A DNA stretch of 64,000 nucleotides from Rhodoplanes serenus (GTDB lineage: Bacteria > Pseudomonadota > Alphaproteobacteria > Rhizobiales > Xanthobacteraceae), in contig WNKV01000001.1 of the NCBI GenBank assembly GCA_009720755.1, positions 186,001 to 250,000 of the forward strand, written 5' to 3'. Below, piece after piece: positions 1 to 64,000 of the stretch. Below the pieces are notes generated by a model, which saw only the letters and a list, made by a program, of their open reading frames with translations, was not told where the DNA came from and did no database searches. The first letter of the stretch is position 1. Each line of letters starts with the position of its first letter. A program made the position numbers and the translations under genes.

Positions 1-141
1 AGATTCGGACATCGCTCTTTCGGGGCCGGGATCGGCGCGGCCACGCCGCCGCAGCCGGTCGACCCGCCGCGCGGGCCGCACCGGCAGATTGACATGAACC
101 GCGCCGATGCGCGAGGTTCGGCCGACAGGGGAGGGCCGATC

Positions 142-399
142 ATGCGGGGCATCAAGGTCGTCGGCGCGGCGCTGCTGGCGCTCGGTCTCCTGGTGGCCGC
201 CGACAGCGTTCCGGCCGCCGCCCAGTCCGGCCTGCGGACCGACGAGCCCGCCCGCCGCGCCGCCCGGGCACCGACCCGCATCCAGGTCACCCCGACCCGC
301 CGCCTCTACCGCGAATGCGTCGACTGGCTGGCGGTGGAGCGGCGCCCCTCCGGCGACGTCATCACGCCGCAGATGCGCTGCCGCTGGGCCTATCGCTGA
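142..399 (+). CDS. Small secreted protein of unknown function
   Basis: An 85-residue protein opens with a signal peptide: basic MRGIKVV, a hydrophobic stretch rich in Ala and Leu, then a likely cleavage site after the AAA preceding QSG at about residue 28. The mature part is short, Arg-rich, and ends in a compact segment with two cysteines (RECVDW and MRCRW) that could form a disulfide in the periplasm. I chose the ATG at 142 because GGGGAGGG lies just upstream; an in-frame ATG at 94 would add 16 residues in front of the signal peptide. I do not recognise a function. It is followed by a convergent tetR-type gene. Confidence 0.6.
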   Translation: MRGIKVVGAALLALGLLVAADSVPAAAQSGLRTDEPARRAARAPTRIQVTPTRRLYRECVDWLAVERRPSGDVITPQMRCRWAYR

Positions 400-430
400 T
401 CGGTCGCAGCCGGGCCGCCACGGACTTGCT

Positions 431-1018
431 CTAGCTCGGCCAGGCGCGCAGCGCCGTGTCGGCCACCTTGTGCAGCGCCTCGCGGGTGGCGCCACCGGCG
501 GCGTGAACCGACATGCCCTCCAGGACGGTGGCGAAGTACCCCGCAAGCGCCGCCGGGTCGGCGTCGGCGGGCAGCTCCCCGTTCGCCTGCGCGGCCGCGA
601 ACCTGTCGCGCATCACCCGCTCGCCCTCGCAGCGGCACTCCACCATCTGGCGGTGAACGTCCTGCGCCATGTCGCTGCATGCGAGGGTGCCGCGCACCAA
701 CAGGCAGCCCGGTGGGTTGGCCGGATCGGTCATGAAGTCGGCGGTGCCGTGCAGCAGCCGCTCCACCAGCCCGCGGGCGGTCGGCTCCTTCATGGCGTCG
801 TCCCAGAATGTGGTGCGCACCGCCAGGTAGCGATCGAGGACCTTGCGGAACAGGCCCTCCTTGTTGCCGAAGGCCGCATAGAGGCTGGGCGGGTTGATGC
901 CCATGGCCTGGGTCAGCTCGGCGATCGAGGCCCCCTCGAATCCGCGCCGCCAGAACACCGCCAGGGCGCGATCGAGGGCCTCGTCCATGTCGAACTCCCG
1001 CGGACGTCCCAGTCGCAT
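431..1018 (-). CDS. TetR-family repressor, likely of the adjacent RND pump
   Basis: A 195-residue TetR/AcrR-family regulator. The N-terminal DNA-binding domain (about residues 8-55) has the typical helix-turn-helix with the family signature NPPSLYAAFGNKEGLF; the rest is the helical ligand-binding and dimer domain, containing cysteines in RGTLACS and VECRCE. It is divergent from the membrane-fusion protein gene at 1129 with only 110 bp between them, the usual layout for a local repressor of an efflux operon. A palindrome at 1089-1104 in that gap is the likely operator. The inducing compound cannot be read from sequence. Confidence 0.9.
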   Translation of the reverse strand: MRLGRPREFDMDEALDRALAVFWRRGFEGASIAELTQAMGINPPSLYAAFGNKEGLFRKVLDRYLAVRTTFWDDAMKEPTARGLVERLLHGTADFMTDPANPPGCLLVRGTLACSDMAQDVHRQMVECRCEGERVMRDRFAAAQANGELPADADPAALAGYFATVLEGMSVHAAGGATREALHKVADTALRAWPS

Positions 1019-1062
1019 CTCTCTCCACCTTCTTGTTTTTTACTGATCGTTATATAAGTCCC

Positions 1063-1104
1063 TTGACGGCGACCGTCCACCACCCTTATGTAGCACTCAC
1101 TACA
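1063..1104 (+). promoter_or_regulatory. Putative efflux promoter with overlapping TetR operator
   Basis: TTGACG at 1063-1068 and TTATGT at 1086-1091, 17 bp apart, fit a sigma-70-type promoter for the efflux genes. A palindrome TGTAG-N6-CTACA at 1089-1104 overlaps the -10 box and probable start point, where a repressor would block RNA polymerase. The assignment to the neighbouring TetR protein is inferred from position. Confidence 0.5.
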
Positions 1105-1128
1105 AATTAGCTGGTGACGGAGCCTACC

Positions 1129-2349
1129 ATGACACCCCCTCTCCGCCGACTTCTCATCGGCACCGCCGTGGCCGCCATTCTCGTGGGCGGAGCCGCCGGA
1201 CTGATGCGGCTCGGCACCGGCGACGCGCGGTCGAGCAGCGGAGGCTCGGCCGCCGCCGCGCAGGTGACGGTGCCGGTCGCCACCGTGGCGCGCCGCGACG
1301 TCACGCTCTACGAGGAGTTCTCTGGCCGGCTGGAAGCGATCGAGCGGGTGGAGGTGCGGCCGCGGGTGGCCGGCGCCATCCAGAGCATCCACTTCGTCGA
1401 GGGCGCCCTGGTGCGCCAGGGCGACCTGCTGGTGACCATCGATCCCGCCCCCTACGCGGCCGAGGTGGCACGCGCCGAGGCGCAGGTCGCCGCCGCCGAG
1501 GCGCGGCTCGCCCTCGCCCGCAACGACCTCGATCGCGGCCAGCAGCTATGGACCTCCCGCACGGTGTCGCAGCGCGACCTCGACCAGCGCGTCAATGCCG
1601 AGCGCGAGGCCGCCGCCAATCTGGAAGCCGCCCGGGCCAGTCTCGCGACGGCGCGCCTCAATCTCGGCTGGACCGAGGTGCGGGCGCCGGTCTCCGGCCG
1701 GGTCGGCCGCCAGGACATCACGGTCGGCAACCTGGTGGCGGCGGGCGCCGGCGCCCCGGTGCTGACCACGCTGGTGTCGACCGACCCGATCTATGCGGGC
1801 TTCAACGCCGACGAGCGCACGGTGGCGCGGGCGCTCGGCGGCCTCGACGGCAATGCCGATCCGCACACCGCGGTCGACCGCATCCCGGTGCTGATGGACG
1901 ACCCCTCGCGCGACGAGCCGCGCCAAGGCTGGGTGCAGCTCATCGACAACCAGGTCGACGGGCGCACCGGCACGGTGCGGGTGCGGGCCGTGTTCGACAA
2001 TCCCCGTCACACGCTGATGCCGGGCCAGTTCGTCCGCCTGCGGCTCGGCCGCGCCAAGACCGAGCCGGCGCTCCTCGTCAACGAGCGGGCGGTCGGCACC
2101 GACCAGGACAAGCGCTTTGTCCTGGTGGTCGGCGGCGACGGCAAGGCGATCTATCGCGAGGTCGCGCTCGGCGCCCATGTGGACGGCCTGCGGGTCGTCA
2201 CCCGCGGCCTCGAGGCCGGCGAGCGCATCGTGGTCAACGGTCTTCAGAAGGTGCGGCCGGGCGCCACCGTCGATCCGAAGCCGGTGCCGATGGAAACCGC
2301 CGCCTGGACCACGCCCGACCCGGTGCGGGTCAGCGCGGCGACACCCTGA
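1129..2349 (+). CDS. RND efflux periplasmic adaptor (membrane fusion protein)
   Basis: A 406-residue HlyD/AcrA-type adaptor that would bridge the inner-membrane pump and an outer-membrane channel. After an N-terminal hydrophobic anchor (about residues 8-25) come the barrel-sandwich lipoyl half (EVRPRVAGAIQSIHF), an alpha-helical hairpin of Ala/Glu/Arg heptads (about 95-160), the second lipoyl half (VRAPVSGRVGR), then beta-barrel and membrane-proximal domains. No lipobox cysteine is visible, so it is probably anchored by the uncleaved helix. ATG 1129 has GGAG seven bases upstream; a GTG at 1114 would add five residues. It precedes the RND pump gene by 250 bp on the same strand. Confidence 0.92.
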   Translation: MTPPLRRLLIGTAVAAILVGGAAGLMRLGTGDARSSSGGSAAAAQVTVPVATVARRDVTLYEEFSGRLEAIERVEVRPRVAGAIQSIHFVEGALVRQGDLLVTIDPAPYAAEVARAEAQVAAAEARLALARNDLDRGQQLWTSRTVSQRDLDQRVNAEREAAANLEAARASLATARLNLGWTEVRAPVSGRVGRQDITVGNLVAAGAGAPVLTTLVSTDPIYAGFNADERTVARALGGLDGNADPHTAVDRIPVLMDDPSRDEPRQGWVQLIDNQVDGRTGTVRVRAVFDNPRHTLMPGQFVRLRLGRAKTEPALLVNERAVGTDQDKRFVLVVGGDGKAIYREVALGAHVDGLRVVTRGLEAGERIVVNGLQKVRPGATVDPKPVPMETAAWTTPDPVRVSAATP

Positions 2350-2599
2350 GGGTTTTCGCCCACAGTCCGACATTCGCGCATCGCCGCCGGAACTCTCGTC
2401 GCCGGTGACGGCGAGCGGTGCGCGGTCGCGTCGCCCCGGGGCGACGTGCCGGGCGAGGCGGCGATCCGTGCGGCGCGGCGGGAATAGCCCCCTTTCGTCC
2501 CGCCCGCCGGTGCGGCGCTCGCCTCGCCCCCTGCTCCGCCGCCGCCGGACCTCCGACGGCGACGCCGCTCGCGTCGACCCCCGAACCAGCGGACCCCCC

Positions 2600-5500
2600 A
2601 TGTCCTTCTCGCGCTTCTTCATCGACCGACCGATCTTCGCCGGCGTGCTGTCGGTGCTGATCTTCCTGGCCGGGCTCCTCGCCCTGCGGGTGATGCCGAT
2701 CTCCGAGTACCCCGAGGTGGCGCCCCCCGCCGTGGTGGTGCGCGCCACCTTCCCGGGCGCCAACCCCAAGGTGATCGCCGAGTCGGTGGCGACCCCGATC
2801 GAGGAGCAGGTCAACGGCGTCGAAGGCATGCTCTACATGGAGAGCCAGGCGACCACCGACGGCGTGATGACGCTGACGGTGACGTTCCGGCTCGGCACCG
2901 ATCCCGACAAGGCCCAGCAGCTCGTGCAGAACCGCGTCTCGCAGGCGGAGCCGCGGCTGCCCGAGGACGTCCGCCGCCTCGGCATCACCACGGTGAAGAG
3001 CTCGCCCGATCTCACCATGGTGGTGCATCTGCTGTCGCCGGACGACCGCTACGACGCCACCTACCTGCGCAACTACGCGGTGCTCAACGTGAAGGACCGG
3101 CTCGCCCGCATCACCGGCGTCGGCCAGGTGCTGATGTGGGGCGCCGGCGACTACGCCATGCGGGTGTGGCTCGACCCGCAGAAGGTGGTGGAGCACGGCC
3201 TGTCGGCCGGCGACGTGGTGCGCGAGATCCGCGCCCAGAACGTTCAGGCGGCCGCTGGCGTCATCGGCGGCCCGCCCAACGCCGCCGCGCTCGACTTCCA
3301 GCTCTCGGTCAACGCCCAGGGCCGGTTGCAGAGCGAGGAGGAGTTCGGCGAGATCGTGGTGAAGACCGGCACCGCCGGCGAGATCACCCGGCTGCGCGAC
3401 ATCGCCCGTATCGAGCTCGGCGCCTCCGACTACGCGCTGCGCTCGCTGCTCGACAACAGGCAGGCGGTGGCGATCGGCATCTTCCAGTCGCCCGGCTCCA
3501 ACGCGCTCGCCATCTCGGAGGGCGTCCGCCGCGCCATGGCCGAGATGAAGCCCGCGATGCCGGACGGCGTCGACTATTCCATCGTCTACGACCCGACCCA
3601 GTTCATCCGCGCCTCCATCGAGGCGGTGGTGCACACGCTGCTCGAAGCGATCGTGCTGGTGGTCCTGGTAGTGATCCTGTTCCTCCAGACCTGGCGCGCC
3701 TCGATCATCCCGTTGCTGGCGGTGCCGGTTTCGGTGGTCGGCACCTTCGCGGTGATGTACGCCTTCGGCTTCTCGATCAACGCGCTGACGCTGTTCGGCC
3801 TGGTGCTGGCGATCGGCATCGTGGTCGACGACGCGATCGTCGTGGTCGAGAACGTCGAGCGCAACATCGAGACCGGCCTGTCGCCGCGCGAGGCGAGCTA
3901 TCGCGCCATGGCGGAGGTGTCCGGGCCGATCGTGGCGATCGCCCTGGTGCTGGTCGCGGTGTTCGTGCCGCTCGCCTTCATCAGCGGCCTCACCGGCCAG
4001 TTCTATCGCCAGTTCGCGCTGACCATCGCGATCTCGACGGTGATCTCGGCGATCAACTCGCTCACCCTGTCGCCGGCGCTCGCGGCCCTGCTGCTGAAGT
4101 CGCACGACGCCCCCAAGGACATCGTGTCGCGCGGCCTCGACCGGGTGCTCGGCTGGTTCTTCCGCGGCTTCAACCGTGCCTTCGGCCGCGCCTCCGTGTC
4201 CTATGGAACGAGCGTCGGCGGCGTGATCCGCCACCGCGCCGTGGCGATGGCGATCTATCTGGTGCTGATCGGCGTCACCTTCGGGCTGTTCAAGGCGGTG
4301 CCGGGTGGCTTCGTGCCGGGCCAGGACAAGCAGTACCTGATCGGCTTCGCCCAGCTTCCCGACGGCGCCACCCTCGACCGGACCGAGGCGGTGATCCGGC
4401 GGATGAGCGACATCTCGCTGAAGACGCCCGGCGTCGAGAACGCCATCGCGTTCCCGGGCCTGTCGATCGCCGGCTTCACCAACTCGTCGAACGCCGGCAT
4501 CGTGTTCGTCGGCCTCACCGCCTTCGAGCAGCGCCGCAGCCCGGAGCTGTCCGGGCCGGCGATCGCCCGCACCCTCAACCAGAGCTTCGCCGGGATCGAC
4601 GAGGCGTTCGTCGCCATGTTCCCGCCGCCGCCGGTGTCCGGCATCGGCACCATCGGCGGCTTCAAGCTCCAGATCGAGGATCGCGCCGGCCGCGGCTACG
4701 CGGCCCTCAAGGAAGCGACCGACGCCTTCCTGGCACGCGCCGCGCAGGCGCCCGAGCTGATGGCGATGTTCTCCAGCTATCAGATCAACGTGCCGCAGCT
4801 CCACGCCGACATCGACCGCGTCAAGGCGCGCCAGCTCGCGGTGCCGGTGGCCGACGTGTTCGAGACGCTCCAGACCTATCTGGGCTCGGTCTACGTGAAC
4901 GACTTCAACACCTTCGGCCGCACCTACTCGGTCCGCGTCCAGGCCGACGCGGGGTTCCGTGCCCGCCCGGAGGATCTGGGTGCGCTGCGGGTGCGCTCGA
5001 CGACCGGCGAGATGGTGCCGCTCGCCGCGGTGCTCCAGGTGAAGCCCACCGCCGGCCCCGAGCGGGCGATGCGCTACAACGGCTTCCTGTCGGCCGACAT
5101 CAACGGCGCCGCCGCGCCCGGATACTCGACCGGGCAGGCCCAGGCGGCGATCGAGCGCATCGCCGCCGAGACGCTGCCGCCGGGCTTCGCGTTCGAATGG
5201 ACCGAGCTGACCTATCAGGAGATCCTGGCCGGCAACTCGGGCGTCATCGTGTTCCCGATCGCGGTGCTCTTGGTGTTCCTGGTGCTCGCCGCGCTCTACG
5301 AGAGCCTGACGCTGCCGCTCGCCATCATCCTGATCGTGCCGATGGGCTTGCTCGCCGCCATGACGGGCGTCTGGCTCGGCGGCGGCGACAACAACATCTT
5401 CACCCAGATCGGGCTCATCGTGCTGGTCGGCCTGTCGGCCAAGAACGCCATTCTGATCGTCGAGTTCGCCCGCGAGCTGGAATTCGCCGGGCGCCGGCCG

Positions 5501-5842
5501 GTGGAGGCCGCCATCGAGGCGAGCCGGCTGCGGCTGCGGCCGATCCTGATGACCTCGATGGCGTTCATCATGGGCGTGCTGCCGCTCGTCACCTCGACGG
5601 GCGCCGGCGCTGAGATGCGCCAGGCGATGGGGCTCGCCGTGTTCGGCGGCATGATCGGGGTGACGATCTTCGGCATCTTCCTGACGCCGGTGTTCTACGT
5701 GCTGCTGCGGGCGCTGACCGGCAACCGGCCGCTCAAGCATCTGGCCGGCCCGCCGACGGACGCCCCGCCCGCCGCGGTGGCGCCCGGATCACCGGCGCAT
5801 CCGCCGGCGGCGGCGTCGCAGGAGCCGGCGACGCTGGCCTGA
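2600..5842 (+). CDS. RND-family (HAE1) multidrug efflux pump, inner-membrane subunit
   Basis: A 1080-residue AcrB/MexB-like proton antiporter. It starts with the canonical FFIDRPIFAGVLSV first helix, has two repeats of one helix, a large periplasmic loop and five helices, and carries the proton-relay residues: the Asp pair in TM4 (GIVVDDAIVVVENVERN) and the Lys in TM10 (GLSAKNAILIVEFARE). The C-terminus has about 45 extra Ala/Pro-rich residues compared with AcrB. It forms a unit with the adaptor at 1129. No TolC/OprM-type gene is nearby, so a channel encoded elsewhere must be used. The drug spectrum is unknown. Confidence 0.95.
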   Translation: MSFSRFFIDRPIFAGVLSVLIFLAGLLALRVMPISEYPEVAPPAVVVRATFPGANPKVIAESVATPIEEQVNGVEGMLYMESQATTDGVMTLTVTFRLGTDPDKAQQLVQNRVSQAEPRLPEDVRRLGITTVKSSPDLTMVVHLLSPDDRYDATYLRNYAVLNVKDRLARITGVGQVLMWGAGDYAMRVWLDPQKVVEHGLSAGDVVREIRAQNVQAAAGVIGGPPNAAALDFQLSVNAQGRLQSEEEFGEIVVKTGTAGEITRLRDIARIELGASDYALRSLLDNRQAVAIGIFQSPGSNALAISEGVRRAMAEMKPAMPDGVDYSIVYDPTQFIRASIEAVVHTLLEAIVLVVLVVILFLQTWRASIIPLLAVPVSVVGTFAVMYAFGFSINALTLFGLVLAIGIVVDDAIVVVENVERNIETGLSPREASYRAMAEVSGPIVAIALVLVAVFVPLAFISGLTGQFYRQFALTIAISTVISAINSLTLSPALAALLLKSHDAPKDIVSRGLDRVLGWFFRGFNRAFGRASVSYGTSVGGVIRHRAVAMAIYLVLIGVTFGLFKAVPGGFVPGQDKQYLIGFAQLPDGATLDRTEAVIRRMSDISLKTPGVENAIAFPGLSIAGFTNSSNAGIVFVGLTAFEQRRSPELSGPAIARTLNQSFAGIDEAFVAMFPPPPVSGIGTIGGFKLQIEDRAGRGYAALKEATDAFLARAAQAPELMAMFSSYQINVPQLHADIDRVKARQLAVPVADVFETLQTYLGSVYVNDFNTFGRTYSVRVQADAGFRARPEDLGALRVRSTTGEMVPLAAVLQVKPTAGPERAMRYNGFLSADINGAAAPGYSTGQAQAAIERIAAETLPPGFAFEWTELTYQEILAGNSGVIVFPIAVLLVFLVLAALYESLTLPLAIILIVPMGLLAAMTGVWLGGGDNNIFTQIGLIVLVGLSAKNAILIVEFARELEFAGRRPVEAAIEASRLRLRPILMTSMAFIMGVLPLVTSTGAGAEMRQAMGLAVFGGMIGVTIFGIFLTPVFYVLLRALTGNRPLKHLAGPPTDAPPAAVAPGSPAHPPAAASQEPATLA

Positions 5843-5893
5843 GCCGACGGCGCGGCTGCGGCCGCGCCGTCTGGCCTCACTTGGCGTCCGGCC

Positions 5894-6085
5894 TTACGCC
5901 CCGGCGGGGGCGTGGCGGGCCGCGAACTCGTCGAGGCTGTAGCTCTGCCCCTCGGGGTCGACGATGGCGATGTCGGTCACCCCCTCGCCCAGCAGCTCGT
6001 CCGCCTTCTTGATGGCCGCCGCGGGAGACTCCCGCCTCAGGGTCAGCGCGCCGGCCGTATCGTGGCCGGTGATCAGGTAGGGCAT
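5894..6085 (-). CDS. Small conserved hypothetical protein
   Basis: A 63-residue acidic protein: MPYLITGHDTAG, a predicted helix AAAIKKADELLGEG, a strand DIAIVDPEGQSY and a short C-terminal helix. I recognise the pattern as a small soluble protein seen in Bradyrhizobium relatives, with no known function. The reading frame stays open 24 codons further upstream, but that part lies inside the dispersed repeat at 6100-6205, so I start at ATG 6085. It is convergent with the efflux pump gene. Confidence 0.6.
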   Translation of the reverse strand: MPYLITGHDTAGALTLRRESPAAAIKKADELLGEGVTDIAIVDPEGQSYSLDEFAARHAPAGA

Positions 6086-6099
6086 CGGCACCTCGCTCA

Positions 6100-6205
6100 C
6101 TAGAGCACTTTCCGGCGAAGTGGCCGCCGGTTCGCCGTCGAAAATGCGATCATGCAAAGACTTCTAGAGCGGAGCACGATCCAGTTGGATCGGATTCCGC
6201 TCTAG
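6100..6205. repeat. Dispersed palindromic repeat, copy 1
   Basis: A 106-bp non-coding element bounded by CTAGAGC and GCTCTAG. It contains a second internal CTAGAGCGGA pairing with TCCGCTCTAG, and GATCC-AGTT-GGATC at the loop, so the right half can form a long hairpin. The left half (GCGAAGTGG, GGTTCGCCGTCGAAAATGCGATC) recurs in inverted orientation at 30683-30787. Elements of this kind are scattered through Bradyrhizobium-type genomes; no role is established. Confidence 0.8.
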
Positions 6206-6435
6206 AACTGCCGACCACCATACAATCTTCACGCCCGGCAGGCGACGGGGCGCGACGCGACGCCGCCACGCGCGCGGCTCGTCCCCACGCTCTCGGGACG
6301 GGTGCCGCGAGGCACTTGCCCGCTTGTGGCGTGGCGCCGGGAGGCGTACGCTTCGGGGGCGGCTCCGGGAGCGGCATCGACCGCCGCCCCGCCCACGCCG
6401 AAGCAGTGGCGGGCCGCAGACCAGGGGTGACGCGC

Positions 6436-7605
6436 ATGGCGGGTCCGTCGTTCCCCTCGGCGTTGCTGTGGCCCATGCTGGCGGCCGTGTCGGCCAGCGA
6501 GGCGACTGCCGCCTTTCTGCATGAGATCGCGCGCAGGACCGCCACCGAGGAGGCGCTGCGGCCGCCCCTGGTGCGGCCCGACTGGGCTTCCGACAATCGC
6601 GTGGTGCTCGAGCTGCCGACCCTGCTGCTGCGTGATTTCTCCATCCCGCGGCGGAACGAGTGCGGCGGTCCGGCGGACGACCGAGCCGTCCCCGCACCCC
6701 CGACCCTGATCTGCGCCCCCTATGCGCTGCACGGCGCCACTGTCGCCGACTTCGCCCCCGGCCACAGCCTGGTCGAAGCCCTGCTGGCCGCCGGCCGGAC
6801 TCGGCTTCATCTCGTCGAATGGCGATCGGCGACGCCGACCATGCGTGACGTCGGCATCGATACCCTGCTGGCCGATCTCAACGTCGCGGTGGACACCTTC
6901 GACGAGCCCGTCGACCTCGTCGGCATCTGCCAGGGTGGCTGGATGGCGCTTCTGTATGCGGCGCGCTTCCCCGGCAAGGTGCGGCGCCTGGTGATCGGCG
7001 GGGCGCCACTCGACATCGCGGCCGGCGACTCCGGCCTGTCGCGGCTCGCCGGGACGACGCCGCTCTCCGGCTTCGCGGACCTCCTGCGGCTCGGCGACGG
7101 CGTGCTGCTCGGCCAGCTCATGCTCGGCCTGTGGGGGCCGGCTCCGACGAGCCCGGCCGCCATCCGCCGCGAGCTCCAGCTCGCCGAGGCCGACGGCGGT
7201 CCGCGTGACGCCGCGGATGCGGCGCTGATGCAGCGGTTCCGCGACTGGTACGACTGGACCGTCGACTTGCCGGGAACTTACTACCTTCAAACGGTGCAAT
7301 GGATTTACAAAGAGAACCGGCTCGCCCGCTCGGCCTTCACGGCGCTCGGCCGGCGCATCGACTTGTCCACCCTGCGGCTGCCGGTGCTGCTGCTCGCCGG
7401 CAGCGACGACGCGCTGGTGGCGCCCGCCCAGGTTCTCGGGGTCGTCGACCGGCTCGGCACGCCGCCGGAGGACCGTGCCGCCGTGGTGGCGCCGTCGACC
7501 CATCTCGGCCTATTCATGGGCCGCGAGATCCTGGCCGAGATCTGGCCCGGCATCGTCGCCTGGCTGGACCGCCCGGTCGCCGCCCCCGCTCTCGCGCCGG
7601 CCTGA
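6436..7605 (+). CDS. Alpha/beta-hydrolase of the PHA synthase (PhaC) type
   Basis: A 389-residue alpha/beta-fold protein. The nucleophile elbow reads GICQGG (163-168), placing Cys165 where lipases carry Ser; this Cys box is characteristic of polyhydroxyalkanoate synthases, especially the short class III PhaC. A candidate acid lies in AGSDDALVAP (about 321-330) and the His in STHLGL (His356). Length is near class III PhaC (about 355), but no phaE partner is adjacent, so activity could be polymerisation or another acyl transfer. ATG 6436 is preceded by AGGGGTGA. The next gene (7694) follows 88 bp downstream on the same strand. Confidence 0.75.
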   Translation: MAGPSFPSALLWPMLAAVSASEATAAFLHEIARRTATEEALRPPLVRPDWASDNRVVLELPTLLLRDFSIPRRNECGGPADDRAVPAPPTLICAPYALHGATVADFAPGHSLVEALLAAGRTRLHLVEWRSATPTMRDVGIDTLLADLNVAVDTFDEPVDLVGICQGGWMALLYAARFPGKVRRLVIGGAPLDIAAGDSGLSRLAGTTPLSGFADLLRLGDGVLLGQLMLGLWGPAPTSPAAIRRELQLAEADGGPRDAADAALMQRFRDWYDWTVDLPGTYYLQTVQWIYKENRLARSAFTALGRRIDLSTLRLPVLLLAGSDDALVAPAQVLGVVDRLGTPPEDRAAVVAPSTHLGLFMGREILAEIWPGIVAWLDRPVAAPALAPA

Positions 7606-7693
7606 CCAGGAGCCCCGCACAGGCCACGCCCGACCGGCGGTGGCGATCGTGCGTGTGCCACCCTATATCCGACACTCCGGTCGAATGGGTGCC

Positions 7694-9085
7694 ATGAGCG
7701 ATCTCGAAAACGATCTCGAAAAGAACCGTTTTTCCGCGCGTGCCCGGCGCTATGCCCGGGTCGGCGCCAATGTGGGCGGGGTGGCGGCCCGGCTGGCCGC
7801 CAACCGGCTGATCAGCGGCAGTCACGACCGGGAGAGCGGCGCCGCCGACCTCGCCGCCGCCCTCGGCGGCCTGAAAGGGCCGATCATGAAGGTGGCCCAG
7901 CTGATGGCCACCATCCCGGACCTGCTGCCGCCCGAATACGCGGCCGAGCTGGCCAAGCTCCAGAGCGAGGCGCCGCCCATGGGCTGGGCCTTCGTCAAGC
8001 GCCGCATGCAGGCCGAGCTCGGCCCCGACTGGCAGGAGAAGTTCGCGGCGTTTGAGCACAAGCCGGCCGCCGCCGCCTCGCTCGGCCAGGTCCATCGCGC
8101 CCGCGCCCACGACGGCGCGCAGCTCGCCTGCAAGCTCCAGTATCCCGACATGCAGTCGGCCGTGGAGGCCGACCTCCAGCAGCTCGGCTGGCTGTTCGCC
8201 CTGCATCGGCGCATGGACCCGGCGATCGACACCAGCGAGATCGCCAAGGAGATCGCGGCGCGGGTGCGCGAGGAGCTCGACTACGCTCGCGAGGCCAAGC
8301 ACGTCCGGCTGTACAAGACCGTGCTGGCCGACGTGCCGATCGTCCGCGTGCCCGGCGTGCGGCCGGAGCTGTCGACCAAGCGCCTCCTCACCCTCGACTG
8401 GCTCGACGGCGACAAGCTGCTCGCCTTCAAGACCGCCGACATCGAGACCCGCAACCGGCTCGCCACCGCGCTCTATCGCGCCTGGTGGCTGCCGTTCAGC
8501 CGCTTCGGCGTCATCCATGGCGACCCGCATCTCGGCAACTACACGGCCTATGCCAAGCCGGACGGCGAGGTGGTCGGCATCAACTTGCTCGACTACGGCT
8601 GCATCCGCATCTTCCCGCCGCGCTTCGTGTCGGGCGTCGTCGACCTCTATCACGGGCTCCAGAAGAACGACCGCACCCAGATCGTCGCCGCCTACGAGGC
8701 GTGGGGCTTCCGCGGCCTCTCCCACGAGCTGATCGACATCCTCAACATCTGGGCCAAGTTCATCTTCGGCCCGGTGATGGAGGACCGGGTGCGCACCATC
8801 GCGGACGGCGTCAAGCCCGGCGAGTACGGCCGGCGCGAAGCCTTTGTGGTCCACCGCGCCCTCAAGGAGAAGGGGCCGGTGACCATCCCGCAGGAGTTCG
8901 TGTTCATGGACCGCGCCGCCATCGGGCTCGGCGGGGTGTTCCTGCATCTGGACTCGCGGCTCAACTATCACCGGCTGTTCAACGAGGCGATCGAGAACTT
9001 CTCGGTGGCCGAGGTGGCGGAGCGCCAGCGCGTCGCCCTCGCCGACGCCGGCCTGCCGACCCCGGTGCCGTCGACCGCGGCCTGA
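7694..9085 (+). CDS. ABC1/AarF/UbiB-family atypical kinase
   Basis: A 463-residue member of the ADCK/COQ8 (UbiB) atypical kinase family, whose members support ubiquinone biosynthesis through ATPase activity. Family marks seen: a KxGQ-like stretch LKGPIMKVAQLM (about 60-71), an Ala-rich loop AAAASLGQVHRA replacing the glycine-rich loop, the invariant Lys in LACKLQYP, the catalytic region HGDPHLGNY, and the metal-binding LLDYGCI. It has no obvious C-terminal membrane helices, so it resembles the soluble ADCK3/4 branch. ATG 7685 would add three residues (MGA). Its partner pathway is not in the window. Confidence 0.87.
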   Translation: MSDLENDLEKNRFSARARRYARVGANVGGVAARLAANRLISGSHDRESGAADLAAALGGLKGPIMKVAQLMATIPDLLPPEYAAELAKLQSEAPPMGWAFVKRRMQAELGPDWQEKFAAFEHKPAAAASLGQVHRARAHDGAQLACKLQYPDMQSAVEADLQQLGWLFALHRRMDPAIDTSEIAKEIAARVREELDYAREAKHVRLYKTVLADVPIVRVPGVRPELSTKRLLTLDWLDGDKLLAFKTADIETRNRLATALYRAWWLPFSRFGVIHGDPHLGNYTAYAKPDGEVVGINLLDYGCIRIFPPRFVSGVVDLYHGLQKNDRTQIVAAYEAWGFRGLSHELIDILNIWAKFIFGPVMEDRVRTIADGVKPGEYGRREAFVVHRALKEKGPVTIPQEFVFMDRAAIGLGGVFLHLDSRLNYHRLFNEAIENFSVAEVAERQRVALADAGLPTPVPSTAA

Positions 9086-9248
9086 GACCGACCAACCCCC
9101 GTCGCCGCGCCTTGGCTCGCGCCGGCGCCATGCCGGGCCTGCCGGGCCCTGACACCATGCCGGGCCTGCGCCCGGTACTGTCGCCAGTCCGCCGCGAACC
9201 CGCTACATCTGCGCAGCCGCGACGCCCGCCCGGCGCCGCGCCTTGAAG

Positions 9249-9268
9249 CTATAGCGCAACGAATATAG
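9249..9268. promoter_or_regulatory. ModE-box-like palindrome upstream of the DUF2478 gene
   Basis: CTATAGCGCAACGAATATAG is an inverted repeat CTATA-N10-TATAG of exactly the same length as the core of the site at 12449-12472 and shares the CAACGA segment of its spacer. It ends ten bases before the ATG at 9279, so a bound repressor would cover the -10 region or start point. ModE boxes of E. coli have TATATA half-sites in the same arrangement; ModE binding here is an inference. Confidence 0.55.
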
Positions 9269-9278
9269 GATCGCCGGC

Positions 9279-9863
9279 ATGGCGACGACCGTGGCAGCCT
9301 TATCGCAAGCCCGTCCCGATACGCCGGCCGACATCGCCCCGATCGCGGCGGTGAGCGGGGCGGCGGGTTCCGTGGTGCAGGCGGTGCTGGCCTCCTTCGC
9401 GGCGCGGCGCGCCGCCGAAGGGCTGCGGGTGGTCGGCCTCGTCGAGGAGGCGGTGTGCGGCAACGGCACCTGCGACGGCCTGTTCCTGCGCGATCTCACC
9501 GATGGCCGGCGGGTGTCGATCAGCCAGGACCTCGGCCCCGGCTCCACCGCCTGCAATCTCGATCCGGGCGGCCTCGCGGCCGCCTGCGCGCTGGCCCAGG
9601 CGGCAATCGCGGCCGGCGCCGACCTGGTGATCCTGTCCAAGTTCGGCAAGCAGGAGGCGGACCGGCGCGGTCTCACCGAGGCGTTCCAGGCCGCCATCGC
9701 GGCCGATCTGCCGGTGGTCACGGCAGTAGCGCCGCCCCTCGCCGACGCCTGGGCGGCGTTCGCCGGCCCGCTCGCGACCCCGGTGACGGCCGACGCCGAG
9801 GCGCTGGAGGTGTGGTGGCGGCGCTACCGCGCCGGCCAGGACGGAGCCGCCGGGGCGGGCTGA
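9279..9863 (+). CDS. DUF2478 protein, linked to molybdenum genes
   Basis: A 194-residue soluble protein of the DUF2478 type. Its N-terminal strand-loop-helix AAVSGAAGSVVQAVL looks like a degenerate P-loop, and a later segment LVILSKFGKQEADRRGL resembles the Walker-B part of THEP1-like nucleotide phosphatases. Between them is CGNGTCDGLFLRDL with two cysteines. Homologues tend to occur near molybdate transport genes; no activity is known. It is convergent with the ABC operon, overlapping the ATPase gene by 40 bp, and has its own ModE-box-like site, which suggests joint control with that transporter. Confidence 0.75.
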   Translation: MATTVAALSQARPDTPADIAPIAAVSGAAGSVVQAVLASFAARRAAEGLRVVGLVEEAVCGNGTCDGLFLRDLTDGRRVSISQDLGPGSTACNLDPGGLAAACALAQAAIAAGADLVILSKFGKQEADRRGLTEAFQAAIAADLPVVTAVAPPLADAWAAFAGPLATPVTADAEALEVWWRRYRAGQDGAAGAG

Positions 9864-10624
9864 CGGCCCGGCCGAATCTGCGGCCTCTCGGGCTGGCCGG
9901 GCTCGCCGTGGCGCGCCAGCAGGGCGGCCCGCACGGCCGGGGTGTCGAGCAGTGCCGCGGCGGCCCGGTGGATGGCGGCGGGCGACGCCTCCGGCCGCGT
10001 CCGGACATCGTGGACCACGCGGGCGGGACGCCGCGACAGCACCACCAGCCGGTCGGCCATCCGCACCGCCTCGGTGACGTCGTGGGTGACGAACAGCACG
10101 GCGGCGCCGTCCCGGTCTACCGCACCACGAACGAGGTCCTGGAGATCACGGCGCAGGCCGACGTCGAGGGCCGCGAAGGGCTCGTCCATCAGCACCAGAT
10201 CGGGCTCCACCACCAGGGCGCGGGCGATCGCGGTGCGGCCCTGCATGCCGCCCGACAGCGCGGCCGGCCGCTTGCGCAGATCGGCCGTCGAGAAGCCGAG
10301 CCGGCCCAGCAGGGCGGCGGCGCGCCCCCGCCGCTCCGCCGGCGCCACCCCGCGAGCCGCCAGCGCGAAGGCGACATTGTCGAGCGCCGACCACCACGGT
10401 AGCAGGCGCGGCTCCTGGAACACCACGGCGGTGCGGGCGAAGCGGTTGACGACGCGCCCGGTGGAGGGCGCCGCGAGCCTGGCGGCGAGCCGCAGCAGCG
10501 TGGTCTTGCCGCAGCCGGACGGGCCGAGCAGCACGACCAGCTCGCCGGGCGCCACCGCGAGATCGAAGCCGGCGAGCACCGGCCCGTCGGCATAGCGAAG
10601 CCCCACCCGCTCGAACCGCAGCAT
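9824..10624 (-). CDS. NitT/TauT-type ABC transporter ATP-binding protein
   Basis: A 266-residue ABC ATPase: Walker A GPSGCGKTT (about 34-42), Q-loop FQEPRLLPW, signature LSGGMQGR, Walker B LVLMDEP, and switch His in FVTHDVTEA. The FQEPRLLPWW motif is typical of the SsuB/TauB/NrtD group rather than of ModC, and there is no TOBE domain after the ATPase. It is the last gene of an operon (binding protein 11419-12402, permease 10628-11419) and starts three bases after the permease stop. The ModE-like operator upstream of the operon suggests an oxyanion such as molybdate or tungstate as substrate, but this is inference. Confidence 0.9.
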   Translation of the reverse strand: MLRFERVGLRYADGPVLAGFDLAVAPGELVVLLGPSGCGKTTLLRLAARLAAPSTGRVVNRFARTAVVFQEPRLLPWWSALDNVAFALAARGVAPAERRGRAAALLGRLGFSTADLRKRPAALSGGMQGRTAIARALVVEPDLVLMDEPFAALDVGLRRDLQDLVRGAVDRDGAAVLFVTHDVTEAVRMADRLVVLSRRPARVVHDVRTRPEASPAAIHRAAAALLDTPAVRAALLARHGEPGQPERPQIRPGRQPAPAAPSWPAR

Positions 10625-10627
10625 CGC

Positions 10628-11419
10628 TCACCCCGCCGCCGACACCGGCCCGGACGGTCGCCGCGCCGACAGAAGCCGCCGCAACGGCGCCAGCAGCAGG
10701 CCGTCGCAGACCAGCAGCACCGCCACGACCAGGAGAATCCACGCCATCGTCTCGACCAGATCGAGATGCGCCCGCGCGGTCGCGATCCGGCCGCCGATGC
10801 CGACGCCGCCGCCCAGCACCTCGGCCATCACGGCCACCTTGAAGGCGAGCGCCAGCGCAGTGGCGAGCGCCGGCAGCAGGTGGTCGAGGAGCTGCGGCAG
10901 GATCAGCATGCGCAGCCGCAGCAGCAGCGGCGCGCCATACACGGTCGCCATCTCGCCGAGCCGCGGATCGCGGGCCGCGAGCCCCTGGAACGCCGCCGCG
11001 AACACCACCGGCACCGCCGTCATCAGCACCGTGAAGGCGGGGGCGCCGCCGCGCGGGCCGAACCACAGCAGCGCCAGCACCACCCAGGCGATCGGCGGCA
11101 CCCCGAGCGTCACGGTGACGACAGGCCGCAGCGCCGCGCCGAGCGGGCCGACGAGACCGCCCGCGATGCCGAGCCCGGCGCCGATCAGCGCCCCGGCCAG
11201 CCAGCCGCCGAGCGCATTGCCGGCGGTGACGGCGAGCGCCGGCCAGGCGTCGCCGTCGGCCAGCAGGGCGGCGAGCCGCACCCCGGCCTCGGCCGGTGCC
11301 GGCAGCACGAACGGCCCGAAGGCGCGGTGGCCGGCTTCCCAGGCGAGCCCGAGAGCCAGCAACCCGAGCCCGCCCCAGGCGAGCGGCGCCGCCCGCCGCG
11401 CCATCGCTCCTGCGGCCAT
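10628..11419 (-). CDS. NitT/TauT-type ABC transporter permease
   Basis: A 263-residue inner-membrane permease with about six helices and the BPD_transp_1 coupling loop (EMATVYGAPLLLRLRMLILPQL), as in SsuC and TauC. The start ATG at 11419 shares its A with the TGA of the binding-protein gene, so translation is probably coupled; ATG 11404 is an alternative start. It pairs with the ATPase immediately downstream. ModB-type permeases have a different length and coupling sequence, so this is not the classical molybdate permease. Confidence 0.9.
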   Translation of the reverse strand: MAAGAMARRAAPLAWGGLGLLALGLAWEAGHRAFGPFVLPAPAEAGVRLAALLADGDAWPALAVTAGNALGGWLAGALIGAGLGIAGGLVGPLGAALRPVVTVTLGVPPIAWVVLALLWFGPRGGAPAFTVLMTAVPVVFAAAFQGLAARDPRLGEMATVYGAPLLLRLRMLILPQLLDHLLPALATALALAFKVAVMAEVLGGGVGIGGRIATARAHLDLVETMAWILLVVAVLLVCDGLLLAPLRRLLSARRPSGPVSAAG

Positions 11420-12402
11420 CACAGGTCGAGATAGAAGGCGTCGTCGGGCAGCCGCCCCCCGAGCGCGTCGGGCGACAGCGCCAGGATGGCGCCGTAGAAG
11501 GTCTCCAGCTCGTCCTTCAGGGCCCGGGCCGAGACGGCGTCGACGTTGAAGTGGGCGAGCGACCGCTCGAACAGCGGCGCCTTGGTGGCCATGGTGCGCT
11601 CGGCCAGCGCGGCCGCCTCGCCGCGGTTGGCCAGCACCCAGTCCTTGGCGGGCACGAGCCCGGCCCGCAGCGCCGCGACCAGCGCGGGCGCCTCGTCGAT
11701 CAGGCTCTGATGCAGGGCGACGCCCGCCATCGGGATGCGCGGCCGGCCGAAATGCCGCCCCCACTCGGCCTGGAGGCTGACGGCGCGGCGCAGGGTGCGA
11801 CCCTGCTGCTGCGCCATGGCGATCGCGGCGGTCGCCGACGGCTCCGACAGGATGGCCGTCGCGGCACGGCCGGCGGCCAGCATCTGGGCCGCCTCCATGG
11901 CGGTCTGGGCATAGGTCAGGGTCATGTCGCGATCGGGATCGAGCCCGTCGCGCCGCACGAGGGTGCGGAAGACGAGGTCCGGCATGTCGTTGCGGAAGAA
12001 GCCGACGACGGGCCGGCCGCGCAGGTCGGCGAGCGCGCCGATCCCCTCCTCGGCGGTGACGATCGACAGATGCCCCATGCTGAGCACGCACAGGAGCCGC
12101 ATCGGCAGGCCGCGATTGGCGAGATTGGCGGGCACATGGGTCGGCGTGGTGATCAGGCGCGAGCGGCCCGACACCAGGCCGGCACGCAGCTCGTCGGCGT
12201 CGCGCCACAGCCGGAAGCTGGCGCCGGGCGCCGCGGCGGCGAGCCCGCCGCTCTCCAGCAGGCGCACCAGCACGATGGTCGAGGCATTGGGGGCGCCCAG
12301 GATCTCCAACCCCTCGACCGGGCGGGCGAGGCTCGGCCGGCCGAGCGCCAGGGTCGCGGCACCGGCGGCGCCGCAGGCGAGAAGGCGTCGTCGCGTCAGC
12401 AT
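11419..12402 (-). CDS. NitT/TauT-type ABC substrate-binding protein
   Basis: A 327-residue protein with a short signal peptide (TRRRLLACGAAGAATLALG; the two-Arg start is Tat-like but lacks the full motif). The mature protein has the NMT1/SsuA-like two-lobe pattern, with NASTIVLVRLL near the N-terminus and LRGRPVVGFFRNDMPDLVFR leading into lobe 2. It is unlike ModA, which is shorter and has a different oxyanion pocket. It is the first gene of the ABC operon, 46 bp downstream of the palindrome at 12449-12472. The ligand is unknown; molybdate, tungstate, or a Mo-related or sulfur-containing organic compound are all possible. Confidence 0.85.
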   Translation of the reverse strand: MLTRRRLLACGAAGAATLALGRPSLARPVEGLEILGAPNASTIVLVRLLESGGLAAAAPGASFRLWRDADELRAGLVSGRSRLITTPTHVPANLANRGLPMRLLCVLSMGHLSIVTAEEGIGALADLRGRPVVGFFRNDMPDLVFRTLVRRDGLDPDRDMTLTYAQTAMEAAQMLAAGRAATAILSEPSATAAIAMAQQQGRTLRRAVSLQAEWGRHFGRPRIPMAGVALHQSLIDEAPALVAALRAGLVPAKDWVLANRGEAAALAERTMATKAPLFERSLAHFNVDAVSARALKDELETFYGAILALSPDALGGRLPDDAFYLDL

Positions 12403-12448
12403 GGTGTTCGATCGTCCACAAAAGCTGTGGGCGGACCGGGGTCCGCCG

Positions 12449-12472
12449 TCCTATATACACAACGATATAGGA
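12449..12472. promoter_or_regulatory. ModE-box-like palindrome upstream of the ABC operon
   Basis: A perfect 8-bp inverted repeat TCCTATAT-N8-ATATAGGA. Its core CTATAT-N8-ATATAG is the same length (20 bp) as the site at 9249-9268 and shares CAACGA in the spacer. The TA-rich half-sites resemble E. coli ModE boxes. It lies 46-70 bp in front of the binding-protein ATG and overlaps a plausible -10 region, as expected for a metal-repressed promoter. The HTH-only ModE encoded at 14368 is the obvious candidate regulator. Confidence 0.65.
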
Positions 12473-12560
12473 TTGACAGCCGCGGGAGAAGCCCGACATG
12501 CGCGCCGGGAGGCCGGGCGGGACGATGCGCAGGACCATCGGGGCGAGCGATCAAACGCAA

Positions 12561-12586
12561 ACGGCCCGGGGCGAGGCCCGGGCCGT
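12561..12586 (-). terminator. Hairpin terminator after mop
   Basis: A perfect 10-bp stem ACGGCCCGGG / CCCGGGCCGT with a six-base loop. Read leftward, the stem is followed by a T-rich stretch (GTTTGCGTTTG), so it would terminate transcription from the Mop gene ending at 12641 and insulate the ABC operon promoter. Confidence 0.65.
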
Positions 12587-12640
12587 CCGTCATCTCGACA
12601 TGATCGCGTCGTCTGGACGATCGCGTCGCGCCAATCCGGT

Positions 12641-12847
12641 TCAGCGGACGCCGATCATCACGTCGGACGCCTTGATGACCGCGCAGGCGGTCTGGCCGAC
12701 CGCGAGACCCAGCTCCTCGACCGCCTCGTTGGTGATCGCCGCCGTCACGACGGCGCTGCCGATGTCCAGGCGAACATGGGCCGTGGTGGCCCCCTTCCGG
12801 ATCTCGACGACCTTGCCTTCGATCACGTTGCGGGCGGACAGCTTCAT
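12641..12847 (-). CDS. Mop-type molbindin
   Basis: A 68-residue single TOBE/Mop-domain protein, MKLSARNVIEGKVVEIRKG to KASDVMIGV, the length and pattern of Clostridium and Rhodobacter molbindins. These form hexamers that bind molybdate or tungstate and act as oxyanion stores or buffers in the cytoplasm. The start ATG at 12847 is preceded by GAGGT. It is divergent from modD (13027) and lies upstream of the ABC operon on the same strand, separated by a terminator hairpin. No ModE-like box is seen in the 179 bp between mop and modD. Confidence 0.92.
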   Translation of the reverse strand: MKLSARNVIEGKVVEIRKGATTAHVRLDIGSAVVTAAITNEAVEELGLAVGQTACAVIKASDVMIGVR

Positions 12848-13026
12848 GGCAGTACCTCGACGAACAATACGAGCCCCTGCACCATGCCGGGGCACGGCTT
12901 CCAATGTGTAGCGATCCGAGCCTAGCACACCAGAAGGTTGCCGTCGCCCACTTCTCCCCACTCCCACCGGCCATAATCGTTCTGCCCACCCCCTCGCCTC
13001 GTTCGCCGTCTCCCGGAGTCTTCCCC

Positions 13027-13923
13027 ATGCTGCCTGCCGCCTACGCGGACCACGCCCTCGACGCCCTGCTGGCCGACGACGTCCCTTTCGGCGACCTGAC
13101 CACCTGGGCGCTCGGCATCGGCGACGCCCCGGCCCGCATGACCTTCGCGGCCCGCGGCCCGATGGTGGTGGCGCTCTCCGAGGAGGCGGCACGGCTCATC
13201 GCCCGGCTCGGCGGCCGGGTCGATCTCATGGCGCGCTCGGGCACGGCACTCGCGGCCGGCGACCCGATCCTCACGGCGACCGGGCCGGCCGCTGTCCTCC
13301 ACCACGGCTGGAAGGTCGCCCAGACGCTGATCGAGATCGCCTCCGGCATCGCCACGACGACGCGGGCCATCGTCGACGCCGCCCGCGCCGTCGCGCCCGA
13401 CATCGCCGTGGCCGGCACCCGCAAGACCGTGCCGGGTGCCAAGGCGCTGTCCGTCAAGGCGCTGATGGCCGGCGGCGGGGTGCCGCACCGGCTCGGCCTG
13501 TCGGAGACCGTGCTGGTGTTCGCCGAGCACCGCCGCTTCCTCGCCGACCTCGCACCGGCCGACATGGTGGGGCGGCTGCGCCGCACCGCGCCCGAGAAGG
13601 CGATCGTGGTCGAGGTCGCCACCGTCGACGAGGGCGCCGCCTGGGCGACCGCCGGCGCCGACGTGATCCAGGCCGAGAAGTTCGCGCCCGACGCGGTGGC
13701 GGCGCTGGTCGAGCGGCTGCGCCAGACGGCGCCGCGCGTGGTCGTGGCGGCAGCCGGCGGCATCGGCCCCGGCAACGCCGCCGCCTATGCGGCGGCGGGC
13801 GCCCGGGTGCTGGTCACCTCGGCGCCCTGGACGGCAGCGCCGCGCGACGTCGCCGTCCATCTCGGGCCGCCAGCGGCGGCAGCCCCGATCGGCTTCGTGC
13901 GGCCGGGCGGCAACGCTCCCTGA
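13027..13923 (+). CDS. modD: ModD, quinolinate-phosphoribosyltransferase-like molybdenum protein
   Basis: A 298-residue NadC-family protein. The N-terminal part has the DDVPFGDLTTWALGIG motif of ModD, and the barrel carries the phosphoribosyltransferase residues in VAGTRKTVPGAKALSVKALMAGGGVPHRLGLSE and ends with AAAGGIGPGNAAAYAAAGA. ModD occurs in molybdenum gene clusters of alphaproteobacteria and is required for normal Mo use in some, but its reaction is not established. The free TOBE gene follows 50 bp downstream on the same strand. ATG 13027 is preceded by CCGGAG. Confidence 0.9.
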   Translation: MLPAAYADHALDALLADDVPFGDLTTWALGIGDAPARMTFAARGPMVVALSEEAARLIARLGGRVDLMARSGTALAAGDPILTATGPAAVLHHGWKVAQTLIEIASGIATTTRAIVDAARAVAPDIAVAGTRKTVPGAKALSVKALMAGGGVPHRLGLSETVLVFAEHRRFLADLAPADMVGRLRRTAPEKAIVVEVATVDEGAAWATAGADVIQAEKFAPDAVAALVERLRQTAPRVVVAAAGGIGPGNAAAYAAAGARVLVTSAPWTAAPRDVAVHLGPPAAAAPIGFVRPGGNAP

Positions 13924-13973
13924 CGGACGACTGGAGTCGCGGGGCTGGCGCGCTTCTGGCATGGTGGCCGGCC

Positions 13974-14468
13974 ATGTCGACCGATGTCCTCTCCGCTCCG
14001 GCCGCCGCGCCGCCCGTCACGCTCGCCACCATGCTCGACGCCCGCGTGCTGCGGCACGATCCGGCGTGGGGGCTGTCGACCCTGCTGTTCGGCGACGGCG
14101 AGCTGCGGGTGCCGCTGGTCGCCGCCCCGGTCGACGCCGGCGTGCGGGTGACGATCGACGCCCGCGACGTCTCGGTGGCGCTGACGCGGCCCATGGACGT
14201 GTCGATCACCAACCGGCTGCCCGGCACCATCGTCGAGGTGGAGCGGCTGGCTCCGCCCTACGCGCGGGTGCGCTTCGACCTCGGCACCACGCGGCTCGAC
14301 GCCCTGGTGACCTGGGAATCGGTCGAGCGGCTGGCGCTGGAGCCGGGCTTGCGGGCGTGGGCGATGATCAAGTCGGTCGCGATCGGGAACGCCGCGGTTC
14401 GGCCGTCGGATCTGCCGCGGCGGCGCCCGTGGCCCGGGCCACAAACGCCGGATCGAGCGCCGCGGTGA
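13974..14468 (+). CDS. Free-standing ModC-type TOBE domain protein
   Basis: A 164-residue protein that matches only the C-terminal regulatory part of molybdate ATPases (ModC): a linker (about 17-60, DARVLRHDPAWGLSTLLFG), then RVTIDARDVSVALTRP, SITNRLPGTIVEVERLAPP, VTWESVERLALEPG and the end WAMIKSVAI. The whole ATPase domain is missing, and no Walker motif exists upstream, where modD is intact. It could bind molybdate as a sensor or store, or be a ModC remnant. The last 23 residues lie beyond the conserved domain, and the gene overlaps the convergent modE tail by 101 bp. Confidence 0.78.
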   Translation: MSTDVLSAPAAAPPVTLATMLDARVLRHDPAWGLSTLLFGDGELRVPLVAAPVDAGVRVTIDARDVSVALTRPMDVSITNRLPGTIVEVERLAPPYARVRFDLGTTRLDALVTWESVERLALEPGLRAWAMIKSVAIGNAAVRPSDLPRRRPWPGPQTPDRAPR

Positions 14469-14886
14469 GCTCGTCCAGGGTGCGGGCGCCGCTGCGCTGC
14501 GCCTGCCGCTCCAGCGACCGGTAGAGGGCGATCAGCCGCTCGCCGAACGCCGTGAGCGCGGCGCCGCCGCCGCGCCGGCCCGGGAAGGTCTCGACCGCCG
14601 GGCTCTCGAAGGTGTGGTTGAGGGCGTCCACCATCAGCCAGCACTTGCGGTAGGAGGTGCCGAGCGCCCGGCTGGCGCCGAGGATCGAGCGCACCCGCCG
14701 GATGGTCTCCAGGAGCCGGATGTCCTCGGGATCGAGGCGGCCGCCATTGCCGAAGGCCAGGCTCAACGCGATGGTGGTGGTGCAGGGGGACGCGGTGGCG
14801 ACTGCCGGCTGGGGCCGGACCGCGGCAGGCGTTTCGGCGGGCTCGCCCGCAGGCGTCTCGGGGGCCGTCGCGCCGATCTTGCTCAT
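14368..14886 (-). CDS. modE: ModE-type regulator with HTH domain only
   Basis: A 172-residue protein. After an unstructured Ala/Pro-rich N-terminus (about 1-45), residues 46-140 match the ModE winged helix: RRVRSILGASRALGTSYRKCWLMVDALNHTFESP, GRRGGGAALTAFGERLIALYRSLE. The two molybdate-binding TOBE domains of E. coli ModE are absent; the protein ends with about 30 low-complexity residues. Such one-domain ModE proteins are known in other bacteria and must sense Mo some other way or through a partner. It is convergent with the free TOBE gene, which is suggestive. ATG 14886 is chosen; upstream in-frame ATGs lack a ribosome-binding site. Confidence 0.85.
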   Translation of the reverse strand: MSKIGATAPETPAGEPAETPAAVRPQPAVATASPCTTTIALSLAFGNGGRLDPEDIRLLETIRRVRSILGASRALGTSYRKCWLMVDALNHTFESPAVETFPGRRGGGAALTAFGERLIALYRSLERQAQRSGARTLDELTAALDPAFVARATGAAAADPTAEPRRSRSRPT

Positions 14887-15152
14887 CGCATCTGCGCTCC
14901 TGGCGTTCACGCTGCTGGCATTCGCGCTCTTGGCATCGAGCCTCGGGCCGGACCGGAGGAGGCGCGGCCCTCGCGTTGCCTTTGCCTAGGTCACGGCGGC
15001 CGGCCTGGCAAGCGAGGCGCCGGCTGCACCCGTCTCCCCTCGGACCTGGACCTTCGGATGGCTTGCGGGGCTGCGGCCCGCCGTGCAGCCTGTCGCCGCG
15101 AGACACCTCTGCGGGCGCGGCCGCGCGCCGACCGGGCGAGAACGGGGGACCC

Positions 15153-16607
15153 ATGCGGGATCTGGTGGTCGGACGGGAGATCGCCGGCTTCACGCTCACC
15201 GAGCGGCTGCGCTCCGGCGGCATGGGGTCGATCTGGCGCGCCACCCACCCGACCATCACGGACCCGATCCTGATCAAGATCCCGTTCCTGGACGCCGGCC
15301 AGGACGCCTCGACCATCATCGGCTTCGAGGTCGAGGAGATGATCCTCAAGCGCCTCTCGGGCCCGCATGTGCCGCGCTTCTTAGGCTCCGGCGACTTCGC
15401 CGAGATCCCTTACATCGCCATGGAGTACGTGCCGGGGACGACGCTCGCGACCGAGATGGAGCGCGGCCCCTTCTCGTGGCAGACGGCGGTCATCTACGGC
15501 GTCGACATCGCCACCGCGCTCGCTCACCTGCATCGCCAGAAGGTGATCCATCTCGATCTCAAGCCCGGCAACGTGATCCTCGCCGAGCGCGGCGCCGTGC
15601 TGATCGACTTCGGCCTCGCCCACCATATGGAGCTGCCCGACTTCCTGGCCGAGGAGAGCAGCGTGCCGATGGGCACGGCGGCCTATATCGCGCCCGAGCA
15701 GGTGCTCGGCGATCGCACCAATCCGGCGAGCGACATCTTCGCGCTCGGCTGCATCCTGTACGAGCTGGTGACCGGCGAGAAGCCGTTCGGCAACCCGACC
15801 ACCAAGGCCGGCATGCAACGCCGCCTCTATCATGCGCCGCCGCCGCCGCGCGTCCTGTCCCGCGAGGTGCCGCGCTGGCTCCAGGAGGTGATCCTCAAAT
15901 GCATGGAGATCGACCCGGCGCGGCGCTACGCGACCGCCGGCCAGGTGATCTTCGACCTGCGCAATCCCGAGCAGGTGGTGCTCACCGCCCGCGCCCAGGC
16001 CGACACCCACCGGCCGCGCGGCTGGCGCGCGCTGCTGCGCCTGTTCGGCGGCCGCCGCCCGCCACCGCCGGCGATCCGCCGCGCCGCCGCGGCGCGCCGC
16101 TCCGCCGCCGTGCTGGTGATGGCCGCGGTCGATCTCGCCGGCGGCACCGACGCCATCGCGGCCGAGGTGCGCCAGCACGTCGCCCGGGTGATGGACGGCC
16201 GCGAGGGGGCGCGGCTCGCCTGCTTCACGGTGCTGAAGACGCGCCTCGCCGGTGCCGACGACAAGACCGATGCGGCCGGCCGCTCCATGTATGTGAGCCG
16301 GCTGGTCGCCCTGAAGGACTGGGCGGCGCCCTTCGGGCTGCCCGAGGACCGAGTCAGCTATCACGTCGTCGAGGCGCTCGATCCGGCCGCCGCCATCCTG
16401 TCCTACGCGGCCCACAACGATGTCGATCACATCGTCATGGGGGCGCGCGCCTCCTCGGCGCTGCGCCGGCATCTCGGCAGCGTCTCGGCCCAGGTGGTGG
16501 CGGAAGCGCTGTGCCCGGTCACCGTGGTGCGCATCAAGCGCCAGGAGGAGGCGACCGAGTCGCAAGCGGCCGTCCGCACCACGCTGGCGGAGACCACCGA
16601 CGCCTGA
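15153..16607 (+). CDS. Ser/Thr protein kinase fused to a universal stress (UspA) domain
   Basis: A 484-residue soluble fusion. Residues 10-270 form a Hanks-type kinase: glycine loop RSGGMGSIWRA (20-30), Lys42 in ILIKIP, catalytic loop HLDLKPGN with Asp135, DFG at 152-154, APE-like IAPEQ at 179-183 and SDIFALGCILYELVTGEKPF. A basic proline-rich linker (about 286-312) leads to a UspA domain (about 318-475) ending HIVMGARASSALRRHLGSVSAQVVAEALCPVTVVRI, with the GX2GX9G-type nucleotide site only partly kept. There are no transmembrane or PASTA segments, so it acts in the cytoplasm. Targets are unknown. GGGGGAC precedes the ATG. Confidence 0.9.
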   Translation: MRDLVVGREIAGFTLTERLRSGGMGSIWRATHPTITDPILIKIPFLDAGQDASTIIGFEVEEMILKRLSGPHVPRFLGSGDFAEIPYIAMEYVPGTTLATEMERGPFSWQTAVIYGVDIATALAHLHRQKVIHLDLKPGNVILAERGAVLIDFGLAHHMELPDFLAEESSVPMGTAAYIAPEQVLGDRTNPASDIFALGCILYELVTGEKPFGNPTTKAGMQRRLYHAPPPPRVLSREVPRWLQEVILKCMEIDPARRYATAGQVIFDLRNPEQVVLTARAQADTHRPRGWRALLRLFGGRRPPPPAIRRAAAARRSAAVLVMAAVDLAGGTDAIAAEVRQHVARVMDGREGARLACFTVLKTRLAGADDKTDAAGRSMYVSRLVALKDWAAPFGLPEDRVSYHVVEALDPAAAILSYAAHNDVDHIVMGARASSALRRHLGSVSAQVVAEALCPVTVVRIKRQEEATESQAAVRTTLAETTDA

Positions 16608-16626
16608 ACGGCGGGCCGGCCAGCCT

Positions 16627-16715
16627 GTAGCCCGGATTGAGCGGAGCGAAATCCGGGGCCTTCGCGTGGAGCGGACGATGCTCGTCCCGGGTTTCGCTGC
16701 GCTCAACCCGGGCTA
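16627..16715. repeat. Dispersed inverted-repeat element (GTAGCCCGG type)
   Basis: GTAGCCCGGATTGAGCGGAG at 16627 and its near-perfect inverted partner ending CTCAACCCGGGCTAC at 16715 form arms of about 31 bp with three mismatches and a 28-bp loop. Elements starting GTAGCCCGG are widely scattered between genes in Bradyrhizobium-like genomes. Here it lies between convergent genes, where it could also help terminate transcription. Confidence 0.75.
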
Positions 16716-16822
16716 CGGTCTGTCCTCCGTAGGCGCAGACCACGCCGCGATTCTCTTCGCGCCGCGGCCTGCGGCCCGCCCGGCCATGACGGAGGCCCGG
16801 AACCGCGCTCCGCACAATGCGA

Positions 16823-16849
16823 AACGGGCCGCCCGATGGGCGGCCCGTT
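16823..16849 (-). terminator. Hairpin terminator after the MFS gene
   Basis: AACGGGCCGCCC (16823-16834) pairs perfectly with GGGCGGCCCGTT (16838-16849) across a three-base loop. It sits 37 bp beyond the stop of the leftward MFS gene. The T-run is short (GTTTCG), so it may depend partly on Rho. Confidence 0.6.
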
Positions 16850-16885
16850 CCTCTCGTGTCGGGGACGTGCGGCGCGTCGGTCCGC

Positions 16886-18670
16886 TCAGTTGCCCTTGTA
16901 GGTGAAGATGTCGCGGTCCTTGGTCTCCGGCACGAAGATGGCGCCGATGATCACGGTGCCGAGCGCCACAACGATCGGGTACCAGAGGCCGAAGTAGATG
17001 TCGCCGGTCTGCGCCACCATGGCGAACGAGGTGGCCGGCAGCAGGCCGCCGAACCAGCCGTTGCCGATGTGATAGGGCAGCGACATCGAGGTGTAGCGGA
17101 TGCGGGTGGGGAACAGCTCCACCAGCGCCGCCGCGATCGGCCCGTACACCATGGTGACGTACACCACCAGGATGGTCAGGATCAGGATCAGGGTCAGCCG
17201 CTGCGCCGTGAAGATGTCGAACATCTTGGCGAAGTTGGAGAGGCCGGCCTTGGGATCGATGGCGATCTTGACGACGCTCGGGTTGTTGGCGGGCGGATAG
17301 CCGGCCGCCGTGAGCGCGTCACCGAGAGACTTGGTGAAGGCGCCCGGCACGGTCTTCGCCTCGTCGGCGGAGAGCTTGGTGGCGTCGTAGGCCGGCACGT
17401 TGGTCGACCCGACCCGGACGACGGTCGGCGAGCCGGCGGGCGCCTCCTCGACCGTGTAGGTCACGGCGAGGCGGGCGAGCGACGACTTGGCGATGTCGCA
17501 GGGCGAGGTGAACTTGGCGGTTCCGGTCGGGTTGAACTGGAACGAGCACTGCGACGGGTCGGTGACGACGACCACCTGGGTCTTCTGCTGGGCCTCGTAG
17601 AGCGCCGGGTTGGCGGTCGCGGTGAGCCACTTGAACAGCGGGAAGTAAGTCAGCGCGGCGAGCAGGCAGCCGGCCAGGATGATCGGCTTGCGGCCGATGC
17701 GATCGGACAGCGCACCGAACACGATGAAGCCGCCGGTGCCGAGAACGAGCGACCACGCGATCAGCACGTTGGCCGTGAAGGAGTCGACCTTCAGGATCGA
17801 CTGGAGGAAGAACAGGGCATAGAACTGGCCCGTGTACCACACGACGGCCTGACCGGCGACGAGGCCGAGCAGCGCGAGCAGCGCGATCTTGGCGTTGCGC
17901 CACTGGCCGAACGCCTCCGACAGCGGCGCCTTCGACTGCGTGCCGTCTTCCTTCATCTTCTTGAACGCCGGGCTCTCCTGCATCTGGAGCCGAATCCAGA
18001 CCGAGATGCCGAGCAGGACCACCGAGACGAGGAACGGAATGCGCCAGCCCCAGGCCGCGAACGGCGTCAGCTTGGCGCCGGTGGCGGTGATCACCTCGGG
18101 ATAGTTGGCGTTCACGTAGATCTGCGTGAACATGATGACGATCAGCGACAGCAGCAGGCCGAGCGTCGCGGTCGTCTGGATGAACGAGGTGTAGAAGCCG
18201 CGGCGACCGCTGGGCGCGTGCTCGGCCACGTAGACGGCCGCACCACCGTACTCGCCACCGAGTGCCAGGCCCTGGAGCATGCGCAGCGCCAGCAGCGTGA
18301 TCGGCGCCAGCACCCCGATGGTCTCGTAGGACGGCAGAAGCCCGACGAAGAAGGTCGACAGGCCCATGATCAGGATGGTGATCAGGAAGGTGTACTTGCG
18401 GCCGACCATGTCGCCGAGGCGGCCGAACACCAGGGCGCCGAACGGACGCACCAGGAAGCCGGCCGCGAAGGCGAGCAGCGCGAAGATGTTGCGGGTGGCT
18501 TCCGGATAGGCCGAGAAGAACTGCGCGCCGATGACGGCGGCGAGCGAGCCGTAGAGATAAAAGTCGTACCACTCGAAGACAGTGCCGAGCGACGAAGCGA
18601 GAATGACTCGCTTTTCCTCGCGCGACATCGGGGCCGCTTGAGCGCGGCCCGCGGTCGCAGACATGGTCAT
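16886..18670 (-). CDS. MFS transporter of the metabolite:H+ symporter type with a large periplasmic insert
   Basis: A 594-residue inner-membrane carrier with 12 predicted helices. Family marks: SLGTVFEWYDFYLYGSLAA in TM1, GRLGDMVGRKYTF in loop 2-3, RMLQGLALGGEYGGA in TM4 and loop 4-5, and SDRIGRKP in loop 8-9. Members carry organic acids or betaines with protons. Most are 420-450 residues; here about 130 residues with two cysteines (SQCSF, SPCDI) are inserted between TM9 and TM10, on the periplasmic side. GGAGGGAG precedes ATG 18670; ATG 18664 is also possible. The gene stands alone and its substrate is unknown. Confidence 0.9.
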   Translation of the reverse strand: MTMSATAGRAQAAPMSREEKRVILASSLGTVFEWYDFYLYGSLAAVIGAQFFSAYPEATRNIFALLAFAAGFLVRPFGALVFGRLGDMVGRKYTFLITILIMGLSTFFVGLLPSYETIGVLAPITLLALRMLQGLALGGEYGGAAVYVAEHAPSGRRGFYTSFIQTTATLGLLLSLIVIMFTQIYVNANYPEVITATGAKLTPFAAWGWRIPFLVSVVLLGISVWIRLQMQESPAFKKMKEDGTQSKAPLSEAFGQWRNAKIALLALLGLVAGQAVVWYTGQFYALFFLQSILKVDSFTANVLIAWSLVLGTGGFIVFGALSDRIGRKPIILAGCLLAALTYFPLFKWLTATANPALYEAQQKTQVVVVTDPSQCSFQFNPTGTAKFTSPCDIAKSSLARLAVTYTVEEAPAGSPTVVRVGSTNVPAYDATKLSADEAKTVPGAFTKSLGDALTAAGYPPANNPSVVKIAIDPKAGLSNFAKMFDIFTAQRLTLILILTILVVYVTMVYGPIAAALVELFPTRIRYTSMSLPYHIGNGWFGGLLPATSFAMVAQTGDIYFGLWYPIVVALGTVIIGAIFVPETKDRDIFTYKGN

Positions 18671-19085
18671 GGTGAACTCCCTCCTGAACCTCTTTTGCGT
18701 TTCCTCCGGGCTCCGGCGAGCCCGACCAATGAAAGCACCGGCGCCGGCGGTGATATCCGCGGTCGTGTGAGTGCGGCGATATTGAGGAGTGCGTTCCGGC
18801 GACAGAAGCCAGACTTTCGTCTAGATCAAATCAGGATCGATCGTGCGCGGCGGCATCGCGTTGCTGCATCGGCCGGCATTCGACCTCGCCGGGGCCGCTT
18901 CTTCTCTCGCTCTGGTAACGATCGACCATCGCCTGCGGCGTCATGACACCGATGTACGGCGAAACGTCGCACCGCCGCACCGACCTGTCACGACGCGCGG
19001 TCGTGACGGTGCGTCGCCATGCGGCATCAAACACGAGTCCGACGCCGATCGTTCAGCGATCGCGCCGAGCCTGTGCGGTGCAGCA
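18671..19085. other. Intergenic region without a gene
   Basis: These 415 bp separate the MFS gene (start at 18670) from the end of livF (19086), both read leftward. The part near 18671-18720 holds the MFS ribosome-binding site and presumably its promoter. Short open frames on both strands lack a ribosome-binding site and protein-like composition. I see no hairpin with a T-run, RNA gene or repeat. Confidence 0.5.
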
Positions 19086-19776
<691 letters not shown>

Positions 19777-19790
<14 letters not shown>

Positions 19791-20631
19791 GGACGTATCT
19801 CTCCCCGAGATAGGCGCGGATCACCTGCGGGTCGCGCTGGATGGCCGCGGGCGGGCCGTCGGCGATGATCCGCCCCTGATTGAGGCAGACGATCCGATCG
19901 GAGACGCCCATCACCATCTTCATGTCGTGCTCGACCAGCAGCACGGTGACGCCGCGCGCCCGGATGCGGCCGAGCAGCGCCATGAAGGCGCCGGTCTCGG
20001 CCGGGTTCATGCCGGCGGCCGGCTCGTCGAGCAGCAGCAGCGTCGGCTCGGCGGCGAGCGCCACCGCCACCTCCAGGAGCCGCAGCTCGCCATAGGGCAG
20101 CGACACCGCGGTCTCGCCGGCCCGCGCTTCGAGGCCGATCAGCCGCAGCACCTCCCAGGCCGCCTCGCGCAGCCGCACCTCGTCGCGGCGGATGCTCGGC
20201 AGCCCGAGCATGATGGCGAGCGGATGCTGCCGGGCCCGGCGATGCAGGCCGACCAGCACGTTGTCGAGCACCGTGAGGCCACCGAACACGCTGGTCTTCT
20301 GAAACGTGCGGACGACGCCATGTGCGGCGATCTGATTGGGCTTGAGGCCGCGCAGCGACACCCCGCGATAGACGATCTCGCCGCTCGATGCTTGCAGGTA
20401 GCCGGTGATGGCGTTGAAGGCGGATGTCTTGCCGGCGCCGTTCGGGCCGATCAGCGACAGCACCTCGCCTTCGCGCACCTCGAACGTCATGTCCTGCACG
20501 GCGGTGAGGCCGCCGAAGCGGATCGACAGGCCGGTGACGGCGAGCGCCACCGGCGCATCGGCGGCGGGCGCCACGGACGCCGCACCAGGCGCGGGCGCTG
20601 CCGGGGTGGAGGTCGATGCCGCGGCCCTCAC
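19777..20631 (-). CDS. livG: Branched-chain amino acid-type ABC transporter ATPase (LivG)
   Basis: A 284-residue ATPase of the LivG group: LSIRFGGLTAVQDMTFEV, Walker A GPNGAGKTS, VRTFQKTSVFGGLTVLDNVLVG, Walker B LLLLDEPAAGMNP and VEHDMKMVMG. The signature is unusual: LPYGELRLLEVA instead of LSYGQQR. The start is GTG 20631, whose bases form a GTGA overlap with the livM stop; the first 27 residues are Ala/Pro-rich and not part of the fold. It works with LivF on the LivH-LivM channel. Confidence 0.92.
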
Positions 20632-21671
20632 GGCTTGGCCTCCGCTGCGACCGCCGGCCGCGTCGGCGGCGCGCCGGGACGATCGAGACGTCGCCGCCAG
20701 GCCGCACGCACCGCCGGCACGATGCCCTCGGGCAGGAAATAGACGATCAGGATCATCAGCACCCCGTACACCACCCACTGGACCTCCGGGATCACCTGGA
20801 AACCGCGCAGCACCTCCGGCAGGATGCCGAAGATCAGCCCGCCGACGATCGGCCCGGCGAGCGTGCCCTTACCGCCGGTGACCACCATGATCACCATGGT
20901 GACCGTGTAGATGAACAGGAACACGTCGGGATCGACGATGCGGACGTAATGAGCGTAGACGGCGCCGGCGAGACCGGCGAGCGCCGCCGACACCACGGTG
21001 GCGAGCACCAGGAAGCGCGTCACGTCGATGCCGACCGAGGTGGCGAGCGGCTCGTTCTCACGCAGAGCGATCATGGCGCGCCCGGCCTGCGAGTACACCA
21101 GCCGCCGGATGATCACGTAGGTGAAAATAGCGACGGCGAGCACCAGATAATAGTTGGGCACCTTGCCGATGATGTCGATGGAGCCGATCCCCGGCGCCCA
21201 CAGCTTGAGGACCGGGATGTTGTTGAGCGCCATCGGCCCCTGGGTCAGCTCGATCCAGTTGAGGGCGACGAGCCGTGTCACCTCGGCGAAGCTCACCGAC
21301 ACGATGACGAAGTAGGCGCCGCGCACCTTGAACGAGATCTTGCCGATCATGTAGCCGCACAGCCCTGCGACGACGATGGCGATCAGCATCGACAGCCACA
21401 CCGGCTTCGGCGCCAGCGACACCGTGGTGTCGCCCCACACATGGATCTCGAAGCCGAGCGAGCACAGGCTCGACGCATAGGCGCCGATGCCGAAGAAGGC
21501 GACATGGCCGAGGCTGAGCTGCCCGGTGAAGCCGAGCAGCAGGTTGAGGCTCATCGCCGCCACGATGAAGATGCCGGCGACGATGAGGACGTGGAGGAAA
21601 TAGAGGTTGTCCATCCACAGCGGCAGCGACACCAGGAGGACCACGAAGGCGAGCGAGGCGGCGCGATTCAT
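20628..21671 (-). CDS. livM: Branched-chain amino acid-type ABC permease (LivM)
   Basis: A 347-residue inner-membrane permease with about nine helices. It has the LivM signatures LNLLLGFTGQLSLGHVAFFGIGAYAS near the N-terminus and GKGTLAGPIVGGLIFGILPEVLR near the C-terminus. The start ATG at 21671 overlaps the livH stop (ATGA) and its stop overlaps the livG start, so the three are translated as a coupled unit. The C-terminus has a basic tail of about 30 residues. Confidence 0.93.
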   Translation of the reverse strand: MNRAASLAFVVLLVSLPLWMDNLYFLHVLIVAGIFIVAAMSLNLLLGFTGQLSLGHVAFFGIGAYASSLCSLGFEIHVWGDTTVSLAPKPVWLSMLIAIVVAGLCGYMIGKISFKVRGAYFVIVSVSFAEVTRLVALNWIELTQGPMALNNIPVLKLWAPGIGSIDIIGKVPNYYLVLAVAIFTYVIIRRLVYSQAGRAMIALRENEPLATSVGIDVTRFLVLATVVSAALAGLAGAVYAHYVRIVDPDVFLFIYTVTMVIMVVTGGKGTLAGPIVGGLIFGILPEVLRGFQVIPEVQWVVYGVLMILIVYFLPEGIVPAVRAAWRRRLDRPGAPPTRPAVAAEAKP

Positions 21672-22540
21672 CCGATCCGCTCCTTGCGGGCGAACAGGCC
21701 GGTCGGCTTGACCAGCAGGATCAGAATGATCAGCAGGAAGCCCATGGCGTCGCGATAGCCGGACGAGATGTAGCCGGCGCCGAGCTCCTCCATGAAGGCG
21801 AGGATGAAGCCACCGATGGTGGCCCCCGGGATGCTGCCGAGGCCGCCGAGGATGACGATGGCGAACGCCTTGAGAGAGGCGAGATCGCCGATCGTCGGAT
21901 AGACCACGAAGACCGGCCCCAGCAGCGCGCCGGCGGCGGCCGCGAGGCCGGAGCCGAGCGCGAAGGTGGCGGTGTGCACGGTGTCGATCCGCACCCCCAT
22001 CAGGGCCGCTGCCTCGCGATCCTGGAATGTGGCGCGCATCGCCTTGCCGAGGCGCGTCCATTGGATGAGCGCATAGGTCGCGGCGATCAGCAGCACCGCG
22101 ACGGCGAACACGAACAACCGCGTCCACGACACCGAGATGGCACCGACCACCAGCGGAGCCGACGGGAACGGCGAGTTGATCGACTTGGCGACGCCCGACC
22201 AGACGAGCTGCTCGGTGTTCTGGATCGCGATCCACGCGCCGATCATCACCAGCATGGTGGTGTCGATGTCGGCGCCGCGCAGGCGCCGGAGCAGCACGAT
22301 CTCGATGGCGGCGCCGAGCACCACGCCGAGCGCGACGGCGAGCACGATCGACAGCACGAAATTGGCGCCGATCAGCATCACCCACATGTACATCATGTAG
22401 GCCCCGAAGGCGTAGAGCTCGCCGTGGGTGAAGTTGACGACCCGCATGATCCCGAAGATCAGGGTCAGCCCGATGCCGAGCAGCGCATAGGTGCCGCCGA
22501 GTATCATGGCGTTGAGGGCGTGCTGAAGGAGTTGATCCAT
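21668..22540 (-). CDS. livH: Branched-chain amino acid-type ABC permease (LivH)
   Basis: A 290-residue permease: MDQLLQHALNAMILGGTYALLGIGLTLIFGIMRVVNFTHGELY at the start, with the LivH-typical NFTHGE, and later KAFAIVILGGLGSIPGATIGG and LLVKPTGLFARKE at the end. It is 130 bp downstream of the binding protein gene and overlaps livM by four bases. No stable hairpin is obvious in that gap beyond general GC-rich sequence. Confidence 0.93.
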   Translation of the reverse strand: MDQLLQHALNAMILGGTYALLGIGLTLIFGIMRVVNFTHGELYAFGAYMMYMWVMLIGANFVLSIVLAVALGVVLGAAIEIVLLRRLRGADIDTTMLVMIGAWIAIQNTEQLVWSGVAKSINSPFPSAPLVVGAISVSWTRLFVFAVAVLLIAATYALIQWTRLGKAMRATFQDREAAALMGVRIDTVHTATFALGSGLAAAAGALLGPVFVVYPTIGDLASLKAFAIVILGGLGSIPGATIGGFILAFMEELGAGYISSGYRDAMGFLLIILILLVKPTGLFARKERIG

Positions 22541-22670
22541 GGGCTCCCGCGGGGGTTTCGGGGACACGCCTACGGCGCCGCGGCGCGGCGCCGGACGAGA
22601 CGAGCGACGAGGCGACGCGAGCACGCGAAGCGCCGTCGGCCGACCAGCGGCCGGCGGCGCTGCGCTCCGG

Positions 22671-23900
22671 TCAGAACTCCGGCTTGACCACCTTGCCGCC
22701 GTCGATCTTGACCAGATAGACGGTCGGCTGGTTCTGGCCGCTCTCGGAGCCGGCCGGCCCCTGCTTGATGAAGGCGATGTCGCCGTAGACGCCCGGTACC
22801 TTGACCTTCCACAGCGCGTCCTTGATGGCGGCGGGCTCGGCCTTGCCGGCCACCTTGATGGCCTCCACCGCGGTGAAGATGCCGTCATAGCCGCGGAAGC
22901 CTTCGGTGAGGCCGCCCGGCTCGTGGCCGCGCTTCTTCCACTCGGCCATGTAGCGCTTGGCCGCGTCGGGATTCTTCACCACCTCGGGGAACCACGGCGG
23001 GAAGAAGACGGTGTGGTACGAGCCGTTGGCGGCGTCGCCGGCCTGGGTGACGAGCTGATCCGGCGAGTTGGAGCCGCCGGTGGTGACGATCCGCGCCTTG
23101 AGCTGGAGCTCCTTGGCCTGCTTGAGGATCAGCGTGTTCTGCTCGACCGCGGTGGTGACGAACAGCGTGTCACCGCCCGATGCCTTGATGCGGGTGAGCT
23201 GGGCCGAGAAGTCGTTGGCCTTCGGGTCCATCGTCTCCAGCACGCCGACCTGGACCCCCTCGGCCTTCAGCATCTTGGCGAACTCGGTCGCCGAGCCGAT
23301 GCCGAAATCGTTGTTGGTGTTGAGGAAGTCGGCCTTCTTGATGCCCAGCTTGGCGACCAGGGGGCGAAACGACATCGCCTCCATCTCGGAGGTCGGGCTG
23401 ATGCGGAACACATAAGGGTTGCCGGCCGTGGTGATCTTGCCGGACGACGAGGTCTCCACCACCAGCGGGACCTTGTACTCCTGCATCTTCGGCATCACGG
23501 CGAGCGTCAGGGTCGAGCTCCACGCCCCCATGATGACCGGCACCTTGTCACGCACGATCAGCTTCTCGACGGTGGCGACCGCCTCGGTGGGGTTCGACTT
23601 GTTGTCCTCGATGACGAGCTGGATCTTCTTGCCGAGGACACCGCCGGCCGCGTTGATCTCGTCCTCGGCGATGCGGGCGCCCTGCGCCACATAGTTGCCC
23701 GACGCCGCGAAGGCGCCGGTGAGCGGCTGGCTGACGCCGATCTTGATGGTCTCCTGGGCGGCCACGGACCCCGTCGACAGAGCCGTCGCGAGCACGCCCG
23801 CCGCGATCAGGCCCGCAGCCGTCGTGCTCGCCCTCGGCGGAGAGCCGACACGCCGGCCGCAGGACGAGGGTGATGCGGTCTTGACAGTCTTGGTATGCAT
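22671..23900 (-). CDS. livJ: Liv-type ABC transporter substrate-binding protein
   Basis: A 409-residue periplasmic binding protein of the Leu/Ile/Val (Peripla_BP_6) family. The signal peptide has a long N-terminal region (about 30 residues, basic, with CGRR) before the hydrophobic core AAGLIAAGVLATALS and a cleavage site near SVAAQE. The mature start TIKIGVSQPLTGAFAASGNYVAQGARIAEDEINAAGG is typical. The pocket residues do not tell me the ligand; neighbours argue for a catabolic carboxylate or amide rather than leucine. CAGGAG precedes ATG 23900. Confidence 0.92.
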   Translation of the reverse strand: MHTKTVKTASPSSCGRRVGSPPRASTTAAGLIAAGVLATALSTGSVAAQETIKIGVSQPLTGAFAASGNYVAQGARIAEDEINAAGGVLGKKIQLVIEDNKSNPTEAVATVEKLIVRDKVPVIMGAWSSTLTLAVMPKMQEYKVPLVVETSSSGKITTAGNPYVFRISPTSEMEAMSFRPLVAKLGIKKADFLNTNNDFGIGSATEFAKMLKAEGVQVGVLETMDPKANDFSAQLTRIKASGGDTLFVTTAVEQNTLILKQAKELQLKARIVTTGGSNSPDQLVTQAGDAANGSYHTVFFPPWFPEVVKNPDAAKRYMAEWKKRGHEPGGLTEGFRGYDGIFTAVEAIKVAGKAEPAAIKDALWKVKVPGVYGDIAFIKQGPAGSESGQNQPTVYLVKIDGGKVVKPEF

Positions 23901-24016
23901 TGCGGTCTCCTGTCGTTTCCCGTTATTGCAAGCAAGCTTTGTGCCGCTGCTTCTTTTTAGTGGATCGTCAGGTGCGGCGACGGCGGCTTGCAGTCTTTCC
24001 GTCGCCGGCGTGCCGG

Positions 24017-24973
24017 TCAGCGCGCCCGCAGCTTGGGCAGGACGTCGCGGGCGATCGCCTCGATCTGCTCCGCCTCGTAACGATAAGGCACGAAGATGAT
24101 GCGGTCGATGCCGGTCGCGACATGCGCCTGCAACTGTTCGACGCACTCCTCGGGCGTGCCCATGATGGCGGAGTCCATCGTCGACTCCGACCACGCCGCA
24201 TAGTCCCACTCGCTCTGCAACCAATGCTTCATCGGCGCCTCGATCTTGTCACGCGGGCCGATGCAGATCGGGAGCTGATTGGTGGAGATCAGCGTGTCGG
24301 GATCACGTCCCGACTCCTCGGCGAAGCCGCGCACCTTGGCCCAGGTGCGGGCGAACGCTTCGGCGGTGTAATAGTAGGTGAGCCAGCCGTCGCCCTTGGT
24401 GGCGGCGCGTTTGAGCACCGCGTCCACATAGCCGCCGATCAGGATCGGCGGGCGCGGCTTCTGCACCGGCTTCGGATACATCACGGCGCCGCGCAGATTG
24501 TACGGATCGTAGGCACCGTCGACCTTGTCCTCCGTCCACAGCCGGTCGATGATCTCGAGGCTCTGCTCCATGATCTTGCCGCGCTTGGTGAAGTCGACGC
24601 CGAGCGAGTCGAACTCGCGACGGTACCAGCCGACCGCGGCACCGAGCACCAGACGGCCGTCGGAGATGTGATCGATGGTGGCGAGCTCCTTGGCCAGCAG
24701 CACCGGATTGCGCATCGGCATGACGAGAATGCCGGTGCCGACCTTGATGCGGGTGGTGCGCGCCGCCACGGCCGTGAGAATCGTCAGCGCCTCGTGAATC
24801 GGGAAGTTGGGGTCGACGCCGAGCAGGACGTGGTCCCACGCCCACAGCGACTCGAAGCCCAGCTCCTCCATGCGCTCGCCATAGGCGATCAGGCCCTTGG
24901 CATCCGGCATCTCCGGATACCGGGTGAAGTTGCGCATCGCGATGCCGTAGACGGTCTCTTTCTTCGCGGCCAT
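24017..24973 (-). CDS. Luciferase-like (LLM class) flavin-dependent oxidoreductase
   Basis: A 318-residue single-domain bacterial-luciferase-like protein: ESLWAWDHVLLG, TTRIKVGTGILVMPMRNPVLLAKELATIDHISDGRLVLGAAVGWYRREFDSLGVDF, KPRPPILIGGY and TKGDGWL are the family's strand and flavin-site motifs. Members use FMNH2 or F420H2 supplied by a separate reductase to oxygenate or reduce substrates. It lies between the CoA-transferase and Liv genes, read in the same direction, which places it in the same pathway. The flavin reductase at 54217 could supply FMNH2. The substrate is unknown. Confidence 0.87.
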   Translation of the reverse strand: MAAKKETVYGIAMRNFTRYPEMPDAKGLIAYGERMEELGFESLWAWDHVLLGVDPNFPIHEALTILTAVAARTTRIKVGTGILVMPMRNPVLLAKELATIDHISDGRLVLGAAVGWYRREFDSLGVDFTKRGKIMEQSLEIIDRLWTEDKVDGAYDPYNLRGAVMYPKPVQKPRPPILIGGYVDAVLKRAATKGDGWLTYYYTAEAFARTWAKVRGFAEESGRDPDTLISTNQLPICIGPRDKIEAPMKHWLQSEWDYAAWSESTMDSAIMGTPEECVEQLQAHVATGIDRIIFVPYRYEAEQIEAIARDVLPKLRAR

Positions 24974-25080
24974 GCAGTCCTCCGGTCGCGGGGGCGACCC
25001 TTGCTGAGACGATGCGCCGCCGGGCGGCGGACGCGACGAAGGGAGCGGCCGCCCGGCGGACCCGGGCGGGGCGGGTCCGT

Positions 25081-25860
25081 TCAGGCGGTGTAGAGACGGT
25101 CGGGATCGAGCTCGCGGATCAGCGCCAGCTCCTCCCGGCGCGGCGGAGCGGTGACGCCCACCTCGCGGGCGCGGCGCAGCGGGAAGCCGGTGTTGTCCTG
25201 CACCTGCGCGAAGCTGACGCCGGGATGCAGCGCCAGCACCTCCATCTCGCGCGTCTCGGCGTCGAAGCCCATCACGGCGAGATCGGTGACGACGCGCCAC
25301 ATGCCGCCGGTCGGCAAGCCGCAGCGGGCGCGGCTGTCGCGGCCGTCGATCCAGCCCGGCGAGGTGATGAAGTCGACCTTCTCCACGAAGCGGCGCTTCT
25401 CGTGCTTCATGGCGACGATCATGTTGGTCAGCGACGAGATGTCGTTGCCGCCGCCGGTGCCGGGCAGACGGATCGACGGCTTTTCGGCCGGGCCGATGAA
25501 GGACGAGTTGAGGTTGCCGTAACGGTCGATCTGGGCGCCGCCCATGAAGCCGACATCGACATAGCCGCGCTGCAACAACAGCAGCACGTCGGTCGACGGC
25601 AGCACCATGTTGGCGCGGCGGGTGCAGCGTTGCTCGTTGGTGGAGGGCGGCAGCTCGCCCGGCCGGATGAACGGCCCGATCACCCCACCCTCGAACAGGA
25701 TGGTGAGCTTGGGGGCGACATTGCGCTGGGCCAGCGTGGCGGCGAGCAACGGGATGCCGACGCCGGCGAACACGATCTGCCCGTCGACGAGCAGGCGGCC
25801 CGCCATGATGGCGATCAGCTCGGAGGCCGTGTAGGCCGAGGAGGTCGTCTGCTCAGTCAT
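25081..25860 (-). CDS. CoA-transferase, beta subunit (glutaconate CoA-transferase-like)
   Basis: A 259-residue class I CoA-transferase beta subunit: FAGVGIPLLAATLAQRNVAPKL, then ILFEGGVIGP, where Glu57 occupies the place of the catalytic glutamate that forms the glutamyl-CoA intermediate, then FMGGAQIDRYGNLNSS and LPGTGGGNDISSL. Length and motifs are closest to GctB-type enzymes, which move CoA between short acyl-CoAs and dicarboxylates. The start overlaps the alpha-subunit gene by eight bases. The last 20 residues (RREELALIRELDPDRLY) are the usual end of this group. Confidence 0.88.
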   Translation of the reverse strand: MTEQTTSSAYTASELIAIMAGRLLVDGQIVFAGVGIPLLAATLAQRNVAPKLTILFEGGVIGPFIRPGELPPSTNEQRCTRRANMVLPSTDVLLLLQRGYVDVGFMGGAQIDRYGNLNSSFIGPAEKPSIRLPGTGGGNDISSLTNMIVAMKHEKRRFVEKVDFITSPGWIDGRDSRARCGLPTGGMWRVVTDLAVMGFDAETREMEVLALHPGVSFAQVQDNTGFPLRRAREVGVTAPPRREELALIRELDPDRLYTA

Positions 25861-26824
25861 TGAAGATCACCCGGCCACGGCGGCTGGCGGTGAGCAGCGT
25901 GTCGATGCCCACCTTGGCGAGATAGTCGGACCAGTCCTTGGGTCCGTGCACGTAGTCGTCGAGATACTGGCGGGCGCCGGCCACCGGGTCCTTGGCGATG
26001 AGCGCGGCGTAGCGGTCGAGCTGGGCGAAGATCGGCTCGTACTGGCCGTAGCACTCGTGCGGCACCGAGCCGTACGGCACCTCCACCACCGCCTCGACGG
26101 TGAAGAACGGGATGCGGGTGTGGTCGGGAGCACGACGGATCTGATCGTTGGAGACGATCCGCTCGGTGGTGAGAATCACCTTGTCGGCCGCCATCGCGAT
26201 GTCGATGTCCATGAACTGGAGGCCGTCGAGCTGGGCGTTGCCGTAGGGGTCGGCGCGCTGGACGTGGATCAGCGCCACGTTCGGGTTGAGCGCCGGTACC
26301 GCCATCACCTCCTCGCCGGTGAACGGGCAGCGGATCGGCTTCACCTGGTCGCCGCGGATGCGGGCGACGTCGGAGCCGATCATCGAGCGCACCGGCACGA
26401 AGGGCACCCCCATGGCGCCGGCGCGGTAGCGCATGCCGATCGCCATGTGGCTCCATTCCTCGAACGCGGCGAGGCCGTTCTCGACATGGTGGCGCATCAC
26501 CTTGGAGATGCCCCAGACGATGCCCTGGCTGAACCAGCTCGACACGATGGTGTGGGCGAGTCCGGAGGCGAACAGCAGGTCGCCCTCGGTCGAGGTGATC
26601 GAGCGCGACACCGTCAGGTTTCGCCGGCCGGCCCGGATGAGCTGCCAGATCATCGCCATCGGGGTGCGCGACAAGGTGCAGCCGCCGATCGCGACGTGAT
26701 CGCCGTCGCGCACCAGCGTCGCCGCCTGCTCGAGCGTCGTCACCTTCTCGCGCAGGCCGCGGTCGCGCGCCGCGAGATCGCGGCGCAACGTGTCGTAGTC
26801 TCTCACGAGAGCATCGCTCGTCAT
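25853..26824 (-). CDS. CoA-transferase, alpha subunit (glutaconate CoA-transferase-like)
   Basis: A 323-residue class I CoA-transferase alpha subunit. It carries VRDGDHVAIGGCTLSRTPMAMIWQLIRAG, WGISKVMRHHVENG, LNPNVALIHVQRADPYGNAQ and EVPYGSVPHECYGQYEP, all in the order seen in GctA. It overlaps the beta gene by eight bases, ensuring equal amounts. Together they would activate an organic acid made by the pathway (for example after ring or lactam opening) using an acyl-CoA donor. The acid itself cannot be identified. Confidence 0.88.
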   Translation of the reverse strand: MTSDALVRDYDTLRRDLAARDRGLREKVTTLEQAATLVRDGDHVAIGGCTLSRTPMAMIWQLIRAGRRNLTVSRSITSTEGDLLFASGLAHTIVSSWFSQGIVWGISKVMRHHVENGLAAFEEWSHMAIGMRYRAGAMGVPFVPVRSMIGSDVARIRGDQVKPIRCPFTGEEVMAVPALNPNVALIHVQRADPYGNAQLDGLQFMDIDIAMAADKVILTTERIVSNDQIRRAPDHTRIPFFTVEAVVEVPYGSVPHECYGQYEPIFAQLDRYAALIAKDPVAGARQYLDDYVHGPKDWSDYLAKVGIDTLLTASRRGRVIFND

Positions 26825-27002
26825 CGGCGTCGGGACCTCGCTCGGCGCTCCACTCCCCGGGGCCGGGGAGGCCGCCGCATTGCGCGACGGAGGGGGGTGA
26901 ACTCCACGGCACGCGGCGGCTGTGGGCCGCCGGAGCCGGCGCGAACCGGGCGATCGCCGTCCCTCGCTTGGACGCGAGGAGGCCGGCGGCCGCGAAAGCC
27001 GT

Positions 27003-27776
27003 CTACAGATCCATCTCGGTCAGCGGCACGACGGTGACGCCGGCCTGTTCGAGGGCGGTACGCGCCGAGCGGGCGACCGCCACCGCGGTCGGCTCGTCGC
27101 CGTGCACGCACAGCGTGTCGACCTCCACCTTGATGGTCTTGCCGTTGATGGTGGTCACCTCGCCGTCCAGCACCATCCGCAGGGTGTGCCGGCGCGCCGC
27201 CTCGGGGTCCTTGAGCACGGTGCCCGAGAGGGCGCGCGACGCGAGATTGCCGTCGTCCAGATAGGCGCGGTCGACGAACCCCTCGCGGGCGACCCGCAGC
27301 CCGAGCGTCTCGGCCGCCCACTGCATCTTGGAGCCGTACAGCACCACGTAGATGAGGCTCGGGTCGACCGTCTTGATGGCGCGGCCGATGGCCAGCGCAT
27401 ACTCCTCGTCCTCGGCCGCCATGTTGTTGAGGGCGCCGTGCGCCTTGAGGTGGGTCACCGGGATGCCGGCGTAGCGGGCCATGGCCTGGAGAGCGCCGAT
27501 CTGGTACGCGACCATATACTCGAGATCGCTCGCCTTCATCTGGATGCGGCGGCGACCGAAACCCCAGAGGTCGTTGAAGCCCGGATGGACCCCGACGCTC
27601 ACCCCTTCCTGCTTGGCCAGCAGGCACAGCCGGTGCATCGAGTTCGCATCGCCGGCATGGAACCCGCAGGCGACATTGGCGGACTTGATGATGGTCATCA
27701 GCTCGGCATCGTTGCCGATCGAATAGGCACCCCAGCTCTCGGCGATGTCGGCGTTGAGGTTGATCCGCCTCGTCAT
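27003..27776 (-). CDS. pxpA: 5-oxoprolinase subunit A-like (LamB/YcsF family)
   Basis: A 257-residue PxpA-family protein: NLNADIAESWG (usual form NCDLGES), ANVACGFHAGD, VGVHPGFNDLWGFGRR, VTHLKAHGALNN and VDTLCVHGDEPTAV. PxpA with PxpBC hydrolyses 5-oxoproline using ATP. Here the first and third motifs depart from the common forms (NADIAES, AHGALNN), so a different lactam is possible. It is the first gene of the leftward series and is divergent from pxpB-pxpC, 167 bp away, instead of being joined to them. Confidence 0.85.
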   Translation of the reverse strand: MTRRINLNADIAESWGAYSIGNDAELMTIIKSANVACGFHAGDANSMHRLCLLAKQEGVSVGVHPGFNDLWGFGRRRIQMKASDLEYMVAYQIGALQAMARYAGIPVTHLKAHGALNNMAAEDEEYALAIGRAIKTVDPSLIYVVLYGSKMQWAAETLGLRVAREGFVDRAYLDDGNLASRALSGTVLKDPEAARRHTLRMVLDGEVTTINGKTIKVEVDTLCVHGDEPTAVAVARSARTALEQAGVTVVPLTEMDL

Positions 27777-27846
27777 GGTGGCTCGCTTCGCCTCCTCGTC
27801 CCCCGCCCGCGGGCCGCGTCGCCGAGGCGCGGGGGTGGACGACTGG

Positions 27847-27860
27847 TCCTATTTATAGGA
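27847..27860. promoter_or_regulatory. Palindrome in the pxpA-pxpB divergent promoter region
   Basis: TCCTAT-TT-ATAGGA is a perfect 14-bp palindrome, flanked further out by TGG and CCA, in an AT-rich island of the 167-bp divergent gap. It is well placed to control both directions. The GntR/UTRA protein encoded downstream of pxpC is a candidate binder. The half-site is the same as in the molybdenum site at 12449, but the spacing is ten bases shorter. Confidence 0.4.
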
Positions 27861-27943
27861 AAACCATACAACAACCGCGCCCGTGCGCAACCACCCTCCT
27901 GTGCCGATCTTTCGGGCAGGGCCAGACGACGGTCGATGCGGCC

Positions 27944-28741
27944 GTGAGCGAGATGTCCAGCGCCCCGCAGCCCTCGTCGCCGCCGCGCCTCCTGGCCGCC
28001 GGCGACACCGCCCTCGTGGTCGAGTTCGGCGATGCGGTGGACCGCCGGCTGAATGCCCGGGTGCTGGCGCTGACCCACCGGCTGGAGGCGGCGCCGATCA
28101 CCGGCATCACCGAGCTGGTGCCGACCTTCCGGTCGCTGATGGTGCACTACGATCCGCTGGTGATCGCCCCCGCCGATCTCGCGGCGCAGCTCGGCGGCCT
28201 CGCCGAGGATCTGCCCGCGGTCGATCAGCCGGGCCGGCTGTGGCGGCTGCCGGTCTGCTACGATCCCGCCGTGGCGCCCGATCTCGCCGAGGTCGCCGCC
28301 GCCTGCGGGCTCACCCCCGACGAGGTCGCGGCCCGCCACAGCGGCGAGACCTATCATGTCTACATGCTGGGCTACCTGCCCGGTCAGCCCTATCTCGGCG
28401 ACGTGCCGGAGGTGCTGCGCCTGCCGCGCCGGAAGGACCCGCGCGTGCGCGTGCCGGCCGGCTCGGTCGCCATCGCCACCGCCATGACGGTGGTCTACGG
28501 GGTCGAGTGCCCGGGTGGCTGGCATCTGATCGGCCGCACGCCGGCGCGCCTGTGGGATCTGCGGCGCCAGCCGCCGGCGCTGCTCGCCGCCGGCGACCGG
28601 GTGCGGATCGAGCCGATCGACCGCGACACCCTGGCGGCGCTGGAGGCGCGCGCCGCCGCCGGCACCTATGCGCCGGAACCCGAAGCGGAGCCGGAGTCGG
28701 CCGACACGGCCGGCAACGACGCCGCGGAGGCTGCACCATGA
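27944..28741 (+). CDS. pxpB: 5-oxoprolinase subunit B-like (KipI family)
   Basis: A 265-residue PxpB/KipI-type protein: GDTALVVEFGDAVDRRLNARVLALTHRL at the start, VCYDPAVAPDLAEVAAACGL, YMLGYLPGQPYLGDVPEVLRLPRRKDPRVRVPAGSVAIATAMTVVYGVECPGGWHLIGRTPARLWD, which is the family core. The C-terminal 30 residues are acidic and Ala-rich (EPEAEPESADTAG). The start may be GTG 27944 or ATG 27953; neither has a strong ribosome-binding site. Its stop overlaps the pxpC start (ATGA). Confidence 0.87.
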   Translation: MSEMSSAPQPSSPPRLLAAGDTALVVEFGDAVDRRLNARVLALTHRLEAAPITGITELVPTFRSLMVHYDPLVIAPADLAAQLGGLAEDLPAVDQPGRLWRLPVCYDPAVAPDLAEVAAACGLTPDEVAARHSGETYHVYMLGYLPGQPYLGDVPEVLRLPRRKDPRVRVPAGSVAIATAMTVVYGVECPGGWHLIGRTPARLWDLRRQPPALLAAGDRVRIEPIDRDTLAALEARAAAGTYAPEPEAEPESADTAGNDAAEAAP

Positions 28742-29799
28742 CGGGCGAGCCGCCGATGCTGCGGGTGCTCGCCCCGGGCGCCATGACGACCTTGCAGGAC
28801 GTCGGCCGCCGCGGCAGCCAGCGGCTCGGCATCCCGGTGTCGGGCGCGCTCGATCCGCTGGCGCTCGCCGCCGCCAACGTGCTGGTCGGCAACGCGCCGG
28901 ATACGGCGGCGCTGGAGATCGCCTATCTGGGCCCCACCCTGCGGGTGGAGGCGACGAGCGTGCGGGTCGCGGTGGCCGGCGGCAGCGCCATCATCGAGGT
29001 GATCGACGCCGAGGACGGCGCGCCGCCCCGCCGGGTGCCGCCGCTCACCAGCATGCGGCTCGTCCGCGGCCAGACGCTGCGCATCGGCGGCCTGTCGGGC
29101 AGCGTCGTCGGCTATCTCGCGGTCGCCGGCGGCTTCGCGGTCGAGCCGTTCCTCGGCAGCCGGTCGACTCTGGTGCGCGGCGGCCTCGGCGGCTTCGCCG
29201 GCCGCGCGCTGCGCGCCGACGACCTCCTGCCGCTCGCCACCCCCGCGGCGCCCACCCGCGACGAGATGACGCTGCCGGAGCTCGCCTTCGCGGCGCCCGA
29301 GCGCGTGCGCGTCGTGCTCGGGCCGCAGGAGGACCATTTCACGGCGGAGGGCGTCGCCACCTTCCTGGCCTCGGCCTACACGGTATCGCCGTCGACCGAT
29401 CGCATGGGCATGCGGCTCGACGGCCCGACGATCACGCACCGCGACGGCTTCAACATCGTGTCGGACGGCATCGCGCCCGGCGCCGTGCAGGTGCCGGGCA
29501 ACGGCGTGCCGATCGTGCTGCTCGCCGACCGCCAGACCACCGGCGGCTACCCGAAGATCGCCACCGTGATCTCGGCCGACCTGCCCGGCCTCGGCCGGCT
29601 GGCCCCCGGCGCGACGCTGCGCTTCCAGGCGGTCGACATCGACACCGCCGTCGCGGCCCGGCGCGCTTTCGTGGCCGAGATCGATGGGCTCGCGGCCCGC
29701 CTGGTGCCGGCCCGCGGAGCCGGGACCGCGGTCGCGGCGCGACTCTACGAAAGCAATCTGGTCGGCGGCTTCGTCGACATGCACGGCGACGTCGCCTGA
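28738..29799 (+). CDS. pxpC: 5-oxoprolinase subunit C-like (KipA/biotin-dependent carboxyltransferase family)
   Basis: A 353-residue PxpC-type protein: LRVLAPGAMTTLQDVGRRGSQRLGIPVSGALDPLALAAANVLVGN, VAVAGGSAIIEV, VGYLAVAGGF, SPSTDRMGMRLDGP and VQVPGNGVPIVLLADRQTTGGYPKIATVISADL are the diagnostic segments. With PxpA and PxpB it should form an ATP-dependent lactamase; the natural substrate in this locus may be 5-oxoproline or another lactam. It is coupled to pxpB by an ATGA overlap and is followed 14 bp later by the GntR gene. Confidence 0.9.
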   Translation: MTGEPPMLRVLAPGAMTTLQDVGRRGSQRLGIPVSGALDPLALAAANVLVGNAPDTAALEIAYLGPTLRVEATSVRVAVAGGSAIIEVIDAEDGAPPRRVPPLTSMRLVRGQTLRIGGLSGSVVGYLAVAGGFAVEPFLGSRSTLVRGGLGGFAGRALRADDLLPLATPAAPTRDEMTLPELAFAAPERVRVVLGPQEDHFTAEGVATFLASAYTVSPSTDRMGMRLDGPTITHRDGFNIVSDGIAPGAVQVPGNGVPIVLLADRQTTGGYPKIATVISADLPGLGRLAPGATLRFQAVDIDTAVAARRAFVAEIDGLAARLVPARGAGTAVAARLYESNLVGGFVDMHGDVA

Positions 29800-29813
29800 C
29801 GAAGGACCGACCC

Positions 29814-30686
29814 ATGGCTCGCGCGCCCGTCTCCGGCTCCAACTCGGCCCGCCCTCGCAAGGCGCCCGGCCGACCGCGGCGCCGTGCACCCGACGCCGAC
29901 AGCCGGGTGCCGCGCTACCTTCAGGTCGCCTCGGTGCTGCGCCGGCGGCTGCGCGACGGCGTGTGGGCGGTCGGCGACCGCATCGCTACCCTGGAGGAGC
30001 TGGAGCGCGAGTTCGACGTGGCCCGCGTCACCGTGCGTCAGGCGATCGACCTGTTGCAGACCGAAGGACTGCTGCGCTCGCATCAGGGCCGCGGCACCTT
30101 CGTCACCAAGTCGGTGGAGAGCAGCCGATGGCTGAAGCTCGCCACCGACTGGGAGAGTCTCGTGTCGATGATCCGCGAGAACGTGCCGCACCGGCTCGCG
30201 GCCGGTCCCGACGGCGGCGGCCCGCGCATCGCCGAGCACGAGGGGCGCCCGGCCACCTCCTATCGGTTCCTGCGCAGCCTCCAGAAGCGCGGCACCGAGC
30301 CGTTCGGTTACGCCCGCGTCCATCTCTCCCGCGATGTCTGGTCCAAGGCGCCGCGGCAGTTCGCGGCACGCGCCGCCCTGGTGGTGCTCGCCGAGATGCC
30401 GGATCTGCGCATCGCCCGCGCCCATCAGACGCTCACCATCGGGGCCGCCGACGTCGAGACGGCACGCCTCCTCGGCATCGCCCTCAATGCGCCCACGGCC
30501 GAGGCCCGCTGCGTCGTCACCGATGCGGATGGCGTGGTGATCTATGTGGGCGAGATCACCTATCGGGGCGACTGCGTCAGTCTCGACATCGAGCTGCGCG
30601 GGCCGACGGCGGTATCACGAGACGGGCACAGCGGTACGTCGCTGCGCCCGCGCGACCGGGTTGCCGGCCCCGAGCGGCGCGGCTAG
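29814..30686 (+). CDS. GntR-family regulator with UTRA ligand domain (HutC subfamily)
   Basis: A 290-residue regulator. A basic N-terminal tail (PRKAPGRPRRRAP) precedes the GntR winged helix (about 33-100: PRYLQVASVLRRRLRDGVWAVGDRIATLEELEREFDVARVTVRQAIDLLQTEGLLRSHQGRGTFVT), then a UTRA domain (about 125-270) that binds a small effector. It lies 14 bp after pxpC, so it is probably co-transcribed with pxpBC, and the molybdenum hydroxylase genes follow. The palindromes at 27847 and 30792 are its likely sites. The effector is presumably a pathway substrate. Confidence 0.9.
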   Translation: MARAPVSGSNSARPRKAPGRPRRRAPDADSRVPRYLQVASVLRRRLRDGVWAVGDRIATLEELEREFDVARVTVRQAIDLLQTEGLLRSHQGRGTFVTKSVESSRWLKLATDWESLVSMIRENVPHRLAAGPDGGGPRIAEHEGRPATSYRFLRSLQKRGTEPFGYARVHLSRDVWSKAPRQFAARAALVVLAEMPDLRIARAHQTLTIGAADVETARLLGIALNAPTAEARCVVTDADGVVIYVGEITYRGDCVSLDIELRGPTAVSRDGHSGTSLRPRDRVAGPERRG

Positions 30687-30787
30687 AGCGAATCCGATCC
30701 GACCGGATCGGATTTCACTCTCGTCGCCCTTGCAGGATCGCATTTTCGACGGCGAACCGGATTCCACTTCGCCGGAAAATGCTCTAG
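30683..30787. repeat. Dispersed palindromic repeat, copy 2 (inverted)
   Basis: A 105-bp element bounded by CTAGAGC and GCTCTAG that is the inverted counterpart of 6100-6205: read on the minus strand it shares ATTTTCCGGCGAAGTGG, GGTTCGCCGTCGAAAATGCG and the GATCCG-rich hairpin. It begins four bases before the end of the GntR stop codon, so insertion or transcription through it is tolerated between the two operons. Confidence 0.8.
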
Positions 30788-30791
30788 GATC

Positions 30792-30815
30792 ACTTGTTCT
30801 ATTCTTAGAACAAGT
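30792..30815. promoter_or_regulatory. Palindromic operator candidate before the three-gene Mo hydroxylase
   Basis: ACTTGTTCT-N6-AGAACAAGT, a perfect 9-bp inverted repeat, lies 49 bp before the GTG start at 30864 and just after the GntR gene. Its AT-rich, symmetrical form fits a GntR-family dimer site, although HutC-type sites usually have a shorter spacer. Confidence 0.55.
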
Positions 30816-30863
30816 CGTGACGGCCATCTCCAACGGAGCCCCGTATCCGCATGCAGGACCGCC

Positions 30864-33269
30864 GTGACCGCCGCCGGTGACACCCCCGCCACCGAGACCA
30901 TCCCGAGCCACACCGCCGCCGACGAGCACTCCGCCGGCATCGGGGCGCGGCTGCCGCGCAAGGAGGACGACCGCTACATGCGCGGTCGCGGCCGCTATGT
31001 CGGCGACATCCGCCTGCCCGGCATGCTGGAGGTGGCGTTTCTCAGGAGCCCGCTGGCCCATGCGCGCATCGGCGCGGTGCGGGTGCCGGAGCATCTGCGC
31101 GACCGCGTGCTGCTCGCCGCCGACCTCGCCGAGGTGAAGCCGATCCGCGCCGACACCACGCTGCCCGGCTTCAAGTCGTCGGTGCAGCCGGTGCTCGCCG
31201 CCGACAAGGTGCGCCATGTCGGCGAGCCGATCGCCCTGTGCGTGGCGCCGACCCGCGCCGAAGCGGAGGACATCGCGGCCGAGATCGAGGTCGAGTTCGA
31301 CGAGCTGCCGGCGGTCGTCGACATGCTGGCCGGCCGCGACCCCGGTGCGCCGCTGCTGCACGAGCACTGGGGCGACAACCTGTTCCTCGTCTCGGTCACC
31401 GATGTCGACTCGGCCGGCATGGCCGAGAAGGCCGCCTACACGGTCACTCGCGAGCTGCGCACGGCCCGCCAGGTGATGAGCCCGCTCGAAGGCCGCGGCG
31501 TCGTCGCCGAATGGGACAGCCGGGTCGGCCAGCTCGTGCTCCACACCTCGACCCAGCAGCCTCACATCGTGCGCTCCGGCCTCGCCGAATGCCTCGGCAT
31601 CGACGAGGGCGCGATCCGGGTGATCGCCCCCGACGTCGGCGGCGGCTTCGGCTACAAGGGCGTGCTGCTCGCCGAGGAGGTGGCACTGGCCGTCGCGACG
31701 CGCCGCTTCGGCCGGCCGCTGCGCTGGCTGGAGGATCGCCGCGAGAACCTGACGGCGGGCGCCGATTGCCGCGAGCACCACTATCGCGTCACCGCCTATG
31801 CGGACGCCGACGGCCGCCTGCTCGGCATCGACGCCGAGGCGAGCGTCGATTGTGGCGCCTACTCGGCCTACCCGTTCTCGGCCTGCCTGGAGGGCGGTCA
31901 GATCGGCAGCATCCTGCCCGGCCTCTACGACTTCCGGCACTATCGCTGCCGCGTCCACTCGGTCGCCACCAACAAGCCGCCGATCCTGCCGTATCGCGGC
32001 GTCGCCCGCACCGGCGCCTGCTTCGCCTTGGAGGTGACGCTCGACGCGCTCGCCCGCCAGATCGGCATCGAGCCGACCGAGCTTCGCATGAAAAGCCTGG
32101 TGCGGCCCGAGCAGATGCCGTTCGACAACGTCGCCAAGCGGCACTTCGATTCCGGCGACTATCCGGAGGCGCTGCGCCGCGCCGTCGCGGCGATCGACCT
32201 CGCCGGCATCCGCACCCGCCAGGCCCGCGGCGAGCCCGACGGCCGTCGCCTCGGCGTCGGCATCTCCATGTATGCCGAGCAGGCCGGCCACGGAACCAGC
32301 GTCTACGCCGCCTGGGGCATTCCGTTCGTGCCAGGCCACGAGCAGTGCCAGGCGCGCTTCACGCCCGACGGCGGGCTCGAGCTGCGCATCGGCGCCCACA
32401 GCCACGGCCAGGGCCTGGAGACGACGCTGTCGCAGGTCGCCCATTCGATTCTCGGTGTGCCGCACGACCGCATCAAGGTGACCCATGGCGACACCGCGAT
32501 GACGCCCTACTCGACGGGCACCTGGGGCTCGCGCTGCATGATCATGTCGGGCGGCGCCGTCGCCGAAGCCTGCGAGGCGCTCGCCGGTCGGCTGAAACGC
32601 ATCGGCGCCGCGCTGTTGCAGACCGACATCGCGGCGGTGCGGCTGGAGAACGGCGAGGTGATCGGCCCGTCCGGCCGCATCGGCGTCGCCGAGATCGCCC
32701 GCACCTGGTATCGCCGGCCGCAGGACCTGCCGCGCGACGTCGATCCCGGCGGCCTCGAGGTGACGGCCGGCTACAAGCCGGCACGCGACACCGGCACCTT
32801 CAGCTATGCGGCGCACGCCGCCGTGGTGGCGGTCGACACCGAGACCGGCGAGACCGAGATCCTCGATTACGTGATCGTCGAGGACGGCGGCGTGCTGGTG
32901 AACCCGATGATCGTCGACGGCCAGATCATCGGCGGCACCGCGCAGGGAATCGGCACCGCCTTCTACGAGGAGATGACTTACGACCAGCGCGGCCAGCCGC
33001 TCGCCTCGACGCTGTCGGACTATCTGCTGCCCGGGCCGACCGAGATGCCGCCGCTGCGCATCCTCCACATGGAGACGCCGTCGCCCTACACGCGCTTCGG
33101 CCAGAAAGGCATCGGCGAGGGCGGCGCCATCGCGCCGCCGGCCGCGCTCACCAACGCCGTCAACGATGCGCTGCGCGATCTCGGTGTCGAGCTCGCGGTG
33201 TCGCCCATCACGCCGCGCCGCATCGTCGAGGCGATCGCCGCCGCACGTCCCCGGGAGGCTGCGGAATGA
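30864..33269 (+). CDS. Molybdenum hydroxylase, Mo-binding large subunit (xanthine dehydrogenase/CoxL family)
   Basis: An 801-residue molybdopterin-cytosine-dinucleotide-type large subunit. Seen: RYVGDIRLPGMLEVAFLRSPLAHARI in the N-terminal domain, PDVGGGFGYKG, PYRGVARTGACFALE, GAHSHGQGLETTLSQVAH, and the catalytic QKGIGEGGAI with Glu752. It lacks the AYxCSFR active-site loop of CO dehydrogenase, so it is not a CODH but an oxidoreductase acting on an aldehyde or N-heterocycle. The start is GTG 30864 and the stop overlaps the next gene (ATGA). The operon order L-M-S is reversed from the M-S-L of CODH. Confidence 0.92.
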   Translation: MTAAGDTPATETIPSHTAADEHSAGIGARLPRKEDDRYMRGRGRYVGDIRLPGMLEVAFLRSPLAHARIGAVRVPEHLRDRVLLAADLAEVKPIRADTTLPGFKSSVQPVLAADKVRHVGEPIALCVAPTRAEAEDIAAEIEVEFDELPAVVDMLAGRDPGAPLLHEHWGDNLFLVSVTDVDSAGMAEKAAYTVTRELRTARQVMSPLEGRGVVAEWDSRVGQLVLHTSTQQPHIVRSGLAECLGIDEGAIRVIAPDVGGGFGYKGVLLAEEVALAVATRRFGRPLRWLEDRRENLTAGADCREHHYRVTAYADADGRLLGIDAEASVDCGAYSAYPFSACLEGGQIGSILPGLYDFRHYRCRVHSVATNKPPILPYRGVARTGACFALEVTLDALARQIGIEPTELRMKSLVRPEQMPFDNVAKRHFDSGDYPEALRRAVAAIDLAGIRTRQARGEPDGRRLGVGISMYAEQAGHGTSVYAAWGIPFVPGHEQCQARFTPDGGLELRIGAHSHGQGLETTLSQVAHSILGVPHDRIKVTHGDTAMTPYSTGTWGSRCMIMSGGAVAEACEALAGRLKRIGAALLQTDIAAVRLENGEVIGPSGRIGVAEIARTWYRRPQDLPRDVDPGGLEVTAGYKPARDTGTFSYAAHAAVVAVDTETGETEILDYVIVEDGGVLVNPMIVDGQIIGGTAQGIGTAFYEEMTYDQRGQPLASTLSDYLLPGPTEMPPLRILHMETPSPYTRFGQKGIGEGGAIAPPAALTNAVNDALRDLGVELAVSPITPRRIVEAIAAARPREAAE

Positions 33270-34092
33270 AGGCCGCCGCGTTCGACTATGCCCGGCCCGA
33301 CACGATCGCGGCCGCCTGCGCGCTGCTCGCCGCGGACCCGGACGCCAAGGTGATGGCCGGCGGCCAGTCGCTCGGCCCGATGCTGAATCTCAGGCTCGCC
33401 CAGCCGTCGTGCCTGGTCGACATCACCCGCATCCGCGATCTCGGCCGCATCGAGGAGAGCGACGACGCCGTGGTGCTCGGCGCCGTCGTCACCCACGCGG
33501 CGATCGAGGATGGGCGCATCGCCGATCCGAGCCGCGGCTTCCTGCCCCGCGTCGCCCGTGGCATCGCCTACCGGGCGGTGCGCACCCGCGGCACCGTCGG
33601 CGGCAGCCTCGCCCATGCGGACCCGGCGGCCGACTGGCTGTCGACCCTGACGGCGCTCGGCGCCGAGATCCTGATCAGCGGCCCGCACGGCGCCCGTCGC
33701 CACCTGCCGGTGGGCGATTTCGTGCGCGGCGCCATGAGCACCGCGCTGGAGCCGGGCGAGATCGTCGACGGCGTCCGCATCCCGCGACTATCGGCGGCGG
33801 CGCGCTGCGGCTTCCACAAGATCTGTCGCAAGACCGGCGAGTTCGCCGAGGGCATGGGGGTCGCGGTGCACGATCCGGAGCGCGGCGTCTGCCGCATCGT
33901 GGCCGGCGCCGGCGGCGGCCGACCGGCGGTGATCGAGGCGAGCCGGGGCGCCGGCAGCCGCCTGCTCGCCCGGCTGGTCGACGCCGAAGCGGTGCGCGAG
34001 GCGCTGATCGAGGCCGGCGTCGCCGGCGACGAGTACCGGATGCGCGTCCACGTCGCCGCCGTGCGGCGCGCCGTCGCCGAGGTCGTGTCGCC

Positions 34093-34096
<4 letters not shown>
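33266..34096 (+). CDS. Molybdenum hydroxylase, FAD-binding medium subunit (CoxM-like)
   Basis: A 276-residue FAD_binding_5 protein: AFDYARPDTIAAACALLAADPDAKVMAGGQSLGPMLNLRLAQPSCLVDI contains the AGGQSL FAD loop, and YRAVRTRGTVGGSLAHADPAADW the second FAD motif (T-x-GGSLAHADPAA). The C-terminal CO_deh_flav_C part is shorter than usual. It links the iron-sulfur subunit to the electron acceptor. Overlaps of four bases on both sides (ATGA) mean coupled translation with the large and small subunits. Confidence 0.93.
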
Positions 34097-35331
<1,235 letters not shown>

Positions 35332-35423
35332 CGTGGCCCGGCCGGCATCGCAGGGATGGCTCGCCGGCGCGGCCGGACCGGCGTAGCCTGCGGTCGACCC
35401 CGACCGCCGACAGAAAGGCCGCC

Positions 35424-35894
35424 ATGCCCGCGACCGACCGCCGTCCGCCACCCCGTCTCGCCCGCCGATCGACCGCCCCATCCGCTCTGGCGACCGCGCT
35501 GCTCGCCGCCCTGCTGGCGGCCTCGGCCCCAGGAGCGGCCGAGGCCCAGGACGTGCCGGGCATCGAGGCGTGCGACAAGGAAGCCAAGCTGGAGCGGCGC
35601 ACCGGCTGCCTCCAGAGCAACATCGCCTATCTCCAGGGACTGATCGCCCGCAACACCGCCGCGACCCAGCAGCGACTCGCCGCCGCGGCGGCCGAGATCG
35701 CCGCCCTCAAGGCGACGGTGGCCACCTTGCAGGCCAGCGTCGATCGGCTCCAGGCCGCCGCCGGGGCCGCCAAGCCCGCCGACACCAAGCCGGCCGACGC
35801 CAAGCCGGCCGACGCCAAGCCTGCCGACGCCAAGCCTGCCGACGCCAAGCCTGCCGACGCAAAGCCGGCGGATAGCAAGCCGGCAGCCCGCTGA
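35424..35894 (+). CDS. Secreted coiled-coil protein with KPADA repeats
   Basis: A 156-residue protein: signal peptide (about 1-41, hydrophobic ALATALLAALLAASAPGAAEAQ), a segment with two cysteines (ACDKEAKLERRTGCLQ), a coiled coil (about 60-112: AATQQRLAAAAAEIAALKATVATLQASVDRLQAA) and a C-terminal tail of seven KPAD[TAS] units. It resembles small periplasmic proteins with a lysozyme-inhibitor-like CDKEAK start, but I know no function. The DNA of the tail is a 15-bp tandem repeat, whose number is likely to vary between strains. Confidence 0.75.
   Translation: MPATDRRPPPRLARRSTAPSALATALLAALLAASAPGAAEAQDVPGIEACDKEAKLERRTGCLQSNIAYLQGLIARNTAATQQRLAAAAAEIAALKATVATLQASVDRLQAAAGAAKPADTKPADAKPADAKPADAKPADAKPADAKPADSKPAAR
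35778..35882 (+). repeat. 15-bp tandem repeats encoding KPADA
   Basis: Seven units of about 15 bp (AAGCCGGCCGACGCC and near variants with CCTGCC or CCCGCC) in frame with the secreted coiled-coil protein, giving KPAD[TAS] repeats. Third-base differences show that they are not all recent copies. Not a CRISPR: there are no spacers. Confidence 0.85.
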
Positions 35895-36077
35895 GGGCAG
35901 GCGCCCACCCGGGCCGGGACGCCCCCACCCGGGAACCGCCGTAAGGGTTTGGTCGGACGCGGGCCAGCCATGCACGGAGGGGCGCCGCGTGCTATCAATT
36001 CGCCTCGGCCGCGAATCCTGCGGCCCGTTCCGGCCCGCTTCGATCTCCCGACAAGAAGGGCAAGGAGGACATCCCAG

Positions 36078-37043
36078 ATGCGTTTTATGACGATCGCCGC
36101 GGCTCTGCTGGTCGTGGCCACCCCGGCCGTGGCACAGGACTATCCGACACGGCCGATCACCATGATCGTGCCGTTCGCGGCCGGTGGCCCGACCGACACC
36201 ATCGCGCGGATCACCGCCGCGACCATGTCGAAGTCGCTCGGCCAGCAGGTCATCATCGAGAACGCGGTCGGCGCCGGCGGCACCATCGGCTCGGCCCGCG
36301 TGGCCCGCGCCGACCCCGACGGCTACACCCTGCTGATCCACCATGTCGGCCTGTCGACGGCGGCGACGCTCTATCGCAAGCTGCCCTACGACACCAAGAC
36401 GGCCTTCGTGCCGCTCGGCCTCGTCACCGAGTCGCCGCAGACCATCATCGCCCGCCCCGACTTCAGCGCGAACACGCTGAAGGAGCTGATCGAGTACATC
36501 AAGGCGAATGGCGCCAAGGTGACCTACGCGCATGCCGGGCTGGGCGCCGCCTCGCATCTGTGCGGCATGCTGATCCAGACCGCGCTCCAGACCCAGGTGA
36601 CTACCGTGCCCTACAAGGGCAACGGCCCGATCATGAACGACCTGCTCGGCAAGCAGGTGGACATGACCTGTGACCAGGCCACCAACACCACCGGCCCGAT
36701 CACCTCGAAGCAGGTGAAGGCCTATGCGGTGACCACCAAGACGCGCATGCCCACCTTCCCGGACCTGCCGACCGCCGACGAGGCTGGACTGCCGGGCTTC
36801 GAGATCAGCGTGTGGCACGGCGTCTACGCCCCCAAGGGCACGCCGCCTGCGGTGGTGAAGAAGCTCTCCGACGCCATCGTGGCCGCCATGAAGGACCCGG
36901 AGCTCGCCCGGCGCTTCCGCGACATCACCACCGAGCCGGTGGCCGCCGAGCGGGCGACCCCGGAGGTGCATCAGAAGATGCTGATCAACGAGATCGACCG
37001 CTGGGCTCCGATCATCAAGGCGGCCGGCCAGTTCGCCGACTAA
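36078..37043 (+). CDS. Bug/TctC-family tricarboxylate-type binding protein
   Basis: A 321-residue periplasmic solute-binding protein. Signal peptide (residues 1-19, TIAAALLVVATPAVAQ) followed by the Bug family start YPTRPITMIVPFAAGGPTDTIARITAATMSKSLGQQVIIENAVGAGGTIGSARVARADPDGYTLL. It keeps VPYKGNGPIMNDLLGKQVDM and a C-terminal HGVYAPKGTPPAVVKKL. Bug proteins bind carboxylates or amides (citrate, glutamate, nicotinate and others) and may feed TctAB or work as sensors; no tctAB lies here. GGAGG precedes the ATG. Its place before the citrate-lyase-like genes suggests a carboxylate ligand. Confidence 0.92.
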   Translation: MRFMTIAAALLVVATPAVAQDYPTRPITMIVPFAAGGPTDTIARITAATMSKSLGQQVIIENAVGAGGTIGSARVARADPDGYTLLIHHVGLSTAATLYRKLPYDTKTAFVPLGLVTESPQTIIARPDFSANTLKELIEYIKANGAKVTYAHAGLGAASHLCGMLIQTALQTQVTTVPYKGNGPIMNDLLGKQVDMTCDQATNTTGPITSKQVKAYAVTTKTRMPTFPDLPTADEAGLPGFEISVWHGVYAPKGTPPAVVKKLSDAIVAAMKDPELARRFRDITTEPVAAERATPEVHQKMLINEIDRWAPIIKAAGQFAD

Positions 37044-37350
37044 CCACGGCCGCGGATGCTGACTCGCCGTGCCCGGTTTCCCGCCGGGCACGACGGAGAT
37101 GCAGTCCGAGAGTGCTGCCGTTGGTATAACTCTGATAGCATGATGCGGTGCGACACGGCCGGGCCTCGCCCGGCCGTTGTTTTTTGCAGAGCGGCATTGC
37201 GCCGCCACCGCGATCGACGTCGCGACGGCACGCCGTACGCGAAATCATCGATGACGGTGCCACCCGACGGGCCTAGAAGCAAAAGCAGCGGCCCCGCATC
37301 CCCATACGCGATGCACGACGCGACCGCGGCCGGGGCCGCAGGAGCGATCG
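37044..37350. other. Intergenic region with terminator and likely promoter
   Basis: These 307 bp hold the two hairpins downstream of the TctC-type gene and, after the T-run, the probable promoter region for the ATP-citrate-lyase-like pair. AGGAGCG lies seven bases before its ATG at 37351. I see no gene. Confidence 0.5.
37155..37185 (+). terminator. Rho-independent terminator after the TctC-type gene
   Basis: ACGGCCGGGC pairs with GCCCGGCCGT across a three-base loop (37155-37177), followed by TGTTTTTT. This is a strong canonical terminator, 112 bp after the binding-protein stop. A weaker hairpin GTGCCCGG/CCGGGCAC at 37069-37091 lies nearer the stop. Confidence 0.88.
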
Positions 37351-38637
37351 ATGCAGATCACGGGCATGCTCTATGGTTCCAAGCTCCTCCAGTTCGCCGG
37401 CTTTCCAACCTCCGAGGTGCTCGGGCCGGCGGCCAGCGAAGCCGAGATCAGGAGCCTGATCGACCGCCATGGCGGCATCATCATCAAGCCGGTATTTAAG
37501 GGTGGGGTCGGCAAGAAGGGCAAGGCCGGCCTCATCGGTATCGCCCGCGACCTGAAGACCGCTCTCAAGGAGAAGGAGCGCCTCTACTTCTCCGAGATTC
37601 AGTCCGGCGGCCACACCTTCAAGGCCAACGGCGTCACCTTCGAGAGCCTGGTGCCGGCCGAGCACGAGGTCTACTTCTCGATCACCGACGCGACCCGCTT
37701 CCGCGCTCCGACCATGACGCTCACCCACAAGGGCGGCGTCGACATCGAGGAGCTCGACAAGAGCCAGGTCGCCCAGATCCCGTTCGACTCGCTGACCGGC
37801 CTCAAGGCCTTCGTGGTCGCCAATGCGCTGTCCGAGCTGCACGCGCCGAGCACCATCATCTCGCCGCTGGTGCAGGCGCTGCCGAAGCTGTGGGAGCTCT
37901 ATCACAACTACGGCATGACCACGCTGGAGCTGAACCCGATCCGCATGCGGCCGGAACGGGACGGCCGCCTCACCCCGATCGCCTGCGACTTCAAATGCGG
38001 CTTCGACCGCGACGACAGCCGCTGGCTCCGCCTCGGCCTGCCGGCCGAGCTGTTCGCCGTCGACTACTCGGACTTCGAGCAGGAGATCAACCAGCTCCGC
38101 ACCTATCAGGGCCAGAGCGACGTCTACGTCATCAACCCGCAGGGCACCATCTTGGCACCGACCTTCGGGGGCGGCGCCAACTCGCTGGTGTCGGAGATCC
38201 TCGGCGACCTCGCCATCATCTCGTCGGACTTCGGCGGCAACCCGCCCTATGCCAAGATGCGCGAGGTGGCGCAGATCTGCTTCAAGCACTGGCTCGCCCA
38301 GTCCAACGTGCTGTTCATCATCGGCGGCAAGGCCAACAACACCGATATCTTCGAGACCCTGCGGGCGATCTCCGACGCGCTGCGCGAGTACTTCTCCAAG
38401 AACGGGCCGACGCCGCTCTACGTGGTGGCCGCCCGCGGCGGCCCGAACCTCGTCCGTGGCCTCGGGGCGCTGCGCGACACCGTCGAGGCGCTCGGCCTGC
38501 CCTACCGCATCTTCGGCTTCGACTCCGATATCAGCGAGGTGATCGGCTACGCCAAGCAGGCCGACGCCTGGATGCGTGCCGGCGGCCGCGCCGCCGTCGC
38601 CGAAAGCCTCAAGATCGCCTCCCCCACCGCGGCCTGA
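37351..38637 (+). CDS. ATP-citrate-lyase-like small subunit (ATP-grasp/SucC type)
   Basis: A 428-residue protein of the ATP-grasp plus CoA-ligase plan. It matches ATP-citrate lyase better than succinyl-CoA synthetase: IIIKPVFKGGVGKKGKAGL at the nucleotide site (44-62), FESLVPAEHEVYFSITDATRF (97-117), TLTHKGGVDIEE (123-134), TLELNPIRM, TFGGGANSLVSEILGDL, and the RGGPN motif (362-366) that ACL has in place of the SucC ending. It should form the first half-reaction: phosphorylation of the histidine on the partner and activation of a carboxylate. The partner gene follows five bases downstream. Confidence 0.8.
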   Translation: MQITGMLYGSKLLQFAGFPTSEVLGPAASEAEIRSLIDRHGGIIIKPVFKGGVGKKGKAGLIGIARDLKTALKEKERLYFSEIQSGGHTFKANGVTFESLVPAEHEVYFSITDATRFRAPTMTLTHKGGVDIEELDKSQVAQIPFDSLTGLKAFVVANALSELHAPSTIISPLVQALPKLWELYHNYGMTTLELNPIRMRPERDGRLTPIACDFKCGFDRDDSRWLRLGLPAELFAVDYSDFEQEINQLRTYQGQSDVYVINPQGTILAPTFGGGANSLVSEILGDLAIISSDFGGNPPYAKMREVAQICFKHWLAQSNVLFIIGGKANNTDIFETLRAISDALREYFSKNGPTPLYVVAARGGPNLVRGLGALRDTVEALGLPYRIFGFDSDISEVIGYAKQADAWMRAGGRAAVAESLKIASPTAA

Positions 38638-38642
38638 CGCCG

Positions 38643-41378
38643 ATGCGCCCGACCCCAGCTCCGGACACGACCATGCACAAGGACGGCATCGGCCCCTTCA
38701 AGTACTTCGTCGGCATCAGCTCGCTCGACCAGGTGGCATCGCGCCACGACCGGGTCTGCGTGCTCAACGTGCTCGGCGGCGAATCCAAGGACGTGACTCC
38801 CGTGGGCCACGTCTACTCCGGCGGCAACGTGGTGTTCGGCACCTCGCCGGGCCGCAGCGGCCAGTCGCTCAAGACGTCGCTCGGCGACATCCCGGTCTAC
38901 AACGACGTGCGCGAGGGCATGGAGGCCGGACACCGCTTCAACTGCGGCGTCATCTACCTGCCGCCATCGGGCGCCCGCGACGGCGTTGCCGAGCTGATCC
39001 GGGTCAATCCGGAGCTGCGCAAGATCTTCATGGTCACCGAGAAGGTCTCGGTCCACGACGCGCGCGAGATCCGCGCCATGGGCCAACAGAACGGCATCGA
39101 CATCTTCGGCGGCAACAGCCTCGGCGTCGCCGACGCCTGGAACGAGGTGCGGATCGGCGGCGCGCTCGGCGGCGACGCCCCGCGCGAGGCGCTGCGTCGC
39201 GGTTCGATCGCCATCTACTCGAACTCCGGCAACTTCACCACCACCATGGCGACCTATCTGCGCATGGCGGGCTGGGGCACCACGACGCTGATCTCGTCCG
39301 GCAAGGACGTCTACATCCACTTCGCGGCGCCCGAGTTCGCCTATGCGCTCGCCAACGACATGCGCAGCAAGGCGGCGGTGCTCTATGTCGAGCCCGGCGG
39401 CCATTACGAGCTGGAGGCCACCTTCACCAAGCCGGTGGTGGCCTGCGTGGTCGGCCGCTGGAAGTCGAAGCTCACAAGGCCGGTCGGCCATGCCGGCGCG
39501 ATGTCGGGCGGCGACGACGACGCCGCCGCCAAGGAACGCTGGTTCATGGAGAAGTTCGAGGTCGACGGCGTGTTCACGCCGGAGCGGCCGGTCTTCTCGC
39601 GCAAGGGCGCCGTGGTCACCAACATCGCCCACATCACCCATGCGCTCACTGCGGTGATGCAGGCGAACGCCTGCCTGCCGGACTTCGAGCCGGAGGGCAA
39701 TCTCAGCCTCAAGCCGTGGTTCGGCTCCAGCATGGGGCTGGTGCTGCCGCCCGAGCTGGACCTGCCGGTGGTCGAGGCGATGCCGCCCTACGGGGCCGAG
39801 ATCGCCCGCCTCAACCGGCAGATCGGCACGGTGTTTCCGCGCCAGTCCATGAAGGATGCCTCCGGCGCCTCGCAGATGGACCCGTCGACCCAGGTGACGA
39901 CGCTGCATGGCGTCTCGGTGCTCGATGCGGCCCAGCATCCGCTGGAGGCCAATGTGGCGCTGGCGCTCCTGCGCCAGGTCGGCGGGCCGAACGACCGCGC
40001 GCTGATCAACGTCATGGTGGGAGCGAGCCTCGGCCTCGCCGGCACGCCGATGCTGGCCGCCGCCGAGGCGGCACGCGCCGCCGGCAACGCACCGAACGCG
40101 GTGCTCGCGGCCGCTGCGGCAATCACCGGGCCGCGCGCCTTCGAGGGCACGCGCCGGCTGGTGCGGCTGCTGCTGGAGGCGTTCTCCAATGCCCGCTTGG
40201 CCAGCGTGCTGGACGACGGCTTCGATGTCGGCACCGTCGCCATGGACGAAGCCAGCCGCGCCCTGTTCGTGACCGACACCGAGGACCCCATCGCCGAGGC
40301 GCTGATCGCCGGCGTCGCGGCGCGCGGCGCCAAGGCGCCGTTCGTGCGCTGGCTGCGGACGCTGCCGGGCCATCCGACCGCCGACGCGGTGCGCGCCGCC
40401 ATCGCCGCCTCGCTCGCCTGGGGACCGCTGCTGCGCAAGCGCATCTCGCCGCTCACCGCCGAGACGCTGCCGTGGTGGCTGCACCTGTTCGGCGTGCTGA
40501 TCGGCGCCTCGGTGGAGGCCGACCGCCACGCGCCCGGCGCCTTCTGCGGCTATGACGAGGAGGCGCTGCTGCGCACCGCTTCGCTCGGCGAGGTCGCCTG
40601 CACGGCGCTGATCGGCCGGGCCGCCGACCCGGACGCGCAGTTCGCCTTCCAGACGCTGATCGGGCTCCTGCTCTCGAACGGGCCCGGCACCATCTCGGCC
40701 CAGGGCGCCAAGGGCGCCGTCTCCTCCGACGGCCCCGAGGCGCCGGATCGCGTGCAGCTCAACAAGGCTATGCTCGGCTTCCTGAGCCACTGCGGCTACG
40801 CCCACGGCGGCAACGGCTTCGAGGGCATCGCATTCCTGATCGAGCAGTTCGCGCCCATCGACCTCGACGATCCGGGCCGCCGCGATCACGGCCTCGATCT
40901 CGCGGCGCTCGCCAAGGCGTTCGCCCGCACCTACAAGACCTACAAGATCGAGAAGAAGCAGGTGGGCAGCCTGGCGTTCCAGAAGATCCCGGGCGTCAAC
41001 CACCCGGTGTTCAAGGACAAGCCGGTCAACAAGGACCCGCGCGAGGTGTTCGTGCGCGAGCTCTACGAACGGCGCGGCGAGTACAACGTCTTCCACGAGT
41101 TCTATCACGCCGTCGTGCAGGCGCTGTTCGAGGCCGGCATCTCGCGCAACGTCTACTGCGTCAATGTCGACGCGCTGATCGCCGCCGTGCTGCTCAAGCT
41201 GATGTGGCGGCCGTTCCGGGCCGGCGCGTTCGGCCGCGACCGGCTGGAGACCGCCGCCTTCACGGTGTTTCTCTACGCTCGCATGCTCGGCTGCGCCGCC
41301 GAGGCGGACGACCACCTCAACCGCGGCCGCGACATGGACACCCGCACGCCCGCCTCCAAATGCGCGTTCGTGTCCTGA
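38643..41378 (+). CDS. ATP-citrate-lyase-like large subunit (SucD-citrate synthase fusion)
   Basis: A 911-residue fusion. Residues 20-310 are SucD-like: CoA-binding Rossmann part, then GSIAIYSNSGNFTTTMATYL and the phosphohistidine motif GHAGA with His283. Residues 415-600 are helical Ala/Leu-rich sequence. Residues 605-911 match the citrate synthase/citryl-CoA lyase fold: GYAHGGNGFEG with His721, and PGVNHPVFKDKPVNKDPR with His787 and Arg800, like the GFGHRVYK...DPR motif. Chlorobium AclA has about 610 residues, so some 300 are extra. An ATP-dependent ligase-lyase for a citrate-like acid is the best reading; the substrate is uncertain. ATG 38673 is an alternative start. Confidence 0.78.
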   Translation: MRPTPAPDTTMHKDGIGPFKYFVGISSLDQVASRHDRVCVLNVLGGESKDVTPVGHVYSGGNVVFGTSPGRSGQSLKTSLGDIPVYNDVREGMEAGHRFNCGVIYLPPSGARDGVAELIRVNPELRKIFMVTEKVSVHDAREIRAMGQQNGIDIFGGNSLGVADAWNEVRIGGALGGDAPREALRRGSIAIYSNSGNFTTTMATYLRMAGWGTTTLISSGKDVYIHFAAPEFAYALANDMRSKAAVLYVEPGGHYELEATFTKPVVACVVGRWKSKLTRPVGHAGAMSGGDDDAAAKERWFMEKFEVDGVFTPERPVFSRKGAVVTNIAHITHALTAVMQANACLPDFEPEGNLSLKPWFGSSMGLVLPPELDLPVVEAMPPYGAEIARLNRQIGTVFPRQSMKDASGASQMDPSTQVTTLHGVSVLDAAQHPLEANVALALLRQVGGPNDRALINVMVGASLGLAGTPMLAAAEAARAAGNAPNAVLAAAAAITGPRAFEGTRRLVRLLLEAFSNARLASVLDDGFDVGTVAMDEASRALFVTDTEDPIAEALIAGVAARGAKAPFVRWLRTLPGHPTADAVRAAIAASLAWGPLLRKRISPLTAETLPWWLHLFGVLIGASVEADRHAPGAFCGYDEEALLRTASLGEVACTALIGRAADPDAQFAFQTLIGLLLSNGPGTISAQGAKGAVSSDGPEAPDRVQLNKAMLGFLSHCGYAHGGNGFEGIAFLIEQFAPIDLDDPGRRDHGLDLAALAKAFARTYKTYKIEKKQVGSLAFQKIPGVNHPVFKDKPVNKDPREVFVRELYERRGEYNVFHEFYHAVVQALFEAGISRNVYCVNVDALIAAVLLKLMWRPFRAGAFGRDRLETAAFTVFLYARMLGCAAEADDHLNRGRDMDTRTPASKCAFVS

Positions 41379-41398
41379 GGGCGCGTTCGTGTCCTGAG
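41362..41398 (+). repeat. 18-bp direct repeat across a stop codon
   Basis: GCGCGTTCGTGTCCTGAG occurs at 41362-41379 and again at 41381-41398, with one base between. The first copy encodes the last residues and the TGA of the citrate-lyase-like large subunit, so the second copy duplicates the gene's end. It is probably a recent slippage event. Confidence 0.85.
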
Positions 41399-41870
41399 AG
41401 CGAGTCGGTGTCGTAGCGCGAAACGACGAGGGCACGCCGGTCCGGGCGATCGGCGTGCCCCTCGCTGGCCCGGCCGCCGTGCCGCAGTGCCGCAGCGCTC
41501 CCCCGGCGCATGCTGCAACGCGATGTAAATGCGGAAGAATTTCCGAGGCGCCGGGCACGACACCTGGTCCTGCCGGTCACAAGTCGGATCGTATCTTCGA
41601 ACGCTTCTGAAAAGACGCAGCTTTTCGGCCCTGCTGCGGGGCCTTGGCGGGATAGTCCTGCGTCCTGCGACGACGAGGCCCGTGCCGGGCGATCTTGTCG
41701 TCGCATTGTGAAGCAGGCAGGCTTTCCGTCGTCGTTCAGCCGGTTTCCTGCTCTGCTCGACGTCGCGTGATGTCGAGCGGTTCCGTTCCGCCCGCGGTTT
41801 GCGGCGCGGCGGGACCGCGCCTCTCGACACGACGCGGCAGTGCGACCGGCCCACCGCCGAGGCTTGCAGC
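41379..41870. other. Intergenic region with hairpin, no gene
   Basis: These 492 bp follow the citrate-lyase-like gene. They contain a direct repeat of the gene end (41362-41398) and a GGCACGCCG/CGGCGTGCC hairpin extended by GAGG-type pairs near 41430-41463, a possible terminator without a T-run. Open frames here lack codon bias and ribosome-binding sites. The promoter of the four-gene Mo hydroxylase must lie at the right end, but I cannot define it. Confidence 0.5.
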
Positions 41871-42758
41871 ATGAAACCGTTCGGATACGTGGCGGCGATA
41901 GATTCGGAGCACGCGGTGGCGTTGCTCGCCGAGTACGGCAAGGGCGCCAAGGTGCTCGCCGGCGGCACCGATCTCCTCGCCGACCTGAAGTTCTCGCCCC
42001 ATCCGCCGCCCGACGTGGTGGTCGACATCTCGCGCGCCGCCGACCTCAAGGGCATCGCGCTCACCGACGCGGGGCTGCGCCTCGGCGCCATGGTGACCCA
42101 CAGCGAGATCGTGCACTCGCCGCTGATCGCCGAGGCGGCGCCAGCGCTCGCCGAGGCCGCGGTGGTGATCGGCGCCGTGCAGACGCGAAATCTCGGCACC
42201 ATCGGCGGCAACCTGATCACCTGCGTGCCGTCGATGGACTCCGGGCCGACCCTCTTGGCCCTCGATGCCCGGGTGACGGTTCTGGGGCCGCGCGGCCGCC
42301 GCGAGATGCCGCTGTCGGAGCTGTTCGTCGGGCCGCGCCGCACCTCGCTCGCCTTCGACGAGATCCTGATCGAGATCGTCGTGCCGACGCAGAACCTGCA
42401 CAAGCCGGCCGCCTTCCAGAAGTTCGGGCTGCGCAAGGGCCAGGCGCTGGCGCTGGTCAACGCGGCGGCGAGCTTCTGGGCGCCGGACGGCGTGTTCACG
42501 GAGCCGCGCATCGCGCTCGGCGCCGTCGCCCCGACGGTGATCCGTGCCCCCAAGGCCGAGGCGTACCTGACGGGTCGTCCGGTGAGCGAGGAGGCGATGG
42601 CCGAGGCCGGCCGCATCGCCGCGACCGAGGCCAAGCCCATCACCGACTTCCGGGCCAGCGCCGAGTACCGCCGCGACCTCGTCGCGGTGCTGGTGAAGCG
42701 GGCGCTGGCGGGCGCCTTCGGGCGCGTGACGCCGAACCAGAAGGATCTCGCATCGTGA
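41871..42758 (+). CDS. Mo hydroxylase FAD subunit (NdhF-like)
   Basis: A 295-residue FAD_binding_5 protein: FGYVAAIDSEHAVALLAEYGKGAKVLAGGTDLLADLKF has the AGGTDL FAD loop, and VQTRNLGTIGGNLITCVPSMDSGPTLLALDA the second FAD motif (TIGGN). The C-terminal CO_deh_flav_C domain covers about 185-285. First gene of the operon FAD, 2Fe-2S, Mo-large, Mo-medium, the set of subunits found in nicotinate dehydrogenase of Eubacterium barkeri (about 33, 23, 50 and 37 kDa as I recall it). Its stop overlaps the next start as GTGA. Confidence 0.92.
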   Translation: MKPFGYVAAIDSEHAVALLAEYGKGAKVLAGGTDLLADLKFSPHPPPDVVVDISRAADLKGIALTDAGLRLGAMVTHSEIVHSPLIAEAAPALAEAAVVIGAVQTRNLGTIGGNLITCVPSMDSGPTLLALDARVTVLGPRGRREMPLSELFVGPRRTSLAFDEILIEIVVPTQNLHKPAAFQKFGLRKGQALALVNAAASFWAPDGVFTEPRIALGAVAPTVIRAPKAEAYLTGRPVSEEAMAEAGRIAATEAKPITDFRASAEYRRDLVAVLVKRALAGAFGRVTPNQKDLAS

Positions 42759-43276
42759 TCGTGACCCTGACCGTCAACGGCGAGCTGCGCTCCGCCTCGG
42801 TGCCGCCCGAGACCACCCTGCTGGTCATGCTGCGCGAGCACCTTCATCTCACCGGCGCCAAGACGGGCTGCGACGTCGGCGACTGCGGCGCCTGCACCGT
42901 CATCGTCGACGGCCTCGCGGTGAATGCCTGCTTGATGCTGGCCGCCCAGGCGGACGGCCGCACGGTGACCACCATCGAGGGACTGGCGACCCGCGAAGGG
43001 CTGCATCCGCTCCAGAAGGTGTTCGAGGAGACCGGCGCCCTCCAATGCGGCTTCTGCGGCCCCGGCGTGATCATGACCTCCAAGGCGCTTCTCGACCACA
43101 CTCCCGAGCCGACCCCGCAGGAGATCCGCACCGCGCTGACCGGCAATCTGTGCCGCTGCACCGGCTACGTGAAGATGATCGAAGGGGTGCAGGAAGCCGC
43201 CGCGATGATGCGATCGCCGCAATCCCCCGCGCTGGCGGGGCAATCCCCCGCGCTGGCAGCGCCCGAGCAGAAGTGA
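42755..43276 (+). CDS. Mo hydroxylase 2Fe-2S subunit (NdhS-like)
   Basis: A 173-residue two-cluster iron-sulfur protein: C39, C44, C47 and C59 (TGCDVGDCGACTV) for the plant-type cluster, and C98, C101, C133 and C135 (CGFCGPG, CRCTGY) for the cluster near the molybdopterin. The start is GTG 42755, fused to the previous stop as GTGA. The last 15 residues contain a duplicated QSPALA unit with no structural role. It passes electrons from the Mo site to the FAD subunit. Confidence 0.93.
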   Translation: MIVTLTVNGELRSASVPPETTLLVMLREHLHLTGAKTGCDVGDCGACTVIVDGLAVNACLMLAAQADGRTVTTIEGLATREGLHPLQKVFEETGALQCGFCGPGVIMTSKALLDHTPEPTPQEIRTALTGNLCRCTGYVKMIEGVQEAAAMMRSPQSPALAGQSPALAAPEQK

Positions 43277-43284
43277 GGAGCAGC

Positions 43285-44700
43285 ATGGCCCAGGATCTGA
43301 TGGATCGCGAGCTTGACGTCCTCGACAAGGAGCGGGTCGCGCCGGTCGAGACCCTGCGGCGCAGCGACGAGGCGTTGCGGCTGCCGGCCGTGGCGCCACC
43401 GACCGCGCTGCCGCTGGAGCCGCCGTTGGTGCCCCAGGTGGGCGAGCAGACCCGCGCCGTGGGCCTGCGCGCCCAGCGCCCGGACAGCCGCAATCACGGC
43501 CTCGGACTGACCCGCTACATCGACGACATCGCCCTGCCCGGCATGCTGTTCGCCAAGATCAAGCGCGCCGGCATCGCATCGGCGCGGATCAAGCGCATCG
43601 ACACCAGCCGGGCGGAGGCGATGCCGGGCGTGTGCGCCGTGCTGGTCGGCAGCGAGATCCCGGTCAACTCGTTCGGCCCCAGCCTGCAAGACCAGCCGCT
43701 ACTGGCCCACCCGATCGTCCGCCACGCCGGCGACGGGGTGGCGGCGGTCGCGGCCGTCACCGAGCAGATCGCCCAGGCGGCGATCGACGCCATCACGGTG
43801 GAGTACGAGCCGCTGCCCGGCGTCTACGACGCCCTCGAGGCGCTCAAGCCGGAGTCATACAAGGTCCATGGCGGCGACACCAATGTGTACGCCTCGAAGG
43901 TGATCAAGCGCGGCGACGTCGAGGCGGGCTTCGCCCAGGCGTATCGCATCTACGAGGGGCGCTATTACACGCCGGGCATCGAGCACGCCCCGATGGAGCC
44001 GTTCACCTCCATCGCCGACTGGGACGCCAACGGCCGCCTCACCATCCACGCCTCGATCGGCCGCATCACCTTGGCGCGCTGTGATCTCGCCCGCACGCTG
44101 GCGATCCCGATCAGCCGCATCCGGGTGATCGGCACCGTGGTGGGCGGCAATTTCGGCGGCAAGAACGAGATCCGCCACGAGCCGGTGCTGGCGCTGCTCG
44201 CCAAGAAGGCGGGCCGTCCGGTGAAGGGGCGCTTCAACCGCGTCGAGGAGTTCGTGGCGAGCACCATCCGCCATGCCTTCCACATGGACTACAAGACCGG
44301 CGTGACCAAGGACGGGCGGCTGATCGCCCGCCAGGTCCGCATGGTGCTCGATGGCGGGGCCTACTGCTCGTTCAGCGAGACGACGCTCGGCAAGGCGTGC
44401 ATCCTCTCCACCGGCCCCTACGAGATCCCCAATTCGCTCGCCGAGGGCTACGTGGTCTACACCAACAAGACGACGGCCGGCTCGATGCGCGGCTTCGGCG
44501 CCCCGCAGGTATGCTTCGCCTACGAGTCGCAGATGGACGAGATCGCCCGCGATCTCGGCATCGATCCGGTGGAGATCCGGCTGCGCAACATGTTCCGCGA
44601 GGGCTCGATGAGCTCCACCGGCCAGGTGCTGCACAGCGTGAAGGTGAAAGAGTCGCTCGAGAACGCCGTGAAGAAGTTCGGCTGGGAGGTGCAGTCATGA
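43285..44700 (+). CDS. Mo hydroxylase, N-terminal half of the Mo subunit (NdhL-like)
   Basis: A 471-residue protein with the N-terminal half of a xanthine-dehydrogenase-type Mo subunit: TRYIDDIALPGMLFAKIKRAGIASARI (domain a/b hammerhead), VVGGNFGGKNEIRHEPVLALLAKKAGRPVKGRFNRVEEF and GSMRGFGAPQVCFAYESQMDEIA. It ends at GWEVQS where a normal subunit continues. The second half is a separate gene starting inside its last codons (ATGA), so neither half is complete alone. GAGGAG precedes the ATG. Size agrees with the 50-kDa NdhL of nicotinate dehydrogenase. Confidence 0.88.
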   Translation: MAQDLMDRELDVLDKERVAPVETLRRSDEALRLPAVAPPTALPLEPPLVPQVGEQTRAVGLRAQRPDSRNHGLGLTRYIDDIALPGMLFAKIKRAGIASARIKRIDTSRAEAMPGVCAVLVGSEIPVNSFGPSLQDQPLLAHPIVRHAGDGVAAVAAVTEQIAQAAIDAITVEYEPLPGVYDALEALKPESYKVHGGDTNVYASKVIKRGDVEAGFAQAYRIYEGRYYTPGIEHAPMEPFTSIADWDANGRLTIHASIGRITLARCDLARTLAIPISRIRVIGTVVGGNFGGKNEIRHEPVLALLAKKAGRPVKGRFNRVEEFVASTIRHAFHMDYKTGVTKDGRLIARQVRMVLDGGAYCSFSETTLGKACILSTGPYEIPNSLAEGYVVYTNKTTAGSMRGFGAPQVCFAYESQMDEIARDLGIDPVEIRLRNMFREGSMSSTGQVLHSVKVKESLENAVKKFGWEVQS

Positions 44701-45713
44701 AGCGGCGCGGACGCGGCCTCGCGAGCATGTGGTATCCGGTCGGGTTCACGGTGGCGGCGAACCCGAGCGGCGCGGTCGTCAAGGTCAACGAGGACGGCAC
44801 CGCCGTGGTGCTCACCGGCACGGTGGAGACCGGCCAGGGTGCCCTCGGCGTGCTGTCTCAGATCGCCGCCGAGGCGCTCGGCATCGCCCCCAACGACATC
44901 CACATCGTGTCGGGCGACACCGACACCTGCCCGATGGACACCGGCGCCATCGCCAGCCGCACCACCTACATCACCGGCAACGCCATCGCGGCAGCCGCTG
45001 CGATGGCGCGCGACACGCTGTTCGAGGTGGCGGCCGGCATGCTCGGCGTCAAGGCCAGCCAGCTCGAAGCCAAGGATCACAAGATTCAGGTGAAGGGTTT
45101 TCCGGCCCGCAACGTGCCGATTGCCGACGTGGCGCTGCGGGCCCATATCGTCAATGGGACGCCGCCGATCGGCAGCGCCACCTGGAACCCGCCGACCGTG
45201 CCGCTCGATCCCGAGACCGGCCAGGGCAAGCCGTTCGGCACCTATGTGTACGCCACCCAGATCGCCGAGGTCGACGTCGACGACGAGACCGGCGAGGTGG
45301 AGGTGCTGCGGGTGACGGCGTCGCACGACTGCGGCACCGCCATCAATCCGATGCTGGTCGAAGGCCAGATCGAGGGCGGCGTGTTCATGGGGCTCGGCTT
45401 CGCGGTGCAGGAGGAGATCCTGTTCGACAAGCAGGGCAAGCAGATCAACTGCAACCTCACCAACTACATCATGCCGACCACGCTCGACATGCCGGCGGTC
45501 GAGTGCGACATCGTCGACAGCTACGACGAGACCGGCCCGTTCGGCGCCAAGGCAGTGGGCGAGCCGAGCCTGGTGCCGACCGCGGCGGCGATCTGCAACG
45601 CCATCTACGACGCCGTCGGCGTCCGCATCATGTCGCTGCCGGCGACCGCCGAGAAGGTGCTGGCCGGCATCAAGGCCAAGCGGGCCGCCGAGCAGAAGCA
45701 GATCCCGGCCTGA
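44697..45713 (+). CDS. Mo hydroxylase, C-terminal half of the Mo subunit (NdhM-like)
   Basis: A 338-residue protein with the second half of the Mo subunit: KRRGRGLASMWYPVGF, VLTGTVETGQGALGVLSQIAAEALGI (pterin contact), DTDTCPMDTGAIASRTTYITGNA, ASHDCGTAINPMLVEGQIEGGVFMGLGFAVQEE and the catalytic FGAKAVGEPSL with Glu289. The two halves sum to 809 residues, a normal full length with nothing missing at the junction. The N-terminal start overlaps the L gene by four bases in the -1 frame, consistent with coupled translation of a true two-gene subunit. Confidence 0.88.
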   Translation: MKRRGRGLASMWYPVGFTVAANPSGAVVKVNEDGTAVVLTGTVETGQGALGVLSQIAAEALGIAPNDIHIVSGDTDTCPMDTGAIASRTTYITGNAIAAAAAMARDTLFEVAAGMLGVKASQLEAKDHKIQVKGFPARNVPIADVALRAHIVNGTPPIGSATWNPPTVPLDPETGQGKPFGTYVYATQIAEVDVDDETGEVEVLRVTASHDCGTAINPMLVEGQIEGGVFMGLGFAVQEEILFDKQGKQINCNLTNYIMPTTLDMPAVECDIVDSYDETGPFGAKAVGEPSLVPTAAAICNAIYDAVGVRIMSLPATAEKVLAGIKAKRAAEQKQIPA

Positions 45714-45762
45714 TCGCTCCACACTCCGGCGGCCGCGCCAAGACGGCCGCCTCGACCCCCTG

Positions 45763-45792
45763 ACGGCGCCGCTCGCGGCGCCGTTTTTCTTT
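45763..45792 (+). terminator. Rho-independent terminator after the four-gene Mo hydroxylase
   Basis: ACGGCGCCGC and GCGGCGCCGT form a perfect 10-bp stem (45763-45784) with a minimal loop, followed by TTTTCTTT. It lies 50 bp after the NdhM-like stop. Confidence 0.9.
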
Positions 45793-45972
45793 GTCTCGGC
45801 ACGCGAGAGCCGTCGACCAGGACGTGGGGCATTTTCCTGCGACGTCGGCCAGGCTCGTCTTGGCCATCCACGTCTTTGTTGCTGATCGGCTTGAAGTCGT
45901 GGGTGCCCGGGAAAAGGCCGGCATGACGAGTGAGCATCGGCGGCCATCGGCATCAGAGCATCCTGATGCAGA

Positions 45973-45997
45973 ACGGCCGGGCACGAGGCCCGGCCGT
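45973..45997 (-). terminator. Hairpin after the second liv operon
   Basis: ACGGCCGGGC pairs perfectly with GCCCGGCCGT across a five-base loop, 26 bp beyond the stop of the leftward livH-type gene. Reading leftward, only a short T-run follows, so termination strength is uncertain. Confidence 0.6.
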
Positions 45998-46022
45998 CGA
46001 GCAGATCCAACGGTGTCGCCGA

Positions 46023-46895
46023 TCAGCGCTTCAGCATCGCGCTGCCGTACAGGCCGGTGGGCTTGATCAGCAGGATCAGCAGCATGATGGCGAACGGCGC
46101 CATCTGGGCGAGCGGCGCGTAGACCAGCGAGCCGATCGACACCACCTGCCCGACCAGGAAGGCCGAGATGAAGGTGCCCTTGATGCTGCCGAGACCGCCG
46201 ATGATCACCACCATGAAGGCGAAGGCGAGGATCTCCAGCCCCATGTCGGGGAACACCATGATCAGCGGCGCATGCAGGCCGCCGGCGAGGCCCGACAGCG
46301 CGCCGGCCAGGATGAAGGTCAGCGTGAACAGCCGCGACACGTTGATGCCGAGACCCTCGGTGTGGCCCACATCCTCGATGCCGGCGCGGATCGCCTTGCC
46401 GATGATCGTCTTGTTGAGAAACGCCCAGATCCCGGCATAGACCAGAACTGCGATCAGGACGACGACGATCCGATACACCGGAACCTCGGTGCCGAGGATG
46501 TTCCACTGCGCCTCGATCGGCACCGGAACCGGCCGCGGCACCAGGCCCCACACGGCCTTGATGATGCCGATGCCGCCGATGAGCAGGCCGAACGAGATGA
46601 TCATGCTGAAGGTGATCTCGCGCGAATAGGTGCGCTGGAACACCAGCCGCTCGATCACGAAGCCGACCAGGGCCGACACCAGCACGCCGACCAGGATGCC
46701 CAGCCAGACATTGCCGATCGCCATGCTCACCGTATAGGTGAGGTAGGCGCCGACCGCGTAATAGAGAAGCTGGTCCATGCTGATGACGCGCATCAGGCCG
46801 AAGCAGAGCGACAGGCCGAGCGTCATGAGGAAGAAGACGCTTCCCATGCTGAGACCGAAGATGACGCCCGACAGGAGCAGGTGAGGATCGATCAT
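46023..46895 (-). CDS. Second Liv-type ABC permease (LivH type)
   Basis: A 290-residue permease: HLLLSGVIFGLSMGSVFFLMTLGLSLCFGLMRVISMDQLLYYAVGAYL at the N-terminus, VVIIGGLGSIKGTFISAFLVGQ and LLIKPTGLYGSAMLKR at the end. The normally conserved NFTHGE segment is replaced by ISMDQLL, so this is a divergent LivH. It starts with ATG 46895 overlapping the livM-type stop (ATGA) and is the last gene of the second transporter operon. Substrate unknown. Confidence 0.9.
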   Translation of the reverse strand: MIDPHLLLSGVIFGLSMGSVFFLMTLGLSLCFGLMRVISMDQLLYYAVGAYLTYTVSMAIGNVWLGILVGVLVSALVGFVIERLVFQRTYSREITFSMIISFGLLIGGIGIIKAVWGLVPRPVPVPIEAQWNILGTEVPVYRIVVVLIAVLVYAGIWAFLNKTIIGKAIRAGIEDVGHTEGLGINVSRLFTLTFILAGALSGLAGGLHAPLIMVFPDMGLEILAFAFMVVIIGGLGSIKGTFISAFLVGQVVSIGSLVYAPLAQMAPFAIMLLILLIKPTGLYGSAMLKR

Positions 46896-47881
46896 CGCGC
46901 TTTCACTCCCGCATCGGCCACGGCCGGCTTCTCGGCCTCGCGCTGGCGAAGCACCCAGCGCCTGAGCAACGGCTCGAGCGAGCCCCAAATGCCGCGTTCG
47001 CCGGCCAGCATGACGAAGATCAGAAGGACGCCGACCACCAGCTCCCAATGGCCGATATACTTGCTGATCAGATCCTTCATGCCGACGAAGGCGACCGACC
47101 CGACCAGCGGTCCATACAGCGTGCCGACGCCGCCCAGGATGGTGACCACGACCGGATCGGCGACACGCGCCGGGCTCGACATCTCGGGGCTCACCAGCCC
47201 CTGGTGGATCGCATAGAGCGTGCCGGCGAATGCCGTCGTCGTGTTGGCGACGATGAACGCCATCAGGCGAACGCCGAAGTTGGAGTAGCCCAGGAAGCGC
47301 AGCTTGTCCTCGTTGACCTTGGCGGCGAGACAGCAGGCCCCGAACACCGAGTCGTCGAGATACTTGTACAAGGCCCACACCCCGAAGGCCGACACGAACG
47401 CCAGCACGTAGAACCCTTCGGGCCGCGTGATGTCGATGATCGGGGTCGAGTCCATCTTGGTGAGCAGCTCGAGCCCGTTGTCGCCGAACGTGTAGGTCGC
47501 CAGCATCTTCTGCATCATGAAGAAGATGATGACGGCGAGCGCCAGGTTGACGAGGGCGAAGTAGTCGCTGCGCAAGCGCACGAACAGCGGTCCGACGATC
47601 GCCGCCACCACAATGCCGGCGATCACGCCGACCAGGATGCCGACGAACGGATTGGTGCCGAAATAATAGAGATAGAAGGCCGTGCCGTAGGCACCGACCG
47701 CCAGATAGGCCGGCTGGCCGAAGGAGATGAATCCGACCCGACCGAGCAGGAAGTTGCAGCCGATCACGTAGATCGCGAAGATCACGATCTCGTTGTTGAA
47801 CGGCAATGGCAGGGTGATTCGGAGTAGAAGCAGCAGGGCGAAGGCTACCAACAGCCCCGACCACCATCTCAGGACGTTCAT
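46892..47881 (-). CDS. Second Liv-type ABC permease (LivM type)
   Basis: A 329-residue permease with about nine helices: CNFLLGRVGFISFGQPAYLAVGAYG is the LivM entry motif (usual form GQLSLGHAAFFGIGAY, here FISFGQPAYL) and LGGVGTLYGPLVGSVAFVGMKDL the C-terminal signature. The altered entry motif is shared by Liv-like systems for compounds other than branched-chain amino acids. A basic tail ends the protein. It is followed by the LivH-type gene with a four-base overlap and preceded by a 193-bp gap after the ATPase genes. Confidence 0.9.
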   Translation of the reverse strand: MNVLRWWSGLLVAFALLLLLRITLPLPFNNEIVIFAIYVIGCNFLLGRVGFISFGQPAYLAVGAYGTAFYLYYFGTNPFVGILVGVIAGIVVAAIVGPLFVRLRSDYFALVNLALAVIIFFMMQKMLATYTFGDNGLELLTKMDSTPIIDITRPEGFYVLAFVSAFGVWALYKYLDDSVFGACCLAAKVNEDKLRFLGYSNFGVRLMAFIVANTTTAFAGTLYAIHQGLVSPEMSSPARVADPVVVTILGGVGTLYGPLVGSVAFVGMKDLISKYIGHWELVVGVLLIFVMLAGERGIWGSLEPLLRRWVLRQREAEKPAVADAGVKAR

Positions 47882-48074
47882 CGCGCAATCCCTCTCTCGA
47901 TCGGACCGGCGGTGGCGACCGCCACCGCGCGCCCGATCGCTCGGAGCGGCGGCCCATGTCCGCCCCTCGCTGTGTTGGAACCGTCCGGACCGTCGCGTCG
48001 GGTTTGCCCGGTGGCCCGGACCGGCAGCGGCATCGTCTCGGCCCGCGGACCCGCAGGTCCGCGGTAGAAGGGTC

Positions 48075-48764
48075 CTAGAGATAGGGCTCGCAGTACTCCG
48101 GCGTGATCTTGTCGCGCTCGGTGATCTCGGCCATCAGCCGGCCCTCGTTGAGGGCGTAGATCTTGTCGGCGATGCCGCAGATCATCGGCAGGTTCTGCTC
48201 GACGATGACCAGAGCGGCGCTACGGCGGAGCTCGCGAAACACATCCTTGAGGTGCGTCACGATGCTCGGCGCCAACCCCTCGGTCGGCTCGTCCACCAGC
48301 AGCAGCTTGGGTCGCCCGAGGATGGCGCGGCCGATCATCAGCATCTGCCGCTCGCCACCCGACAGGTAGCCCGCCTTGCGATCCATCAGCACCTTGAGCT
48401 TCGGAAAGAAGGTCAGCACCGGGTCCCAGTCGTAGTCGCCGGAGGCGTAGCTGCCGAGCTCCAGGTTCTCCCGCACCGTGAGATCCGAGAACACCTTCTT
48501 GTCCTGGGGAATGTACTTGATCCCCAGATTGGCGATCGTGTAGGCGGGCTGCCCCACGAGGTCGACGCCATCGGACACGATGGTGCCGGACCGCGGATGC
48601 AGGAATCCCGCGATGCTTTTGAGCAGGGTCGACTTGCCGGCGCCGTTGCGGCCGACGCAGCCGACGACCTGCTTGTCCAGCACGTCGATGCTGACGTCGA
48701 ACAGCACCTTGGACTCGCCATAGGAGGCGTTCAGCCCGTTCACCACGAGGATGGGCTTGCTCAT
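48075..48764 (-). CDS. Second Liv-type ABC ATPase (LivF type)
   Basis: A 229-residue ATPase: Walker A GRNGAGKST, IKYIPQDKKVFSDLTVRENLELG, signature LSGGERQML, Walker B LLLVDEPTEGLAPSIV, then VEQNLPMICGIADKIYALNEGRL. It begins at ATG 48764, overlapping the LivG-type stop by four bases. It is transcribed after the LivG-type gene and before the two permeases, an order (J-G-F-M-H) different from the first Liv operon (J-H-M-G-F), so the two sets are not a recent duplication. Confidence 0.92.
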   Translation of the reverse strand: MSKPILVVNGLNASYGESKVLFDVSIDVLDKQVVGCVGRNGAGKSTLLKSIAGFLHPRSGTIVSDGVDLVGQPAYTIANLGIKYIPQDKKVFSDLTVRENLELGSYASGDYDWDPVLTFFPKLKVLMDRKAGYLSGGERQMLMIGRAILGRPKLLLVDEPTEGLAPSIVTHLKDVFRELRRSAALVIVEQNLPMICGIADKIYALNEGRLMAEITERDKITPEYCEPYL

Positions 48765-49555
48765 GACGCGACGGCCTCCGCCTGGTCGGGCGTCGCGATC
48801 TGCCAGTAGCTGCGACGCACCTCGGGATGCCGCAGGCACTCCTGGCACGGCCCCTCGGCGATCACCCGGCCCTCGTGCATCACCGTGAGGCGTTGCAGGA
48901 AGTCCTGGACATGGGAGATCTTGTGCTCGACGATCAGGATGGTCTGGCGCCCGACCCGCGCCTTGAGCACCTCGAGCAGCATCTTGATCTCGGATTCGGC
49001 GAGCCCCGCCAGCGGCTCGTCGAGCAGCAGCAGAGACGGATCGGCGAGGATCGACATGGCGATCTCGAGCCGCCGCTTCTCGCCGAGGCTCAGGTTCTTC
49101 ACCAGACGGTCCCGCACGTCGGCGAGATTGAAGGTCTCGAGGATCTCGACGATCTTCGGCTCGTTGCGCCGGCTGCGGCAGGTGTTGAAGAAGAGTGCCG
49201 GAAGCGAAGGCTTCTCGTGGGCGCGGTACCAGGCCAGCACCAAGTTGTCGATGACTGTCAGCGTGTCGAAGGTGGCGGTGAGCTGGAACGTCCGCATCAT
49301 GCCGAGATCGACGCGCTGCTCGGGCGGCATGCGGGTGACGTCCTGGCCCTTGTAGAAGACCCGCCCCTCGTCGGGAATGTAGTAGCCGGTGAGCAGGTTG
49401 AAGAATGTCGTCTTGCCGGCGCCGTTCGACCCGATGATGCCGGCCACGTCGAACTCGTTCAGCACGAAGTTGACGTTGTTGACGGCAACGAGGCCCTTGA
49501 ACCGCTTGGTGACGCCTTCCGCCCGGATGATCTCGGCGCGCGGATCGATGTTCAC
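48761..49555 (-). CDS. Second Liv-type ABC ATPase (LivG type)
   Basis: A 264-residue ATPase: GVTKRFKGLVAVNNVNFVL, Walker A GSNGAGKTT, MMRTFQLTATFDTLTVIDNLVLA, signature LSLGEKRRLEIA, Walker B LLLLDEPLAGL, VEHKISHVQDFLQ. I start at GTG 49555, preceded by GGGGGA; this start lies in a 17-bp tandem duplication that also copies the ribosome-binding site and GTG (49553-49586). It is the second gene after the binding protein (49678). Confidence 0.9.
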   Translation of the reverse strand: MNIDPRAEIIRAEGVTKRFKGLVAVNNVNFVLNEFDVAGIIGSNGAGKTTFFNLLTGYYIPDEGRVFYKGQDVTRMPPEQRVDLGMMRTFQLTATFDTLTVIDNLVLAWYRAHEKPSLPALFFNTCRSRRNEPKIVEILETFNLADVRDRLVKNLSLGEKRRLEIAMSILADPSLLLLDEPLAGLAESEIKMLLEVLKARVGRQTILIVEHKISHVQDFLQRLTVMHEGRVIAEGPCQECLRHPEVRRSYWQIATPDQAEAVAS

Positions 49556-49586
49556 GATGTCCCCCGTGTCACGATGTCCCCCGTGT
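49553..49586 (-). repeat. 17-bp tandem duplication of a ribosome-binding site and start codon
   Basis: The segment CACGATGTCCCCCGTGT occurs twice in a row (49553-49569 and 49570-49586). Read leftward each copy gives ACACGGGGGACATCGTG, that is a Shine-Dalgarno-like GGGGGA and a GTG. Only the downstream GTG is in frame with the LivG-type protein; the upstream one is shifted by 17 bases. Confidence 0.85.
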
Positions 49587-49677
49587 GTAGCCCCTCCGGC
49601 GTCCGGGGCATGCCGGCCGCCGGAGGAAGGTGGAAGGGGTGGCCGGCCCGGCCGGCCACCATCGGAGAGACGTGCGC

Positions 49678-50928
49678 TCAGTAGCCGAGCGACTTCAGCG
49701 GCGGGAGGATCTGGTCGCCACCCATGGACCCTTCGACCGTGAACAGGTCCCAATCGCCCTTACGGTCGGCGGGGCCCTTGCCCTTCACCAGGAAGGCGCC
49801 GTACTTGAACGCTGCCTGGTTGTCCTCGCGCCAGGAGCCGGGGCCCTTAACCGAGTCGAACTTGCCGCCGTCGGCCTTGAGGGCCGCCGCCACCTTGGCG
49901 GCGTCGAACGACTTGGACTGCTCGAAGCCACGGAACATCTCCATGTAGGCGATGTAGGCGATGGCCGCGTAGGCATCCGGCGGATAGCCGTACTTGTCCT
50001 GGAACAGCTTGGTGAATGCGGCCGCCTTCTCGGCGACGTCGCTGTCGCCGATGGCGGACAGGTCGTAATAGAAGTAGTGCATCGCGTAGACGCCTTGCAG
50101 CGCCTCGGGCGGCAGGCCCTTCGCCACCACGTTGGTGATGAAGGCGTTGAAGATGGTCATGTCCTTGTTCAGGCCCATCTGGTGAGCCTGCTTGAGGAGC
50201 GCGACCGAGTCGGCGGCGAACTGCGCGGCGATGAACACGTCGGGCTTCGCGGCACGGACCTTCTGCAAGATCGTGGTGAAGTCGCTGGTGCCGAGCGACG
50301 CCTCGTCGTAGCCGACGATCTCGGCGCCGTGCTCCTTGGCGGCCGCATAGACGCCGTCACGGATGTCCCAGCCCCACGAGTCGGACCGCGCGAGGAAGAA
50401 GATCTTCTTCTTGCCGAGCGTCTTCACCGCCTGGGTCCCGGCCGTGTAGCCGACCGTCCACGGGCTGTAGGCGGCCGCGAAGGTCGACGGCGCGATCTTG
50501 CCTTTCTGGAAGGCTTCCTTAGCCATCACGCAGACGGGGAAGTAGGCCATCGGCTCACGCGACACGATGGCGTTGATGGCGTAGGACAGCGGCGCCCAGG
50601 TCTGGCCGCCGACGCCCTTCACGCCTTCCGACATCATGTAGCGATAGCGGCGCACGCCGACGTCGAGCTTGGCCTCGTCGTCGTCCACCATGCCTTCGAC
50701 CTGGACCTTGCCCCACGGCATGTCCAGGCCACCTTTCTTGTTGATCACGTCGACGGCGAGCAGCGCACCCTGCTTCTGGGTCTCGGCGACCGCCGCGAAC
50801 GGACCCGTCAGGGGCAGCAGAATTCCGACCTTGACCTTGCTGGGACCCGAGGTCTGAGCCGGGGCGGGGCTGGTGGCGAGGACGCTACAAAGGGCAGAAA
50901 GTGCGAGCAGACCCCATAGCCTCTTCAT
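49678..50928 (-). CDS. Second Liv-type substrate-binding protein
   Basis: A 416-residue periplasmic protein of the Peripla_BP_6 family. Signal peptide MKRLWGLLALSALCSVLATSPAPAQ, with cleavage after APA-Q, then KVKVGILLPLTGPFAAVAETQKQGALLAVDVINKKGG. Later FFLARSDSWGWDIRDGVYAAAKEHGAEIVGYDEA and a Tyr/Trp-rich pocket region (MHYFYYDLSA) suggest an aromatic or bulky ligand, which is inference. GAGAGGA precedes the ATG. It lies between the M24 hydrolase gene and the transporter ATPases, all read leftward. Confidence 0.91.
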   Translation of the reverse strand: MKRLWGLLALSALCSVLATSPAPAQTSGPSKVKVGILLPLTGPFAAVAETQKQGALLAVDVINKKGGLDMPWGKVQVEGMVDDDEAKLDVGVRRYRYMMSEGVKGVGGQTWAPLSYAINAIVSREPMAYFPVCVMAKEAFQKGKIAPSTFAAAYSPWTVGYTAGTQAVKTLGKKKIFFLARSDSWGWDIRDGVYAAAKEHGAEIVGYDEASLGTSDFTTILQKVRAAKPDVFIAAQFAADSVALLKQAHQMGLNKDMTIFNAFITNVVAKGLPPEALQGVYAMHYFYYDLSAIGDSDVAEKAAAFTKLFQDKYGYPPDAYAAIAYIAYMEMFRGFEQSKSFDAAKVAAALKADGGKFDSVKGPGSWREDNQAAFKYGAFLVKGKGPADRKGDWDLFTVEGSMGGDQILPPLKSLGY

Positions 50929-51173
50929 GTCCGCTTTCCTCTCGATCTAGCGATGGGAGTGGGGAACAGCCAAGTAAAATCCGCGATTATTCTGTCGAGA
51001 CTGCAACACTCCGGAATGGTCCGCAATGCGGTAATAGGCGCGGCCCACGCTCCGGAGTTCGAAATGCGCAGGCCCGGCGTGCGCGCCTGCGGGAGCGAAA
51101 CGTCCGCCGGCATCGTGACGCCGGCGGCTCGGGATGGACGAGACGCGACCGTGCGCGCCTCGTCCTTTCCACA

Positions 51174-52595
51174 TCAGCGCAAGACCGACGGATGATGCAT
51201 GCCGGGCCGCTCGTAATTGCCGACGGCCTCTTCCATGTGCTCCATCAACGTGAACACGATCGGGCCGTTCGGGCCGACCAGCACGTTCTCCTCGAGGCGC
51301 GTGGTCTGCTCGAGCTGCGGATGGCCCGCGAAGGTCTCGATCGCGAAGTACATGTTCTCCTTGATCTCGGCCGGCTGGCTGAGCGAGTAGGCGCGCGAGA
51401 TCCACATGCCTTCGTACAGCGTGATGCCGATCGAGTGGGCGAACTGCTGGAGCGTCACCGTGCCGTATGTGTCGTCGTCGTACTCGGGGAACTTGGCGGC
51501 GACGTCGGCGGTCGAATTGCCGGGCTTCAGCATCTCGATGCCGGCGTACATCGAGTCGTAGGTCTGCTTGTAGAGGTCGATCTCCTTCTGCGTCATCTTG
51601 GCGGCGCACTTGAAGCAGCGCACATAGTCGATGAAGTAGCCGGAGGGACCGACCGCGTTGATGTCGACGATGACGAGATCGCCCTGGCGGATGATCTTGT
51701 CGGTCGCCCACCGGCGGTACGGCGAGGTGTTGCCGCCCGACGCCACGATGATGTCGTAGATGATCTCGCAGCCGAGCCTCAGCATCAGCTCGTGCACCTT
51801 GGCCTCGATCTGGCGCTCGGTGACGCCCGGCTTCAGCCATTCGTGCTTGATGTGCCACATGGCGGCGTCGCCGATGGTCGACGACTGCTTCAGCAGCTCG
51901 ATCTCGTCGATCGTCTTGACGACGCGGGCTGCCGACATCGCCGGCCAGCCGTTGACGATGTTGATGTTGAACTTCCGGAAGGCGTCGAGCGACGGCATGT
52001 CGAGATTGTCGATGCCGATCTTCTCCTTCTCGACGCCGTACTCCTTCAGCACCTCGTAGATCGAGGCGACCATGCGCTCGGCCATGTAGGGAACGGCCGA
52101 CTCGGCCCACTGCCAGGTCATGGCGGGGCGGATGTTGTCGCGCATCATCAGGCCGGGATCGTTCTGCGGATCGATCTTGCGCTCCTTGGCGCCGGCCGCG
52201 ATGGCCGCCGATCCCTTGAGGCCCTCGGCGATGTTGCTGCCCCGGGTCTTGTGCATCCACGGCAGGTCGATGCGGGCGCACTGCATGTCGGAACCGGCGG
52301 TCTCGAACAGGATCGGATCGCCGCCGCGCGGCAGCACCGCGTAACGGATGTTGATGTTGTACTTCCAGTTGCCCTGATACGAGCCGGTGATGTAGCGGAT
52401 GTTGGCGCCCGCATAGAGCACGAGCGCGCCGAGATCGTGAATCTCCATCTGCTGGCGCGCGCGCTCGAGACGTTGACGACGGAGCCGCTCGTAATCGACT
52501 CGGTACTGCCAATCACAGCCCTGCGCCGGGTAGACACGGCGCGGGAGCTGATGATGCGGCTTTCCGAGAAAGGCGTGGTCGAGTTCATAGCTCAT
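51174..52595 (-). CDS. M24-family metallohydrolase (creatinase/prolidase/DddP-like)
   Basis: A 473-residue pita-bread-fold protein. The N-terminal creatinase-type domain includes GALVLYAGANIRYITGSYQGNW; the catalytic domain keeps five metal-ligand positions: Asp in VIVDINAVG, Asp in YFIDYVRCF, His in FAHSIGITLYEG, Glu in YFAIETFAG and Glu in TRLEENVLV. A dimetal hydrolase, or a lyase like DddP, which has the same fold and ligands, is likely; a true aminopeptidase is less likely given the company of transport and oxidation genes. ATG 52595 has GAGGAG upstream; a longer frame to 52679 has no such site. Confidence 0.85.
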   Translation of the reverse strand: MSYELDHAFLGKPHHQLPRRVYPAQGCDWQYRVDYERLRRQRLERARQQMEIHDLGALVLYAGANIRYITGSYQGNWKYNINIRYAVLPRGGDPILFETAGSDMQCARIDLPWMHKTRGSNIAEGLKGSAAIAAGAKERKIDPQNDPGLMMRDNIRPAMTWQWAESAVPYMAERMVASIYEVLKEYGVEKEKIGIDNLDMPSLDAFRKFNINIVNGWPAMSAARVVKTIDEIELLKQSSTIGDAAMWHIKHEWLKPGVTERQIEAKVHELMLRLGCEIIYDIIVASGGNTSPYRRWATDKIIRQGDLVIVDINAVGPSGYFIDYVRCFKCAAKMTQKEIDLYKQTYDSMYAGIEMLKPGNSTADVAAKFPEYDDDTYGTVTLQQFAHSIGITLYEGMWISRAYSLSQPAEIKENMYFAIETFAGHPQLEQTTRLEENVLVGPNGPIVFTLMEHMEEAVGNYERPGMHHPSVLR

Positions 52596-53080
52596 GGAGC
52601 AGCTCCTCGTTGGACCGACTTCGAGGTTTAGGCGAAGGACACGAAAGTGGACGGATGGACGAAGGAAGCCCGAACGCAAAGTGATCCGAGCGGTTTGAAT
52701 TATAACCGTCGACTCCCCCGAGGGAAGCGAACGGCGATGTCATCCGTACGGTGCAGCCCTGCAAATTTGGACGACGAGGAGGACGCCGGCGGGGGCTTCG
52801 ACAGGCGCGAGGCGGCGCCGTCGCGCCACGACCGGAGATGGCGGACGCCACGATTCGAGGCCGGGCTCCGGCAGCGATCGCGGAAAATTCCCACGCCGGC
52901 CGACACCGCTGCGCGGTCGTGTCGCCGCGACGGGCGTCTGGCGCCGCCCACCGAACACCGTTAAGGTTTTGTCGACGCGACAGGGGGTCGCGGATCGCGG
53001 GTCGTCTCTCGCGGCGCAGCAAGGAACCGCCGCCGCGCGGCGACCCGACGACGAGAGAGCCGCCGACGGGAATTGCCGAG
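52596..53080. other. Divergent promoter region of the M24 and GntR genes
   Basis: These 485 bp separate the leftward M24 gene from the rightward GntR gene. An AT-rich island holds the palindrome at 52691-52708. Several open frames cross the region on both strands but show no ribosome-binding site or protein-like composition. No hairpin with a T-run is seen. Confidence 0.5.
52691..52708. promoter_or_regulatory. Palindrome CGGTT-N8-AACCG in the M24-GntR gap
   Basis: An 18-bp inverted repeat with AT-rich centre, 96 bp upstream of the M24 start. It could be the site of the FadR-type regulator encoded at 53081, or simply part of a promoter. The arms are short, so chance occurrence is possible. 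Confidence 0.35.
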
Positions 53081-54016
53081 ATGGTCCAGACTCGCACCGA
53101 GCGCACCGCTCGATCGAAGCGCAAGGTGGCGGCCACGCCGGCCCCGCCGCAGGACGAAGAGGCCCCCGCGGCGGCCCGCGCGTCCGCCCCGCGCAGCACC
53201 GCGCCTCGCAGCACCACGCCGCGCAGCACCACGCCGCGTGACGGCGCCACACGCGCCTCCGACGGGCGGGCGACAGACGGGCGCGCGACCAAGAGCAAGG
53301 CCCGGACCTCGCGGCCGTCGTCGCTGTCCGAGCACGCCTATCAGCAGATCAAGGAGCTGATCCTCACCCTGTTCTTCCTGCCGGGGCAGTATCTCAACGA
53401 GGCGGCGATCTGCGATCTGCTCAAGCTCGGCCGCACCCCGGTGCATCAGGCGTTGCAGCTCTTGCAGGTGGAAGGGCTGGTCGAGGTGGTGCCGCGCAAG
53501 GGCGTCATCGTCCGCCCGGACTCGATCGGCGAGGTGGTGGAGATCCTCGATGCCCGCATCCTGGTCGAGGTCGAGCTGGTGCGGCGCGCGGTCATAAACG
53601 GGACGCGCGAGGACCTGCGCGAGCTCGCCGCGATCCTCGACAAGACCAACCGTCGGCACGGCGGCGGCTCGATGGATGCCTTCGTGGAGGCGGACCGAGC
53701 TTTTCATGTCAAGCTGGCGGACATGTCGCGCAACGCCATTCTGGCCGATTTCGTTCGCCTGATGCACGAGCGGTCGACGCGCTTCTGGTACCTGCATCTG
53801 TGGCAGACCATCGACCTCTACGCCGCCGCCCGCCAGCACCGCACCATCCTGGAGGCCGTGGAGGCCCGCGATCCGGAACGCGCCGCCCGCGCCATGCGCA
53901 AGCACATCGACAGCCTGCGCGAGCGTCTCCAGCATCTGGTCGGCACCGCCCCGGGCCGCGGTGGCCGGGCGCTCGCCGCCCCCGCCGTCGCCCGAGGCCG
54001 GCGGACGGACGCCTGA
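53081..54016 (+). CDS. GntR-family regulator with FCD ligand domain (FadR subfamily)
   Basis: A 311-residue regulator. The first 75 residues are a disordered, Arg/Ser/Thr/Pro-rich tail containing PRST-type repeats. Then follow the GntR winged helix (about 82-148: SEHAYQQIKELILTLFFLPGQYLNEAAICDLLKLGRTPVHQALQLLQVEGLVEVVPRKGVIV) and an FCD domain (about 160-285) with metal-site-like residues DRAFHVKLADM and RQHRTILEAVEARD. FCD regulators sense carboxylates. It is divergent from the M24 and Liv genes and probably controls them. A long unstructured N-tail is unusual in this family. Confidence 0.9.
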   Translation: MVQTRTERTARSKRKVAATPAPPQDEEAPAAARASAPRSTAPRSTTPRSTTPRDGATRASDGRATDGRATKSKARTSRPSSLSEHAYQQIKELILTLFFLPGQYLNEAAICDLLKLGRTPVHQALQLLQVEGLVEVVPRKGVIVRPDSIGEVVEILDARILVEVELVRRAVINGTREDLRELAAILDKTNRRHGGGSMDAFVEADRAFHVKLADMSRNAILADFVRLMHERSTRFWYLHLWQTIDLYAAARQHRTILEAVEARDPERAARAMRKHIDSLRERLQHLVGTAPGRGGRALAAPAVARGRRTDA

Positions 54017-54216
54017 CCGACACGCGCCCGACCGAGTGCGCCTGATCAACGCGCGCCTGACGAGTGCGCCCGACCGGGGTGGCGCCGACCCGCGCGGGGT
54101 CGATCGGCGAGCCGCCCCGGGCGGTCCCTGCTGCGCCGCGGAGCGCTTGATGTGGCGGTGCAAAGCTGGTTGATACCAGCGGCGGCCCGCCGGCGGCCGC
54201 CCGGAGCCGCGCCGCC

Positions 54217-54765
54217 ATGCAGGACCTGCCCTTCGATCAAACCCGTTTCCGCCGCACGCTCGGCCGGTTTCCGACCGGCGTCGCGGTGGTCACCGGTGCC
54301 GGCCGGGACGGCGCACCGCTCGGCATCACGGTCAGCTCGTTCAACTCCGTGTCGCTCGATCCGCCGCTGATCCTGTTCAGCATCGCGCGGCGCGCCAACA
54401 GCTTCGCGGCCTGGCAGGCGGCCCGGCACTATGCCGTCAACGTGCTCGGCGAGGACCAGGAGTGGCTCTCCGACCGCTTCGCCCGTCCGGCCGCCGACAA
54501 GTGGGAAGGGGTGACGGTCACCGCCGGGCAGCACGGCATGCCGGTGCTGCCGGGCTGCCTCGCGGTTCTCGAATGCGAGGCGTATGCCCGCCACGACGGC
54601 GGCGATCACGAAATCTTCGTCGGCCGCGTGCTCGGCCTGACGGTGGACCGCGACGGCCCGCCGCGGCCGCCGCTGGTGTTCTTCGCCGGCCGCTACCGCA
54701 AGCTGATGCCCGATCCGGCGGCCCCGGAGGCGGCAGGCAATTCGCTGGCCCGACAGAACGGATGA
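54217..54765 (+). CDS. Flavin reductase (RutF/HpaC-type)
   Basis: A 182-residue flavin-reductase-like split-barrel protein: RFRRTLGRFPTGVAVVTGAGRDGAPLGITVSSFNSVSLDPPLILFSIARRANSF is the diagnostic FMN-binding segment, then HYAVNVLGEDQEWLSDRFA and HEIFVGRVLGL. Such proteins make FMNH2 from NAD(P)H for two-component monooxygenases. The only such monooxygenase in the window is the luciferase-like enzyme at 24017, 30 kb away. The gene stands alone between the GntR gene and the glycine riboswitch. ATG 54217 is chosen from the alignment start; the upstream sequence is GC-rich without a clear ribosome-binding site. Confidence 0.88.
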   Translation: MQDLPFDQTRFRRTLGRFPTGVAVVTGAGRDGAPLGITVSSFNSVSLDPPLILFSIARRANSFAAWQAARHYAVNVLGEDQEWLSDRFARPAADKWEGVTVTAGQHGMPVLPGCLAVLECEAYARHDGGDHEIFVGRVLGLTVDRDGPPRPPLVFFAGRYRKLMPDPAAPEAAGNSLARQNG

Positions 54766-55289
54766 ACTCCAGTTCAGTGGACAGCGCCGTCCACCGGCCG
54801 GGGCATGCTTGACAGGCCGCGGCCTTGACGGCATCGATGAGCGGCCTAGATCAAGGAGGTTCCGCGTGCCCGCGGCCGCAAGGCCGTGATGTTCGCGTAC
54901 CCGCGACGGGAGAGACCGGCCCTGCCGGCGCCGAAGGAGCAACCGCCCCGGAAACTCTCAGGCAAAAGGACCGTCGGGGGTGACTGAATCTGGAAAGTGA
55001 TCCGTCCCGCGCTGCGGCGCGTGCGGGTCCGCCGACGGGATAACACTCTCAGGCACGAAGACAGATGGGGCGCCGAGGCGAGCCGAGCTTGTCGGGAGGC
55101 GCCCGTGTCCGATCACGGCATTCCGCGTCCACTGGTCCGGCCCGAGCCGCGTCCGTCCTCCCGTGAGGGCGAACCGGCGATCCGTCACGGCCATTCCGCT
55201 TGCTTCGTCTCGCCCGTCGTCGTCACCCGTCCCGTCCACCCGCGACGGTCCGGCCCGTGACGGCCCAAGCCATGGTCAGGACCGCGCCC
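54766..55289 (+). promoter_or_regulatory. gcvP leader region
   Basis: The 524 bp between the flavin reductase and gcvP hold the promoter (presumably within 54780-54890, not definable by eye), the tandem glycine riboswitch and a 220-base stretch between aptamer 2 and the start codon, which includes an inverted repeat-rich CGCCGAGGCG segment that could be the expression platform. No other gene is seen. Confidence 0.55.
54904..55066 (+). ncRNA. Tandem glycine riboswitch
   Basis: Two glycine aptamers in tandem in front of gcvP. Aptamer 1 spans 54904-54976: the P1 stem CGACGG/CCGTCG encloses GGAGAGACC, CCGAAGGAGCAA and ACTCTCAGGCAAAAGGAC, the classic glycine-aptamer consensus. Aptamer 2 spans 54988-55066: P1 ATCTG/CAGAT encloses GCCGACGGGATAACACTCTCAGGCACGAAGAC in pieces with the same motifs. 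The linker is about 11 bases. This class usually switches expression on when glycine is abundant, fitting glycine cleavage. Confidence 0.92.
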
Positions 55290-58199
<2,910 letters not shown>

Positions 58200-58247
58200 G
58201 GCGGACGGCACTGCCGCCCAGCCGATCGAGACGGCGTGGCCGGCCAC

Positions 58248-58292
58248 GATGTGACCGGCGGTGATGTGGCCGGCCGTGATGTGACCGGCGGC
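58248..58292. repeat. Three 15-bp tandem repeats
   Basis: Three units GATGTGACCGGCGGT, GATGTGGCCGGCCGT and GATGTGACCGGCGGC follow each other between gcvP and the convergent HAD gene. Units 1 and 3 are nearly identical. There is no open frame of note; a small non-coding minisatellite. Confidence 0.75.
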
Positions 58293-58300
58293 CGCCGCCT

Positions 58301-58996
58301 TCACCCGATGGTGTCGATCCAGGCGGGCAGCTCGGCGAGGCCCGCGAGCCGGCGAAAGCGCGGATGCGCCTCCGGCGGCGCCGCGCACTCGTGGCTCCAG
58401 GCGAGATCGTGCGGCACGAAGGCGGCCCAGGCGCCGGCCGCGAGCGCCGGCAGCACGTCGGAGCGCATCGAATCGCCCGCCATCACGGCCGCCTCGGGCG
58501 CCACCCCGTGGCGATCGAACAGCCGGCGGAAGGTCGCCGCCGTCTTGTCGCTGACGATCTCGATGTCGGTGAAGCGGTCGCCGAGGCCCGAGGCCGCGAG
58601 CTTGCTCTCCTGATGCAGCAGGTCGCCCTTGGTGACCAGCACCAGCCGGCCGCGTCGCGCCAGGGCGTCGAGCGTCGCCTCGACGCCGGGCAGCAGCTCG
58701 ACCGGATGCGCCAGGATGGCCCGGCCGGCCGCCAGGATCTCGGCCACCATGCGGCTCGAGATCCGGTCACCGCCGAGCGCCACGGCGGTCTCGATCATCG
58801 AGAGGGTGAAGCCCTTGGCGCCGTAGCCGTAGTGGCGCAGGTTGCGGGCCTCGACGGCGGCCAGCGTGGAGCGCGCCAGCCCGGCCTCGGCGAAGGGTTG
58901 CAGCATGCGCACCAGCGCCGCCTCGGCGGCCTCGAAGTGGCGCATGTTGTGCCACAGGGTATCGTCGGCATCGAGACAGATCAGACGGATCGGCAT
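58301..58996 (-). CDS. HAD-superfamily phosphatase
   Basis: A 231-residue haloacid-dehalogenase-like hydrolase with all motifs: I, LICLDADDTLWHN (nucleophile Asp and second Asp); II, LVLVTKGD (Thr); III, the Lys in SDKTAATFRRLF; IV, VMAGDSMRSDVLPALAAGA. The cap is the helical C1 type (about 20-85). DADDTLWHN is found in phosphatases for small phosphorylated metabolites; the substrate is unknown. A frame to 59044 lacks a ribosome-binding site, so I start at ATG 58996. Confidence 0.9.
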   Translation of the reverse strand: MPIRLICLDADDTLWHNMRHFEAAEAALVRMLQPFAEAGLARSTLAAVEARNLRHYGYGAKGFTLSMIETAVALGGDRISSRMVAEILAAGRAILAHPVELLPGVEATLDALARRGRLVLVTKGDLLHQESKLAASGLGDRFTDIEIVSDKTAATFRRLFDRHGVAPEAAVMAGDSMRSDVLPALAAGAWAAFVPHDLAWSHECAAPPEAHPRFRRLAGLAELPAWIDTIG

Positions 58997-59071
58997 GGCG
59001 ATCGCTCTAGCAGCGGATGCGGGGCCGCGCCACGCACCAATCATGCACCCCGACCGTGCCCGCCCCCACCG

Positions 59072-59848
59072 CTACCGCAGAATGCCGTCGAACAGCGGCA
59101 GGCTGAACAGGCCGGTTGCCGCGATCAGCCCATAGGAGACGGCGCGGAACACCCGGATGTCGGCGAGCCCGAACATGTGGGCGCCGATGAACAGGCCGAG
59201 ACCGTAGATTGGCCCCATCACCAGCGCGAGGCCCAGCACCGCCTTGGTGAACATGCCGACCACCGCGTAGGCGGTGACCGACAGCACCATCGAGAGCGCG
59301 AAGTAGAGCACGAGGTTCGCCCGCACCAGCGCGGCGGGACCGCCGCTGCCGAGCCAGTACAGCACCACCGGCGGACCGCCGGTCTGCGACATGCCGCTGA
59401 AGAAGCCCGCCACCGCGCCGACCGCGACGGTGAGCGGCCTGCGCGGCTTGCCGCGGAAGCGCCAGCCCGACATCACCACCACCAGCATGCCGAGCACCAG
59501 CAGCGCGACCGCCCAGCGGATTCCCACCGGATCGGCATGGACCAGCACGAAGGTGCCGGTCGGCAGGCCGACCACGGTGCCCATCAGCATGGTGCCGACC
59601 TCGCGCTTGTCGGCGGTGCGCACCGCGCCGGGGATGAGGCCGGCCGACATCACCACGTCGACCGCGAGGAGAAGCGGCGCCGCCAGGCTCGGCGCGATCA
59701 CGGTCGAGGCGAGCGGCACGAAGATGAGCGCCGAACCGAACCCCGAGAAGCCGCGCGACAGCCCGGCCACGAAGGCCGCGACCGCCACGAACGCGATGGT
59801 GCCGACCGTGTAGCTGCCGAGACCGAGAGCGAGCACCAGCTCGCCCAT
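59072..59848 (-). CDS. TauE/SafE-family (DUF81) permease
   Basis: A 258-residue inner-membrane protein with about eight helices: FVAGLSRGFSGFGSALIFVPLASTVIAPSLAAPLLLAVDVV is the first repeat and AGFFSGMSQTGGPPVVLYWLG the second, the family's two signature segments. Members are thought to export or import sulfur compounds or organic anions. Its ATG shares a base with the TGA of pheT (TGATG), so it is translated with the pheST operon, an unexpected partner. Confidence 0.9.
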   Translation of the reverse strand: MGELVLALGLGSYTVGTIAFVAVAAFVAGLSRGFSGFGSALIFVPLASTVIAPSLAAPLLLAVDVVMSAGLIPGAVRTADKREVGTMLMGTVVGLPTGTFVLVHADPVGIRWAVALLVLGMLVVVMSGWRFRGKPRRPLTVAVGAVAGFFSGMSQTGGPPVVLYWLGSGGPAALVRANLVLYFALSMVLSVTAYAVVGMFTKAVLGLALVMGPIYGLGLFIGAHMFGLADIRVFRAVSYGLIAATGLFSLPLFDGILR

Positions 59849-62265
59849 CACGCCCTCAGCACGCCGCCGGTCCGCCGTCCGACCTCGCCCACCACCTTGC
59901 CGACCACGGCATCGATCTCCTCGTCCGTCAGGGTCTTCTCCCGCGGTTGCAGGGTGACCGCGATGGCCACCGACTTCTTGCCGGGCTCGATGCCCTTGCC
60001 CTCGTAGACGTCGAACACCGTGATGCCGCTGATCAGCTTGCGGTCGGCGCTCTGGGCGGCGCGCACGATCTCGGCCGCCTTGACGCCATGGTCGACCAGG
60101 AAGGCGAAGTCGCGCGTCAGCGGCTGGAAGGCCGGCAGGTCGAGCGGCGGCTTGGCGCGCGTGGCCTTGGCCTTCGGCTCCGGAATGCGGTCGAGGACGA
60201 TCTCGAAGGCGACCAGCGGGCCGGACACGTCGAGCGCCGCGAGCACGCGCGGATGCAGCTCGCCGAAATGGCCGAACACCAGCTTCGGCCCGAGCTGGAG
60301 CGTGCCGGAGCGGCCCGGATGCAGCCACGACGGCCCGCCCGGCACCACCTGCACGGCCGAGGTGGCGACCCCGCAGGCGCCCAGCACCGCCAGGGCGTCG
60401 CCCTCGATGTCGAAGGCATCGACCGGCGCGGCGCCGCTGCGCCAGTGGCGTCCGCCACCGCCGGCCCGCGCCAGGCCGCGGCGCACGCCGCTGGCGGCGA
60501 TATGCTGATCCTCGGGACGGTCGCCAGCGAACACCTGGCCGACCTCAAACAGCGCCACGTCCGGGAAGCCGCGATCGGCGTTGCGCTGCGCCGCCGCGAT
60601 CAGGCCGGGCAGCAGGCTCGGCCGCATGTCGGACAGCTCCGCCGCAATCGGGTTGGCGAGCGCGAGCGCCGGCTGACCGCCGCCGAACAGCTCGGCCTCG
60701 GCCTTGGAGATGAACGACCACGTCACCGCCTCGGTGAGCCCGCGCGCCGCCAGCGCCCGCTTGGCGCGGCGGGTGCGGCCCTGGATCGTGGTCAGCACCG
60801 GCCGGCGGCCGCGATCCTCGCGCGGAAACGGGGTCAGCGGCACGCGGTCGACGCCGACGATGCGCACCACCTCCTCGACGAGATCGGCGACGCCGTCGAC
60901 ATCGGGCCGCCACGACGGCACCGCCACCTTGAGGGTCTTGGGCTGACCGGCGACGAAGAAGCCGAGACGCCCGAGCACCCGCTTGGCCTCGGCGAACGAC
61001 ACATCGAGACCGGCGAGACGCGGCAGCGCCTCGAGCGGGAAGTCGATCACCTTGTCGCGGATCGGCGGCTCGCCCGCCACCACCACCTCGGACGGCGTGC
61101 CGCCGCACAGCTCCATCAGCAGGTGGGTGGCGAGATCGAGGCCCGGCAGCATGAAGGCCGGATCGACGCCGCGCTCGAAGCGGTAGCGGGCATCGGAGAC
61201 GATGCCCAGCTTGCGGCCGGTGCGGGCGATGGCGATCTCGTCCCACAGGGCCGACTCGATCAGCACGTCGGTGGTGCTCTCGTCGCAGCCGGAGGCTTCG
61301 CCGCCCATGATGCCGGCGAGCGACTCGACGCCCTGCTGGTCGGCGATGACGCACATCGTGTCGTCGAGCGTGTAGGTTTTGCCGTCGAGGGCGAGCAGGG
61401 TCTCGCCGGCGCGGGCGCGGCGCACCACGAGGTCACCCTTCACCTTGGCGGCGTCGAACACATGCAGTGGCCGGGCGCGGTCGTAGGTGAGGAAGTTGGT
61501 GATGTCGACCAGCGCGTTGATGGGGCGCAGGCCGATCGCCGCCAGGCGCTGCTGCAACCACTCCGGCGAGGGTCCGTTCTTGACGCCGCGCACCAGCCGC
61601 AGCCCGAAGGCCGGGCACAGCGACGGCGTGTCGCCGAAATCGAGGCGCACCGCGACCGGGCACGGGAAGGTGCCCTTCACGGGCGGGATCGGCTTGTTGA
61701 TCAGGGTGCCGACATCGGCTGCCGCGAGATCGCGGGCGATGCCGAGGACGCCGGTGCAGTCCGGACGGTTGGGCGTCAGGTTGATGTCGATCACGGCGTC
61801 GTCGAGCTTGGCCCAGGCGGCCCACGGCGTGCCGACAGGGGCGTCGGCGGCGAGCTCGACGATGCCGTCGTGATCGTCCGAGATGCCGAGCTCGTCGCCC
61901 GAGCACAGCATGCCGTGGCTCTCGACGCCGCGGATGGTGCCGACCCCGAGGGTGACCTTCTTGCCGGGAATGTAGGTGCCGGCCGGCGCGAACACGCCCT
62001 TCATGCCGGCGCGCGCATTGGGCGCCCCGCATACCACCTGGATCGGCTTGCCGGTGCCGGTGTCGACCATGCAGACGCGCAGGCGGTCGGCGTTGGGGTG
62101 CTGCTCGGCCGAGACCACATGAGCGATGACGAAGGGCGCCAGCAGCTTGCCCTTGTCCTCCACCTCCTCGACCTCGAGGCCGATCATGGTGAGCTTGTCG
62201 ACGATCGCCGCCAGCGAGGCGTCGGTGTCGAGGTGGTCTTTGAGCCAGGAGAGGGTGAATTTCAT
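59848..62265 (-). CDS. pheT: Phenylalanine-tRNA ligase beta subunit
   Basis: An 805-residue PheT: N-terminal [33 protein letters not shown], tRNA-binding OB domain (about 40-150: [21 protein letters not shown] in form [16 protein letters not shown]), B3/B4 editing domain ([26 protein letters not shown]), B5 domain and C-terminal anticodon-binding FDX-ACB domain (ending [25 protein letters not shown]). It pairs with PheS as an alpha2-beta2 enzyme charging tRNA-Phe. ATG 62265 starts two bases after the stop of the HEPN gene, so it is translated behind that gene rather than directly after pheS. Confidence 0.96.
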
Positions 62266-62267
62266 GA

Positions 62268-62738
62268 TCAACGAGCCTTGACGAGCAGCGCGGCAGCAAG
62301 CGCTCGGCGATGGGAGTCGTCCAGATTATTCAGGATGACGATGGCGTTCGCGGCCTGCCCCACGAGAGATTCGGTGTCGGCGAAGTACTTTCCGAACGGA
62401 GCCGGGCCGTAGTCGGCCAGCTCGCGTTCTTTCTGGAGAAGGACGAAGGCCGCTCCGAAGCTCGCGAACTCGGAGGGAAAGGCTGCCAGCTCCTTCGAGC
62501 TCGTCAGAACCGCCTTGGCCCCCGTATGGCTCACGCCTCTGTAGACTCGCTCCCAAGCCTGCGATTTGTGATGGATGGCGCCGATGACGGTGTCGGCGCA
62601 GAGACGGCACAATGCATGGAAGACGGCGTAGTAGGCGGTGCTGACGGCGCGCCGCATGAACGCCTCACGCGGCCGCTTTCCGGTGCGCCGGCAAAGATCC
62701 CCCGCGACCGCGAGGAGCCTGTCCTCGAGCGCGCTCAT
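62268..62738 (-). CDS. HEPN-domain protein inside the pheS-pheT operon
   Basis: A 156-residue all-helical protein with a HEPN core: [24 protein letters not shown] (about 26-49) is the typical first long helix, and Arg64-x6-His71 (RVYRGVSH) could be the catalytic R-x4-6-H motif of HEPN ribonucleases. C-terminal helices are [23 protein letters not shown] and [17 protein letters not shown]. It overlaps the upstream small gene by four bases and ends two bases before pheT. HEPN proteins are often RNA-cleaving toxins, but some are inactive; activity here is not proven. Confidence 0.8.
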
Positions 62739-63028
62739 TCCGGCGCGTCCTCCTCGTATCCCGTCTCCTCGCCCTCCGGACGATGGGTGAGATACGGAAA
62801 CCGCTCTTCGCCGGCGTTCTGAAGCTCTCGCCGCAGGATCGCCAGCGTCCGATTGAGCACGTCGCCGCCCGGCAAAGCCGATCCGGGCTTGTACGTCGCG
62901 GTCATGAACAGCGCGTCGTCGTCGTCGTGATCCTTGCCGGCCGAGACGACCACGTCGTCGAAGCCGTAAGCGGCGAGCTGGGCGGATAACGTCTTCCGCG
63001 TGAGCTCCCTGACGTCGTCGAGAGTCAT
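62735..63028 (-). CDS. Small acidic protein, partner of the HEPN gene
   Basis: A 97-residue acidic protein: MTLDDVRELTRKTLSAQLAAYGFDDVVVSAGKDHDDDDALFMTATYK, then a Gly-Pro turn and LNRTLAILRRELQNAGEERFPYLTHRPEGEE. I recognise no domain; the alternation of helix, two strands and helix is compatible with a compact alpha-beta fold. It is not a MNT-type nucleotidyltransferase (no GSx10DxD). The start has GGGAGGAG upstream, 16 bp after pheS. Gene order and a four-base overlap with the HEPN gene suggest an antitoxin-like or regulatory partner. Confidence 0.72.
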   Translation of the reverse strand: MTLDDVRELTRKTLSAQLAAYGFDDVVVSAGKDHDDDDALFMTATYKPGSALPGGDVLNRTLAILRRELQNAGEERFPYLTHRPEGEETGYEEDAPE

Positions 63029-63044
63029 CGAAGTCTCCTCCCGC

Positions 63045-64000
63045 TCATCCACTCAACCCACCCGCCAGCGTCGGGAAATCGAGCGGGCGGAAGCCGTAGT
63101 GGTCGAGCCAGCGGACATCGGCCTCGAAGAAGGCGCGCAGATCCGGCATGCCGTATTTCAGCATGGCGATACGGTCGATGCCCATGCCCCAGGCGAAGCC
63201 CTGGTACTCGTCGGGATCGATGCCGCAGTTGCGCAGCACGTTGGGATGCACCATCCCGCAGCCGAGGATCTCCAGCCAGTCCTCGCCCTCGCCGAAGCGG
63301 ACCTCACCCTTGTCGCGCCGGCACTGGATGTCGACCTCCATGGACGGCTCGGTGAACGGGAAGAACGACGGCCGAAACCGCATCTTCACCTGGTCGACCT
63401 CGAAGAACGCCTTGCAGAACTCGGCGAGAATCCACTTGAGGTGGCCGAGATGCGAGCCCTTGTCGATCACCAGCCCTTCAACCTGATGGAACATCGGCGT
63501 GTGGGTCTGGTCCGAGTCGCTGCGATAGGTGCGGCCCGGGCAGACGACGCGGATCGGCGGCGCCTTGCTCAGCATGGTGCGCACCTGCACGGGCGAGGTG
63601 TGGGTACGCAGCAGGAGCCGCGAGCCGTCCTCCTTCGGAGGGAAGAAGAACGTGTCGTGCATGTCGCGGGCCGGGTGCGCGACCGGGAAGTTCAGCTTGG
63701 TGAAGTTGTTGTCGTCGGTTTCGATGTCCGGCCCCTCGGCGATCTCGAAGCCCATGTCGGCGAAGATCGCGGTGAGCTCGTCGATCACCTGGCTGATCGG
63801 ATGGATGCGGCCGCGCTCCAGCGGGCTCTCCGGCAGCGGCAGGGTGACGTCGATGGTCTCGGTGGCGAGCCGCTTGTCGAGAGCGGCGTCGCGCAGCGCC
63901 TGGCGGCGCGCCGTCAACGCCTCGGTCACCCGCTCCTTGAGGCCGTTGATGAGCGGCCCTTGGACCTTGCGCTCCTCCGGCGACAGCTTGCCGAGGGTGG
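63045..64000 (-). CDS. pheS: Phenylalanine-tRNA ligase alpha subunit, cut by the window edge
   Basis: The C-terminal 317 residues of PheS. Visible are the coiled-coil start ([27 protein letters not shown]), motif 2 ([48 protein letters not shown]) and motif 3 ([39 protein letters not shown]). The reading frame is open to position 64000, and a GTG at 63929 is inside the gene, not a start; the true start lies beyond the window. It is the first gene of pheS, small gene, HEPN, pheT and TauE/SafE. Confidence 0.95.

Follow-up and report, generated by a model that had tools for sequence, protein, structure and literature searches.

A NitT/TauT-type ABC importer with predicted ModE boxes, a candidate supplement to ModABC in Rhodoplanes serenus

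The window analysed here is a 64 kb stretch of the Rhodoplanes serenus genome, in which a three-gene ABC operon lies together with a DUF2478 gene and genes for Mop, ModD, a free TOBE protein and ModE (Table 1). The substrate-binding protein (SBP), the permease and the ATPase are encoded in one operon, all three are over their Pfam cut-offs and the fold matches agree, as for an importer of the NitT/TauT type. The best NCBIfam model of the ATPase is a taurine-type one that stays below its cut-off, and the 3' end of the ATPase gene overlaps the convergent DUF2478 gene by 40 bp. The RR of the SBP signal sequence is invariant in all 24 aligned rows. A preliminary description of this DNA had reported two palindromes of the form CTATA-N10-TATAG accompanying the operon and the DUF2478 gene, with Mop, ModD, the TOBE protein and ModE adjoining, and this arrangement was confirmed throughout. 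Both palindromes are exact and the one at 9249 was correctly placed, but the second starts at 12451 and not at 12449.

Table 1. Features of the locus, in coordinates of the 64 kb window
Feature	Coordinates	Strand	Evidence and remarks
ModE-box palindrome (predicted), CTATAGCGCAACGAATATAG	9249-9268	.	exact CTATA-N10-TATAG; DUF2478 start codon 10 bp beyond its end
DUF2478 protein, 194 aa	9279..9863	+	PF10649 2.5e-50
ABC ATPase, NitT/TauT kind	9824..10624	-	PF00005 2.9e-25; GPSGCGKT and LSGG motifs in translation
ABC permease (BPD_transp_1), 263 aa	10628..11419	-	PF00528 4.8e-13
Periplasmic SBP (NMT1_2), 327 aa	11419..12402	-	PF13379 5.8e-8; RR (Tat-like) signal sequence
ModE-box palindrome (predicted), CTATATCGTTGTGTATATAG read toward the operon	12451-12470	.	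exact CTATA-N10-TATAG; SBP start codon 48 bp beyond its end
Mop, 68 aa, molybdenum-pterin-binding-type TOBE protein	12641..12847	-	TIGR00638 over cut-off
ModD	13027..13923	+	TIGR01334 264.4 bits, over cut-off
Free TOBE protein, like the C-terminal part of ModC without ATPase domain	13974..14468	+	TIGR02142 positions 233-352
ModE, 172 aa, HTH only	14368..14886	-	TIGR00637 2.5e-19, residues 51-133; convergent, overlaps TOBE gene

The resemblance of the palindromes to ModE boxes, also proposed earlier, is borne out: both align in register with the ModE consensus ATCGCTATATANNNNNNTATATAACGAT from the literature (PMC2700814), the same box precedes modA and modBC, and it is kept in nearly all SBP orthologues, as counted below. 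A predicted operator of the consensus type, common to modA and modBC, is thereby found upstream of the SBP operon, which is very probably under ModE control. Only these two places occur in the window at one mismatch or fewer, against a mean of 0.01 in 100 shuffled sequences. At the same tolerance the whole genome (5.5 Mb) contains eight places, three of them exact, and the reversed control pattern 12; the count alone is thus not enriched and was rejected as proof, and the case for the boxes is one of position and conservation. Four of the eight sit upstream of DUF2478, SBP, modB and modA. The other four are at C14:72259 (exact), C8, C11:126562 and C51, and no recognisable Mo gene was found at these places, as judged by reading the starts of the ORFs and by a family search for one C8 neighbour, which returned an IhpA-like TolC-type protein. 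The box upstream of DUF2478 has apparent counterparts with at most two mismatches in other genomes of the genus. A consensus scan found no sigma-70 promoter near the boxes. The stretch that separates mop from the SBP operon has one terminator-like hairpin (12578-12563), which is no evidence of a terminator, as shuffled sequences have 0.4 such sites on average.

The transporter had been presented as standing in place of ModABC, and a modABC with its own ModE box elsewhere in the genome had been named in advance as grounds for giving up that claim. The whole-genome search found precisely this: modBC lies on contig C22 and an unlinked modA on C48, each with the same box at one mismatch, and in the whole genome a single ModC-family match exceeds its cut-off, the one on C22, outside the window. 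The idea that the organism has no ModABC was therefore rejected. Moreover, modA and modB are present in all 17 genomes that carry the transporter, and 11 of the 20 modB loci in these carriers bear the box. Since ModABC occurs in the same genome, and modA and modB in all carriers, the transporter is additional, and on the best reading it supplements ModABC and does not replace it. In principle, a cell with a complete ModABC can do without another molybdate importer, which counts against Mo import.

Orthologues of the transporter, 58-79% identical, were found in Rhodoplanes, Blastochloris, Xanthobacter and Bradyrhizobium by a scan with two strict peptide patterns, which would miss divergent orthologues. 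A box with at most two mismatches lies within 250 bp upstream of SBP in 16 of 17 orthologues and in none of nine paralogues, the start codons of several of both having been set by eye. A scan of whole loci agrees for the paralogues, since places with up to two mismatches were seen in L060 and L063 only, neither of them upstream of SBP. In the tree, from which L108 was left out, the boxed orthologues form one side of a branch with support 100/100; one Acetobacteraceae row (L102) is labelled boxed there, although no box was seen in the 138 bp of upstream sequence used. In several genera the boxed clade lies among or opposite modA, mop, modD and modE. The carriers are mostly nitrogen fixers: nifD is over cut-off in 15 of 17 carriers, compared with 17 of 60 relatives (4 of these themselves carriers). 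Mo-nitrogenase can do without the transporter, since nifD also occurs in 13 of 56 relatives without the boxed clade. The nifD-family matches in the R. serenus genome are NifD and a match of 272 bits about 2.5 kb away, presumably NifE; none was found at the level of 342-365 bits at which non-NifD matches, presumed to be AnfD or VnfD, occur in three other carriers. A link to vanadium or to an alternative nitrogenase was thus set aside for this genome, whose need for the transporter is not accounted for by such an enzyme.

The SBP model (pLDDT 89) groups with binders of small anions and cofactors, and the ligands known for its nearest solved folds are nitrate, bicarbonate, sulfonates or PQQ. In the boxed clade, His89, Met109, His111 and Met225 are constant at positions presumed to line the cleft, as judged from where the secondary-structure elements end and from the overall fold. 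None of the other rows compared has His89 or Met109; His111 turns up elsewhere only in G553, a long-branch row, and Met225 in G353 and G357 alone. The eight sister rows have mostly Tyr89 (6/8), Trp109 (6/8), Leu111 (7/8) and Gln225 (7/8) at the same positions. The sister importers of this SBP family, among them a paralogue on C33 of the same genome, have SBPs that are 36-43% identical in the closest cases, and share the gene order SBP-permease-ATPase with the boxed importer; unlike the boxed clade, they lack the ModE box (0/9), and their cassettes include NnrS in 10 of 21 loci, compared with 0 of 17 in the boxed clade. This tie of the sister members to NnrS, and not to Mo, counts against Mo import. 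For NnrS with an ABC transporter, NMT1 or UbiV, nothing was found in the open-licence literature. The tungsten enzyme aldehyde:ferredoxin oxidoreductase, considered as a neighbour of the L060 paralogue, was rejected because the neighbours proved to be an [FeFe] hydrogenase and a pyridine-nucleotide-disulphide/glutamate-synthase-like oxidoreductase.

Compared with ModABC, the importer has the same regulator box and is likewise an ABC importer, but its ATPase reaches only 109.5 bits on TIGR02142 (cut-off 285.05) and has no TOBE match in Pfam, and no ModA or ModB model is among the NCBIfam matches of the SBP (at 0.001) and the permease. With NrtABC, CmpABCD, SsuABC and TauABC it shares SBP fold, permease type and ATPase type, and differs from them by the upstream ModE box. 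Mo uptake outside ModABC has a precedent in MolBCA, an importer of the BtuCD-like type. This ABC system of Haemophilus influenzae takes up molybdate with lower affinity (PMC7759655). Among the nearest solved folds, at 17-21% identity, is PqqT, an SBP of Methylobacterium that binds the organic cofactor PQQ (PMC12124388). A close regulatory parallel is MorABC of Rhodobacter capsulatus, a nitrogen-fixing alphaproteobacterium that has this Mo-repressed ABC transporter in addition to ModABC. MorABC is described as repressed by ModE-like regulators via Mo-boxes, with its cargo not settled and with Mo-nitrogenase activity unaffected by its deletion (PMC6925177), so that control by Mo does not by itself imply import of Mo. 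The importer of the window is set apart by the description of MorABC as clearly similar to ModABC, with MorA also needing NifA (PMC6925177), since none of its subunits reaches the cut-off of a ModABC model and it is of NitT/TauT type with an NMT1_2 SBP.

Because the boxes of the importer are those of ModABC, and ModABC is also present, this is probably a second molybdenum-related importer, and we put at roughly 0.5 the probability that it is repressed by ModE, induced by Mo starvation, supplements ModABC and most likely imports a Mo species. The operon from 12402 to 9824 would then be a NitT/TauT-type importer inside the ModE regulon. When Mo is plentiful, Mo-charged ModE would occupy the boxes of SBP, DUF2478, modA and modBC and repress these genes; when Mo is scarce, the SBP operon would be derepressed together with ModABC. 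The ModE of the window scores 69.1 bits on TIGR00637 (curated cut-off 98.5), and domain profiles found no TOBE domain in it, TOBE being encoded by the separate overlapping gene; it thus departs from the full ModE architecture of an N-terminal HTH and a C-terminal, Mo-sensing TOBE. An HTH-only ModE would depend on a second protein to sense Mo, and the product of the overlapping TOBE gene or Mop is the probable candidate. The DUF2478 protein would be a co-regulated accessory, which might take part in the transport, as proposed earlier. Its predicted fold (pLDDT 84, from a model built on 4 sequences) weakly resembles the nucleoside triphosphatase NTPCR/THEP1 (best match 2i3b, E 4.4e-4), and no GK[ST] was seen by eye in its P-loop region; of the 20 loci inspected, 6 have DUF2478 next to Mo genes, and the one open-licence paper found to mention it, a study of a plasmid, has it in a row of a table.

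If the boxes served only the neighbouring Mo genes, the transporter would be a bystander of unrelated function, and the box of the window SBP indeed also lies downstream of mop, inside a Mo gene cluster. Nine of the ten Xanthobacter loci, however, keep the box directly upstream of SBP in stretches without ModA, ModB, ModD, ModE, Mop, TOBE, DUF2478 or YqeB genes (ModC matches were left out of this list), and the remaining one (L101) has divergent modA and SBP genes, each side carrying a box. Moreover, L096 and L111 have a second box between modD and mop, so that modD and mop there have a box of their own. The bystander reading is thus very unlikely. Only marginally less improbable is an importer specialised for tungstate that would scavenge tungsten, or discriminate it, beside Mo. 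ModE and ModABC systems can generally accept tungstate in place of molybdate, and the box would then serve both metals; against this, the ATPase has 121.9 bits on WtpC (cut-off 440), and no ModA, WtpA or TupA model is among the SBP matches at 0.001, which also separates the importer from WtpABC and TupABC.

A real possibility, though short of probable, is that ModE regulates the import of something other than Mo that is needed when Mo is scarce, such as a sulfonate, a nitrogen source, a carboxylate or an organic cofactor. The fold and profile relatives of the SBP (NrtA/CmpA, SsuA, PqqT and 3hn0) agree with such a cargo, as do the ModABC already in the genome and the Mo-repressed ABC importer described in R. 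capsulatus with no measurable role in Mo supply. It fits less well with the association of the boxed clade with Mo genes in several genera, with the presumed cleft residues His89 and Met109 that are absent from all relatives examined, and with the R. serenus genome lacking an AnfD/VnfD-level match by which an alternative nitrogenase might explain the need. Gene content, the identity and conservation of the boxes, the presence of ModABC and the grouping of the boxed clade are read from the sequences themselves; from regulation we infer a cargo, with about even chances that it is a Mo species, and the direction is presumably import. For a Mo importer, the most economical cargo would be a form that is a poor ModABC substrate or none, namely a Mo complex, thiomolybdate, or perhaps molybdate itself.

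A survey that covers almost 5900 organisms with sequenced genomes gives three prokaryotic Mo/W ABC systems and states that additional uptake systems may exist (PMC6147048). No paper naming the present transporter was found among the titles, abstract starts and passages of the open-licence literature. Tentatively, and with more doubt than confidence, it may represent a further class of Mo ABC importers beyond ModABC, WtpABC, TupABC and MolBCA, in which a NitT/TauT-type transporter from an often NnrS-linked family joined the ModE regulon in alphaproteobacteria that are mostly diazotrophs, its site rebuilt with constant His and Met for a thiomolybdate, an organic Mo complex or another Mo form that is not free molybdate. 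A putatively ModE-controlled importer of another ABC type, found mostly in nitrogen fixers that own ModABC, is in any case a concrete and testable candidate. With thiomolybdate or a Mo complex as its cargo, it would reveal how diazotrophs make use of Mo beyond the reach of ModABC; if the cargo is something else, it would show what further needs these cells have once Mo runs out.

The window contains two exact copies of the palindrome CTATA-N10-TATAG, 10 bp from the start codon of the DUF2478 gene and 48 bp from that of the SBP gene, and no further site at one mismatch or fewer was found in the window (expected number 0.01). The preliminary description had likened them to ModE boxes, and this holds: the ModE consensus used for Geobacter, ATCGCTATATANNNNNNTATATAACGAT, includes CTATAT-N8-ATATA, with core and spacing identical to the window palindromes (PMC2700814), and a box also stands before modA and modB. 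A scan around the two window boxes gave no sigma-70 consensus, and we therefore infer a repressor geometry from their nearness to the start codons. The genome-wide search for further sites proposed in the preliminary description gave eight sites at one mismatch or fewer. Because these are outnumbered by the 12 of a reversed control, the count proves nothing and position is the evidence: four of the eight precede DUF2478, SBP, modB (contig C22:308448) and modA (contig C48:261212). A box-like palindrome with one mismatch also lies near the gene for an IhpA-like TolC-type protein (G000:C8:138008-138027, in the window's own genome), possibly a further target or a chance match.

Features of the molybdenum-linked locus (9249-14886, window coordinates)
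Feature	Position	Strand	Annotation
Palindrome	9249-9268		exact CTATA-N10-TATAG (window scan)
DUF2478	9279-9863	+	
ATPase	10624-9824	leftward	third in ABC operon; ABC_tran (2.9e-25)
Permease	11419-10628	leftward	second in ABC operon; BPD_transp_1 (4.8e-13)
SBP	12402-11419	leftward	first gene of ABC operon; NMT1_2 (PF13379, 5.8e-8)
Palindrome	12451-12470		exact CTATA-N10-TATAG (window scan)
mop	12847-12641	-	
modD	13027-13923	+	
Free TOBE protein	13974-14468	+	ModC model positions 233-352
ModE	14886-14368	-	HTH-only

A search for related loci gave 16 that encode orthologues (58-79% identical), from Rhodoplanes, Blastochloris, 'Rhodovulum' PH10, Xanthobacter, Bradyrhizobium STM 3809 and an Acetobacteraceae MAG. 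With the window included, 16 of 17 loci bear the palindrome at two mismatches or fewer in the 250 bp that precede the SBP gene, the exception being L102, where the upstream sequence examined spans only 138 bp. At 15 of the 16 boxed loci, no more than 0.5% of shuffled upstream regions (200 shuffles per sequence) match the observed box quality. At L101, where modA is divergent from the SBP gene, 9% do; the score there refers to the box on the modA side, and another box, with two mismatches, is closer to the SBP gene. The SBP-proximal boxes (n = 16) are near-invariant at TATAT-N8-ATATA, and none of nine upstream regions of paralogous SBPs has the palindrome at fewer than three mismatches. Since nine of the ten boxed Xanthobacter loci (all except L101) show none of ModA, ModB, ModD, ModE, Mop, TOBE, DUF2478 and YqeB, the Mo genes covered, in the stretch examined, the box is retained for the transporter itself.

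The ModE match is limited to the DNA-binding domain and scores 69.1 bits, below the model cut-off of 98.5, and the free TOBE protein is, by its match, apparently a ModC tail without the ATPase. The window thus encodes a ModE without the Mo-sensing domain and, separately, a ModC-tail TOBE protein from a convergent, overlapping gene; the same convergent overlap is found again in L096, L098 and L110. A YqeB-like gene lies beside the same cluster in L096 (6653-7642) and L098 (6396-7529), preceded by a ModE box with one and two mismatches, respectively. It matches a selenium-dependent Mo cofactor maturation family with a score below cut-off, and a search of the window's first 30 kb gave no such gene.

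Among 30 DUF2478 loci scanned out of 36 matches, nine by raw count have a box at two mismatches or fewer in the 150 bp before the domain, and seven of these nine belong to the genus of the window; DUF2478 thus appears to be co-regulated in Rhodoplanes. Elsewhere, DUF2478 is near ModD, Mop, ModE or ModC at six of 20 loci examined (L140, L141, L143, L148, L149 and L158). The predicted model (pLDDT 84, built from four sequences) weakly resembles the NTPase 2i3b (E 4.4e-4, TM 0.5), but the protein lacks the usual GK[ST]. It could plausibly act as an accessory in Mo handling. At one of 21 sister loci, L160, DUF2478 (7748-8158) is directly upstream of an NnrS-type transporter cassette, and therefore its pairing with the transporter also occurs outside the ModE-boxed clade.

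The preliminary description placed the transporter instead of ModABC, which is wrong. In the window's genome, ModC scores 415 bits, over the cut-off, and modB is immediately upstream of modC (G000 C22:306601-308467) with a box about 86 bp before its start, the start codon being our choice. On a separate contig, modA (C48:261212-262115; 194.9 bits) has a box 233 bp before the beginning of the model match. modA is thus unlinked from modBC, both parts having their own ModE box, and there are signs of the same arrangement in two Rhodoplanes genomes, G249 and G264. All 17 carriers of the transporter, the window's genome among them, have both modA and modB over cut-off; 11 of 20 carrier modB loci examined (24 retrieved; flanks up to 1.5 kb) show a box at two mismatches or fewer. 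A modABC elsewhere with its own ModE box, named in the preliminary description as evidence against it, is what this genome holds; this strikes the claim of replacement, not Mo regulation.

In a tree of 36 SBP sequences (midpoint rooting, for drawing), the 16 orthologue rows cluster as a single group (100/100), set apart by a long branch (0.8). Outside it, the SBP-permease-ATPase cassette includes NnrS at 10 of 21 loci (L056, L057, L062, L063, L160, L175, L176, L177, L178 and L181), with UbiU, UbiV or NarK nearby at five of 21; NnrS is found at none of the 17 boxed loci (first 30 kb searched for the window). No paper bringing together three of NnrS, NMT1, ABC transporter and UbiV turned up in the literature searched. 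The Rhodoplanes paralogue is divergent from riboflavin synthase. In L060 (7166-12110), from a relative in the same family as the window organism, a sister cassette adjoins an [FeFe] hydrogenase and a pyridine-nucleotide-disulphide-type oxidoreductase. The SBP family is sparse, occurring in four of 190 class genomes (1e-30, four-orthologue profile) and 10 of 398 phylum genomes (1e-35, wider profile), the window's genome included in both; judged by their residues, the other matches in both samples belong to the sister forms and none to the boxed clade.

Known Mo/W ABC systems comprise ModABC, WtpABC and TupABC (PMC6147048) and also MolBCA (PMC7759655). The window operon reaches none of the NCBIfam ModABC/WtpABC subunit models that came up in the search, and the top model for its ATPase is taurine-type, with a score under that model's cut-off. 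Nearest in logic is MorABC of R. capsulatus, which is Mo-repressed and additional to ModABC and whose deletion left Mo-nitrogenase activity unaffected; it is, however, ModABC-like, unlike the NitT/TauT-type transporter here (PMC6925177). No description of the transporter was found in the literature searched, in so far as the sources were available. nifD is over cut-off in 15 of 17 carriers, and below it in the hosts of L102 (the MAG) and L110 (Bradyrhizobium STM 3809). The figure for relatives is 17 of 60 (same genus: six, with the window's genome counted), and 13 of the 56 that have no boxed transporter also carry nifD. The nifD frequency in carriers, confounded by kinship, fits a need for extra Mo. 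We put the probability that the transporter is regulated by ModE at roughly nine in ten, and the odds that its cargo is a Mo species are about even. As far as the literature search reaches, the transporter is an undescribed combination of known parts.
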